Positions 1 to 47,218 of a stretch of 47,218 bases of DNA are shown here, in pieces. The stretch covers positions 1-47,218 of the forward strand of contig MGTJ01000101.1 in assembly GCA_001799395.1 (NCBI GenBank), read 5' to 3'. The translations under genes were made by a program, and so were the position numbers. The DNA is from Desulfobacterales bacterium RIFOXYA12_FULL_46_15 (GTDB lineage: Bacteria; Desulfobacterota; Desulfobacteria; Desulfobacterales; Desulfobacteraceae). The notes below the pieces were generated by a model. It was not told the DNA's origin. It saw nothing but the letters and a program-made list of their open reading frames with translations, and did no database searches. The first letter of the stretch is position 1. Every line of letters starts with the position of its first letter.

Positions 1-1
1 G

Positions 2-1273
2 GTCACAGCGGTTTTTGCAAAAAATCAAAAGCCTGATGAAACAGACATCCTTCATGTCACGGTTCGCAGGACAAAACCGGCCAAAGAAAAGCTTTACTTT
101 GAATTAGACCACTATGATTTTCATAAAGTACCTTTTAAAGACGCCTTAAAAAGCAGGCTTGTCTGGAAAGCCAATTTGCTGGGAGGCGGCAGGTTAAGAC
201 AGCTTTTGGACAGGCTGGAACCTATCCGGAGTTTTGGTGCATTTTTATCTGAAAAAGAACGGGATGAGGAGGGGGGGTGGAAAATTGCAGAGGGATTTAT
301 CGTTGGAAATGAAGAGGAAATTGATACGCTTGTCAAATTGAAGAAAAAAGCTCCGGAATTAACAGATGAGGAAAACCTGAAGTTGCAGGAACTTGAAAAG
401 AAGTTTCAAACAGCAGAATACCTTACCGGGAAAAATACACTGCCCACGGATGCCTTCACAGAGGATGGCATCAATGACAGTAAAATTGACAAACTTGAAA
501 ACAAGTATTTCCTTCGAAATAGAAAAAAGAATAAAGAGATTTTTCAAGCCCCTCACCTTCTGATAAAGGAAGGGGTGTCGGAAAATTCCATTCCAGTAAT
601 ATTTCGGGAAGACGATCTTTCTTTCAGGGATCAAGTAATCGGTATTCATGCTCCGAATCAAGCCGAGGCCCTCAAAAAAATTGAAAACCGGTTCAGGAAT
701 AACAGAACATATCTTTTTCATGTTGCCGGATTCAGTAGTAAGTATATGATAAAAAGGGCTACGGCCATCTTAAAGCACGATATTGAAAGTCTGCCATATC
801 CTGAGGATGAAAACGAGCTTAATCTATCTGATCTCGAACAAATTCTCATGGATGACGTGCTTGATTATATGCTTGATTTCAGGAGAAAAGGCGAGAGTGC
901 GGACTCGGAAAAACCGGTAACACAGGGCCAGTTAAAACAATTTTCCAATGTCTATTGTAAGGTTTTAAATTCTGTTTATAAAAATCTCAAGCCATATCAC
1001 TATTTTGAAACCGGATCATATATCTGCTTTCCCTTTTATTTTGACGACCCTTCATCCATCGTACTCCAAAGAACTGAGAGACTTGAGGATGATCTTGATG
1101 AACTCATCAAAAATAATGTGCATTCAAATGCAAGAATCATTAGAATGCTTCGGATCTATGAAAACAATATTATTTATCTTATTAAACCCAAGCAGACGCG
1201 CTACTGGTTACGATCGGTTGCAATCCGGGATGCTGACGAAACCTTTTCTGATTTAGTGACCCAAGGGTTTTAA
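2..1273 (+). CDS. N-6 DNA methylase, C-terminal part (runs in from outside the window)
   Basis: The frame is open from base 2 to the stop at 1273, so the gene starts upstream and about 423 C-terminal residues are visible. The visible part resembles the region after the catalytic domain of large adenine-specific DNA methylases of restriction-modification systems. It has the segment VWKANLLGGGR, a charged helical linker (ELTDEENLKLQELEKKF) and then a target-recognition-like segment (QAPHLLIKEG, SFRDQVIGIHAP). The catalytic motifs (NPPY and SAM-binding) would lie upstream and are not seen. The next gene begins 2 bases after the stop and looks like a nuclease, which fits a type I/IIG-like or related modification module. 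The internal ATG at 176 is not the true start. Family assignment is by resemblance only. Confidence 0.7.
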   Translation, partial: VTAVFAKNQKPDETDILHVTVRRTKPAKEKLYFELDHYDFHKVPFKDALKSRLVWKANLLGGGRLRQLLDRLEPIRSFGAFLSEKERDEEGGWKIAEGFIVGNEEEIDTLVKLKKKAPELTDEENLKLQELEKKFQTAEYLTGKNTLPTDAFTEDGINDSKIDKLENKYFLRNRKKNKEIFQAPHLLIKEGVSENSIPVIFREDDLSFRDQVIGIHAPNQAEALKKIENRFRNNRTYLFHVAGFSSKYMIKRATAILKHDIESLPYPEDENELNLSDLEQILMDDVLDYMLDFRRKGESADSEKPVTQGQLKQFSNVYCKVLNSVYKNLKPYHYFETGSYICFPFYFDDPSSIVLQRTERLEDDLDELIKNNVHSNARIIRMLRIYENNIIYLIKPKQTRYWLRSVAIRDADETFSDLVTQGF

Positions 1274-1275
1274 TA

Positions 1276-1983
1276 ATGTTCAATGAAAAATATGAATCAG
1301 AAGTATCCGGCAGATTATCCGGGCCGTATACACCTGAGTTTGACACATCGATCAACGAGGTGATTTTATTCATAGAAAAAAATCTCATTATTTTTTCCGA
1401 ATCTATTGCCGTATCTCAAATTCAAAACGAAAAAGGCCTCACGCAAACACTTGTCGAAATTCTTAATTTAAACGCCAGAAGAGGATTTTCACCCTTCTGG
1501 TTTGAAAAAGAGTATATGGAAAATCCAGACAGGGGCGACAGCCCCTCAGTCGATATAGGTACCTTAAAAATTGATGACAGCGGCAATGTTATCAATTCGG
1601 TAGTTCTTGGAAATAAATCTTTTTTTTCCATGGAGGCCAAGAGGTTGCCCACACCAGGGAGTAATAGAGAGAAAGAATATGTAATCGGTTCAAAAAACAA
1701 TGGCGGTATTGAGCGCTTCAAAACCGGGAAGCATGGATCAGCTTTAAAACACAGTGGGATGATTGGATTTATTCAGAAAAATGATTTTAAATACTGGAAT
1801 AAAAAAATTAACGACTGGGTTGTTGAGTTGGCTCAGGCAAATACCAAATCTGATATAAACTGGTACGAATCCGAGATTTTAATTCCCAAGCATTTTAAAA
1901 CGACCACAGCTCAATTGATTTCGAAACACGAACGAATGAACAAATCATACATAACTCTGTGTCATTTATGGGTATGCTTATGA
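1276..1983 (+). CDS. PD-(D/E)XK nuclease-like protein beside the DNA methylase
   Basis: The 235-residue protein starts 2 bases after the methylase stop, so the two are probably co-transcribed and translationally coupled. It contains a plausible PD-(D/E)XK core: SVDIG with Asp93, then a strand with Glu120-Ala-Lys122 (FSMEAKRLP). This is the usual spacing for type II-like endonucleases. The C-terminal SKHER...ITLCHLWV resembles the ending of small restriction-like nucleases, so the ORF appears complete rather than frameshifted. Its likely role is DNA cleavage, or an accessory nuclease, in a restriction-modification or phage-defence unit with the upstream methylase. No exact family name can be given from the sequence alone. 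Confidence 0.6.
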   Translation: MFNEKYESEVSGRLSGPYTPEFDTSINEVILFIEKNLIIFSESIAVSQIQNEKGLTQTLVEILNLNARRGFSPFWFEKEYMENPDRGDSPSVDIGTLKIDDSGNVINSVVLGNKSFFSMEAKRLPTPGSNREKEYVIGSKNNGGIERFKTGKHGSALKHSGMIGFIQKNDFKYWNKKINDWVVELAQANTKSDINWYESEILIPKHFKTTTAQLISKHERMNKSYITLCHLWVCL

Positions 1984-2008
1984 TTGGCGGAATTAAGGCG
2001 ATTAAACA

Positions 2009-2191
2009 ATGAATCTGATTTTGGAAAAATCTTACAAACTCTGTACCAGGCTTTCTGATAATTTTTACAGAAAACCGTCAAAAAAGGAAACTTGGCTATC
2101 GGGCTTTGGATCTGAACAAAAAATACACCTCCCCAAATCTTTAGAAATATTCAGAACTATATATCATGACATCGAAGAATCTGAATTCTGA
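2009..2191 (+). CDS. Small hypothetical ORF downstream of the nuclease
   Basis: Sixty codons start 25 bases after the nuclease stop. The ORF overlaps the next ORF by 26 bases in another frame. Composition is ordinary for a soluble protein (Lys/Ser/Glu rich), with no signal peptide, membrane segment or recognisable motif. There is only a weak upstream purine tract (AAGG about 13 bases before the ATG). It could be a real small partner of the restriction module, the remains of a longer gene, or chance. Confidence 0.3.
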   Translation: MNLILEKSYKLCTRLSDNFYRKPSKKETWLSGFGSEQKIHLPKSLEIFRTIYHDIEESEF

Positions 2192-2492
2192 TAGAATGAG
2201 ACAAATTGTATACTTGTCCCGAATAGAAAATTTAGCCATCCTTTGGCCCGGCGACTTTCATGCATTAGCCCTTTTCATTCTTCGTTCTTTTGATGCCACA
2301 GACAGGGAGGTTAACAAAAAAAATAAAACCAGCATACAGAAGTCTCGTCCAACACTTCACGGACTTGCCGGTGATTTCTCTAGGCTGACAAAAGTGCCAA
2401 ATTTTATTGTTGAAAGAACGATTAAATCATTGGGATTAAATCTTGGAGCAACAGTTGACTTTGACCCCGATTCATCTATGCAAGATGTCTGA
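2166..2492 (+). CDS. Hypothetical protein at the end of the restriction-like module
   Basis: This ORF has 108 codons. There is no ribosome binding site before the ATG at 2166; the ATG at 2196 (MRQIVYLSRIENLAILWPG) is an equally possible start. The middle is moderately hydrophobic (LAILWPGDFHALALFILRSF) and is followed by a basic segment and a helical stretch ending in FDPDSS. I do not recognise the family. Its position directly after a methylase and nuclease suggests an accessory role in that module, but this is context only. Confidence 0.45.
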   Translation: MTSKNLNSDRMRQIVYLSRIENLAILWPGDFHALALFILRSFDATDREVNKKNKTSIQKSRPTLHGLAGDFSRLTKVPNFIVERTIKSLGLNLGATVDFDPDSSMQDV

Positions 2493-2699
2493 TTGATAAA
2501 AAACATAATCGGGTAGCCGGGTAATTAATTCTGACACAGCGGTATGGAGGATACAAGCCTGCTCCGCTCGGTCAGCCGTTTGCTTCTCCATTTAAATTGC
2601 CGGAACGCCGTCGGCAACAACAACAAGGGATTTAAGGAATCCGGTTGAATTTTGAATGTCCGAATCAGGCTTGACATAAAAGCCGTCACTTTATAAAGT

Positions 2700-2981
2700 A
2701 TGTTCCCATTGGTTAAACTATTTGATCTTATCCTCTTTGATCTTGAAGGAACCCTGGTGGATTTTCAATGGCGCCTGGAGGCGGCAGTCCAGGAAATGCT
2801 TCCCGTCCTTGCCGCATCCGGTATTGATATCCGCCAATACAGTGCATCCCCCGATTATGCCGCCCTGTCCCTGAGGATGATAACCGACCCGATGATCTTG
2901 TGCTTTGTGCTTTCTGAAAACCGAGCCGCTGATGCTGACATCCCTGGTCTGCCCGTCCTTTATGTCAAGCCGAATAAATGA
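2700..2981 (+). pseudogene. Truncated HAD-family hydrolase remnant
   Basis: The first 50 or so residues are a convincing HAD-superfamily N-terminus: FDLILFDLEGTLVD carries motif I (DxEGT), followed by a cap-like helix (EAAVQEMLPVLAASGID). HAD phosphatases normally run to about 200 residues or more, with motif II (S/T), a conserved Lys and motif III (DD/GDxxxD). None is present. After about PDYAALS the sequence no longer resembles the family and stops at residue 93. There is no clear ribosome binding site. It is best read as the 5' remnant of a deleted gene joined to unrelated sequence. Confidence 0.6.
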
Positions 2982-3120
2982 ATAAAAAGTCAGCCTATTG
3001 ACAATACCGGCGATTTTAATTTAGGGTACGATAATTTATTTTCAGTCAATTTGTTGGATTTACAATCAGAAACAGGCAAAACCTGGCAATATTTCTCCTT
3101 TGCCTTGAAAGGAAAATTCA

Positions 3121-6100
3121 GTGATGAACTCCTATCTTGTGTTTCATTCCCTTGCTGAGCTTTTCAGCGTCATCATCGCCTGGAGCATGCTGATGGTGGC
3201 CTGGAATACCCGGCGTTATCTTGAACACAGTTATTTTTTATTCCTGGGGGCTGGCTATGCAGCAGTAGGTTTCATCGACCTTGTTCATACCCTGGCCTTC
3301 AAGGGTATGGGGGTGTTTCCCGGAGCCACAGCCAACCTGCCGACCCAGCTCTGGATTGCAGCCCGGTATCTTAATGCCGGAACCCTGCTGCTGGCTCCTT
3401 TGTTGCTGAAGCGAAAAGCCAGGACTTACCAGATCCTGGTTTTTTTCATCCTTTTTGGCGCTGTCCTTCTCACCTCCATTTTTTCCGGCCGATTCCCGGA
3501 CTGCTTCATAGAAGGGCAAGGGCTGACCCGGTTCAAGGTGATCAGCGAATACGGAATCTGTCTCGGGGTGGCGGCAGCCATGGGAATTCTTTGGCAGCGC
3601 CGCAACCATTTTCATATTTCTGTCGTGCGCCTCCTCATGGCTTCCATGGCCGCCCTCATTTTTGAAGAGCTGTCCTTTACCCTTTACACTGATGTTTACG
3701 GATTTTTCAACAGTCTCGGCCATATCCTGAAGATCATTTCCTTCTGGCTCCTGTACCGGGCAATTATTGTCATGGGCCTTCAGAATCCTTATCAATCGCT
3801 GTTCAGAGATTTAAGCCAAAGCAAAGAGCGGTATCAGACCCTTTTTGACACCATGATCGAAGGGTTTGCCCTGCATGAAATCATTACCGATGCCAAAGGG
3901 ATTCCAACAGACTACCGGTTTCTTGAAATCAACCCGGCCTTTGAACGGCTCACCGGCCTTTGCCGGGCTGATCTTATAGGCCGGCGGGCCAAAGAAATCC
4001 TGCCGGGTCTTGAACCTTACTGGATTGAAAGCTTTGGCAGGGTTGCCCTTACCGGCGAACCTGTACGCATGGAAAATTATTCATGTGAACTGGGTCGCTG
4101 GTATGACGTTCTGGCCTATCAGACTGAACCGGGCCGGTTTGCCGTCATCTTTACCGACACCACCCACCAAAGACAGATTCAGGAAATCCGGAAAAGGGAA
4201 TCACAGATCCTGTCCCAGGTCCATGATGCCGTCATCGTCACCGATATGGAAGGCAAGGTCACCCGTTGGAACAAGGGGGCGGAAAACCTCTATGGTTATA
4301 CAGAAGAAGAAATTATCGGACAGCATGTGTCAATCCTTTATTTCAAGGAAGACCTGCCACAGGTTTTGGATCATACCCTATATCAGTTAAAGGCCAAAGG
4401 AAACCATGAGATGGAAGAGCGATGCCGGACCTGGGACGGAAAGGAAATCCGGGTTCACCTGTCCCTTTCCCTTCTTCTGGATGAAAGAGGAAAACCTTAC
4501 GGCCTGATCAGTTATTCCATTGATATCACGGAACGGACAAAAGCCCTGGCCGAGGCTGAAAAAGCCATGCTTCTCCTGGATGCGCTCATGGCCTGCGTGC
4601 CGGAAGGCATTGCCGTTGCAGAGGCACTGGGAGGCCGAATCCTGAGAGTCAGCCGCATGGGTGCCGCCCTGACCGGAAAGCAGAGTGAAGAATTGGAAAA
4701 TATACCGGTAGAGGAATATTCGGAAAAATTCGCCATTTTTCTGTCTGACGGCCGAACCCCGGCCCCGGTTGAAACCCTGCCGCTCATGAGGGCCCTAAAA
4801 AACGGAGAAATCGTCAAGGACGAGATCTTTTGCGTCCATAATTCGGAAGGCCAGGTCACCCCGGTCCTGTGCAATGCAGTTCCCATTACCGTCAGGGATG
4901 GATTGATCACCGGGGGTATTGTCTCCTGGCAGGATATTTCAGCCTTGAAAAAGGCTGAGGCTGAAATCATAAAACTCAACCAGGGGCTTGAGGAAATGGT
5001 GGAAAGACGAACAGCCGAACTTTTGGTCAGCAAGGGAAAATATTACCGGCTCTTTTCCGAAATGCTCAACGGGTTTGCCCTGCATGAGATGCTTTATGAT
5101 ACTTCCGGAAGACCCGAAGACTGCCGTTTCATGGAAGTCAACCCAGCCTTTGAGGCCATGACCGGTCTCAAGGCCATGGATATCATCGGACGGACGGTAA
5201 AAGAGGTCTTCCCGCACACCACTGACATCTGGATCAACACCTTCGGCAGGGTGGCCCTGACCAGAGAGCCGGCCCAGTTTGACCTCTACTCCGAACTCTT
5301 TAGCAAATGGTTTCACATCAGTGCTTTTTCCCCGGAACCGAAACAGTTTGCCGCCCTTTTTGAGGATATCACTTCCCGGGTAAAGGCGGAAAAAGAAAGG
5401 GAAGCCATTCAGTCCCAGCTTTTCCAGGCCCAGAAAATGGAATCCCTCGGCACCCTGGCCGGCGGCATTGCCCATGATTTCAACAATATCCTGACATCCA
5501 TCATCGGGTTCTGTGAATTGTCCATGGATGAAATCAAAAAAGGATCATGGCTGGACGACAATTTTACGGAGATCCTTAAAGCCGGAAACCGGGCAAAGGA
5601 CCTGGTCAGACAGATCCTGACCTTTGCCCGGAAGTCTGAAGAAAAATCAGGGCCGGTCCGGGTAGACCGGATCGTCAAGGAAGTCCTGGATTTCATCCGG
5701 TCCACCCTTCCCTCCAGTATTGAAATCCGGTCTGCTGTCAAAAGCAGGTCCATGGTCATGAGCGATGCCACACAGCTCCACCAGGTGGTGATGAACCTGT
5801 GCACCAACGCAGCCCATGCCATGGAAGACAACGGCGGTATCCTTGAAGTCGGTGTGGAAGATATCACGGTTAACGGTACGGCTTCGACCGCAATAATTCC
5901 CTTGAAGCCCGGAAAATATATTGAGATCAGGGTATCGGATACCGGATGCGGCATTGAGCCGGATATGATCAAAAATATTTTTGTTCCCTATTTTACCACC
6001 CGGGACCAGGGGCAGGGAACCGGAATTGGGCTGGCCGTTGTTCACCGCATTGTTGAAAACCATGGCGGGTCAATCATGGTTGAAAGCACACCCGGTAAAG

Positions 6101-6579
6101 GGAGCTGTTTTCATGTCTGCCTGCCCATGATCGCTGGCCTTGATGAAAAAAATACGCAGGAATCGGCTCCATTGCCGGGCGGCACGGAAACCCTCCTGAT
6201 CGTAGATGATGAGCCATCCATCACCAAATTCGGAAAAAAATTTTTTAAAGGGCTGGGGTACACCGTCTTTACATCTGAGTCCAGCCGGGATGCACTGGAG
6301 ATGTTCAGGGCCGATCCTGGCGGTTTTGACCTCATCATCACCGACATGACCATGCCGAAAATGACCGGTGACCTCCTGGCAGGGGAAATTTTTACCATAC
6401 GGCCGGATATACCGATCATTCTTTGCAGCGGTTTTCATAAAAAATTGTCCGGGTCCATGGATCTGCCCGGTATCAAGGCATTGATCAAAAAACCCCTTGA
6501 CAAGGCAGAACTTGCCGGAACCGTCCGCAGGGTTCTGGACGAGCTGAAAAACCCGGATGAAATATTCAAAGACGGGTAA
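3121..6579 (+). CDS. Membrane-anchored multi-PAS hybrid histidine kinase
   Basis: The 1152-residue protein is a sensor kinase with its own receiver. Residues 1-225 form a multi-span membrane region of MASE3 type (HSLAELFSVIIAWSM, FLGAGYAAVGFIDLVHTLAF). About four PAS domains follow (near 240-350, 360-475, 485-600 and 625-745). The phosphoacceptor His785 lies in GGIAHDFNNIL, and the ATPase domain has NAAHAM, DTGCGI and GTGIGLAVV. The C-terminal receiver has the acidic pair DDE and phosphoacceptor Asp1075 (IITDMTMP). PAS1 and PAS4 share the pattern GFALHE...NPAFE..TGL, so one is probably a duplicate of the other. GTG at 3121 or ATG at 3124 can start it; AAAGGA lies at 3108-3113. No response regulator gene is adjacent. 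The signal sensed is unknown. Confidence 0.92.
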   Translation: MMNSYLVFHSLAELFSVIIAWSMLMVAWNTRRYLEHSYFLFLGAGYAAVGFIDLVHTLAFKGMGVFPGATANLPTQLWIAARYLNAGTLLLAPLLLKRKARTYQILVFFILFGAVLLTSIFSGRFPDCFIEGQGLTRFKVISEYGICLGVAAAMGILWQRRNHFHISVVRLLMASMAALIFEELSFTLYTDVYGFFNSLGHILKIISFWLLYRAIIVMGLQNPYQSLFRDLSQSKERYQTLFDTMIEGFALHEIITDAKGIPTDYRFLEINPAFERLTGLCRADLIGRRAKEILPGLEPYWIESFGRVALTGEPVRMENYSCELGRWYDVLAYQTEPGRFAVIFTDTTHQRQIQEIRKRESQILSQVHDAVIVTDMEGKVTRWNKGAENLYGYTEEEIIGQHVSILYFKEDLPQVLDHTLYQLKAKGNHEMEERCRTWDGKEIRVHLSLSLLLDERGKPYGLISYSIDITERTKALAEAEKAMLLLDALMACVPEGIAVAEALGGRILRVSRMGAALTGKQSEELENIPVEEYSEKFAIFLSDGRTPAPVETLPLMRALKNGEIVKDEIFCVHNSEGQVTPVLCNAVPITVRDGLITGGIVSWQDISALKKAEAEIIKLNQGLEEMVERRTAELLVSKGKYYRLFSEMLNGFALHEMLYDTSGRPEDCRFMEVNPAFEAMTGLKAMDIIGRTVKEVFPHTTDIWINTFGRVALTREPAQFDLYSELFSKWFHISAFSPEPKQFAALFEDITSRVKAEKEREAIQSQLFQAQKMESLGTLAGGIAHDFNNILTSIIGFCELSMDEIKKGSWLDDNFTEILKAGNRAKDLVRQILTFARKSEEKSGPVRVDRIVKEVLDFIRSTLPSSIEIRSAVKSRSMVMSDATQLHQVVMNLCTNAAHAMEDNGGILEVGVEDITVNGTASTAIIPLKPGKYIEIRVSDTGCGIEPDMIKNIFVPYFTTRDQGQGTGIGLAVVHRIVENHGGSIMVESTPGKGSCFHVCLPMIAGLDEKNTQESAPLPGGTETLLIVDDEPSITKFGKKFFKGLGYTVFTSESSRDALEMFRADPGGFDLIITDMTMPKMTGDLLAGEIFTIRPDIPIILCSGFHKKLSGSMDLPGIKALIKKPLDKAELAGTVRRVLDELKNPDEIFKDG

Positions 6580-6811
6580 GGTCAATGGTAAGGCGGTATT
6601 CTGCAGAATCCAGATCCCTTTCAATTTTAAACCATAGTTTCTCCCCCAGCCGGAGCATTCCCGTATGATGCGGCACAGACAAGGGCATATTGATGGTGCC
6701 ATTATTGAAAATATGCTGTCCCGGTATCACTCAGGTTTTCAAGTATATATCGGTGACAGGATCTATCCTTGCATCTCTCAGAGATGTGGTTTTCCAGCTC
6801 CGTACACTCAT
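6566..6811 (-). pseudogene. Small ORF interrupted by one in-frame TGA
   Basis: On the minus strand an ATG at 6811-6809 is preceded by a purine-rich AAGGGGGG tract. It opens an 82-codon frame (including the final stop at 6568-6566) broken only by TGA at codon 27 (6733-6731). The part after the TGA reads like genuine protein (NNGTINMPLSVPHHTGMLRLG, then EKLWFKIERDLDSAEYRL). The C-terminus overlaps the end of the convergent kinase gene by about 14 bases. I do not recognise the family. The simplest reading is a gene inactivated by a nonsense mutation. Restart at the GTG next to the TGA, or selenocysteine insertion, are alternatives with little support. Confidence 0.4.
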
Positions 6812-6954
6812 CCCAACCCCCCTTCCACAATTCCGCCTCAATTTCCTCCACCGCAGGCAGGCTGGATTTTAGTTGATCGGGATTGGGTGATCCGGCGTTC
6901 CTACTGAGCCACACCATCGGCTTCATCCCGCTGGCCCCCTGTAAATTGATTTCT

Positions 6955-7863
6955 TTATGACTCAAAACCGTTGGCAGAGCTTTCTGTCTGTTCCGGGAAA
7001 GCTTCCTCTGCTTTTGGCCGGATGGCCACGAGAATGGCTGAGAAAACAATCAGGGCTGTTCCTGCCATCTGCATCCACCCGATCTGCCGGCCCAAAAAGA
7101 TGGAGGCAAGCACCATGGTGGTGACAGGCTCAAATGTGGACAGCATCGAAGCATTCACTGCTCCAGTCAGTTTCATGCCCAGAAAATAGGTATAAATGGC
7201 AATTACCGTTGAAATGACGGCAATGGCACCAATATACAACCAGGTGCTCCCTTGTTCCGGAATAAAAAACCCGGCTTTGAGATTATAGATAAAATAAAAA
7301 AATGCAGACGATGTAATCACGACAAGGCTTGCGGTAAATGCATCATTTCTGCTCATGACCCTTGCTCCCGCAATGGTATATAATGAATAGATGATGGCTG
7401 CACTTATCGCGAAAAAGACCCCTGTCCTGTTTCCGTCAGTATCAAGACCGATGACCAGGATAGCGCCTGAAATAGCCAGAACCAGAGCGATAACCTTATT
7501 CCTGGTAAAGGATTCTTTCAGGAAAAAAAATGACAGGCCAGCCACCATAACCGGATATAAATAGAGAAGGATGGCCAAAAGTGCCGGTGAAAGATAGGTC
7601 AGGGCCGTGAAAAAACAGAAAGACTGTCCGGCGTATCCGATAAATCCCATGGCCACGAGAATGATCAGGTCTTTTCCATGGGGAAACCGTCTTTTCTGAA
7701 AAAGGGCAATGGGCACCATTACCATGACGGAGATAAAAAACCTGAAAAACAACAGGGAATGGGTGCTGATACCCGAAGCATAGGCAAATTTGCCGAAAAT
7801 AGCCATGGCTCCGAATGAAGCTGCTGAAATTAATATTAACCCTATTCCCGTTAAATGACCCAT
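6955..7863 (-). CDS. EamA/DMT-family transporter
   Basis: The 302-residue protein has about ten hydrophobic segments in two similar halves, the normal size and shape for the drug/metabolite transporter (EamA) family. The first half starts ISAASFGAMAIFGKFAYASG and the second FFAISAAIIYSLYTIAGARVM; the last repeat has the typical GAVNASMLSTFEPVTTMVLA. Such proteins are inner-membrane exporters or importers of metabolites, and the substrate cannot be predicted from sequence. It is transcribed alone on the minus strand, with the damaged small ORF downstream. The upstream 200 bases, shared with the divergent TRAP operon, are AT-rich and probably hold both promoters. Confidence 0.85.
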   Translation of the reverse strand: MGHLTGIGLILISAASFGAMAIFGKFAYASGISTHSLLFFRFFISVMVMVPIALFQKRRFPHGKDLIILVAMGFIGYAGQSFCFFTALTYLSPALLAILLYLYPVMVAGLSFFFLKESFTRNKVIALVLAISGAILVIGLDTDGNRTGVFFAISAAIIYSLYTIAGARVMSRNDAFTASLVVITSSAFFYFIYNLKAGFFIPEQGSTWLYIGAIAVISTVIAIYTYFLGMKLTGAVNASMLSTFEPVTTMVLASIFLGRQIGWMQMAGTALIVFSAILVAIRPKAEEAFPEQTESSANGFES

Positions 7864-8065
7864 AATCCTTTGACTACCTCATTCCAATTCATAACAGGGT
7901 AAGGTCTTATTTCCATGGAAAAAAAGCAAGTCTTATATGACTGTATTTAAAAATAAAGAAGGCACGAATCATAGTTGCATTTTTTTTTCAAACACGCTAA
8001 TTTCCGGATTAATATTGATTTACCGGAATTGAAATTCCCAAACAGTTAAAGGACTTGCTCATCAT

Positions 8066-8965
8066 ATGATTTTTGGCAGAGGATTGACTCATGATACGAA
8101 ATCCTTGATATTTACTGCTGTCTTCTCATGCTTTTGCATCATCGGTTTTTTTTCCTTATCCGGGTGTTCCATGCTTATGAAATCAGCTAGTTCTGACATG
8201 ATGGGGCATCTTTCAAAAACCATCTTGGACAATGATGATCTTTCCCTTGTAGAAAGCGGAGCCCCGGCCTATCTTCTGATGATCGACAGCCTGATCGGCA
8301 AAGACCCTGAAAATTCAGAACTGCTTGCCACGGCAGCACTTCTGTACACAGCCTATTCAGATGTTTTTGTAAAAGATAAGGAAAGATCAAAAAAAATAGC
8401 GGGTAAGGCCCTGAATTATGCTGAAAAAGCCATCTGTCTTGAAAAAAGACAGACCTGCAATCTTAAGTCCGGATCGTTTGAAGAGCTAAAAACGGTTCTT
8501 CCCGGAATGAAAAAAAAGGACGTCCCGGTTCTTTTTGCCCTCGGCAATGCCTGGGCTTCATGGATTATGGCCAATAAGGACGATTTTAATGCCATTGCAG
8601 ACATTTCCCATATCGAACTTATCATGCAACGGGTGATCGAACTTGATGAAACCTATAGAGATGGGGCTGCCCACTTGTATCTTGCGACCCTTTCAACTTT
8701 TCTGCCGCCTTCTGTCGGCGGGCGGCCGGAAGAGGGGAAAGCGCATTTTGAAAAAGCCGTTCTTCTGTGCCGGGACAAAAATCTCATGGTCAAGGTCCTC
8801 TACGCCAAATTATATGCAAGACTGATATTCGACCGGACACTTCATGACCAATTGCTCAACGAAGTCATTGCTGCCGACCCTCATATACCGGGATATACCT
8901 TTGTCAACACCTGGGCGCAAAAACAGGCCCATGAATTAATCATCAGTGCGGATGAATATTTTTAG
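8066..8965 (+). CDS. tatT: TRAP-associated lipoprotein, TatT family (TPR-like)
   Basis: This is a 299-residue predicted lipoprotein. A hydrophobic signal ends in the lipobox LSGC with Cys34 as the lipidated residue. The mature part is all-helical with TPR-like repeats (PENSELLATAALLYTAYSDVF, ALNYAEKAI, FALGNAWASWIM, GAAHLYLATLSTFLPPSVGGRPEEG). It matches the TatT type of TRAP-associated protein known from Treponema pallidum (Tp0956), where a trimeric TPR lipoprotein binds the DctP subunit. The three genes downstream encode a complete TRAP transporter, which supports this strongly. The start is the only ATG before the signal. A helper in ligand delivery in the periplasm is the likely role; the ligand is unknown and possibly hydrophobic. 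Confidence 0.82.
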   Translation: MIFGRGLTHDTKSLIFTAVFSCFCIIGFFSLSGCSMLMKSASSDMMGHLSKTILDNDDLSLVESGAPAYLLMIDSLIGKDPENSELLATAALLYTAYSDVFVKDKERSKKIAGKALNYAEKAICLEKRQTCNLKSGSFEELKTVLPGMKKKDVPVLFALGNAWASWIMANKDDFNAIADISHIELIMQRVIELDETYRDGAAHLYLATLSTFLPPSVGGRPEEGKAHFEKAVLLCRDKNLMVKVLYAKLYARLIFDRTLHDQLLNEVIAADPHIPGYTFVNTWAQKQAHELIISADEYF

Positions 8966-8988
8966 ATATGATGAAAATGGAGAGTCCT

Positions 8989-10002
8989 ATGTTTTTAAAA
9001 TTAATTTTTCGCCCGGCAGTTGTGGTGTTTTTCATATTTTTGACCGGCCTGGCTTCTGCCGCCACTTTGAAAATAGCCACCATTTCTCCTGAAGGATCCA
9101 TGTGGATGGAAAAAATGCGGAAAGGTGCGGATCAGGTTGAAAAAGAAACTGAAAAGCGCGTTGCCATGAAATTCTATCCCGGCGGTGTCATGGGAAATGA
9201 CAATGCAGTGTTGAGAAAAATCCGCATCGGCCAGTTGCAGGGAGGTGCTTTTGTGGCCGGCAGCCTATCCCAGTTTTTCCCTGCAAACCAGATTTATGCA
9301 CAGCCGTTTAAATTCAGGAATCTTGACGAGGTGGACCATGTCCGTCAATTTATGGATTCCTATATCATTGAAGGACTCGATAAAGGCGGATTTGTTGTTT
9401 TTGGAATCATTGGCGGGGGATTTGCCTATATCATGTCCAAAGAACCTATTCAGACTGTAGAAGATTTGAGGAGAAAGAAAGTATGGATTCCGGATAATGA
9501 TCAAATCAGCCAGGATTCCATCAAAGTTTTCGGAATTACCCCGGTTCCCCTGCCCATTTCCGATGTCAGAACCAGCCTTCAGACAGGACTCATCGACACC
9601 ATCGGCACATCGCCTGTGGGTGCGGTTGTGCTGCAATGGCACAACCAGATCAAATATGTCATGGATATCCCCTTGATTTATCTTCATGCTGTATTGGCCA
9701 TTGATAAAAATCAATTTCTGAAAATCGATGAGACAGACCGGCAGATCATCACCCGTGTTATGACGTCGGCCTTAAATGAAATCGATACCCAGAACCGCAA
9801 AGATGATATTGACGCCATCGAAACCCTTAAGAGCAGGGGCATTACATTTACAACCCCTTCACGGCAGGACCTGGAAGAGTGGTACAGGATCGCAGATCTT
9901 GCCTCCAGGGAGATGGTAGAATCCGGAGTTCTTCCCCAGGATATCGTAGACAAAATGAATGAGTACCTGAATGATTTCCACTCAAAAAAAAGCAATCCCT
10001 GA
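8989..10002 (+). CDS. dctP: TRAP transporter substrate-binding protein (DctP)
   Basis: I choose the ATG at 8989 because GGAG lies 6 bases upstream and it gives a clean signal peptide (MFLKLIFRPAVVVFFIF...LASA); the frame is open from 8968. The mature protein of about 313 residues has the DctP pattern: LKIATISPEGSMW, the KFYPGGVMGND strand and loop, VWIPDN at the usual substrate-contact region, and GLIDTIGTSPVGA. It binds a solute in the periplasm and hands it to the DctQM permease. The solute is not certain; the linked TatT suggests something other than the classical C4-dicarboxylates. Its TGA stop overlaps the dctQ ATG by one base (TGATG). Confidence 0.9.
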   Translation: MFLKLIFRPAVVVFFIFLTGLASAATLKIATISPEGSMWMEKMRKGADQVEKETEKRVAMKFYPGGVMGNDNAVLRKIRIGQLQGGAFVAGSLSQFFPANQIYAQPFKFRNLDEVDHVRQFMDSYIIEGLDKGGFVVFGIIGGGFAYIMSKEPIQTVEDLRRKKVWIPDNDQISQDSIKVFGITPVPLPISDVRTSLQTGLIDTIGTSPVGAVVLQWHNQIKYVMDIPLIYLHAVLAIDKNQFLKIDETDRQIITRVMTSALNEIDTQNRKDDIDAIETLKSRGITFTTPSRQDLEEWYRIADLASREMVESGVLPQDIVDKMNEYLNDFHSKKSNP

Positions 10003-10511
10003 TGGCCGGTAAAACAGCAAACCGCATCCGGCAGGGAATCAGGATTCTTCAAAAACTTGAGGACGGCGTCCTTATCGGCCTTCTTCTTTTAATGGTGTTT
10101 GTTGCCGCTTTTCAGATTCTTGCAAGGAATCTCTTTGATTCCGGGATAAGGTCTGGTGATGAACTTATCCGGGTTCTGGTGCTCTGGATAAGCCTCATGG
10201 GTGCCATGGTGGCAAGCCGGAACAACAGCCATATCAATATCGACCTGATTTCACGATATCTTCCGGGCCATATTAAAAAATATTCATTCGTTATGGTCGG
10301 TTTTTTTACTTCCTTTATCTGTGCTGTGATGGCCTGTTTCAGTTTTAATTTTGTCATGATGGAAAAAGCGGACGGTATGATTGCCTTTGCCAATATCCCG
10401 GCATGGGTCTGCCAGAGTATTATTCCGGCATCATTTGCCGTTATCAGCCTAAGATACCTGTTATTATCATTTACAACTCTTTTTGATTCTTCCAAGCAGA
10501 AAATCAAATGA
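10002..10511 (+). CDS. dctQ: TRAP transporter small permease (DctQ)
   Basis: The 169-residue protein has four hydrophobic segments, the usual form of the small DctQ subunit. The family pattern is clear: LARNLFDSGIRSGDELIRVLVLWISLMGAMVASRNNSHINID, with the conserved acidic and Trp residues in helix 2. It pairs with DctM in the inner membrane. Its start overlaps the dctP stop and its own stop overlaps the dctM start in an ATGA junction, so the three genes are translated together. Confidence 0.92.
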   Translation: MAGKTANRIRQGIRILQKLEDGVLIGLLLLMVFVAAFQILARNLFDSGIRSGDELIRVLVLWISLMGAMVASRNNSHINIDLISRYLPGHIKKYSFVMVGFFTSFICAVMACFSFNFVMMEKADGMIAFANIPAWVCQSIIPASFAVISLRYLLLSFTTLFDSSKQKIK

Positions 10512-11788
10512 CAATTTTACTGGTCTCTTTCATCATCCTGTTTGCTTTTCTGGGCGCCCCGCTTTTTTCCATTATCATTGCCGGAGCCATGCTGGGATTT
10601 CATACCGGTGATATCGATTTATCCGTTATGGCCATTGAGCTTTACCGTATTGCCGACACACCCATCCTTATTGCATTACCCCTGTTCACCTTTGCCGGGT
10701 ATATCTTAAGCCGGAGTAATACCTCAAAACGTCTTGTCAGCCTGACCCAGGCTGTACTGGGATGGGTACCGGGCGGCCTTGCCATCGTAGCCTTTGTGGT
10801 CTGCGCTGTTTTTACGGCCCTCACCGGTGCCTCCGGTGTCACTATTGTGGCCATGGGTGCCCTGTTGTACCCTGCTCTGAAACAGGCCGGTTATAAAGAT
10901 AAATTCAGCCTTGGGCTTGTGACGACTTCCGGAAGCCTCGGTCTTCTTCTGCCCCCGTCCCTTCCTCTCATCCTCTATGGAGTCATTGCCCAGCAAATGG
11001 ATGCAGGGCAGGCGGTTACCATTGAAAAACTATTTATTGCAGGGATCCTGCCGGCGATTTTAATGATTGTTATTCTCTCTTTGTGGAGCATCTGGGCAAA
11101 CAGGATGAATCCGGTTCCCCTGATACCCTTTTCCTTTAAAAACGTTCTTATGGCAGCCCGGGAGTCCATCTGGGAAATTCCCCTGCCGGTGTTTGTATTT
11201 ACCGGTGTTTATTCAGGGTATTTTGCCGTGTCCGAAGCTGCTGCCGTAACTGCCATGTACGTTCTGATCATTGAAGTCCTGGTTTACAGGGAAATTAAGC
11301 TGCCCGATCTTCCCGGCATCATCAGGGATTCCATGGTGATGGTGGGGGGAATCCTTCTGATTCTCGGGGTATGTCTTGCATTTACAAATTTTCTTATTGA
11401 TGCTGAAGTTCCCATGAAAATTTTTAATACCTGCAAGGTTTTTATTGGCAGCAGGATTTTATTCCTGGTTCTCCTGAATATTTTTCTTTTGATTCTCGGG
11501 ACCATGCTGGATATTTTTTCAGCCATCATCATTATGGTACCGCTGATACTGCCGGTAGCTCAGGAGTATGGAGTTGATCCCATCCATCTGGGTATTATTT
11601 TTCTTGCCAACATGCAGATCGGATATTTAACCCCGCCTGTGGGAATGAATCTTTTTATTGCCGGATATAGGTTTAACAAACCCATTATTGAAATCTACCG
11701 GGCCACTTTCCCGTTTATGATCGTACTGCTTCTGGCCGTCCTGATTATTACCTACTGGCCATGGCTCAGCCTTGTGATGATTTCCTGA
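10508..11788 (+). CDS. dctM: TRAP transporter large permease (DctM)
   Basis: The 426-residue membrane protein has the 11-12 hydrophobic segments of DctM. Family signatures include LPLFTFAGYIL, ALTGASGVTIVAMGALLYPALKQAGY, GSLGLLLPPSLPLILYGV and the C-terminal FLANMQIGYLTPPVGMNLF. It is the sodium- or proton-coupled transport channel of the TRAP complex. It starts at an ATGA overlap with dctQ. The 18-base gap to convergent glnE contains no obvious terminator hairpin. It is the last gene of the tatT-dctPQM operon. Confidence 0.93.
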   Translation: MTILLVSFIILFAFLGAPLFSIIIAGAMLGFHTGDIDLSVMAIELYRIADTPILIALPLFTFAGYILSRSNTSKRLVSLTQAVLGWVPGGLAIVAFVVCAVFTALTGASGVTIVAMGALLYPALKQAGYKDKFSLGLVTTSGSLGLLLPPSLPLILYGVIAQQMDAGQAVTIEKLFIAGILPAILMIVILSLWSIWANRMNPVPLIPFSFKNVLMAARESIWEIPLPVFVFTGVYSGYFAVSEAAAVTAMYVLIIEVLVYREIKLPDLPGIIRDSMVMVGGILLILGVCLAFTNFLIDAEVPMKIFNTCKVFIGSRILFLVLLNIFLLILGTMLDIFSAIIIMVPLILPVAQEYGVDPIHLGIIFLANMQIGYLTPPVGMNLFIAGYRFNKPIIEIYRATFPFMIVLLLAVLIITYWPWLSLVMIS

Positions 11789-11806
11789 TCAATTTTTCAA
11801 TCCAGT

Positions 11807-14698
11807 TCAATTCCTGAGGTATTTATCATATATTTCCATGACCTGCTTTCTAACGTCATGGAAAAAGGAAGCAGGGATCTCAAGGCTCTTTTCCTGGAGA
11901 TTCAGGCTGTGAATGGTCTTCCGCATGGACAGATATGCGTTTTGAAGCCTTTCGCTCTCACAATCCGTAATAATTTCTTCTGCATTAAGACTTTCAAGAA
12001 GCCTCATATTATCCGTCCAGATGATCAGATCCGGGCAATCATGGGCATTCTTTAAAATCAGGTATTGAACCAGGAATTCAATATCCACGATCCCTCCTTG
12101 TGACTGCTTTAGATCAAAAAAATCTTTTGAAGATTTCAAATGCTCTTCCCTGACCTTTTCCCGCATTTCACCCACTTCTTTTTTCAAAACCCTGGCCTGT
12201 CTTTCTTCAATCAAAACCGCTTTTCTGATTTCTCCGAACCGTGAGCCAAGGGTTTTATCCCCGGCCACGAACCTCGCCCTGATCAATGCCTGGTGTTCCC
12301 AGGTCCAGGCCTGTTTCTCCAGATACTCTTTAAAGGCATCAATATGGGAAACAATCATGCCTGACGCTCCACCGGGCCGAAGCCTCATATCAGCCCCGTA
12401 AAGGGTTCCGGCCGGGGTATGCATGGTCAGGGCATTGATGATTCTCTGGCCCAGGTTTGAATAGAACCGGAGGGTATCGATACTCTTTGGTTGACCTTTT
12501 GTAACCCCGGATTCCCCCCTATGAAGGAATACAATATCAAGATCCGATTTATATCCCATTTCCAGCCCGCCCACCTTGCCATAGGCAATTATGGCAAATC
12601 CGCAATCATCCAGACTTTGCCCTGATACATTGCCGGGGATTCCGTATTTTTGAGCCACAATATCCCAGGCGATCTGAAGGACCCGGTTCAGAACGGTTTC
12701 CGCAATATAGGTCAGGTGATCGCTGACTTTCATCAATGGATAATTCCCGCTTATATCGGCTGCAGAAACTCTCAGCATATTGACCTGACGGAATATGCAA
12801 ACATCCTCCAGCAAAAATTCGACTTCCCCTGAAGGGATGGCTGCCATGCGGAGTTCCATTTCGTTTTCCAGGGATTTTTTGTCCGGCGGAGAATACAGGG
12901 TGGACGGATGCATGAGTTCATCCAGCAAAGCAGGATGGTTTGAAAGAAAGGAAATTATCCAGGGACTTTTATTTGCAAGGGTAATCAAGGTTTCAAGTGC
13001 GCTTTTATTTTCGATCAAAAGGGAGAGGTAACAGGTTCTTCTTTCAATGGTGATTATCAAATCAATTAGTTTGATCAAAAGAGCTTCAGGATCATCCTGG
13101 ACCCCTATTTTTCTGACCATCACCGGAATGAGCCGGGCCAGTTTTTTTCTGCCGTTGGCAGTTAAGCGCCGGGTATTGGGATGCTCCTCCAGTGATCTTA
13201 ATATTCCCAGAACCCGGTCCGGGTCCTTGAAGCCCTGGATGGCAACAGCCTCTGGTACGAATTGGGGGTCATTGATATTAATCCATAATTCCTTGAGCGC
13301 CTGGGCTGGTTTGTCGGTTTTTTCCTGTTCTTCCGTCAGAAGAAGCTGGTTGAAGTGATGGTGAACCCGCTGCATATGATGATTGAGGTCCTTTTGAAAC
13401 CCCTCCCATTCATCATACCCCATGGAAAACGCAAGTATCCTTCTTTGGTCCTGTTTTTCAGGAATATCATGGGTTTGAAGATCTGAATAAGCCTGTAGCC
13501 TGTTTTCAACCATTCTTAAAAACCCGTATGCCTGTTTAAGGTCATTTTTTGTTGCCTCATTGATGCACTGCTGGGTTTCAAGCAAATCAAGCACCTTAAG
13601 AATACTTCGCTCCTGGAATTTGGGTTCGACCCCTCCCCGGATCAGCTGGAACAATTGTCCGAAAAACTCAATTTCCCTGATGCCGCCCGCCCCAAGCTTA
13701 ATATTGTGTTTAAGTTTTTTATTGTTGACCTGCAGGATGATCCTGTTTTTCATATCCCTGAAGGAATCAAAAGACCCGTAATCAAAATACCGCCTGTAAA
13801 TAAAGGAATTCAGGTTTTTTAAAAGCCTGAACCCGGCTTCAATATCGCCTGCCACCGGTCTTGCCTTGATCATGGCATACCGTTCCCATTCCCTGCCCTG
13901 GGCCTGGTAATATTCTTCAAAAGAAAAACTGCTCATCACCAGCGGCCCGCCGTCACCAAAGGGCCTCAGCCGGGTATCAATTCTGTAAAGCGTGTTTTCA
14001 TTGAATCCTGATGAAAATAGCTTTAAAAACATACGGCAGGCTTTAATAAAGAATTCTTCGTTGGAAATCACGCTTTCGCCGGTGGTATAGCCTTCTCTGG
14101 GATAAACAAAGATAAGATCAAGGTCTGATGAAAAATTTAATTCGCCGGCACCCAGCTTGCCCATGCCGAGCACAATCAGTCTCTGGAAATTTCCCTCACT
14201 ATCCACAGGCATCCCATGACGGTTGCAAAGGGAATCATAGATACTATCCACAGCCCCGGCAACAACGGCATCGGCAAGACAGGAGAGGTCACGGAGCGTT
14301 TCTTCAAGCAAGGACCTGCCAGTCAGATCCCGCCATGCAATTCTGATGGTTTCATATATCTTGGCCTGTAACAGGATTTCCCGGACCCTAGCCACATCCA
14401 TATCCTTTGAAATCAGGTTTTCAAATTTTATGGCAAAGGTGTTTGCGGAATAGGATTTTTCAAAATCCCGGGTTTCGATGAGATCCTTTAAAATTGATGG
14501 GTTTCGGGTAAAAGAGGATGCAATGTATTCACTGAAAAAAACTGCTTTAATATAATCCGCTTTCAAGGGCCGGGAAAAATCAATCTGAACACCCTGGTTT
14601 TTAATGCTTTCATTGATGGCATCAAGCCGGTTTTTGATCAGGGTGGCCAGGGATTGATCGATGTTCGGGAATAGGATGTGTATGTCTGTATAGTCCAT
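11807..14698 (-). CDS. glnE: Bifunctional glutamine synthetase adenylyltransferase/deadenylylase
   Basis: The 963-residue protein has the two nucleotidyltransferase domains of GlnE. The first core is near residues 178-199 (GMGKLGAGELNFSSDLDLIF) and the second near 700-723 (YGKVGGLEMGYKSDLDIVF). Each is followed by an Arg-rich substrate region (RLRPFGDGGPL; DMRLRPGGASGM) and the GGIREIEFFGQ/GGIVDIEFLVQY motifs. The enzyme adds or removes AMP on glutamine synthetase in response to PII and glutamine, so it belongs to nitrogen control. Length is normal. It stands alone on the minus strand, and neither glnA nor glnB is nearby. The ATG at 14698 follows AGGTTGAAAA. Confidence 0.96.
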   Translation of the reverse strand: MDYTDIHILFPNIDQSLATLIKNRLDAINESIKNQGVQIDFSRPLKADYIKAVFFSEYIASSFTRNPSILKDLIETRDFEKSYSANTFAIKFENLISKDMDVARVREILLQAKIYETIRIAWRDLTGRSLLEETLRDLSCLADAVVAGAVDSIYDSLCNRHGMPVDSEGNFQRLIVLGMGKLGAGELNFSSDLDLIFVYPREGYTTGESVISNEEFFIKACRMFLKLFSSGFNENTLYRIDTRLRPFGDGGPLVMSSFSFEEYYQAQGREWERYAMIKARPVAGDIEAGFRLLKNLNSFIYRRYFDYGSFDSFRDMKNRIILQVNNKKLKHNIKLGAGGIREIEFFGQLFQLIRGGVEPKFQERSILKVLDLLETQQCINEATKNDLKQAYGFLRMVENRLQAYSDLQTHDIPEKQDQRRILAFSMGYDEWEGFQKDLNHHMQRVHHHFNQLLLTEEQEKTDKPAQALKELWININDPQFVPEAVAIQGFKDPDRVLGILRSLEEHPNTRRLTANGRKKLARLIPVMVRKIGVQDDPEALLIKLIDLIITIERRTCYLSLLIENKSALETLITLANKSPWIISFLSNHPALLDELMHPSTLYSPPDKKSLENEMELRMAAIPSGEVEFLLEDVCIFRQVNMLRVSAADISGNYPLMKVSDHLTYIAETVLNRVLQIAWDIVAQKYGIPGNVSGQSLDDCGFAIIAYGKVGGLEMGYKSDLDIVFLHRGESGVTKGQPKSIDTLRFYSNLGQRIINALTMHTPAGTLYGADMRLRPGGASGMIVSHIDAFKEYLEKQAWTWEHQALIRARFVAGDKTLGSRFGEIRKAVLIEERQARVLKKEVGEMREKVREEHLKSSKDFFDLKQSQGGIVDIEFLVQYLILKNAHDCPDLIIWTDNMRLLESLNAEEIITDCESERLQNAYLSMRKTIHSLNLQEKSLEIPASFFHDVRKQVMEIYDKYLRN

Positions 14699-14823
14699 TT
14701 TTCAACCTGAAATTTTAATTTAAATTTTTACCATAATATCGGATCGGCATTTTATCAAGAAATAGCGAAAAGGAATATGGCAATGTGGTTAAAATACCCG
14801 ATCAGGATGCCGGTAATTTCTGT

Positions 14824-14852
14824 TTGATAATTTTTTTTGTTTGGAATATAAT
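14824..14852 (+). promoter_or_regulatory. Sigma-70-type promoter for the binding-protein gene
   Basis: TTGATA at 14824-14829 is separated by 17 bases from a perfect TATAAT at 14847-14852. The gene start at 14950 lies about 90 bases downstream with GAGGAGG just before the ATG. This is the best-looking vegetative promoter I saw in the window; the call is by sequence only. Confidence 0.55.
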
Positions 14853-14949
14853 CGGAATTATTCCACGGAAGACAATTCCATTTTTCCTAAATTCTCCTAT
14901 CGCTGTTGGGCCGGATTATTATTGAGCTAATTTTTTTTGAGGAGGTTTC

Positions 14950-15711
14950 ATGAAAATCATCACCAAAACAAGTTTCATTATAATACTGTGTGTCACTTTT
15001 ATTTTTCAAGGCTATGGCCTTTCTGAAGAAAAAAAACTGATTGCCGTTTTCACCACCTGGGAGCCCTATGGATATATGGAAAATAATACGGCTGCCGGTT
15101 TTGAAATCGAAATATTCGCTGCTGTTGCCAAAAAAATGGAAATCGCCGTCGAATTCCTCAACCGCCCCTGGAAAAGATGCCTGTATTCCATGGAGAATAA
15201 AACGGCAGACGTAGTGATCTCGGCATTAAAGACAAAAGATCGCGAATCCTACCTGATTTATCCGGAAGAACCTATCAGCATCGGCCGGACCGGATTTTTT
15301 ACAACTGTGGAAAAAAATATTGTCTTTAACGGTACTTTTGAACCGCTTACGGAATTCACCATTGGGATTACCAGCGGGTTCAGCTATGGAGATGCCTTTG
15401 ACTCAGCCGCCTTTTTGAAAAAAGATGAGAGCACGGAAACCCCGACAATTATTACCAAAGTTCTCCTCGGCAGAATCGATCTCGGGATCGGAGATATTGC
15501 CGTCATCAAGACCGCTGCTAGAAAAGAAAAGATCCTGGAAAAAATAAAATTCCTGGAACCCCTGGTGCATTCCAGGAAATTATATGCCGCCTTCTCAAAA
15601 AAGCCGGGTCATGAAATCCTTTCAATGGAATTCTCAAAAGCGCTATCTGAATTCCGCACATCGGAAGAATATTACAGCATTCTTAAAAAATACGGTATTG
15701 AAGAAAAATGA
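14950..15711 (+). CDS. Periplasmic solute-binding protein, family 3 (amino-acid type)
   Basis: The 253-residue protein has a signal peptide (TSFIIILCVTFIFQGYGLS) and the SBP_bac_3 fold pattern: WEPYGYMENNTAAGFEIEIFAAVAKKM, then RCLYSMENKTADVVISALKT and SIGRTGFFT. The family usually delivers polar amino acids to ABC importers. No permease or ATPase gene is adjacent, so this may be an orphan receptor or serve a transporter encoded elsewhere. A strong ribosome site (GAGGAGG) precedes the ATG. The substrate is not predictable. Confidence 0.85.
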   Translation: MKIITKTSFIIILCVTFIFQGYGLSEEKKLIAVFTTWEPYGYMENNTAAGFEIEIFAAVAKKMEIAVEFLNRPWKRCLYSMENKTADVVISALKTKDRESYLIYPEEPISIGRTGFFTTVEKNIVFNGTFEPLTEFTIGITSGFSYGDAFDSAAFLKKDESTETPTIITKVLLGRIDLGIGDIAVIKTAARKEKILEKIKFLEPLVHSRKLYAAFSKKPGHEILSMEFSKALSEFRTSEEYYSILKKYGIEEK

Positions 15712-15797
15712 AGCTCTTCTATAAGTAGCTTGCCAAAATTCCAAGGGTTTGATATCTAAATAGGTTCGATTTGCAAAGAGAATATCTTTTTGTGATA

Positions 15798-15816
15798 ATC
15801 CGGGGCTGACCCGGAT
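15798..15816 (+). promoter_or_regulatory. Leader hairpin upstream of carA
   Basis: A perfect 7-bp stem (ATCCGGG, loop GCTGA, CCCGGAT) lies 40 bases before the carA start. It has no following U-run, so it is not an ordinary intrinsic terminator. The 145-base gap before carA could carry pyrimidine or purine control, but I see no recognised riboswitch. Confidence 0.3.
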
Positions 15817-15855
15817 GCTGAATATCAATACATTGGTAAACAGGTGTGGATTTTT

Positions 15856-16998
15856 ATGAAAGCATTATTAGCCCTTGAAGACGGAAGGGTTTTTCCCTGC
15901 AGAAGTTTCACAGGCCCGGGTGAGGCAAAGGGAGAAGTCGTGTTCAATACCAGCATGACCGGTTACCAGGAAATTCTGACCGATCCTTCCTATTATGGCC
16001 AGATGGTCACCATGACCTATCCTTTGATCGGTAATTACGGGATTTGCCCTGAAGATGTGGAGTCTGACAGGATACAGGTGGCAGCCTTTATTGTGAAAGA
16101 ATACCAGGATTTCCCCAGTAATTACAGATCCAGGGGAACCCTTGCCGATTACCTGATCAAATCCCATGTGCTGGGCATCGAGGATCTTGATACCCGGGCC
16201 CTGACCCGCCATATCCGAAAATCCGGGGCCATGCGGGCCATGATCTCCACATCCGACCTTGTTCCCGATTCCCTTGTGGCGAGGGCACAACAGATCCCTT
16301 CCATGCTGGGAAGCGATCTTGTGGGAAAAGTGACTACAAAAAAACCCTATTTCTGGAAATATAACCAGCCCGATTATATTGATGTTGCAAAACTCCATGA
16401 TCCTCTTATCTGGCGCCATAGAGGCAAGAAACATTCTGTTGTGGCCCTTGATTACGGTATTAAATATAATATTATCCGGAGCCTTGAACGGGCAGGGTGC
16501 GAAGTCCTGGTGGTTCCGGCAAGAACTGAAGCCAAAACCATCCGGAATTTGAATCCTGACGGCCTGTTTCTTTCCAATGGACCAGGTGACCCTGAACCCC
16601 TGACCTATGCCGTTGACACCATCCGGCAACTTCTGAATTTTGTCCCCATTTTCGGTATCTGTCTTGGCATGCAGCTTTTAGGGATTGCCATGGGCGGGAA
16701 AACCATGAAAATCAAATTCGGGCACAGGGGTGCCAACCAGCCGGTGAAAAATCTGTCCACGGGAAAAGTTGAAATTACCTCCCAGAACCATGGATTTGCC
16801 GTGGATCTTAACACCATTGGTAAAGATCAATCCGTCATGACCCATATCAATCTGAATGAAGATTCCCTTGAAGGTCTGAAAAGCAATGTCATCCGGGCCT
16901 TTGCCGTGCAATATCATCCTGAGGCCTCGCCCGGTCCCCATGATTCAGCCTATCTTTTTAACCAGTTTGCAAAAGTGATTAAAGATGCCAAAGCGTGA
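15856..16998 (+). CDS. carA: Carbamoyl-phosphate synthase small subunit
   Basis: The 380-residue glutaminase subunit starts [13 protein letters not shown]; the ATG at 15856 is preferred over the in-frame GTG at 15844. The N-terminal domain has the typical [21 protein letters not shown], and the C-terminal class I amidotransferase domain has the nucleophile Cys in [11 protein letters not shown] and a catalytic His and Glu in [10 protein letters not shown]. It hydrolyses glutamine and channels ammonia to CarB for arginine and pyrimidine synthesis. carB starts 14 bases before the carA stop, so the two subunits are translationally coupled. Confidence 0.97.
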
Positions 16999-19900
16999 AG
17001 ACATAAAAAAAATCCTGATCATTGGTGCTGGTCCCATCATCATCAGCCAGGCCTGTGAGTTTGACTACTCCGGCACCCAGGCATGTAAAGCTCTGAAAGA
17101 AGAGGGATTTGAAGTCGTTCTGATCAATTCCAATCCTGCCACCATCATGACCGACCCTGAAACCGCAGACAGGATTTATATAGAACCCGTTACCCCTGAA
17201 ACCGTGATCAAGGTCATTGAAAAGGAAAGACCCGATGCCCTCCTGCCCACCCTGGGCGGTCAGACTGCGCTGAACACAGCCATTGAAGTAGCCAAGACCG
17301 GCATCCTTAAAAAATATAAAGTGGAAATGATCGGCGCTTCCGAAGAAGCCATTAATAAAGCGGAAGACCGGGAGCTTTTCCGGGATGCCATGAACAGGAT
17401 CGGCTTAAGGATTCCCAAAAGCGGGTTTGCCGTCAATCTGCAGGAAGTGGAAGCTGTCTCAAAGCGGATCGGATTCCCCATTATCGTAAGGCCTGCGTTC
17501 ACTCTCGGCGGAACCGGCGGCGGGGTTGCCTATAACATGGAAGAACTTAACCGGATTTCAAAAGCCGGGATTGATGCCAGCCTCATCCACCAGGTCATGC
17601 TCGAAGAATCGGTCATCGGGTGGAAGGAATATGAACTTGAGGTCATGCGCGATCATGCAGACAATGTGGTCATTGTTTGTTCCATTGAAAATGTTGATGC
17701 CATGGGCGTTCATACCGGGGATTCCGTCACCGTGGCACCGGCCCAGACCCTTTCGGATAAGGAATACCAGAATCTCCGGGATGCCTCCATTGCCATCATG
17801 AGGGAAATCGGTGTGGATACCGGCGGATCAAACGTCCAGTTTGCCATTAATCCTGAAAACGGGGACATTATTGTCGTAGAGATGAACCCCCGTGTTTCAA
17901 GAAGTTCAGCCCTTGCTTCCAAGGCGACGGGCTTTCCCATTGCCAAGATTGCAGCCAAACTCGCCATCGGCTACACCCTGGATGAAATTCCCAACGATAT
18001 TACCGGTGAAACTATGGCCTGCTTTGAACCTTCAATTGATTATTGCGTGGTAAAGATTCCCAGATGGACCTTTGAAAAATTTCCGGAAGCAGAAGATATT
18101 CTGACCACGGCCATGAAATCCGTGGGTGAAACCATGTCCATCGGCAGAACCTTTAAAGAGGCTTTTCAAAAAGGCATTCGATCCCTTGAGATCGGCAGGG
18201 CAGGGTTTGGTGGCGACGGCAAAGACCCGGTTCCCGGAAGCGTGGCAGGAAACGAGTTGGAATATAAATTGTCCACACCCAATTCCCATCGCCTGTTTTA
18301 CATCAAATATGCCATTGAAAACGGCATGCCCATTACCATGCTCTATGAATTGACAGGTATCGACCCTTGGTTTTTGAACCAGATGAAACAGATTGTTGAT
18401 CTTGAAAAACAGATCAAACTGGCAGGCAAAAATCTTCCACGGGATCTGTTTGAAAAAGCAAAAAAATATGGATTTTCAGATAGGCAGCTCGCATTTCTTA
18501 CCGGCTTGACAGATAGAAAAATCGAACAGGACAGGAAAGCCCTGGGTATTATTCCGGTTTACAAGCTCGTAGACACCTGTGCAGCAGAATTCAGGGCAGC
18601 CACTCCCTATTATTATTCGACCTATGAGACAGAATGTGAAGCCAGGGTATCGGACAGAAAAAAAGTCATCATCCTGGGCGGCGGCCCCAACCGAATCGGC
18701 CAGGGCATAGAGTTTGACTACTGCTGTGTTCATGCCTCCTTTGCGTTAAGGGAAGAAGGGGTTGAATCCATCATGGTCAATTCCAACCCTGAAACCGTAT
18801 CCACCGATTATGACACGTCTGATAAGCTTTATTTCGAACCCCTGACACGGGAAGATGTCCTTCATATTGTTGAAAAAGAAAAACCCTTTGGCGTCATTGT
18901 CCAGTTCGGCGGGCAGACCCCTCTGAACCTGGCTTCCGACCTTCAAAAAGCCGGGGTCCCCATCATCGGCACCAGTCCAGACAGCATAGACCGGGCCGAA
19001 GACCGGGATCTTTTCCAGGAGATGCTCAAAAAACTCGGCCTTCGTCAACCTGAAAACGGAATCGCCCTGAGTCTTGACGACGCTTTAAAAGTGGCCAGGG
19101 ATATCGGATATCCGGTCATGGTCCGCCCTTCCTTTGTCCTGGGGGGCCGTGCCATGAAAATCGTGTATGATGAAAAAGACCTGGAAGAATTTTTTGATCT
19201 GGCAGTCCAGGCCTCACCGGACAAACCCGTTCTCATCGACAAATTCCTTGAAGAGGCGTTTGAGCTGGATGTGGATGTTATTTCAGACGGAGAAAAAACC
19301 ATTATCGGCGGCATGATGGAGCATATCGAAGAAGCCGGTATCCATTCCGGGGATTCGGCTTGTGTGCTTCCCCCGTACTCCATTTCCAAGGTTCATATTG
19401 ATGAAATGGCGGATGCGGCACGGGCCATTGCAAAAGAATTGAATGTCAAGGGACTTATGAATATCCAGTTCGGCATCATGGATGACAAGGTGTATATCAT
19501 TGAAGTCAACCCGAGGGCATCCCGGACCATCCCCTTTGTATCCAAAGCCATCGGTGTTCCCCTGGCTAAGCTTGCTACTAAGGTCATGCTGGGAAAAACC
19601 CTTGATGAACTCGGCTTTACAAAAGAAGTCATTCCACCCTATTATTGTGTTAAGGAAGCTGTCATGCCCTTTGACCGGTTTGAAAATGTAGATCCGGTTC
19701 TGGGTCCTGAAATGAAATCCACAGGCGAAGTTATGGGGATTGACAAAGATCTCGGTGCTGCCGTGGCCAAATCCCAGCTTGCCGCAGGTCAGAAACTTCC
19801 CACAGAAGGTACCATCTTTATCAGTGTCCAGGATAAGGATAAGAATAAAGCCCTTCCCATTGTCCGGAAATTTCACGGCATGGGCTTCACTATCATGGCC

Positions 19901-20215
19901 ACCCGCGGGACAGCCCAATTCCTTACTGAAAACGATATCCCCACAAAAATTGTTAAAAAAGTATCTGCCGGACGGCCCCATGTAGTGGATGCCGTTACAA
20001 ACAATGAAATCCAGTTGATTTTGAACACCGGGGCATCCAGCCAGACCCAGCGGGACGGATATGAAATTCGGCGGGCCGCCATCAAATACAAGATCCCCTA
20101 TTCCACGACAACCGATGGAGCAAGGGCCATCTGCAGTGCCATTGAAGCCTTAAAAAAAGAAACCCTGTCCGTGCAAACCATTCAGGACTATCACCGGGAA
20201 AATAACCATGCATGA
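16985..20215 (+). CDS. carB: Carbamoyl-phosphate synthase large subunit
   Basis: The 1076-residue protein has the standard duplicated ATP-grasp layout. The first half begins [20 protein letters not shown] and the second, near residue 560, [20 protein letters not shown]; each contains the NPRxSRxS/T metal-binding loop ([38 protein letters not shown]). The last 140 or so residues are the MGS-like allosteric domain. It makes carbamoyl phosphate from bicarbonate, two ATP and the ammonia delivered by CarA. It overlaps carA by 14 bases and purF by 8 bases, so carA-carB-purF form one compact unit linking pyrimidine/arginine and purine synthesis. Confidence 0.98.
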
Positions 20216-21635
20216 CATATTTAACGCCTGCGAGCGTCCAAAAGATGAATGCGGCATTTTTGGATTGTACAAACATCCGGAAGCTGCAAAAATAACTTAT
20301 TTCGGCCTTTATGCCCTCCAGCACCGGGGGCAGGAGAGCGCCGGTATCTCCGTTAACCGGGGAATAACTGATGCCATATATTCCCATAAAGGTATGGGGC
20401 TTGTTCCGGAAGTCTTTAACATGGATGACCTGGAAAGGATCGAAGGGGGGTCTGCCATCGGCCATGTGCGGTATTCCACAACCGGAGATTCGGTTTTAAC
20501 CAATGCCCAGCCCTTTGTCGTCAATCACCGGCACAGGTCCTATGCCGTGGCTCATAACGGAAATCTGGTCAATGCCCATACGATCAAAGCGGAACTGGAA
20601 GAACAAGGGTCCATATTCCAGACCACCATGGATTCAGAGGTGTTTCTTCATCTTTTTATTAAAAGCCTGATCAAAGGGGATATTGAAAGTGCTGTTCAAA
20701 AAACGGTTTCAAAAATCGAAGGCGCCTATTCCATCATCCTTCTGACCTGCAAGGGTGAGATCATCGGCATGAAGGACCCCAACGGGTTCAGACCACTTGC
20801 ATTAGGCAAACTCAATGGCCATTATGTGCTGGCCTCGGAAACCTGCGCTTTTGATCTTATCCAGGCTGAATACATCCGTGAACTGGATCCCGGAGAAATC
20901 GTCATCATTAATGAAGACGGCATCAAAAGCATCTGGCACCCCAATGCGGCCAAACACAAAACCTTGTGCATATTCGAGTATATTTATTTTGCCAGGCCCG
21001 ACTCCACCATTGACGGCCTCAATGTCTATGAAATGAGAAAGGCCCATGGTAAACGGCTGGCCCAGGAATCTCCTGTGGAAGCAGATCTTGTCATGCCCTT
21101 TCCGGATTCCGGTAATTATGCCGCCATCGGCTATGCCAGGGAATCTCGCATTCCCTTTGAAATGGGGATGATCCGGAACCACTATGTGGGCAGAAGCTTT
21201 ATCCAGCCCACCCAGTCCATGCGGGATTTTACCGTGCGGGTGAAACTCAACCCGGTAAGGGAACTGATCAAAGGCAAAGACATTATCATTGTTGAAGATT
21301 CTATCATTCGCGGCACCACAGCCAAAACCCGGGTCAAGGCCTTGCGGGAACTTGGCGTTAAGAAAGTGCACATGAGGGTCTCCTGCCCGCCCCATAGATT
21401 CCCCTGCTATTATGGTATTGATTTCTCCAGCAAGGGAGAACTCATTGCGGCCCAAAAAACCGTTGAAGAACTACGGGATTATCTAGGGCTGGATTCCCTG
21501 TGCTATCTGTCCATCAAAGGCATGCTGGAGGCCACGGGAGTGGAAAATCCGGACCGGAATTTCTGCAAAGCCTGTTTTGACGGCCAATACCCGGTCCCCT
21601 TTGACCCGAAATTTACAAAACAATGTATGGGATAA
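20208..21635 (+). CDS. purF: Amidophosphoribosyltransferase (Fe-S type)
   Basis: The 475-residue enzyme carries out the first committed step of purine synthesis (PRPP plus glutamine to phosphoribosylamine). The catalytic Cys15 follows a short propeptide ([11 protein letters not shown]), as in the Bacillus-type enzyme. The PRPP-binding loop is [13 protein letters not shown]. Cysteines in [21 protein letters not shown] and the C-terminal [11 protein letters not shown] correspond to the [4Fe-4S] ligands of Bacillus-type PurF, so an oxygen-sensitive cluster is expected, fitting an anaerobe. The ATG at 20208 lies inside the end of carB. Confidence 0.97.
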
Positions 21636-21636
21636 C

Positions 21637-22632
21637 ATGCAAAAACAGACGGTTGCATTTTCCAGGGATTCCTCTAATCTCTTTTTTCACATCCTTACCA
21701 AATGCAACCTTTCCTGTACCCATTGCTATATCAATACAGAACAGCACGGAACCAACACCCTTGATATCGAAACCATAAAAACCTGGCTCAATCTTTTTTC
21801 AGATAAGGCTGCTACAACGAATCTCATTTACCTGGGCGGTGAACCCACCCTTCATCCGGATCTATCTCTGGCGGTCAAATCAGCAAAAAAAATCGGTTTC
21901 AAATCCATTACCATTGATACCAACGGCTATCTCTTTCATGATATCCTCAACAAGATTTCAAGCAATGATATTGATTTCCTATCGTTCTCACTGGATGGGG
22001 CTACCCGAAAAACCAATGATGCCATAAGAGGCGAGGGAAGCTTTGACAAAGTCATGGATGGTCTGCAAAAAGCCGGCAATAGACATTTTTTATGCTCAAT
22101 GATTTATACGGTCTCAGACAAAAATATCCATGAACTGAAACTTATGCCAAAGCTTGTCAGCGGGCTTGGTATCAAACGGTTTTTCATCCAGGTCATCGGC
22201 ATGAGAGGTGCTTCTTCAGGGGCAAAAAAATATCTTCAAGTGTCAAGAGACTCCTGGCTTGAAATCATCCCGCAGGTAGCAGCATCGATTGCCGATCAAG
22301 GCATTGCAGTGACCTATCCAAAAGTTTTTCTCAACCGGGAAGAGATTTTTGAATGTGCGGGTAATGTGGCACAGAACTATTTTGTCTTTCCCAATGGCCG
22401 GGTCTATCAATGCCCTATCTGCGAAGATTTTTCCCTACATTCTTATATAATAAAAGAAAACAGGCTCATCCCCATGCCAAAAATCAATGAGAGCGATCTT
22501 TTTTCTCTTACGATTGCCGAAGGCTGCGTGATGAATAAAATCATCCAGCCTCAAAACCTTTCCTATGATAAAAACGGCATGCCTGAATACAGAATAGCCT
22601 GCTGCATGCTCAAAGAAGAGATTTTCAAATAA
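21637..22632 (+). CDS. Radical SAM protein with C-terminal cysteine cluster
   Basis: I choose the ATG at 21637, just after the purF stop; an ORF from 21577 would overlap purF. The 331-residue protein has the radical SAM motif CNLSCTHCY (Cys23, Cys27, Cys30), the LGGEPTLHPDL strand and DTNGY. The C-terminus has further cysteines (ECAGN..., YQCPICED, AEGCVMNK, ACCMLKE), suggesting a SPASM- or twitch-like auxiliary cluster. Such proteins modify peptides, cofactors or enzymes, and the substrate is not evident. No precursor-peptide-like ORF is seen nearby; an M24 peptidase follows 54 bases downstream. Confidence 0.85.
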   Translation: MQKQTVAFSRDSSNLFFHILTKCNLSCTHCYINTEQHGTNTLDIETIKTWLNLFSDKAATTNLIYLGGEPTLHPDLSLAVKSAKKIGFKSITIDTNGYLFHDILNKISSNDIDFLSFSLDGATRKTNDAIRGEGSFDKVMDGLQKAGNRHFLCSMIYTVSDKNIHELKLMPKLVSGLGIKRFFIQVIGMRGASSGAKKYLQVSRDSWLEIIPQVAASIADQGIAVTYPKVFLNREEIFECAGNVAQNYFVFPNGRVYQCPICEDFSLHSYIIKENRLIPMPKINESDLFSLTIAEGCVMNKIIQPQNLSYDKNGMPEYRIACCMLKEEIFK

Positions 22633-22686
22633 CCGGACATTTCAAAAAAAGAAAAACATGTATCAAAGCTGATTGGGAGGGTTTCT

Positions 22687-23790
22687 ATGTTTGACATTTC
22701 AAAGATTGATAAACTTTTTATATTAATGGAGAAAAAAAATCTTGATGTTGTTGTCATCGGCCCTTCCAACACGCTTGAATTCCTAACAGGGTTTAACCCT
22801 GTGGGATGTGAACGATTCCAAGCTCTTTTCATTACCCGTGAGAGACAATATTTTTACATCTGCAACCTGATATATGCCGAAGACATGAAACGGTGGTTTG
22901 ATGCGGCTGCTCCGTTTTATATCTGGAATGACAGCCAGGGATTTCATGAACCCTTACAAAAAGCTGTCATGGATTTTGACCTTAACAACAAGACAATTGC
23001 TCTGGGAGAAAGCATCCGGGCTATAGACAGCATTGATATGAAATCTATTTTTCCATGTGAATTTATTAACGGTTCGCATCTTCTTGAAGAACTTCGCATT
23101 ATCAAAACAGAACCGGATCTTGATAAAATGAGAAGGGCTGCCCGCCTTGCCGATGAAGTCATGGAGAATCTAACCGGATTTATCAGACCTGGCATAACGG
23201 AAAAAGAAATCAAGATTAAAATCGAAGACCTGTTTATTGAAAAAAGGGCGGACGGTCTTTCATTTTCACCCATTGTGGCCTGCGGCAGCAATAATTCAAG
23301 ACCTCATTACAGGGAAAATTCAGGTATCATTGCCAAAAAAGACGTTCTCCTACTCGATTTCGGGTGCCGTTACCAGGGATTTTGTTCCGATATTTCCAGA
23401 ACCTTTTTTATCGGTAATATTTCAAAGGAAGAAAAAAGAATATACAAAATTGCCAGGGAGGCCCAGGAGGCAGCCGTGCTTGCCGCAAAAGAAGGGGTGC
23501 GATGCTGCGATGTGGATAAAAAGGCCAGGGAGCACATTGAACATCACGGTATGGGTAACTATTTTTTAAACCGGACAGGCCATGGTATTGGTTTTGACGT
23601 TCATGAAGCCCCTTACATCAACGGGAATAATAAAAGATATCTTGAAAGAGGTATGGCATTCAGTATTGAGCCTGGCATCTGTATTCCCGGTAAGGTGGGC
23701 ATGCGTGTGGAAGATATTGTGGTTATCAATCATCAGGGTGAAACAGAAGTTTTAAACAAATTTACAAAAGAGATTGTCATTATCAAATGA
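22687..23790 (+). CDS. M24 family metallopeptidase (Xaa-Pro aminopeptidase-like)
   Basis: The 367-residue protein has a creatinase-type N-terminal domain (LVVVI-like strands, NTLEFLTGFNPVG) and a pita-bread catalytic domain. Expected metal ligands are visible: Asp in LLLDFGCRYQGFCSDISRTFF, His in GHGIGFDVHE, Glu in FSIEPG and Glu in MRVEDIVV. It probably removes N-terminal residues before proline. GGGAGG precedes the ATG. It follows the radical SAM gene on the same strand; shared transcription is possible, but a functional link is unproven. Confidence 0.9.
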   Translation: MFDISKIDKLFILMEKKNLDVVVIGPSNTLEFLTGFNPVGCERFQALFITRERQYFYICNLIYAEDMKRWFDAAAPFYIWNDSQGFHEPLQKAVMDFDLNNKTIALGESIRAIDSIDMKSIFPCEFINGSHLLEELRIIKTEPDLDKMRRAARLADEVMENLTGFIRPGITEKEIKIKIEDLFIEKRADGLSFSPIVACGSNNSRPHYRENSGIIAKKDVLLLDFGCRYQGFCSDISRTFFIGNISKEEKRIYKIAREAQEAAVLAAKEGVRCCDVDKKAREHIEHHGMGNYFLNRTGHGIGFDVHEAPYINGNNKRYLERGMAFSIEPGICIPGKVGMRVEDIVVINHQGETEVLNKFTKEIVIIK

Positions 23791-23809
23791 TCTGCTGATT
23801 TAACGGCTT

Positions 23810-25048
23810 TCATTTCTTCTTTGACTTTTTCTTTCTGCTTTTTTCCCATTCCTCCTGTTCCCGGATCAACTCTTTGATACTATCTCCTTCATTAGAAAAG
23901 GAGATAGTATAATCATACTCTTTTTGACTGACCGGGATAACTTCAATTTTTTTATTTAAAAATGCCTGGATGGACTCAAACCGCTCTTTTTCTTCTGTGC
24001 TGCAGAAGGAAACCGCTATTCCTTTTTTTATTCCCCGTCCTGTTCTTCCCACCCTGTGGATATAATTTTCATTCTTATCCGGAAGATCATAATTAATGAC
24101 GTAATTGACATCCGGAATATCAATTCCCCTGGCACTGACATCCGTAGCAACAAGAATACGGACCTGTCCTTGTTTAAACCCGTCCATTGCCTGTGCTCTG
24201 TCTTTCTGCTCTTTTTCACCATGAAGGGTCATTGATTCAATTCCCACTCGTTCAAGGGCCTTGGCCACACGTTCGGCTCTGACCCGGGTTCTGACGAAAA
24301 CCATAATCTTTGCATCAGGGTGGTCTGTGACGAATCTCCTTAAAAAAAAACGTTTATCATCCATTTCTACAAACATGATAAAATGGGTAACGTTCTTTGA
24401 AACAGGGTCTTCCGGAGATATCTGAATTCTTATGGCCGATGTTTTAACCTGGGAAAACGCTAATTTTTTAATTTCTTTGTTTATGGTTGCAGAAAAGAAA
24501 AGCGTCTGATGTTTTTGCACCAGCATTTTCTTGATCGCTTTTATATCTTTAATAAACCCGGCATCCAGCATCCGGTCGGCTTCATCAAGAACAAGGGTGT
24601 CCACATGGTTCAGATTGATGAAACCCTGACTGATCAAGTCAAACATACGCCCTGGAGTCGCGACCAGCACATCAATGCCGTCCCCAAGTTTTTTTATCTG
24701 CCTGTCCTGTTCCACACCACCAAAAACAGCAAAGGAATTTACCTTTGTGTGCCTGGAAAGATCATTTAATACCCCGCCGATCTGAGCTGCAAGCTCTCTT
24801 GTCGGGACCATGACAATACATTTTATACCAGAAGACTTTTTCGAAGTCTTCATTCTGTGAATCCTGTCAATGACAGGGATGGCAAATGCCGCTGTTTTCC
24901 CGGTCCCTGTCTGGGCAATTGCAAGGACATCCTCACCTTTCAGGATAGATGGAATGGCCTTAAACTGGATGTCTGTCGGGCGTTTGAATCCAAGCCCGGA
25001 TAAATTTTTCTTTATATCTGATGAGATATGGTATGTTTCAAATTTCAT
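23810..25048 (-). CDS. DEAD-box RNA helicase (RhlE-like)
   Basis: The frame is open from 25099, but the ATG at 25048 with AAGG upstream gives the usual N-terminus (MKFETYHISSDIKKNLSGLGF). The 412-residue protein has the full motif series: Q motif GFKRPTDIQ, motif I AQTGTGKTAAF, PTRELAAQ, DEAD in VLDEADRMLD, SAT, ARGIDIPDV and HRVGRTGRG. The short lysine-rich C-terminal tail (SRKKKSKKK) may bind RNA. It probably remodels rRNA or mRNA. It is convergent with the M24 gene (20-base gap) and divergent from the cobalamin regulon. Confidence 0.93.
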   Translation of the reverse strand: MKFETYHISSDIKKNLSGLGFKRPTDIQFKAIPSILKGEDVLAIAQTGTGKTAAFAIPVIDRIHRMKTSKKSSGIKCIVMVPTRELAAQIGGVLNDLSRHTKVNSFAVFGGVEQDRQIKKLGDGIDVLVATPGRMFDLISQGFINLNHVDTLVLDEADRMLDAGFIKDIKAIKKMLVQKHQTLFFSATINKEIKKLAFSQVKTSAIRIQISPEDPVSKNVTHFIMFVEMDDKRFFLRRFVTDHPDAKIMVFVRTRVRAERVAKALERVGIESMTLHGEKEQKDRAQAMDGFKQGQVRILVATDVSARGIDIPDVNYVINYDLPDKNENYIHRVGRTGRGIKKGIAVSFCSTEEKERFESIQAFLNKKIEVIPVSQKEYDYTISFSNEGDSIKELIREQEEWEKSRKKKSKKK

Positions 25049-25139
25049 GGGACCTTCACTGGTGTTAAATAATAAGGCTTTAAGATACAGGTGAATCATT
25101 AATTATGCAACAGTCTTGTATTGCAAAAAAAACTTTTCC

Positions 25140-25168
25140 TTGACAGTTGTTGGATATCCATTTATTTT
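25140..25168 (+). promoter_or_regulatory. Probable promoter of the cobalamin regulon
   Basis: A perfect TTGACA at 25140-25145 is followed after 17 bases by TATTTT (25163-25168), placing transcription start just before the riboswitch. The -10 element is weak (4 of 6). The position relative to the riboswitch is what makes it credible. Confidence 0.5.
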
Positions 25169-25177
25169 ATCCTATTA

Positions 25178-25350
25178 TTTCAGGTGCTGCAGGTGCAGAT
25201 AATAGGGAATCCTGTGTAAATCAGGAACGGACCCGCCGCTGTAACCGGGGATGAAGGTCACAAATACCACTGTTGATAAACCGATGAACGGGAAGGTGTG
25301 GCCTGTAAAATGATCCGGAAGCCAGAAAACCTGCCTGAATGTTTGGTCAT
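25178..25350 (+). promoter_or_regulatory. Cobalamin (B12) riboswitch aptamer
   Basis: The region carries the conserved blocks of the cobalamin riboswitch in order: a GGTGC start (P2/P3 side), AATAGGGAA at 25201, GCCGCTGTAA near 25235-25243, GATGAAGGTC, and the B12 box GAAGCCAGAAAACCTGCC at 25318-25335. It senses adenosyl- or other cobalamins and normally turns expression off when they are plentiful. An intrinsic terminator begins 50 bases downstream, and all the following genes through cobQ concern corrinoid uptake or synthesis, so the assignment is very firm. Exact ends are approximate. Confidence 0.95.
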
Positions 25351-25399
25351 GTTACTTGCGTGGACAAGGGACGGATCAATAAAATGAGGATAAAAACGG

Positions 25400-25435
25400 T
25401 TCCCATATCAGACTGGCTCTGATATGGGAATTTTT
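25400..25435 (+). terminator. Intrinsic terminator serving as the riboswitch expression platform
   Basis: A perfect 13-bp stem (TTCCCATATCAGA and its complement, loop CTGGC) is followed directly by TTTTTATT. Its place between the aptamer and the first transport gene indicates transcriptional attenuation by cobalamin. Confidence 0.9.
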
Positions 25436-25485
25436 ATTGACGCCCGGTTCTGCATGATTGTAACCTTGAATAATCGAGGAATATT

Positions 25486-25698
25486 ATGAGGAAAATTGAT
25501 TTTATTACATGGATACACCGCCCGGGCTTGTTTTTTAACCCAGCTTTTTCATCCGGTTCCACCCTTGGCCTAAATTCCTCAGAAACCTGCATTTCCAGGC
25601 TGTTTCACATGAAACAGCCTGGATCAAATAATCAATCTGGAGCTTTTTCTCTTTCTGAAAAATACTCCGGCCTAACAGTTTCAGGCGTTGTCCTGTAG
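25486..25698 (+). CDS. Doubtful small ORF in the leader before btuC
   Basis: This ORF has seventy codons with a reasonable ribosome site (CGAGGA, about 6 bases before the ATG). It resembles no family I know and has no clear signal or membrane segment. A 30-base perfect palindrome lies in its middle (25594-25623), which argues that the DNA or RNA itself, not the peptide, is what matters here. It might be a leader peptide or simply chance. Confidence 0.25.
   Translation: MRKIDFITWIHRPGLFFNPAFSSGSTLGLNSSETCISRLFHMKQPGSNNQSGAFSLSEKYSGLTVSGVVL
25594..25623. repeat. 30-bp palindrome containing a parS-like core
   Basis: Two perfect 14-base arms (TCCAGGCTGTTTCA and its complement) are separated by CA. 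The central 16 bases, TGTTTCACATGAAACA (25601-25616), differ from the ParB site TGTTTCACGTGAAACA at one position. There is no T-run downstream, so it is not an intrinsic terminator. Two further parS-like sites occur within 6.3 kb. Confidence 0.75.
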
Positions 25699-25712
25699 AT
25701 TATGGCAGCAAA

Positions 25713-26759
25713 TTGAGTATACCGGGTGCCATATTAAAAGGGAGAACAGGATTTCTGGTGATCCTTTTCTCCCTTTTTCTATTTTTAATGATTTTTCTTT
25801 CCCTTTCCATGGGCTATATCCGGATTCCGATCACTGATATTTTTCAGATTCTTATCACAAAAACAGCAAGCTCATTATATAGTTTTAAAGATATCAACGA
25901 AACCCATCTGGCCGTTATCATGGATGTCAGATTACCGAGAATTCTGTCATGCGCATGCGTTGGAGCTGCCCTGGCCCTTTCCGGTGTATTGTTTCAGGGG
26001 ATATTGCTGAATCCTCTGGCCGACCCCTATACCCTGGGAGTTTCTGCCGGAGCAGCATTTGGTGCCTGCATTGCCATAATATTGAATTTAAGCAATGCCT
26101 TTGTTTCCGTTCCGGTTTTTTCATTTATTGGCGCCTGTCTTACTCTTTTTTCCGTTATTTTTTTATCTTATTCACCCAAAAACCCTACAGCAGGTCTTTC
26201 TTCCAATAATCTAATCTTGTCCGGAGTTATTGTAGCCGCCATTCTATCTGCCGGAATCAGTTTTTTAAAATTCATTGCCAATGAACAGGTATCCGTTATT
26301 ATCTTCTGGCTCATGGGAAGCTTTGCTTCAAAAACCTGGTCCAATGTATTCATCATCATGATTTTTCTTATGGCAGGATTTTTTGTTTCCATATTTTTTG
26401 CAAGAGATCTTAACCTGATCTCTCTCGGTGCCAAATCCGCATCAAGCCTTGGTGTCGATTTGAAAAAAGTAATCTTTATTCTGCTTCTTTCAGGATCACT
26501 GCTTGCGGCTGTTTGTGTATCGATTTCAGGTATTATCGGGTTTGTCGGTCTTCTTGTACCCCATATGGTCAGATTTATCACCGGTCCTGATAATCGAAAA
26601 CTTATTCCCCTGTCCATGTTGTCGGGTGCAATTTTGCTCCTCTTTGCCGACACGATTACCCGGGCCGTTCTTCCCCATGAAATTCCCATTGGCGTCCTGA
26701 CTGCCTTGACCGGCGGGCCTGTCTTCTGCTGGATATTCAAAAAGAACCGGTTTAAATAA
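25713..26759 (+). CDS. btuC: Corrinoid ABC transporter permease (BtuC/FecCD family)
   Basis: The 348-residue inner-membrane permease has about ten hydrophobic segments and the FecCD signatures RLPRILSCACVGAALALSGVLFQGILLNPLADPYTLGVSAGAA and GIIGFVGLLVPHMVRFITGPDNRKLIPLSML. The family includes siderophore and cobalamin permeases; the riboswitch and adjoining cob genes make cobalamin or a cobinamide precursor the likely cargo. No ATG fits the N-terminus; TTG at 25713 is the probable start, with a weak ribosome site, suggesting modest translation. The ATPase gene follows within 10 bases. Confidence 0.9.
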   Translation: MSIPGAILKGRTGFLVILFSLFLFLMIFLSLSMGYIRIPITDIFQILITKTASSLYSFKDINETHLAVIMDVRLPRILSCACVGAALALSGVLFQGILLNPLADPYTLGVSAGAAFGACIAIILNLSNAFVSVPVFSFIGACLTLFSVIFLSYSPKNPTAGLSSNNLILSGVIVAAILSAGISFLKFIANEQVSVIIFWLMGSFASKTWSNVFIIMIFLMAGFFVSIFFARDLNLISLGAKSASSLGVDLKKVIFILLLSGSLLAAVCVSISGIIGFVGLLVPHMVRFITGPDNRKLIPLSMLSGAILLLFADTITRAVLPHEIPIGVLTALTGGPVFCWIFKKNRFK

Positions 26760-26766
26760 GGTGAGC

Positions 26767-27543
26767 ATGGAAATTCGTCTTCATAACGTATCTTTTTCTT
26801 ATGATGCAGGTATGACTATTAAGGCTTTCAGCGGGTCATTTTCATCCGGTTCTTTTTATTCGGTTATCGGGCCCAACGGAAGCGGTAAAACAACACTGAT
26901 TGATTTGATCTCAGGTTTTTTAAAACCCTTATCAGGCAATATTGAAATTAATTCCCTACCGGTTTTTTCATTTTCAAAAAAAAACCTGGCAAGATTGATT
27001 GCCGTTGTTTCTCAAGACCATACCGTTAACTTCCCCTTCAGCGTAAAAGATATTATTTTGATGGGACGCCATCCATATATTTCACGATTTTCACTTCCTT
27101 CTGCCGAAGATATCCAAAAAGTTGAAAAATTAATGGATATTTGCGGTATCAGCCATTTACAGGACCGAAAAATAAATGAGCTTTCAGGAGGAGAAAGGCA
27201 ACGGTGCGTGTTTGCAAGGGCCCTGTGCCAGGAGACACCCATTCTTCTCCTGGACGAAGCCTTTTCCAATATGGATATCCATCATACCCTGCAAATGCTT
27301 CAGCTTGTAAAACAATCAGTCAAAGAAAAAAACAGGATTGTGATCAGTGTATTTCACGACCTGAACCTTGCTTCCACGTGGTCTGATAGCCTTCTTGTTT
27401 TAAAAGAGGGGGAGCTCAGGGCTTTCGGCAGTTCAACAGAAACCCTGACAGAGGAGATCATCAAAGATGTATTTCAGGTAGATTCCATTGTTGAATATAA
27501 TCAACACGTTCATGCAAAGCAGGTGTATTATCCGATGCATTAA
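26767..27543 (+). CDS. btuD: Corrinoid ABC transporter ATP-binding protein
   Basis: This is a 258-residue ABC ATPase. It has Walker A GPNGSGKTT, the Q-loop (VVSQDH), signature LSGGERQR, Walker B ILLLDEAF and the H-loop VFHDLNLA. AAGG lies 5 bases before the ATG at 26767; GTG at 26761 is an alternative. It energises the BtuC-type permease in the cytoplasm. The FepC/BtuD-like order permease-ATPase-binding protein and the riboswitch point to corrinoid import. The gene end overlaps the next ORF. Confidence 0.92.
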   Translation: MEIRLHNVSFSYDAGMTIKAFSGSFSSGSFYSVIGPNGSGKTTLIDLISGFLKPLSGNIEINSLPVFSFSKKNLARLIAVVSQDHTVNFPFSVKDIILMGRHPYISRFSLPSAEDIQKVEKLMDICGISHLQDRKINELSGGERQRCVFARALCQETPILLLDEAFSNMDIHHTLQMLQLVKQSVKEKNRIVISVFHDLNLASTWSDSLLVLKEGELRAFGSSTETLTEEIIKDVFQVDSIVEYNQHVHAKQVYYPMH

Positions 27544-28468
27544 TATTATAGGATTGGTTATTTTCCTTATCCTTTTTCTTTTTTCAGGCTTATGCCCGGC
27601 ACTGACCCTTATTGATCATCATCAGCGTCGGATTGATTTTGATAAGCCCTTTAAAAGGATTATATCACTTTATGGGGCTCACACTGAAAACCTGTTTTCT
27701 CTTGGTCTGGAGAATCAGATCATAGGGGTTTCTCACAACGACCTTTTTCCTCTGAGTGCGGACAGGAAACAAAAATTCTCTTATCATGATGATCCGGAAA
27801 AATTTCTGGCATTTTCTCCGGATCTAGTGCTCATCAGGCCCATGATTGACAACGGATATCCTGAACTGATCAAGCGCCTTGAAAAGTCAGGGATTACGGT
27901 TGTTTCCCTCCAACCCTCTGATATTGACGAGATGTATGATTACTGGTTGAAACTGGGCTTATTGACCGGGAAAATCGAAGCTGCTGAAAAAATGATTCAA
28001 GAGTTTAAAGAAAAGACAGGCCACATCCTGTCATTAACCCGGGATCTTCCCTTAAAAAAGAAAGTATATTTTGAAGCGATCCATGTCAAAATGAAAACCT
28101 TTACAAAGGATGCCATGCCCATCTTTGTTCTGGAAACAGCAGGCGGGATTAATATTGCCTCTGATGCCGTTGCATCAAGAGATACAAACATTGCCGTCTA
28201 CGGTAAGGAACAGTTGCTTTCAAAAGCTTCGGAAATTGATGTTTTTCTTGCTCAAACCGGTATCATGAATTCCGTGACCGTTCAGGAAATTAAAACCGAA
28301 CCTGGTTTTAATATTATTAAAGCTATAAAGGAAAACCAGATCTATTTGATTGATGAAAATATCATTTCCAGACCGGTTCCAAGACTTTATGAAGGAATGG
28401 TCTCTGTTGGAAAAATTCTTTATCCCGATATTTTTACTGAAAAAAAATTAAATAAGGAAATGCAATGA
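27512..28468 (+). CDS. btuF: Corrinoid-binding periplasmic protein (BtuF-like)
   Basis: The 318-residue protein has an N-terminal hydrophobic signal ([23 protein letters not shown]) and the helical-backbone metal/siderophore receptor pattern: KRIISLYGAHTENLFSLGLENQIIGVS, FSPDLVLIRP and GIMNSVTVQEIKTEPGFNIIKAIKENQIYLID. It would capture corrinoids for BtuCD. The start is ambiguous (ATG 27488 or 27512), both inside the btuD 3' end. Its TGA stop overlaps the cbiL ATG (ATGA), joining import and synthesis genes in one transcript. Confidence 0.85.
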   Translation: MQSRCIIRCINIIGLVIFLILFLFSGLCPALTLIDHHQRRIDFDKPFKRIISLYGAHTENLFSLGLENQIIGVSHNDLFPLSADRKQKFSYHDDPEKFLAFSPDLVLIRPMIDNGYPELIKRLEKSGITVVSLQPSDIDEMYDYWLKLGLLTGKIEAAEKMIQEFKEKTGHILSLTRDLPLKKKVYFEAIHVKMKTFTKDAMPIFVLETAGGINIASDAVASRDTNIAVYGKEQLLSKASEIDVFLAQTGIMNSVTVQEIKTEPGFNIIKAIKENQIYLIDENIISRPVPRLYEGMVSVGKILYPDIFTEKKLNKEMQ

Positions 28469-29169
28469 ACAATACCGGAAAACTATTCGGGGTGGGTGTA
28501 GGCCCCGGTGATCCAGAACTTTTAACCATGAAGGCCGTCCGGGTGATTAAATCTGCAGATGTGATCTTCACGGCAGCATCTGCCAAAAACACATATAGTC
28601 TTGCTGTAGAAATCGCCTCACCCTATATTTCACCTGATGTCCCCGTGAATATACTATCTTTTCCCATGACAAAAGATATGAATACTGCTGAAACCGCCTG
28701 GACTGAAAATGCACGAATGATCGCCGGGACGCTGAGGCAAGGCCGAAATGCTGTATTCCTGACCCTGGGTGACCCCACCACTTATTCCACTTTCGGATAT
28801 ATTCTTAAAAAAATGAAATGTATCATGCCGGATGCGGATATTGAAACCATTCCCGGGATTACCTCTTTTCATGCAGCCTCTGCCCGGCTGAACCGGATAC
28901 TTGTTGAAGGAGAAGAATCATTACTCATAACTTCGGGTGCTTTCGGCGGGGATCGGATAAGGAATGTTACCGGGATCGAAAATGTTGCCATTGTCAAGGC
29001 TTACAAAAATATCAGGGATGTCAACCAGGCATTAAAAGATACAGGCCTTTACAAAAGAAGCGTTGCCGTGTCAAAATGCGGCAGAGACAATGAGGAGATT
29101 ATCAATGATGTTGGCGAGCTTGAAAACAGAGCCCCTGATTACTGGACATTGATCCTTGCCTCAAAATGA
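28465..29169 (+). CDS. cbiL: Precorrin-2/cobalt-factor II C20-methyltransferase
   Basis: The 234-residue protein is a typical tetrapyrrole methyltransferase: GVGVGPGDPELLTMKAVRVIKSADVIF at the start, TLGDPTTYSTF in the middle and ETIPGITSFHAASARL. GDPTTYST and the SFPMTKD segment fit CbiL/CobI rather than the other ring methylases. It adds the C20 methyl using SAM. It overlaps the btuF stop by 4 bases. The following genes continue the same pathway. Confidence 0.93.
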   Translation: MNNTGKLFGVGVGPGDPELLTMKAVRVIKSADVIFTAASAKNTYSLAVEIASPYISPDVPVNILSFPMTKDMNTAETAWTENARMIAGTLRQGRNAVFLTLGDPTTYSTFGYILKKMKCIMPDADIETIPGITSFHAASARLNRILVEGEESLLITSGAFGGDRIRNVTGIENVAIVKAYKNIRDVNQALKDTGLYKRSVAVSKCGRDNEEIINDVGELENRAPDYWTLILASK

Positions 29170-29203
29170 AAAATCGGGGATCTATAATACAGGATGGGTT
29201 GAT

Positions 29204-30454
29204 ATGTATGCAATAGATGTTATAGGGATGGGTCTCGGCCCGGATGACCTGACGCCAAAACATCTTACTCTGATCCGGGAATGCGATGTTCTTGTTGGAG
29301 GAGAACGTCATCTCGCATTATTTAGAGACTTAGGCAAACAAGAAATTGTGATTAAAGGCCGGATTAACGGAGTGATTGATGCCGTCAGGGAAAAAATGGA
29401 TGGGTACAGAATAGTTGTTCTGGCATCCGGAGATCCACTGTTCTACGGGATCGGCGCTACGCTGATGCAATATTTCGACAAAACCCAATTGAATATTCAT
29501 TCCAATATATCTTCCATATCAGCTGCATTTACGGCCATCAAAGAACCATGGCACGATGCACTCGTCATTAGCCTTCACGGCAAAAAAGAGGCTGAGGCCA
29601 TTTCTTTTTCTAAATTTTCCGGTGAAAATAAAATCGCATTTTTGACTTCTCCTGAAATGAATCCCGGGTATATTGCAGACATGCTGATCAAAGAGGGCAT
29701 CTATGATTTCAGATTCTGTGTCCTGGAAAACCTTGGGAACAAAGAAATGGAAAAAATATCATGGTTTGACAATATTGATCTTATACGGCAGCAAACTTTT
29801 CAAGATCCAAATATCGTCATCCTTTTTAAACGCCTTTTGGAAAAAAATATTGTTTCACGGGAAACACATATTGGCATGGATGACTCTCTTTTTAAACATT
29901 CAAAAGGATTAATCACAAAATCAGAAATCCGGAGCCTTTCCTTATCTAAATTAAAATTTATTAAAAAGGATCATGTGCTATGGGATATCGGTTCAGGCTG
30001 CGGGTCCGTCGGGATTGAAGCATCTTTTTTAATTCCCTGGGGTCTTGTCTATTCGATTGAAAAGCATTCGAAAAGGATTTCAGATATCATTCATAATCTT
30101 AAAAATTTTAATTGTTCCAATGTGAAGCTTGTAAATACCGAGTTTCCGGACGGGATAGAAGAGCTTAGAATTCCGGACAGGATATTTATCGGTGGCGGCG
30201 GAAAAAATATGGCCCAAATGATGGATGTGTGTTGTGAAAAACTTGCCCTTTTTGGCAGGATCGTCATTAATACAGTTCTTTTACAGACCATGGGAACCGT
30301 TTTGACCTGTCTTGAAAAATACAAATTTAAAACCGATGTGGTCCAGGTCCAGGTGTCCAGATCAAAACCCATGCCTTATGGGGACCGGCTCGAAGCCATA
30401 AACCCGGTCTGGATTATTTCAGGAGCCAAAACCAGGGAAGGAAATAATATATGA
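29204..30454 (+). CDS. cbiET: Fused CbiE-CbiT: precorrin-6Y/cobalt-precorrin methyltransferase and decarboxylase
   Basis: The 416-residue protein starts at ATG 29204 (MYAIDVIGMGLGPDDLT). Residues 1 to about 210 are the CbiE methyltransferase (VLVGGERHL, VLASGDPLFYGIG, SSISAAFTAI). After a short linker, residues 230-416 are CbiT, with GLITKSEIRSLSLSKL, the SAM-binding VLWDIGSGCGSVGIEAS and IFIGGGGKNM. Together they methylate C5 and C15 and decarboxylate the C12 acetate, the reaction set of CobL. The linker at residues 217-221 (VSRET) is encoded by a near-perfect parS sequence. It lies 34 bases after cbiL and overlaps cbiF by 4 bases. Confidence 0.93.
   Translation: MYAIDVIGMGLGPDDLTPKHLTLIRECDVLVGGERHLALFRDLGKQEIVIKGRINGVIDAVREKMDGYRIVVLASGDPLFYGIGATLMQYFDKTQLNIHSNISSISAAFTAIKEPWHDALVISLHGKKEAEAISFSKFSGENKIAFLTSPEMNPGYIADMLIKEGIYDFRFCVLENLGNKEMEKISWFDNIDLIRQQTFQDPNIVILFKRLLEKNIVSRETHIGMDDSLFKHSKGLITKSEIRSLSLSKLKFIKKDHVLWDIGSGCGSVGIEASFLIPWGLVYSIEKHSKRISDIIHNLKNFNCSNVKLVNTEFPDGIEELRIPDRIFIGGGGKNMAQMMDVCCEKLALFGRIVINTVLLQTMGTVLTCLEKYKFKTDVVQVQVSRSKPMPYGDRLEAINPVWIISGAKTREGNNI
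29851..29866. promoter_or_regulatory. parS-like site inside cbiET
   Basis: TGTTTCACGGGAAACA differs from the ParB consensus TGTTTCACGTGAAACA at one base. It falls in the linker between the CbiE and CbiT domains and encodes VSRET. It also half resembles the Noc site core TTTCCCGGGAAA. Binding is inferred from sequence only. Confidence 0.6.
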
Positions 30455-31233
30455 ACCATACGAACATGGTCATCTTTGCAGGCGCAGGGCCGGGAGATCC
30501 TGATTTGATAACCGTCAAGGCTATGAATGCACTGAAAACAGCCGACCTTATCATTTATGCAGGTTCTCTTGTACCCAAGGCTGTCTTGTGCTGGAAAGGG
30601 GAAAAAACAGAAACCCTCTCCAGCGAAGATATGGATTTAACCCGGATCATTGACACAATCCGGGAATATTCTTCAAAGGGAATGAAAGTGGTACGCCTTC
30701 ATACCGGAGATCCGTCATTATATGGCGCAATCCTAGAGCAGATGCGGGAACTTGAAAAATTTAATATCCCATACGAAGTAATCCCGGGAGTCACGGCCGC
30801 TTTTGCAGCTTCAGCAAAAATGAAAATGGAATACACGATTCCTGATGAAACTCAGACCCTGATTCTGACACGGATTTCAGGACGAACCCGTGTTCCTGAT
30901 TCGGAAGATCTTGAAAAGCTTGCGTCCCATAGGTCTTCAATGGTCATTTACCTAAGCATCGGCCATGTCAAAAAAGTCCAAGCCATCCTGGAAACCTATT
31001 ACGGGAAAGAGAATCTTTGTGCAGTGGCCTTTAAGGTCAGTCATCCTGAAGAAAAAATTATTTATACTAAAATTAAACATCTTGTAAAAACCTGTGAAGA
31101 ACACCATATCGTACGGCACGCACTGATCATTGTAGGTAAATCCGTTGAGGCAGGCATTACTCCCGGCCGGAGCGGTTCATCAAAATTATATGATTCCGGA
31201 TTTTCCCATGGTTATAGAACTGCTGAAAAATAA
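30451..31233 (+). CDS. cbiF: Precorrin-4/cobalt-precorrin-4 C11-methyltransferase
   Basis: The 260-residue protein starts at an ATGA overlap with cbiET. It has FAGAGPGDPDLITVKAMNALKTADLIIYAGSLV, HTGDPSLYGAILEQM and EVIPGVTAAFAASA; YAGSLV and TGDPSLYGA are typical of CbiF/CobM. It adds the C11 methyl group during anaerobic corrin ring construction. The cbiG gene starts inside its 3' end. Confidence 0.95.
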   Translation: MNHTNMVIFAGAGPGDPDLITVKAMNALKTADLIIYAGSLVPKAVLCWKGEKTETLSSEDMDLTRIIDTIREYSSKGMKVVRLHTGDPSLYGAILEQMRELEKFNIPYEVIPGVTAAFAASAKMKMEYTIPDETQTLILTRISGRTRVPDSEDLEKLASHRSSMVIYLSIGHVKKVQAILETYYGKENLCAVAFKVSHPEEKIIYTKIKHLVKTCEEHHIVRHALIIVGKSVEAGITPGRSGSSKLYDSGFSHGYRTAEK

Positions 31234-32275
31234 GACCATACCGGATCACCTGGCAATCTGGTGCATTACACCTAAAGGAAAGACTCTCGGACTGAAACTT
31301 AAGACAGCCTTACAGAACCCGGCTCTGTTTATTTCAAACAGAATCGGGGACGGTTTTGACAATAGACAAGGCATATTTGGATTTGATACGCTCAGTCATG
31401 AAATTAGAAAAAAATTTAATCAATATTCGGGACATATTTTCATATTTTCTACAGGAATTGCCGTACGACTTATTGCACCGCTCTTGAAATCAAAAATTAT
31501 GGACCCGGCCATCGTTGTGGTGGATGAAAATGGAAATCACGCCATCAGCCTGATTTCAGGACATATTGGCGGAGCCAATGCCCTTGCAAAAAAAATTGCA
31601 GACATGATTCAGGCAAGTCCTGTCATCACAACGGCCACTGATACCAATGACCTGCCTGCCATTGATCTGATTGCCAAGGAAAAAAGATTATTTATAGAAA
31701 CTCCACAGAATATAAAACGTATCAACATGGCATTCCTTATAGGAAAATCCATTGATTTGTATGATCCCTTTGGATTTGTTGAAACAGAATTGAAAGATTT
31801 TCTTTTATCAAAAACGCCAGATGATCGTGAAGGATTTGAAAAAATCTTCTGCTCTTATGAAATTGGACCAGTTTCACGTGAAACCATGATTTTGAGACCT
31901 CCTTTGTTAAGCGTTGGAATTGGTTGTAACCGTGGAACCGGGGTTAAGGCCATATATGATTTCCTTACCCATGTTTTCAAAGAAAATGGACTTTCCATAA
32001 GAAGCATTGACAGGCTTTCCACAATTGATTTAAAAAAAAATGAGGGGGGATTGCTATCCCTTGCAAAAAAGATGAAGCTTCCCATGGAGTTCCACACCAG
32101 GGAAAAATTAAATTCCATAAAATCCATTGAAACGCCTTCAGAAATGGTTGAAAAGCATGTCGGGGTTAAAAGTGTATCTGAGGCGTCGGCTGTTTTATCG
32201 GCCGGTAATGGCAAATTGATTGTTACAAAAAAGAAGAATAAGGATGTCACTATCGCTGTGGCAATAAAAAAATGA
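31208..32275 (+). CDS. cbiG: Cobalt-precorrin-5A hydrolase
   Basis: From ATG 31208 the protein has about 355 residues; ATG 31190 is an alternative and neither has a strong ribosome site. The CbiG pattern is clear: FIFSTGIAVRLIAPLLKSKIMDPAIVVVDENGNHAISLISGHIGGANALAKKIA in the middle domain and LLSVGIGCNRGTGVKAIYDFL in the C-terminal domain. It opens the delta-lactone of cobalt-precorrin-5A and releases acetaldehyde, a step specific to the anaerobic pathway, in line with the organism's lifestyle. Residues 222-226 (VSRET), in the interdomain linker, are encoded by a parS-like sequence. Confidence 0.92.
   Translation: MVIELLKNKTIPDHLAIWCITPKGKTLGLKLKTALQNPALFISNRIGDGFDNRQGIFGFDTLSHEIRKKFNQYSGHIFIFSTGIAVRLIAPLLKSKIMDPAIVVVDENGNHAISLISGHIGGANALAKKIADMIQASPVITTATDTNDLPAIDLIAKEKRLFIETPQNIKRINMAFLIGKSIDLYDPFGFVETELKDFLLSKTPDDREGFEKIFCSYEIGPVSRETMILRPPLLSVGIGCNRGTGVKAIYDFLTHVFKENGLSIRSIDRLSTIDLKKNEGGLLSLAKKMKLPMEFHTREKLNSIKSIETPSEMVEKHVGVKSVSEASAVLSAGNGKLIVTKKKNKDVTIAVAIKK
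31871..31884. promoter_or_regulatory. parS-like site inside cbiG
   Basis: The 14-base core GTTTCACGTGAAAC is a perfect palindrome and a perfect match to the inner 14 bases of the ParB site; only the two outermost bases (A and C) differ. It lies at the linker between CbiG domains and encodes VSRET in the same frame as the site in cbiET. Confidence 0.65.
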
Positions 32276-33060
32276 CATTGTACATCGTCGGAACAGGGCC
32301 GGGAGATATTGCCCACATTTCAGGAAGGGCCATTGAGGTCATCCGCAACGCAGACTGCATTGCAGGGTATACGACCTATTTGGATATGATCGCGGATATC
32401 ATCAAAGATAAGGAAATTGTATCTACAGGAATGATGAAAGAGGTTGAAAGGGTTGAAAAAGCAATAGAAAAAGCTTTGTCAGGAAAATCATGTGCCCTTG
32501 TGTCCGGCGGAGATCCTGGAATTTATGCCATGGCAGGCCTTGCTTTTGAAATCTGTAGGAATAAGGGGATTAAGCTTGCAAGACAGGGGGATAAAACAGA
32601 TCCAACAGACAAAGGCCATTTTCTCTATATTGAAACCATTCCCGGAATCCCGGCTCTCGCAGCAGGCGCCGCCCTGGCAGGCGCTCCGCTCACCCATGAT
32701 TTTGCAGCCGTCTCCCTGAGTGACCTTCTCACTTCCTGGGAAACCATTGAAAAAAGACTGACCTGTGCTGCCATGGCGGATTTTGTCATTGTTCTATACA
32801 ATCCGAAAAGCAAAAAAAGGGACTGGCAGCTTAGACGGGCACAGGAACTGATTCTTGCCCATAGAGATGGGGCAACCCCTGTTGCCGTTGTTACGGGAGC
32901 CATGAGGGTAAATCAGCGGATTTCTTTTACGACCCTGTCTCAACTGGAATCTGAAGATGTGACCATGCAGACGGTTATTTTCATAGGTTCCAGCACATCT
33001 GTCCAATATCTGGATTTCCTGTTTACACCAAGAGGATATTCAGAAAAATATGATATATAA
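32272..33060 (+). CDS. cbiH: Precorrin-3B/cobalt-precorrin-3 C17-methyltransferase
   Basis: The 262-residue protein starts at an ATGA overlap with cbiG. It has YIVGTGPGDIAHISGRAIEVIRNADCIAGYTTYLDMI, SGGDPGIYAMAGLAFE, ETIPGIPALAAGAALAGAPLTHDFAAVSLSDLLTSW and VLYNPKSKKRDWQL, all typical of CbiH/CobJ. It methylates C17 and drives ring contraction. A short additional charged segment (RQGDKTDPTDKGH) precedes the ETIPG motif. Confidence 0.95.
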   Translation: MTLYIVGTGPGDIAHISGRAIEVIRNADCIAGYTTYLDMIADIIKDKEIVSTGMMKEVERVEKAIEKALSGKSCALVSGGDPGIYAMAGLAFEICRNKGIKLARQGDKTDPTDKGHFLYIETIPGIPALAAGAALAGAPLTHDFAAVSLSDLLTSWETIEKRLTCAAMADFVIVLYNPKSKKRDWQLRRAQELILAHRDGATPVAVVTGAMRVNQRISFTTLSQLESEDVTMQTVIFIGSSTSVQYLDFLFTPRGYSEKYDI

Positions 33061-33092
33061 AATGATCCGAACTTCTTTGCAGGGGATTTGAT

Positions 33093-33605
33093 ATGAAAGG
33101 CTATATTCAGGTTTATACCGGAAAAGGGAAAGGGAAAACCACAGCATGCCTGGGTCTTGCAGTGAGAGCAGCCGGCGCAGGGCTAAAGGTCTATATTGCC
33201 CAGTTCCTAAAAAATGGGGAATATTCGGAGACCAAAGCATTGTCCCGGTTTGAGAATATTACGATTGAACAATTCGGTATGGGTAAATTTGTCAGAGGCT
33301 GTCCGTCAGAAGAAGAAATCGCAGCAGGAAAGGCAGGGTATAAAAAACTGTGTGATATTTTAAAAGAGGCAAAACATGATGTGGTCATTGTCGAAGAAGG
33401 GAATGTGGCGGTCATGTGCAATATTATATCGGAAAAAGAACTCCTGGATCTTATGGATATGAAACCTGACACTGTTGAACTTGTCATTACGGGACGGGGT
33501 GCCACAAAAGCAGTCCTTGAAAAGGCCGATCTTGTGACGGAAATGCAGGAAATTAAACATTATTATCAAAAGGGTGTTTCTGCCCGTATCGGAATTGAAA
33601 AATGA
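33093..33605 (+). CDS. cobO: Cob(I)yrinic acid a,c-diamide adenosyltransferase
   Basis: This 170-residue CobA/CobO/BtuR-type enzyme has the P-loop GKGKGKTTACLGLAVRAAGAG at residues 10-30 and the characteristic QFLKNG, DVVIVEEGNVA and ELVITGRGA motifs. It transfers the adenosyl group of ATP to the cobalt. It begins 32 bases after cbiH, with AGGGGAT before the ATG, and its stop overlaps the cobQ ATG. Confidence 0.95.
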   Translation: MKGYIQVYTGKGKGKTTACLGLAVRAAGAGLKVYIAQFLKNGEYSETKALSRFENITIEQFGMGKFVRGCPSEEEIAAGKAGYKKLCDILKEAKHDVVIVEEGNVAVMCNIISEKELLDLMDMKPDTVELVITGRGATKAVLEKADLVTEMQEIKHYYQKGVSARIGIEK

Positions 33606-35065
33606 AGAAAAAAAATATAGCGATACTGGGCACAGGCTCTGATGTCGGAAAAAGTATTGTTGCAGCTGCGCTTTGCAGGTCTCTTGTTGATAAGGGAGAT
33701 AGAATTGCGCCCTTTAAATCCCAGAATATGTCCAATAATTCCGGGATAACGCCTGAAGGACTTGAAATGGGGCGGGCTCAGATTGTCCAGGCAGAAGCTT
33801 CCAGGATCGCGCCCCATGTCCATATGAATCCAATCCTTTTAAAACCGACAGGTGAAAAACAATCCCAGGTGATCTTGTTTGGAAAGGTTCATGGAAATCA
33901 TACAGCCATGGATTACCACAGGCAGAAAGGATTTTATTTTGAAAAAGCCTGCCAGGCGTTTAATGCCCTTGAAAAGACCTGTGACAGGGTTATTCTTGAA
34001 GGCGCCGGTTCTTGTGCAGAAGTCAACCTGATGCCGGGTGATATTGTCAATTTCCCCATGGCCGAATATGCCAGTGCCGATGTAATTCTTGTGGCTGATA
34101 TCCACAGGGGGGGTGTTTTTGCACAGATTATCGGCACTCTGAACTGCCTGCCGCAAAAATACCAGGATATGGTAAAAGGCATTATTGTCAACCGGTTTAG
34201 GGGTGATATCGCTCTTTTTAAAGATGGGGTCGAATGGATTGAAAATAAGACCGGTAAAAAAATAATCGGTGTTCTTCCCTGGTATTCTCATTTTAAAATT
34301 GATGCAGAAGATTCCGTTGAAATAGAAGACTGCCGGAATTTAAACGCGCTCAAACCGGATATCCCGGCAATTGCCGTCATCCTTTTGCCCCACATTGCAA
34401 ATTTTACGGATTTTCATGCCTTGTCAATGATAAAAGGATTACAGGTCATTTACATTAACAAGCCCGATCATCTGGAAAAATTCAAGGCTGTGATTATCCC
34501 GGGATCAAAAAATACGAGGGCAGACCTTGAGTGGCTGTTGCAGAAATTTAAGACTCCCCTGGAAGGATATGCGCGATCCAATGGTTGTATTTTGGGTATC
34601 TGCGGCGGGTATCAAATGCTTGGAGAATTTGTCGATGATCCTGAAGGGCTTGAAGGCCGGCCGGGAAGAACATATGCCTTAAACCTCTTACCGGTCCGGA
34701 CCATTTTGAAAGCGCCTAAAACAACTACCCTCAGTGATTTCGAATGGGAGGGCATCAAGGGTAAGGGCTATGAGATTCATATGGGATCTACCATACTAAA
34801 AAGAGGTTTCCCCATGCTCACCATCCTTTCCCGAAACTTTGATTCCTGCGAGGCTGTGGATGGTTGTATAGAAATGAATAAAAAAATTGCAGGAACTTAT
34901 ATCCACGGTTTTTTTGATTCCCCAAAGGTATTATCCAAATGGCTGACACTCATTGGATTAAATCTTCCCTGCCCTGAAGAAGACCTTGTATTTTTAAAGG
35001 AAAAAAATTACACTCTTTTAAAAGAACATTTTGAAACCCATGTAAACTTAAGTCATATCCTTTGA
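33602..35065 (+). CDS. cobQ: Cobyric acid synthase
   Basis: This 487-residue glutamine-dependent amidotransferase (CobQ/CbiP) has an N-terminal dethiobiotin-synthetase-like ATPase domain (AILGTGSDVGKSIVAAALCR, FKSQNMSNNSGITPEGLEMGRAQIVQA, EGAGSCAEVNL). Its C-terminal class I-like glutaminase domain has the nucleophile in GCILGICGGYQMLG and His in GTYIHGFFD. It amidates four side chains of adenosylcobyrinate diamide. It is the last gene of the operon; cbiA, cbiC, cbiD, cbiJ, cbiB and the nucleotide-loop genes are absent from the window and must be elsewhere if the pathway is complete. Confidence 0.96.
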   Translation: MKKKNIAILGTGSDVGKSIVAAALCRSLVDKGDRIAPFKSQNMSNNSGITPEGLEMGRAQIVQAEASRIAPHVHMNPILLKPTGEKQSQVILFGKVHGNHTAMDYHRQKGFYFEKACQAFNALEKTCDRVILEGAGSCAEVNLMPGDIVNFPMAEYASADVILVADIHRGGVFAQIIGTLNCLPQKYQDMVKGIIVNRFRGDIALFKDGVEWIENKTGKKIIGVLPWYSHFKIDAEDSVEIEDCRNLNALKPDIPAIAVILLPHIANFTDFHALSMIKGLQVIYINKPDHLEKFKAVIIPGSKNTRADLEWLLQKFKTPLEGYARSNGCILGICGGYQMLGEFVDDPEGLEGRPGRTYALNLLPVRTILKAPKTTTLSDFEWEGIKGKGYEIHMGSTILKRGFPMLTILSRNFDSCEAVDGCIEMNKKIAGTYIHGFFDSPKVLSKWLTLIGLNLPCPEEDLVFLKEKNYTLLKEHFETHVNLSHIL

Positions 35066-35183
35066 TCCGGACAGCCCGGTCAAAATCTTTAACCCGGATC
35101 GGGAATCCTGACAATCGTGATGAAATCATTTACATTCGCTTTTAAATTATTTATTCTTAGCCAATTATAAAATTGACAACTCT

Positions 35184-37472
35184 TTGGATAAAAACAGCGT
35201 GGAGCAATCAAATCGAATTCCGGATCTAGCCGAACTTGCACTTCAATATGGCACAATAAATATTGAGCAATTTCAGCACCTTCAGAAATTATATGCCTTA
35301 AAACAAAAACAAGGCCAAACCATATCCCTTGACCGGATAATCCTGAATTTAAATTTTGCAACGCAATATCAGGTCGGGCTTTTAAAATTAATAGAAGATT
35401 ATTTGGTTATCAGAAAACAAGGCGAAGCGTTTGGCAGAATTGCCATAGAGAAAGGCTTTGCCACTGAAAAAGATATAGAAAAAGCACTTGAGTATCAAAA
35501 AAAAGAATTTCGGCGGGCAAAACTGAAAAAGCTGATCGGAGATATACTGGTTGAATCCGGTGTTATCACGATAAAACAGAAAAATGCCATTTTAAAGGAA
35601 CAACTTTTTCTGGATACAGCAATGGAAAAGATAGCGGCTTTAGAACCGCAATCCGATGGACATAAAGCCTCTGACAAAACTATTTTAAAAAATGGCCCTG
35701 ATCTTTCCGATTATGAAAAAAAATTTTTACAGGTAAAAATTTTAGACAAGGAATTTTCTGCCAGTGTTATTGAAAAAGGGTTTGCAACCGCCCTCCAGGT
35801 CAGGACCGCCCAGATCGCCCAGGAAAAGGCTTTTGAAAAAGAAAACAAAATTCGAATCCTCGGTGATTTCATGGTGCAGCTCAATTTTATAACCGAAGAC
35901 CAGAAAATACTTGTTCTTAAAGAACAACAGCGGCTTGCCGAACTCTCCCAACCTGCAAAAGATAAGGACATCTTCGTCAGTATCAGCAAAGATAGAATGG
36001 AAGCTGTGATAAAAATAGACAAAGGTATTGAAACATTAAACTACCGGGATATCCGGCAGGCGCTTCAAGACAAGGGTATAAAATTCGGTATCTATCCGGA
36101 TGCCATTCTTCAATGTAATCTTGATATGAGAAATATTGAATTTGTAGCAGCTAGACAGGATTTTTCGTTTGAATTGCTAAAAAGTAAGAAAGCTTCATAT
36201 TCGTTTGATATCACCAAGGTAGACCCACTGGAAAAAAAAATGGGTGCTGCCCTGGCCCAGCAGTACCTTGGAGGAGAAATCCATTTAAAAAAAGACCTTT
36301 TCGGTAATAACCAGGAACAAACCAAAGGTTATGAGTTTCCATTCAGGTGTGCCTCCGGTACAAGACTGTCAAGCGATCAGACAAAGGCTTTTGCGGCTAA
36401 AACCGGGTTTCCTTCCCTTTCCATAGAAAGAAAACTTTATATTCACCCTCCGATTTTCGTTCTAGAAGATGCCGATCTTCGATACGGACCACTTGAAAAT
36501 TATGCAAACCTGAAAATTTCCGGTATTTTAACCGGGGCATATCCTGTAACCGCGGGCGATCTTTATGCAAGGGAAATCAGGGGGGCCAGGATAGAAGCTA
36601 TCGGGACAGTCAGAAGTGAGATCGGCATGACGGATTCTTTTGTCAGCGCACAGGGTGATATCCATGCCAAATATCTTCACAACTGCCGGATTGAAACGTT
36701 TGGCAATGTTTATATTGAAAATGAAATGATCGATTCGGAAGTTTTCTCCAGCGGGAAAATAGATTCAAGGCATTGCCGTGTAGTTTCCTCAACCCTGTTT
36801 GCAAAAAAAGGCATTGAGCTTAAAGGGGTCGGTAACGGCAGGACAAGATCCTGTATTCTCGGGGCTGGAACAGAACATCATATTCTGGAAAAAATAAAAG
36901 GGCTTGAGCTTGAAATAAAAAATATCTGTTCACCCCTGGATGAATTAAAAGAAAAAAAAGAAGACCGGGACAAGGCTGCAAATAAAATTTTTCAAAAAAT
37001 GATTGAGCTGAAGATATTCCATGATCAGGCAAAAGAAAGAAAATCAAAACTTTCAAATGAATTTAAAAAGAAAAAAGAGGCTACAGAGAAAAAAGAACTT
37101 AAAAATATTGTAACCCTGGTCCGGACATTTGAAAAAAGAATGGAGGATTCGCTTGCTTCTCTAAAGGAATTGAACGAAATAAAAAAGAAATATGATAAAG
37201 AGTCAACCCTGCTTGAACAGAAAATAAAAAGACTTGAACCTGAAATAGAAAAAAGAATTTCAGGGTTTCAAATTGATATGCTGGCTATTTTTGAATGGGC
37301 TAGAAAAGAGGAAAATCATTCCTGCATTAAAATCAGAAAACAGGCGTTTTCAGGAACCCTGTTTAAAGGTGTTTATTCAGAGCTGGCTATTGATAACGAA
37401 TTGAATAATTTTTCAGTAATGGAGAGACAGGATACAACTGCAGATTATAATCTGGTGGTTGTACAGCATTAA
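35184..37472 (+). CDS. FapA/DUF342 domain protein with N-terminal repeats
   Basis: The 762-residue protein has three parts. Residues 10-260 contain three related helical units (FGRIAIEKGFATEKDIEKALEYQ with IGDILVESGVIT; SASVIEKGFATALQVRTAQIAQ with LGDFMVQLNFIT; a weaker first copy), resembling secretion-ATPase N-terminal repeats. Residues 265-560 contain the FapA beta-rich region (VSISKDRMEAVI, DADLRYGPLENYANLKISG, GDLYAREIRGARIEAIG, GVGNG). The end is a long coiled coil (about 570-725). FapA proteins are thought to act in polymer or flagellar regulation, but the function is not established. No ATG fits the frame; TTG 35184 is the likely start (GTG 35199 possible). Confidence 0.8.
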   Translation: MDKNSVEQSNRIPDLAELALQYGTINIEQFQHLQKLYALKQKQGQTISLDRIILNLNFATQYQVGLLKLIEDYLVIRKQGEAFGRIAIEKGFATEKDIEKALEYQKKEFRRAKLKKLIGDILVESGVITIKQKNAILKEQLFLDTAMEKIAALEPQSDGHKASDKTILKNGPDLSDYEKKFLQVKILDKEFSASVIEKGFATALQVRTAQIAQEKAFEKENKIRILGDFMVQLNFITEDQKILVLKEQQRLAELSQPAKDKDIFVSISKDRMEAVIKIDKGIETLNYRDIRQALQDKGIKFGIYPDAILQCNLDMRNIEFVAARQDFSFELLKSKKASYSFDITKVDPLEKKMGAALAQQYLGGEIHLKKDLFGNNQEQTKGYEFPFRCASGTRLSSDQTKAFAAKTGFPSLSIERKLYIHPPIFVLEDADLRYGPLENYANLKISGILTGAYPVTAGDLYAREIRGARIEAIGTVRSEIGMTDSFVSAQGDIHAKYLHNCRIETFGNVYIENEMIDSEVFSSGKIDSRHCRVVSSTLFAKKGIELKGVGNGRTRSCILGAGTEHHILEKIKGLELEIKNICSPLDELKEKKEDRDKAANKIFQKMIELKIFHDQAKERKSKLSNEFKKKKEATEKKELKNIVTLVRTFEKRMEDSLASLKELNEIKKKYDKESTLLEQKIKRLEPEIEKRISGFQIDMLAIFEWARKEENHSCIKIRKQAFSGTLFKGVYSELAIDNELNNFSVMERQDTTADYNLVVVQH

Positions 37473-38053
37473 TGCAAAAAATGTATAAATGAGATCTGTT
37501 TGTGAACAGCCCCGGAAGAGGACAGTTCGCTTTGAAAAAGACTGATCCCTGAAACTGAAAAACCCGGGGTTTGAAAATTTTCAAAAGTTTTTATCATTTT
37601 AATGACAGACTCTGGAGCAACTTCTTTTTTGACCCTGGCAAGAGTCAAATGTGGCCTGAATCGTTTTTCTTCTTTTTTTACCCCTATTGCTTTTAAAAGG
37701 ATGAAGTCCAGTTTGGACGCAAGTTTTTCAAGATTGCCGGTTTCTCCCTGTATACCTGACCAGATAATACGGGCGTGTTTAACCGAAGGAAATACACCAA
37801 TACCGGATGCAAAAAGAGTGTGAGGCAAAATCCCGGTTACAGCTTTTTCCATGCTTTTTTCTATGGTTCCGATATCTCCTGGTGATATATGACCCAGAAA
37901 TTTCAAAGTCAGGTGAAGGGTTTCAGGGCTGGGAAAAGAAGCATGGATTCCGGATTTTTTAAGCTTTCCTTGAAGATCCAGGAAAAGCGCTTTGACTGTA
38001 TCCGGAATCTGTATGGCAATAAATGAACGGGTATGCCCGGGGTCTTCTTTCAT
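37469..38053 (-). CDS. thpR: RNA 2',3'-cyclic phosphodiesterase
   Basis: This 194-residue 2H phosphoesterase has two HxTx motifs, HLTLKFLG and HLTLARVKK, each with the catalytic His and Thr. RSFIAIQIPD is the usual N-terminus of the ThpR/LigT family. It opens 2',3'-cyclic phosphates on RNA ends. It starts 4 bases inside the upstream MoaD-like gene (ATGA) and its end overlaps the convergent FapA gene by 4 bases. Confidence 0.9.
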   Translation of the reverse strand: MKEDPGHTRSFIAIQIPDTVKALFLDLQGKLKKSGIHASFPSPETLHLTLKFLGHISPGDIGTIEKSMEKAVTGILPHTLFASGIGVFPSVKHARIIWSGIQGETGNLEKLASKLDFILLKAIGVKKEEKRFRPHLTLARVKKEVAPESVIKMIKTFENFQTPGFSVSGISLFQSELSSSGAVHKQISFIHFLH

Positions 38054-38337
38054 TTTCTCTTTTTGTTCACAAATCCAAGCAAGACCCTGTAAGGTCCGGG
38101 TGTTCCCGGCGGGATGAGTGCAACACGGTCATTGTCTTTAAGGATTGTATCAAACAATGAGACCTTTCCATTGATAAATACGGCTTCAACTTCTTCAGGG
38201 CTAAGGCTGACCTGGCGGATGAGATCCTCTGCACTTGTTTTGGGTTCTATATGCAGGGATACATTGGAACTGGGTATCCCCTTCTCTTTTAATTTTTTTT
38301 GTAAAAATGAAAATGCATTAAATGTAATAACCGGCAT
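38050..38337 (-). CDS. MoaD/ThiS-like ubiquitin-fold protein lacking a terminal GG
   Basis: GGAGGAGG precedes the ATG at 38337, giving 95 residues (MPVITFNAFSFLQKKLKEKG). The beta-grasp pattern is seen in VEAVFINGKVSLFDTILKDNDRVALIPP. Members used as sulfur carriers end in Gly-Gly; this one ends GPYRVLLGFVNKKRK, so it is probably not an activated sulfur carrier unless processed. It is coupled to thpR by a 4-base overlap. The role is unknown. Confidence 0.75.
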   Translation of the reverse strand: MPVITFNAFSFLQKKLKEKGIPSSNVSLHIEPKTSAEDLIRQVSLSPEEVEAVFINGKVSLFDTILKDNDRVALIPPGTPGPYRVLLGFVNKKRK

Positions 38338-38498
38338 TTCGCATTCCTCCTCCCCCTTGGTTGGTAAATGTAAATAGTTTAGCATAACCGGGAAAATAGA
38401 GGCAAGGGCTATATCAAAACCAGGAATTATCTTTGTTTTACTTATAAACTGCCTGTAATTTTATTGAAAAAGACAATTTCTGCGGGTATAGTCCATTT

Positions 38499-40616
38499 AT
38501 GCGACTTCGCCTCATTATATTGATTCTTTCCCTGCTGGCCTTTATTTCAGCCTCGGCCGGGGGTTTTTTGTATTACCACTCTTTCAGAAGCTCAGCCCTG
38601 GAAAAAATTGAAATTGATGCCCTATCCCGCCTGAATCTTTTGACGGATCAGCTTTCTTTCTATCTTTCAGAACATAAAAAACCGGTCAAAACTCTTTCCG
38701 GCCTGAAAGAATTAATAACTGCTCTGGAAACTCCCGGTTATGCATCAATCGACAATGCAAACCTGATCCTGGACCATTTCACGGCCTCGCTTGGACTTGA
38801 AGTCAGTTATCTCATGGACATAAACGGAATTACAATCTGTTCCAGTAATCGAAATACCGAAGGCAGTTTTGTGGGCAAGGATTTTTCTTTCCGGCCTTAT
38901 TTCAGGAATGCAGCTGACGGAAACCCGTCAACCTATCTTGCACTGGGCACAACGTCGCGGGTAAGAGGAGTGTATCACTCTCATCCGGTATATGATCCAT
39001 CCCATACCGCAATTATCGGGGTTGCGGTTATTAAGGCATCGGTTGAATTTGTTGAAACAAAACTATTTAAACCATCCAATGAAATCCTGCTGTTCGTTGA
39101 TCCCAATGGTCTAATTTTTATATCAAACAAAGACGAATTTCGTTTTAAGATCCTCTTTGAGACGGCTGAACAAAAAAGCAGTCAGATATTGGATTCAAAA
39201 CAGTTTGGAGACGGCCCATGGCTCTGGACCGGGTTTTTAAAGGATCGGGACGGGGATGTCATTGATAACAAAAAAATAAAATATATTTTTTCCAGCCTGG
39301 ATGTTAAAAATTATCCCGGATGGAAAATTATCAGTTTAAGAAATTACAAAGATATTAAAAAACTCTTGTCAGAACCATTTTTCAGGGTGATCGGACCTGC
39401 GGTCACATCCATATTGATGTTGACCGGAATCCTGGTGCTGATCCTTTATCACCTGGGAATAAAGGAAATCACCAAGCGGAAAAAAGCTGAAAAAGAACTG
39501 AGATTCAGCGAAGAAAGATATCGGGGTATCTATCATAAAACCCCGGTCATGCTACATTCTATAGACATTGAAGGCTATATCATCCATGTATCCGATCACT
39601 GGGTGGAGGTGATGGGGTATGACAGGGAAGAAGTAATCGGCAAACAGCTCATCGGTTTTTTTACGCCTGAATCAAAAAAATATGCAGTTAATGTAGTTTT
39701 CCCTGAATTTTTCAGTACCGGTTTCTGCAAGGATATCCCTTATTCCTATGTTAAAAAAAATGGGGAAATAATGGATATCTTGCTGTCATGCTATGGAGTC
39801 AGGGATGAAAACAAAAAAATAATCCGTTCTCTTGCTGTAAGCGTTGATGTTACAGAGAAAAACCGGGCTCAGAAAGAATTGCAGCTTGCAAAGGAAAAAC
39901 TGTCCCAGTATTCCCGTGACCTGGAGCAGCAGGTAAAAAAAAGAACGGCCCAGCTTGAAACCACCCAGAATAATCTGAAAAATCTGTCTAAAAATATCAT
40001 TGCCTCCCAGGAGAGAGAGAAAGCCCTGGTGGCAAGGGAGCTTCATGACCATCTCGGGCAGGTGCTGACAGCCTTGAGAATTGATGCCGTATGGATTGGG
40101 AAAATCCTTTCCAATACCGGTCCTGATACCCGGAACAGGGTTTTGAAGATGTGCTCTCTGATAGACGATACCATAAATGATGTCAGGGCCATGGCCTATC
40201 GGTTGAGACCCAGGGTGCTGGATGATCTGGGGCTTGCCGATGCTCTGGAATCCCTTCTGGTGGATTTTGAAAAAAGGTCAGATGTCTCCTGTGTCTTCAA
40301 ACAGGGGGTCATACCGAAAATCGACGATACCTTGGCCACCGCCCTTTACCGGATTGGCCAGGAGGCTGTAACCAATGCCCTGCGCCATTCCGGCGCCACC
40401 ACCATCACGGTTGGCCTTGCAACCGATGAGGAAGGCATTGTTCTGACCATATCGGATAATGGAAATGGATTTAACACCCTTGGCTATAAAGAGTCAAAAG
40501 GATTTGGCCTTGAAGGGATGAAAGAAAGGGCCGGTCTTGCCGGCGGAAAACTTGACATCTCTTCTCTGCCCGGCCAAGGGACAACCGTCTGCTGTAAGGT
40601 AAAAGTGAAAGGATAA
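38499..40616 (+). CDS. Cache-PAS sensor histidine kinase (NarX/DesK type)
   Basis: The 705-residue protein begins with a membrane segment (LIILILSLLAFISASAGGFLYY) and a periplasmic double-Cache-like domain (residues about 35-300; VSYLMDINGITICSSNRNTEGSFVGKDFSFRPYFRNA). A second membrane segment (VIGPAVTSILMLTGILVLILY) and a PAS domain (340-455) follow. The HisKA_3 dimerisation domain has phosphoacceptor His516 in ARELHDHLGQ, and the ATPase domain has QEAVTNALRHS and DNGNGF. Cache domains usually sense small carboxylates or amino acids outside the cell. The response regulator gene follows at 3 bases and is the obvious partner. Confidence 0.93.
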   Translation: MRLRLIILILSLLAFISASAGGFLYYHSFRSSALEKIEIDALSRLNLLTDQLSFYLSEHKKPVKTLSGLKELITALETPGYASIDNANLILDHFTASLGLEVSYLMDINGITICSSNRNTEGSFVGKDFSFRPYFRNAADGNPSTYLALGTTSRVRGVYHSHPVYDPSHTAIIGVAVIKASVEFVETKLFKPSNEILLFVDPNGLIFISNKDEFRFKILFETAEQKSSQILDSKQFGDGPWLWTGFLKDRDGDVIDNKKIKYIFSSLDVKNYPGWKIISLRNYKDIKKLLSEPFFRVIGPAVTSILMLTGILVLILYHLGIKEITKRKKAEKELRFSEERYRGIYHKTPVMLHSIDIEGYIIHVSDHWVEVMGYDREEVIGKQLIGFFTPESKKYAVNVVFPEFFSTGFCKDIPYSYVKKNGEIMDILLSCYGVRDENKKIIRSLAVSVDVTEKNRAQKELQLAKEKLSQYSRDLEQQVKKRTAQLETTQNNLKNLSKNIIASQEREKALVARELHDHLGQVLTALRIDAVWIGKILSNTGPDTRNRVLKMCSLIDDTINDVRAMAYRLRPRVLDDLGLADALESLLVDFEKRSDVSCVFKQGVIPKIDDTLATALYRIGQEAVTNALRHSGATTITVGLATDEEGIVLTISDNGNGFNTLGYKESKGFGLEGMKERAGLAGGKLDISSLPGQGTTVCCKVKVKG

Positions 40617-40619
40617 TCC

Positions 40620-41258
40620 ATGATTAAAGTACTGCTTGCAGATGATCACAGCATTGTCAGGGAGGGGTTACGAAGAGTCCTTGAAGACAGCAATGAAATT
40701 GAAGTCATTGCAGAAGCGGCAGATGGGGAAACCGCCCTGGATAAAGCCATGAATACAAAACCGGATGTTGCGGTCATAGATATTTCCATGCCGGGGATGG
40801 ATGGCCTTGAGGTGGTAACACGGCTGAAAAGCTATTGTTCTGAAGTACCGGTTCTTATTTTAACCATGCATGATGAAGAGCAATATGTCATACGGGCCAT
40901 TGAAGCCGGCGCCATGGGTTATGTAACAAAACAGTCTGCCCCGGAACAGCTTGTGGCAGCGGTTAAAAAAATCCATGCCGGTGGCAGATACCTTACTGAA
41001 AAAGCAAGCGAAGCACTGGCTTTACGCGTAATCCGCGGAACAAAACCCCATACGCTTACGGAATCCCTGTCCATGAGAGAACTTCAGGTGCTTAGAAAAC
41101 TGGCTTTGGGCGCCACAAACAAAGAGATAGCCGTTTCGTACAATATTAGTGTTAAAACCGTTGATACCTACCGGTCTAGAATTTTAAAAAAACTGAATCT
41201 CAGAAATAATGCTGAATTATCAAGATATGCCATCCAGAACAAACTCGTGGAATTATGA
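40620..41258 (+). CDS. NarL/FixJ-family response regulator
   Basis: The 212-residue protein has a receiver domain with acidic pair DD (LADDHSIVREG), phosphoacceptor Asp54 in VIDISMPGMDG and Lys in YVTKQSAPEQL. The C-terminal LuxR-type helix-turn-helix reads LSMRELQVLRKLALGATNKEIAVSYNISVKTVDTYRSRILKKL. It is co-transcribed with the Cache kinase. Target genes are not evident; the next genes lie on the opposite strand. Confidence 0.95.
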   Translation: MIKVLLADDHSIVREGLRRVLEDSNEIEVIAEAADGETALDKAMNTKPDVAVIDISMPGMDGLEVVTRLKSYCSEVPVLILTMHDEEQYVIRAIEAGAMGYVTKQSAPEQLVAAVKKIHAGGRYLTEKASEALALRVIRGTKPHTLTESLSMRELQVLRKLALGATNKEIAVSYNISVKTVDTYRSRILKKLNLRNNAELSRYAIQNKLVEL

Positions 41259-41259
41259 T

Positions 41260-41712
41260 CTATCGGTTCAATTTGTCAAAATTTGCAAATATCTTATTCA
41301 GCGTGACCCTGCATTGGGCGATTTCATCCGGTCTGATTCCCTGCTCGGCTTCCCCCAGCAATTCTTCAACAATAGCGATCAAGTCTGTTTTGAATTCCTT
41401 TGCTTTATTGGTCAGGTAAACCAGCTTGCTCCGCTTATCATTTCTGTCCGGAATTCTTAAGACAATATTCTTTTTTTCAAGGACATTTAAAAGTCTTGTA
41501 ATAGCAGCCTTGTCCTTAACTGCAATATTGGCAAGTTCCTGCTGGGTCTGCCCGTCTTTCCGGTAAAGATGAACCAGGATGCTCCATTGCTCATAGCTTA
41601 CGTCAAATCCGGCAGTTGAAAATTTATTTGTCAGCCGTTTCATGATGGATCTGGATGTACGACCCACTAGGTAGGCAATAGAGGTATCAATGACTTTTTC
41701 AAATGTTTCCAT
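41260..41712 (-). CDS. MarR-family transcriptional regulator
   Basis: I prefer the start at 41712 (METFEKVIDTSIAYLVGRTSRSIM) over the frame opening at 41751; this gives 150 residues, the usual MarR size. The winged helix is clear: QWSILVHLYRKDGQTQQELANIAVKDKAAITRLLNVLEKKNIVLRIPDRNDKRSKLVYLT. It probably responds to a small aromatic or oxidant ligand. It lies convergent with the response regulator gene, with the stops 1 base apart. Confidence 0.88.
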   Translation of the reverse strand: METFEKVIDTSIAYLVGRTSRSIMKRLTNKFSTAGFDVSYEQWSILVHLYRKDGQTQQELANIAVKDKAAITRLLNVLEKKNIVLRIPDRNDKRSKLVYLTNKAKEFKTDLIAIVEELLGEAEQGIRPDEIAQCRVTLNKIFANFDKLNR

Positions 41713-41821
41713 GTAATCAATTCTTTTTAGTGTTAGTAAAATATCGAACAAGCGGTCAATATCATTGTGCTTAAAAATTAACCGGGAAATTCATCATTTT
41801 CGATGCTAATATGGTATAAAA

Positions 41822-41838
41822 CGGTTGATGACGCAACC
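41822..41838. terminator. Weak hairpin between the Fe-S genes and marR
   Basis: GGTTG and CAACC (loop ATGACG) form a 5-bp stem, with ATTTTTT after it on the plus strand and GTTTTAT after it on the minus strand. It may end transcripts of the minus-strand hcp cluster. Short and tentative. Confidence 0.3.
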
Positions 41839-41921
41839 ATTTTTTAAATCTCCATAAAAAAAATTAAGGGCAGGAAACAGGCTGGGGGAGAATTTATGAT
41901 TTAATACATTTTTCCCATAGG

Positions 41922-42560
41922 CTAAAGAATCTGATTTACGGAAGACAGGAGATGAGAAAACCTCTCGCCGCTCCTGGAAGTGTTTTTATAAAATTTGAGG
42001 CAGCTTTTTACAATTTCCAATACCTTGTCATGGGAATGGATTCCATGAATTTCCATGGCCAGCCTGGGATGGCGCCCCAATCGTCCCCCCAGCATGACCC
42101 TGAATCCTTTTTGTATTTCGGCCAATGTTCCGGCACAACAGGCTGTGATGCATTTTGAGCAACTGAGACAGCGGTCGTAATGAATCATCGGTCTTTGATT
42201 TTTTTCATCCAGCTCAATGGCATTTTCATCACAGGTACTAACGCAGACCCCGCACAGGGTACAGACCTTGTCCGATACACCTGGAACCACGGCCCCGATG
42301 ATGCCGATATCGGTAATCTGCGGTCGTGAACAGGCATTGGGGCAATCGGAAAGCGACACCCTGAACTCATGGTGAAATTTCAAATCCCCTTTGACGGTCT
42401 TTCTTAAAAATTCCAGGAGATTTTCTGTTTCAAAGATCTTTTCAATATCCTGGGACACCAGGGCCGACGAATTTGCTGAATTCGGACACCCGGCACTGCC
42501 AAAGCAGGTGCTGATCTCATATCCTTTGATCGCTTTTTCAGCCTCTTTTGACCATTTCAT
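41922..42560 (-). CDS. Sulfite/nitrite-reductase-like 4Fe-4S protein
   Basis: The 212-residue protein combines a small sirohaem-type reductase segment (STCFGSAGCPN and SDCPNACSRP, Cys-x5-Cys and Cys-x3-Cys) with a two-cluster ferredoxin domain (CTLCGVCVSTC and CLSCSKCITACC). This layout is that of short dissimilatory-sulfite-reductase-like proteins of anaerobes, not the full DsrAB. It could pass electrons in the Hcp module or reduce an inorganic nitrogen or sulfur species. Its ATG overlaps the stop of the preceding Fe-S gene (ATGA). Confidence 0.82.
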   Translation of the reverse strand: MKWSKEAEKAIKGYEISTCFGSAGCPNSANSSALVSQDIEKIFETENLLEFLRKTVKGDLKFHHEFRVSLSDCPNACSRPQITDIGIIGAVVPGVSDKVCTLCGVCVSTCDENAIELDEKNQRPMIHYDRCLSCSKCITACCAGTLAEIQKGFRVMLGGRLGRHPRLAMEIHGIHSHDKVLEIVKSCLKFYKNTSRSGERFSHLLSSVNQIL

Positions 42561-43303
42561 GCAAGAATTTCCCCCCTGGTGCTGACCACCACTTCCTTAA
42601 ACGGAATCTCAACCCCGGCTCTGGCAAGGGCTTTTTTTACAATGATGGGAAGCGCTGAACAGCAGGGAACCTCCATGACAACAGAAATGATGCTCTTTAT
42701 TCCGGATACCTGAAATACCTTGGAAAGCTTTTCCACATATTCTTCTGCATTGTCAAATTTGGGACAACCGATCATGACGGCTTTTCCCTTTAAAAAATCC
42801 GTGTGAAAGCAAGGATAAGCCACAGGTACGCAATCTGCTGCAATCACAAGATCAGCATTTTTGAGGAAAGGTGCCCCCGGCGGAACCAGCTTGATCTGAA
42901 CCGGCCAATGACCCAGCGCGGATTTGCCGCCGGTGGCCTGAACGAAAGGTTTATCAGCACATCCGCAGGCATCTGCTGTACCTGCCATGTGAAAAATTTT
43001 TACAGCTGCCGAAGGGCATCCGCAAGCTGGCTGTTTTGTTTCTTCTTTGGCAGCCTTCCGGTGTTTCAGCAATTCTTCAACTGCTTTTTCATCAAAATCA
43101 TCAGCTTCCCTTTCAATGATTTTCAAGGCATCTTCAGGGCAATCCCCGATACAGGCGCCAAGTCCGTCACAATACTTGTCTGCAATCACTCTGGCCTTGC
43201 CGTCGATAATTTTGATAGCACCTTCTGCACAGGCAATGACACAATTGCCGCATCCAGTGCAGCGCTCTTCATCGATCCGGATGATTTTTCTCATAATTTT
43301 CAT
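42557..43303 (-). CDS. Fe-S protein of the Hcp cluster (2[4Fe-4S] ferredoxin domain plus unknown domain)
   Basis: The 248-residue protein has an N-terminal ferredoxin domain (CTGCGNCVIACAEGAIK, then CDGLGACIGDCPEDALK) and a C-terminal domain with AADCVPVAYPCFHTDFLKGKAVMIGCPKF and VMEVPCCSALP. Proteins of this form occur in several sulfate reducers beside hcp and are thought to donate electrons to Hcp. AGGAG lies 6 bases before the ATG. It is co-transcribed with the genes on either side. Confidence 0.85.
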   Translation of the reverse strand: MKIMRKIIRIDEERCTGCGNCVIACAEGAIKIIDGKARVIADKYCDGLGACIGDCPEDALKIIEREADDFDEKAVEELLKHRKAAKEETKQPACGCPSAAVKIFHMAGTADACGCADKPFVQATGGKSALGHWPVQIKLVPPGAPFLKNADLVIAADCVPVAYPCFHTDFLKGKAVMIGCPKFDNAEEYVEKLSKVFQVSGIKSIISVVMEVPCCSALPIIVKKALARAGVEIPFKEVVVSTRGEILA

Positions 43304-43363
43304 AATGGTCTCCTTTTTTATATCAGCTTGAATAATGTGATTTAAATTATCCAGCAGAAATTT

Positions 43364-44098
43364 CTATTGTGTTTCAATCAATACCTGTCTTGCCAGTTCC
43401 TTTCCGGCCGCTGTCATAAAAATTTGATCCAGCCTGGCGGCAAATTCAATATCATCAACGTCTGCCTTTTTCTCACAGGCCGACATATAGGTCAGTTGAT
43501 CCGCATCATACAAAACCTTTTGATTCAGTCCGCCATTTTCAGCAGGACGGTTGTGGTTCCCGACGATTTCGATGATTTCAGCCGTCAATTCTTTTTTTGC
43601 ACCCATTTTTTTCATCAGGGCTTCAGCGACTTCAGGGCTTTCTTTTTCTATATATTCAGGCATATCTGATCCGTATTTTTCCAATGCGTTTTTAACCCCA
43701 ATATCATAGAGATAAGCTGCACATAGGACGACAGGAAGATTTGCCTTTTCCTTTTTACCGATTTTCTCAGCAAAATTGGCGACCTTGGCCGCATGTCCGA
43801 TGCGCTTGAAATCAGCGCCAAGGTATCGTTTCATTTCAACAGCCACCCGGTCTTTAAAAAGATCATCCCGTTTTGCCACAAATTCTTCAGGTAATGTGCC
43901 AAGGCATTGTTCTGCAAATTTGCAATAGGAGGCGCAGCCAAAATCCATATTGGGGTTGACAATCTTTTTGTGACAGTTTGAACATCTTCGCGTGGCATCA
44001 TCTTTGAAAAATTCCATGGGCTGGCCACATTCCGGACATTCGGTTTCAAAAATCGCTTCTTTATTCCAGTATTGGGTATCCTGTCCCGGGCATTTCAT
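43364..44098 (-). CDS. Zinc-ribbon HD-domain protein with altered HD motif
   Basis: I choose the ATG at 44098, preceded by AAAGGAGG. The 244-residue protein has a cysteine-rich N-terminus (CPEC 21-24, CSNC 39-42, then Cys55, Cys59, Cys65), probably a zinc or Fe-S site, and an HD-type domain. His102 (GHAAKVANFAEKIG) is present, but the usual His-Asp pair is Tyr131-Asp132 (AAYLYDIG); GNHN follows. Loss of the metal-binding His makes ordinary phosphohydrolase activity doubtful. It sits between hcp and the Fe-S genes and is presumably part of the same transcript. Confidence 0.8.
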   Translation of the reverse strand: MKCPGQDTQYWNKEAIFETECPECGQPMEFFKDDATRRCSNCHKKIVNPNMDFGCASYCKFAEQCLGTLPEEFVAKRDDLFKDRVAVEMKRYLGADFKRIGHAAKVANFAEKIGKKEKANLPVVLCAAYLYDIGVKNALEKYGSDMPEYIEKESPEVAEALMKKMGAKKELTAEIIEIVGNHNRPAENGGLNQKVLYDADQLTYMSACEKKADVDDIEFAARLDQIFMTAAGKELARQVLIETQ

Positions 44099-44178
44099 GT
44101 TCAACCTCCTTTAAAAAACCTGATTTCCTGTATATGGCCGGTGCAGTATAGATTTATGCACCGGCCAAAATTCTTATA

Positions 44179-45822
44179 TTATTTACCCTGCATGATGGCA
44201 GCAACATCTGCCTCAGGTTCGGTAATAAGTTTGATATCAAAATTCTTCACCAATACGTCCAGTACAGCCGGGGAAACAAAGGCCGGCAGCGTGGGTCCAA
44301 GCCTGATCCCCTTGACGCCCAGGAACAGCAGAGCCAGAAGAACAGCCACGGCTTTCTGCTCATACCAGCCGATATCAAAGGAGATCGGCAGATCGTTGAT
44401 ATCACTGAGACCAAAGACTTCCTTCAGTTTAAGCGCAATCACGGCCAGAGAATAACAGTCATTGCACTGCCCGGCATCCAGGACTCTCGGGATTCCGCCG
44501 ATATCGCCGAGGTTCAGTTTATTATACCGGTATTTTGCGCATCCGGCCGTAAGAATGACGGCATCTTGGGGTAGCGTTTCAGCCACTTGTGTAAAATAAT
44601 TTCTTCCTTTCTGACGGCCGTCACATCCTGCCATGACCACAAACCGTTTGATGGCACCGGATTTGACCGCATCAACCACTTTATCCGCAAGAGCCAGTAC
44701 CTGATGATGGGCAAACCCGCCGATAATCTTTCCGGTTTCCAGCTCCAGGGGGGCCTTGCAGGTTTTAGCAAGGTCAACAATCTTGGAAAAATCTTTAGCA
44801 CCGCCGGATACCCGTTCCGGGATGTGAACGGCACCGGGATAAGAAACCACACCGGTTGTAAACAGCCGGCTTAGATATGTATTTTTACTTTTTATGGGGA
44901 TAATGCAATTGGTGGTCATGAGAACGGGTCCATTGAAAGACTCAAAATCTTCATTCTGGTGCCACCAGGAGCTGCCGTAATTTCCCTTGAGGTGGGAATA
45001 TTTTTTAAAAGCAGGATAATAATTGGCCGGCAGCATCTCTCCATGGGTGTACACATCCACGCCCGTCCCTTCAGTCTGTTTTAAAAGTTCTTCCATATCT
45101 TTAAGATCATGTCCGGAGATCAATATTCCAGGGTTTGACCCTACACCGATATTGACTTGTGTAAGTTCCGGATTTCCATAGGCAGTCGTATTGGCCTGGT
45201 CCAGGGCAGCCAGGGTGGTAACCGTCATTTCTCCGGCTTTCAGGACTTTTCCCACCATTTCATCCACGGAAAGATCCTCAGTTGTAGAAGCAAGGGCATC
45301 ATAGAGAAAATCCCAGATTTCATCCTTTGTCACACCCAGGACAGCTGCATGATCGGCATAGGCGGATATTCCCTTAAGCCCCAGGATGAGCAGTTCCCTA
45401 AGAGACCTTACATCTTCATGGGCTGTTGCGAGCACACCGACCGTAGCCCCTTTTGACTTGAAACCGGATACATCATTGGAATACCAGGTCGTACTTTCAT
45501 GAAGATCAGACCCGATTTTTCCCTTTACAGATTCAAACAATTCCTTTTTCAGGGTCTGGGCCCTGTTGATCCAGCCGATAATATTTTCATCATTAAAATT
45601 GGCATTGGTGATGGTGGTAAAAAGCCCCTGGGCAATAAACAACCCTGTTTTCTCCGGCACATTGAGTCCGGCAGCCCTGGCTTTACTCGCGATAACGGCA
45701 ATACCTTTAAGATTATAGATCAGCAGATCCTGCAGATCCGCTGTGTCATTTTCTTTTCCACACATTCCCTTGATTGTGCATCCCTGGCCTTTTGCAGCTT
45801 CCTGACATTGAAAACAGAACAT
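44179..45822 (-). CDS. hcp: Hydroxylamine reductase (hybrid cluster protein)
   Basis: The 547-residue protein has the N-terminal cluster motif [19 protein letters not shown] (Cys3, 6, 15, 21), the spacing of the strict-anaerobe class. Hybrid-cluster ligands are visible in [18 protein letters not shown] and [16 protein letters not shown], plus AHEDVRSL. It detoxifies nitric oxide or hydroxylamine in the cytoplasm. It is the first gene of the minus-strand cluster, with AGGAG before the ATG. FNR-like palindromes lie upstream, next to the divergent Crp/Fnr gene, suggesting HcpR-type control. Confidence 0.97.
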
Positions 45823-45849
45823 TGAGTTTCTCCTTTTATTTTTATGTTA

Positions 45850-45863
45850 ATCAAGCAATTGAT
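45850..45863. promoter_or_regulatory. Inverted FNR-type half sites near the hcp start
   Basis: ATCAA-N4-TTGAT is a perfect palindrome 28 bases before the hcp ATG, in the inverse order to an FNR box. It may be a regulator site or chance. Confidence 0.3.
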
Positions 45864-45908
45864 CTTTACATCCTGGCCTGAAATTAATATAAACGAGGAT
45901 ATAGCGCC

Positions 45909-45922
45909 TTGACATGGATCAA
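45909..45922. promoter_or_regulatory. FNR/HcpR-type operator between hcp and its regulator
   Basis: TTGACATGGATCAA matches the FNR consensus TTGAT-N4-ATCAA at nine of ten defined bases, and extends to CTTGA...TCAAG. It sits 86 bases before hcp and 78 or more before the Crp/Fnr coding region, a suitable place for the divergent regulator to act. Binding is inferred. Confidence 0.6.
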
Positions 45923-46022
45923 GTAATTGAAAATTTTTATTTTTTTTGATTTCTTTTATAGAATTTCTTTTTGGAGAGTATAGAGCATCGAAAAGCTGAA
46001 AACAATCCCTCTTTTTTCAGGG

Positions 46023-46658
46023 TTGTCCGATGACCACCTTAAGATAATTGCGTCCATTGCCACAACCCTTAATTTTGACAAAGGAGAGATGATCTTCCAC
46101 GAAGGAGACAAGGGCAATGGGTTTTATATGGTTGAAACAGGAACCATCAAAGTGTTCAAGCTGTCCTTTGAAGGAAAGGAACAGATTCTTCACATATACG
46201 GACCCGGTCATGCTTTTGGTGAGGTCCCGGTTTTTGAAGGAAAAAATTTTCCAGCATCCTCCATGGCCCTTGAAAAATCCGTTATTATTTTTCTTCCCAG
46301 GGATAAATTTGTAAACCTCATCACCAGCACGCCGGGTCTTGGCATGAATCTCCTGGCCGATCTTTCCAGGAGATTGCGCGAATTTACCATCCAGATTGAA
46401 AACCTAAGCTTAAAAGAAGTACCGGCCAGGCTTTCCGCTTATTTCCTGACGCTTTCCAGGGAACAGAAGAATGAGAAAAAAATAATGCTTCCCATATCCA
46501 AAGCCCAACTGTCAAACCTGATCGGCACAACCCCTGAAACCGTTTCCAGAGTATTAAAAAAAATGATGGATTCTTCTCTTATCGAGGTTCAGACCAAAAC
46601 CATAGTCATTAAAGATATTGAAGGACTCCAGGACCTGTCCGAGTCAGGGAGTCTCTAA
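46023..46658 (+). CDS. Crp/Fnr-family regulator (probably HcpR-like)
   Basis: The protein has a cyclic-nucleotide-type sensor domain (FDKGEMIFHEGDKGNGFYMVETGTIKVF, FGEVPVFEG), a long dimer helix and a C-terminal helix-turn-helix (MLPISKAQLSNLIGTTPETVSRVLKKM). It lacks the N-terminal Fe-S cysteines of FNR. TTG 46023 is the first standard start, but family-like sequence continues upstream in frame from 45987 (EKLKTIPLFSGLSDDHL), where the codon at the expected start is ATC with GGAGAG 8 bases ahead. The true start may thus be 45987. Its position divergent from hcp suggests it controls hcp. Confidence 0.85.
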   Translation: MSDDHLKIIASIATTLNFDKGEMIFHEGDKGNGFYMVETGTIKVFKLSFEGKEQILHIYGPGHAFGEVPVFEGKNFPASSMALEKSVIIFLPRDKFVNLITSTPGLGMNLLADLSRRLREFTIQIENLSLKEVPARLSAYFLTLSREQKNEKKIMLPISKAQLSNLIGTTPETVSRVLKKMMDSSLIEVQTKTIVIKDIEGLQDLSESGSL

Positions 46659-46711
46659 TAAATAAGATCTGATAAATAAAATCTAAAAAATAAAAAAGGA
46701 TCTCCGGGAGT

Positions 46712-47218
46712 ATGAATAAAAAGGCTGAATATGTCGTCTTTGGAAAAAACCTTGACCCCGGGGCCATATCCCAGATGGAAGATGCTGCCTGCCTGCCTGT
46801 GGCTGTCAAGGGAGCGCTCATGCCCGATGCCCACGTCGGGTACGGACTGCCCATCGGTGGTGTCCTGGCCGTCAGGGACGCGGTTATTCCTTATGCTGTT
46901 GGAGTGGATATTGCCTGCAGGATGAAACTATCCGTGCTTTCCATTCCCTTTGACGATTATGAGACCCATAAACAGAGTTTCAGACAAGCCATTGAAACAA
47001 AGACAAAATTCGGTGTGGGTGAGAAATTTTCACACCCAGGACAGCACCGTGTCATGGACAGTGACTGGAATATCAGCCCTCTTGTAAAATCCTTAAAAGA
47101 TTTGGCACACAAACAGCTCGGAACCAGCGGATCAGGTAATCATTTTGCCGAATTTGGAAAATTGATCCTGACCCGCGAAGAAATCGGTTTAAAACCAGGT
47201 GAATATATAGCCTTTTTA
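46712..47218 (+). CDS. rtcB: RtcB-like RNA ligase (N-terminal part; gene continues past the window)
   Basis: The 169 visible codons read to the window end without a stop. The protein shows the RtcB fold signatures PDAHVGYGLPIGGVLA, GVDIACRM (metal-ligand Cys region, usually GVDIGCGM) and QLGTSGSGNHF. RtcB seals 2',3'-cyclic phosphate or 3'-phosphate RNA ends to 5'-OH ends using GTP and manganese. The GVDIACRM form fits a bacterial RtcB paralogue group rather than the canonical tRNA-splicing enzyme. CGGGAG precedes the ATG. Confidence 0.9.
   Translation, partial: MNKKAEYVVFGKNLDPGAISQMEDAACLPVAVKGALMPDAHVGYGLPIGGVLAVRDAVIPYAVGVDIACRMKLSVLSIPFDDYETHKQSFRQAIETKTKFGVGEKFSHPGQHRVMDSDWNISPLVKSLKDLAHKQLGTSGSGNHFAEFGKLILTREEIGLKPGEYIAFL

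What the first reader, a model, noticed from the sequence alone, without database searches (positions are those of the whole stretch)
2..2492. Methylase-nuclease-unknown module, a possible restriction or phage-defence unit
A DNA methylase end is followed 2 bases later by a small protein with a PD-(D/E)XK core (Asp93, Glu120, Lys122) and then two small unknown ORFs. This compact arrangement is not a standard type I or III system as far as can be seen, and the small ORFs could be accessory components.
Basis: partly seen in the sequence, partly recalled or inferred. Interest (0 to 1): 0.5.

Follow-up and report, generated by a model that had tools for sequence, protein, structure and literature searches.

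The report
Restriction system with separate, methylase-guided nuclease
The two genes at this contig edge are the tail of a DNA methylase and the small DNA-cutting enzyme that travels with it; related copies suggest that the methylase, not the cutter, picks the site to cut, an unusual split of labour in bacterial restriction systems.

Summary
The window starts inside a methylase (423 of about 994 aa; contig edge); 2 nt later comes an intact 235-aa protein with D93/E120/K122, identical in 45 of 45 family rows. The pair is a conserved module in Desulfobacterota, Bacteroidota and alphaproteobacterial plasmids. The nuclease has no Pfam, NCBIfam or PADLOC match above cut-off and no PDB-sequence match; its predicted fold is nearest BglII/BstYI, at modest Z. 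The methylase is Type IIG-like, but its N-terminal nuclease-like domain shows no conserved ExK in 40 copies. The 60-aa ORF is a remnant of a transposase-like gene and the 108-aa ORF a separate family; neither is an accessory part.

In eight Bacteroidota copies the presumed target-recognition domain was exchanged between methylase backbones while the nuclease stayed with its backbone. A nuclease with its own specificity should not tolerate that, so I infer cutting in trans at sites chosen by the methylase: methylation+specificity in one protein, cleavage in the other, with no constant ATPase partner. Cleavage, target and protein contact are untested. New variant of a known kind.

The parts
2..1273 (+). 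C-terminal 423 aa of a roughly 994-aa gamma-class N6-adenine methylase with fused specificity region; the first 570 or so residues lie beyond the contig edge
   Evidence: 91% identical to the end of the intact G008 protein
197..844 (+). Part of the methylase that corresponds to the exchangeable, presumed target-recognition domain (L017 residues 655-850)
   Evidence: mapping; exchange shown in Bacteroidota relatives, not in this copy
1276..1983 (+). Separate 235-aa PD-(D/E)XK-type nuclease, the presumed cleavage component
1552..1554 (+). Asp93 codon, predicted metal ligand
   Evidence: 45 of 45 rows identical
1633..1641 (+). Glu120-Ala121-Lys122 codons (ExK of the predicted active site)
   Evidence: E and K identical in 45 of 45 rows
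2009..2191 (+). 60-aa remnant of the C-terminus of a 232-aa transposase-core-like gene that is intact in G008; not part of the module
   Evidence: dN/dS 0.41 over 58 codons
2166..2492 (+). 108-aa ORF of an unrelated small family; not part of the module

Best explanation
This is a two-gene restriction-modification system in which one large protein carries methylation and target recognition and a separate small PD-(D/E)XK protein carries cleavage. The methylase (N-terminal nuclease-like domain without a recognisable active site, gamma-class methylase core, C-terminal target-recognition domain) binds its site; methylated sites are left alone or maintained, and at unmethylated sites the small nuclease, held by or recruited to the methylase, cuts. 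Shown: gene pairing, conservation and selection, conserved D...ExK in the small protein, the IIG-like layout of the methylase with no conserved ExK in its N-terminal domain, and exchange of a C-terminal domain without exchange of the nuclease in Bacteroidota copies. Inferred: that this domain sets the target, that the nuclease depends on the methylase for site choice, that the nuclease-like domain is the docking surface, and that the window's copy (nuclease 31-35% identical to those Bacteroidota ones) works the same way.
For: Pairing: adjacent genes in 21 of 23 loci examined, gaps -44 to +5 nt (which looked for exactly this arrangement); the other two are a copy with broken frames (L038) and a contig that ends in the methylase (L007). 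In 12 of 12 further genomes found through the nuclease a large ORF is next door (two of them identical). The 20 plasmid records whose methylase covers 80% or more of the query are the same 20 that match the nuclease. A profile of distant nucleases, run on 345 genomes, hit 9; 2 end at the contig edge and the 7 others have a methylase-like ORF (NPPW or NPPF motif) upstream, one of them broken. Fold: BglII Z 7.7 (rmsd 4.2, 135 aligned), BstYI 7.1, OkrAI 6.8. Methylase N-terminus: DrdV cleavage region Z 7.7 and 7.1, HsdR 6.4, BpuSI 6.3, no conserved ExK in 40 rows. Domain exchange: region 661-840 is 53.8-86.6% identical within class (12 pairs) and 32.6-41.3% across classes (16 pairs), while the nuclease spans 50.0-82.9% within and 49.6-82.9% across. 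L013/L017: N-terminus 97%, nuclease 83%, this region 40%. The nuclease tree rejects both classes as clades (AU p 4.7e-9 and 1.3e-52), and the region's tree rejects the nuclease clade (p 6.4e-5). In six loci, 28 methylase columns track the class, 27 of them in 640-860 (columns absent from L017 counted in), and no nuclease column does. A review states that in type IIG enzymes domain exchange changes restriction and modification together, and calls such change unusual for restriction enzymes as a whole (PMC4081073, section 'Type IIG' read).
Against: No biochemistry. That the exchanged region is the target-recognition domain rests on its place after the methylase motifs and on its variability; no target is known. 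Z values of 7-8 can be chance arrangement (tool note), and Foldseek found nothing at E 1e-3 or better. In the methylase N-terminus some acids are conserved (E46 in 37 of 39, D75 in 32 of 40) and the Asp of 'VDAVYV' is kept in many rows though not in 70%, so an atypical active site is not excluded. Exchange was clear only in one Bacteroidota group; alphaproteobacterial and Desulfobacula pairs show none, and L079/L081 and L074/L080 diverge more in this region but also in the nuclease (52% and 40%). No fused methylase-nuclease was seen among 9 profile hits.
Confidence: 0.6

Rival explanations
1. Ordinary type II (IIP-like) system: a gamma-class methylase and an independent nuclease that recognises the same sequence on its own.
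For: M and R as separate genes is the classical layout; the nearest folds are the type IIP enzymes BglII, BstYI and OkrAI; monomeric gamma-methylases with fused specificity serve such systems (PMC3874165, one section read).
Against: The domain class changes at least four times on the nuclease tree (two is the minimum for three classes), and in six loci no nuclease column follows the class; an independent nuclease would then cut unprotected host DNA. The methylase has an N-terminal part of about 300 aa with a nuclease-like domain, whereas M.TaqI (about 420 aa) begins with its catalytic domain.
Confidence: 0.25
2. True type IIG enzyme whose own N-terminal domain cuts, with the small protein as an accessory second nuclease (one strand each).
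For: PADLOC IIG models match the methylase (143.2 bits), and a distant relative matches one nearly end to end (272.6 bits, residues 12-1023 of 1032); the N-terminal fold resembles the DrdV cleavage region.
Against: No conserved ExK in the N-terminal domain of 40 methylases, nor, by my reading of the alignment, in the 8 distant ones, whereas the small protein keeps D, E and K in 45 of 45 rows.
Confidence: 0.08
3. The nuclease is a modification-dependent or stress-activated effector guarded by the methylase rather than a partner in ordinary restriction.
For: Structural neighbours also include McrC and the abortive-infection effector NucC at Z 5.8-6.0.
Against: No sensor or second-messenger gene family recurs among the neighbours; one-to-one pairing with a methylase of exchangeable specificity is the signature of restriction.
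Confidence: 0.05

Closest known systems
Type IIG/IIL restriction enzymes (DrdV, MmeI, BpuSI)
   Same: Layout of nuclease-like N-terminus, gamma-class methylase and C-terminal recognition domain; domain exchange
   Different: No conserved ExK in the N-terminus; D...ExK lies in a separate protein
PADLOC families PDLC03603 and PDLC03623 'REase_MTase_IIG'
   Same: Best PADLOC matches of the methylase; the three distant relatives scanned (L040, L048, L049) reach 170-273 bits, L049 nearly end to end
   Different: Each of these has a small D...ExK protein next door, so the one-protein label is probably incomplete
Type III systems (Mod + Res)
   Same: Methylation and specificity in one protein, cleavage in another
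   Different: Res is a helicase-nuclease (recalled); here the nuclease is 205-254 aa and no helicase family recurs
BglII, BstYI, OkrAI (type IIP nucleases)
   Same: Closest predicted fold of the small protein
   Different: No sequence similarity detected; site choice appears not to lie in the small protein
BREX (PglX) and MADS (MAD2) methylases
   Same: Similarity of the methylase core (65 and 59 bits)
   Different: Far below curated cut-offs (500 and 720); no constant partner genes

Membership tests
PD-(D/E)XK nuclease superfamily | D...ExK active site on a beta-strand pair | tested here: met
   45 of 45 rows identical, on predicted strands 91-99 and 117-124
PD-(D/E)XK nuclease superfamily | Shared core fold with known members | tested here: inconclusive
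   Best Z 7.7 and the top rows are mostly restriction nucleases, but Z below 8 and no Foldseek hit at 1e-3
Type IIG | Gamma-class N6 methylase core | tested here: met
   Eco57I and N6_Mtase Pfam matches above cut-off in the intact homologue
Type IIG | Cleavage domain in the same chain as the methylase | tested here: not met
   N-terminal domain has no conserved ExK in 40 rows; D...ExK lies in a separate gene
Type IIG | One specificity module serves methylation and cleavage | tested here: inconclusive
   Domain exchange without nuclease exchange supports it; no target is known
Type IIP | Nuclease recognises its site independently of the methylase | tested here: inconclusive
   Exchange pattern argues against it; needs biochemistry
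Type I / Type III | ATP-dependent helicase-translocase subunit | tested here: not met
   None in the pair; no helicase family recurs in 30 loci, though one ATP-binding (AAA) family is near 3 of 30, on different sides and strands. The distantly related G078 pair does have an SNF2 helicase downstream. Neighbours were not scanned with profiles.
BREX / DISARM | Constant set of signature partner genes beside the methylase | tested here: not met
   No neighbour family recurs in more than 5 of 30 loci; PglX models far below cut-off

The most novel reading that the evidence does not exclude
A widespread, unannotated class of restriction systems without a motor, with the partition 'methylation+specificity' plus 'nuclease in trans': an ancestral type IIG enzyme lost catalysis in its own nuclease domain, kept it as a docking or pairing surface, and delegates cutting to a small partner that has no specificity of its own, so that one recognition-domain exchange re-targets methylation and cutting together.
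Probability: 0.45. Interest if true: 0.75.

Novelty: new variant of a known kind. Interest (0 to 1): 0.6.

Why it matters
Some methylases that databases label 'type IIG' may be only half of the enzyme, with the cutter hidden in the next gene as a hypothetical protein; that would change restriction annotation, methylome interpretation and transformation work. If the small nuclease takes its orders from the methylase, the pair would be a compact system in which target choice and cutting sit in separable proteins and specificity changes by moving one domain. The exchange pattern makes that directly testable.

Tried and rejected
Foldseek with the nuclease and with the methylase N-terminus found nothing at E 1e-3 or better. 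Searches of PDB sequences with the nuclease, alone and as a profile, found nothing; phage records hold no nuclease relative at E 1e-3; the 108-aa ORF gave no relative in viral contigs. Pfam gave the nuclease only matches below cut-off (HTH_55, E 0.027 and 0.036; for L014 also UBL_AVO1, E 0.0011). A neighbourhood scan for a third conserved gene gave 9 families that recur at all, the largest a short ORF upstream in 5 of 30 loci; read in five plasmids it is 61-64 aa and ribbon-helix-helix-like by my reading, and of two scanned in Pfam one gave a match (RHH_10, E 0.0071) below cut-off. No fused methylase-nuclease among 9 hits. No clear domain exchange in alphaproteobacterial, Desulfobacula and distant pairs. 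Nine paper searches were answered; in their listings (titles, starts of abstracts) I saw no description of this arrangement, but most subscription journals and REBASE are not held. I considered that the frame break in the G013 nuclease shows decay; it lies at a T run in a contig whose title gives coverage 3.1, so it may be a sequencing error.

Limits of the counts: the co-variation analysis used 25 loci and 43 (window and L020 left out as partial); the column test used six loci; the tree tests used 9 loci and classes chosen after the exchange was seen, so their p-values describe a pattern found first and tested afterwards. Three rows with late start calls were left out of the N-terminal count, which lists columns conserved in 70% or more. 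Of the 12 distant plasmid methylases I opened 11 (H50 not opened): 10 have a D...ExK protein next or next but one, and one (R. etli, H47) is a truncated methylase without it. Of the 20 plasmids with the close pair I opened 13; in one the methylase is annotated in two pieces (L088) and in one (L091) no ORF of 180 aa or more follows the methylase as nuclease. From (28 of 58 genomes matched, many weakly) I opened the 8 strongest not already known; 6 continue past the methylase and all 6 have the small ORF, three of them short or cut by a contig end.
Full report
What is there. The window is an entire contig (C101 of the 250-contig genome G000). Base 2 to 1273 is the last 423 aa of a methylase; two bases later a 235-aa ORF starts. 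The missing 5' part gave no convincing match elsewhere in the assembly. A same-genus genome in one contig (G008) holds the intact version: 994-aa methylase, nuclease 2 nt downstream, 91% and 93% identical to the window. The intact methylase matches Pfam Eco57I and N6_Mtase, with DPACGSG at 364 and NPPF at 477; the window begins at residue 574, so it shows only the specificity half.

The small nuclease. D93, E120 and K122 are identical in 45 of 45 rows (window included), as are E52, Y135, R147, H153, W174, S216 and H230. The AlphaFold2 model (22 sequences, mean pLDDT 82.5) puts D93 on one strand and E120/K122 on the next. Structure comparison ranks BglII (Z 7.7, rmsd 4.2, 135 aligned), BstYI (7.1) and OkrAI (6.8) on top, then mostly other nucleases of this fold; such Z values alone do not prove kinship, and Foldseek gave no hit at 1e-3. 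Pfam has nothing above cut-off, NCBIfam and PADLOC nothing at all, and PDB sequences give no match. dN/dS against G008 is 0.10, so the gene is maintained or was until recently.

The module. In one search, which looked for exactly this arrangement, 21 of 23 loci have the two genes adjacent with gaps of -44 to +5 nt; the others are a copy with broken frames (L038) and a contig that ends in the methylase (L007). In 12 of 12 genomes fetched through the nuclease a large ORF is next door (two of these loci are identical). The 20 plasmid records with a methylase covered by 80% or more are exactly the 20 that match the nuclease, all alphaproteobacterial, among them 4 Agrobacterium and 2 Sinorhizobium plasmids, 8 of 20 typed conjugative. 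Other loci come from Aminicenantes, Acidobacteriota and Planctomycetota assemblies. The neighbourhood differs: among 278 neighbouring ORFs of 30 loci, the largest recurrent family (a short ORF upstream in plasmids) is in 5, and an ATP-binding (AAA) family is near 3, on different sides and strands. By my reading of translations, type I methylase genes lie near the module in L004 and L037. The module is uncommon: 6 of 97 genomes among relatives by the nuclease, own genome included, 5 of 397 in the family and 11 of 398 in the genus of the Flavobacterium soli genome.

A wider class. Twelve plasmids had a more distant methylase. I opened 11; 10 have a 200-240 aa ORF with D...ExK next or next but one, and one is a truncated methylase without it. 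Their nucleases (with one from G078) align with the close family at 98.3% probability, E 1.5e-14. A profile search with them over 345 genomes of the phylum gave 9 hits; 2 end at the contig edge and the other 7 have a methylase-like ORF upstream, recognised by NPPW or NPPF, one broken. Going the other way, from a distant methylase, 6 of 6 loci that continue past the gene have the small ORF, some short or cut. One distant methylase (L049) matches PADLOC's 'REase_MTase_IIG' PDLC03623 nearly end to end, so a one-protein type IIG label fits proteins that have a nuclease next door.

Is the methylase itself a nuclease? The N-terminal 314 residues of a relative were modelled (18 sequences, pLDDT 81.9, pTM 0.62). 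The first 165 or so align with the N-terminal region of the type IIL enzyme DrdV (Z 7.7 and 7.1), with a putative restriction endonuclease domain (9y1l, Z 8.3), HsdR (6.4) and BpuSI (6.3); that this DrdV region is its cleavage domain is recalled. Across 40 methylases no ExK is conserved there: the strand that would carry it reads mostly PQxYIYD, and the preceding Asp is kept in many rows but in fewer than 70%. The simplest reading is a nuclease domain that has lost catalysis. Conserved E46 and D75 keep an unusual active site possible.

Who chooses the site? This separates an ordinary type II pair from a methylase-guided one. Among nine Bacteroidota loci, methylase residues 651-850 fall into classes: A {L013, L014, L018, L022}, B {L015, L016, L017, L072} and C {L011}, while the conserved backbone blocks of the eight A and B loci are 75-93% identical whatever the class. 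For these eight, region 661-840 is 53.8-86.6% identical within class and 32.6-41.3% across, without overlap; the nuclease is 50.0-82.9% within and 49.6-82.9% across; rank correlation with nuclease identity is 0.84 for the backbone and 0.13 for this region. L013 and L017 are 97% identical in the N-terminal 160 residues and 83% in the nuclease, but 40% here. Nuclease and backbone trees reject the classes as clades, and the region's tree rejects the nuclease clade (classes named after the pattern was seen). Of ten 3-against-3 splits of six loci, the class split has 28 methylase columns, 27 within 640-860, and no nuclease column; the backbone split has 19 and 13. So a variable domain at the place of the target-recognition domain was moved between backbones while the nuclease stayed.

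Meaning. Pingoud and co-workers write that in type IIG enzymes domain exchange changes restriction and modification together, and that restriction enzymes as a whole tend to immutable recognition (PMC4081073, section 'Type IIG' read in full); exchange of recognition domains in type I and III systems of H. pylori is described in PMC3983042 (passages). An independent nuclease would cut host sites that the new methylase no longer protects. I therefore favour a nuclease that acts in trans at sites read by the methylase. No ATPase is a constant partner, so the partition resembles type III (methylation+specificity / cleavage) without its motor. That the classes recognise different sequences, and that the two proteins touch, is inference.

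The two small ORFs. G008 has a 232-aa gene overlapping the nuclease end. Its middle aligns with 557-566-aa ORFs in G073, G297 and G249 (22-30% identity) and with phage ORFs annotated as transposase A (best E 7e-5); that the catalytic acids are not kept, and that the type is Mu-like, is my reading of the alignment. The window keeps only about its last 58 residues. The 108-aa ORF is a separate small family with relatives on a Calothrix plasmid and in G116. Just downstream the window shares a degraded stretch with a Fic-like gene of G013 (my reading of the DNA).

Novelty. Nine answered paper searches showed, in their listings, no description of this arrangement; the review parts I read (PMC3874165: one section and search passages; PMC4081073: one section and passages) describe fused type IIG enzymes and monomeric methylases of type II systems, not this. 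REBASE could not be searched, and its curators may well list these genes as putative. I rate it a new variant of a known kind.

Noticed in passing
L036:12610-13308 (G008); window 2009-2191; L037 and L038 downstream of the nuclease: A free-standing protein resembling a transposase core, apparently without its catalytic acids, follows the module in four related genomes, intact in G008 and shortened or broken in the others; a related 208-aa ORF occurs alone in G066.
   Followed up: partly
window 2166-2492: 108-aa ORF with a 45% identical homologue on a Calothrix plasmid and a weak one (119 aa) in G116; function unknown.
   Followed up: partly
G000:C193:4016-5293 (L093): The window's own genome carries a second, distant methylase of the same wider class, cut by a contig end, so its nuclease neighbour could not be checked.
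   Followed up: partly
L040 (G078:C204): A distant methylase-nuclease pair is followed by a 930-aa SNF2 helicase, an ORF of 509 aa and a DUF3326 protein; possibly a larger defence locus.
   Followed up: partly
L043-L047, upstream of the methylase: A 61-64-aa ribbon-helix-helix-like ORF precedes the methylase on five alphaproteobacterial plasmids and could be a controller protein.
   Followed up: partly
window about 2590-2720: Degraded stretch similar to the end of a Fic-like gene that is longer in G013 at the same place.
   Followed up: no
L071:3659-7353 (pRSB223): A distant copy with the methylase annotated as two ORFs (719 and 281 aa) followed by the small nuclease, beside a class 1 integron with resistance genes; it may be a separate specificity subunit or a broken gene.
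   Followed up: no
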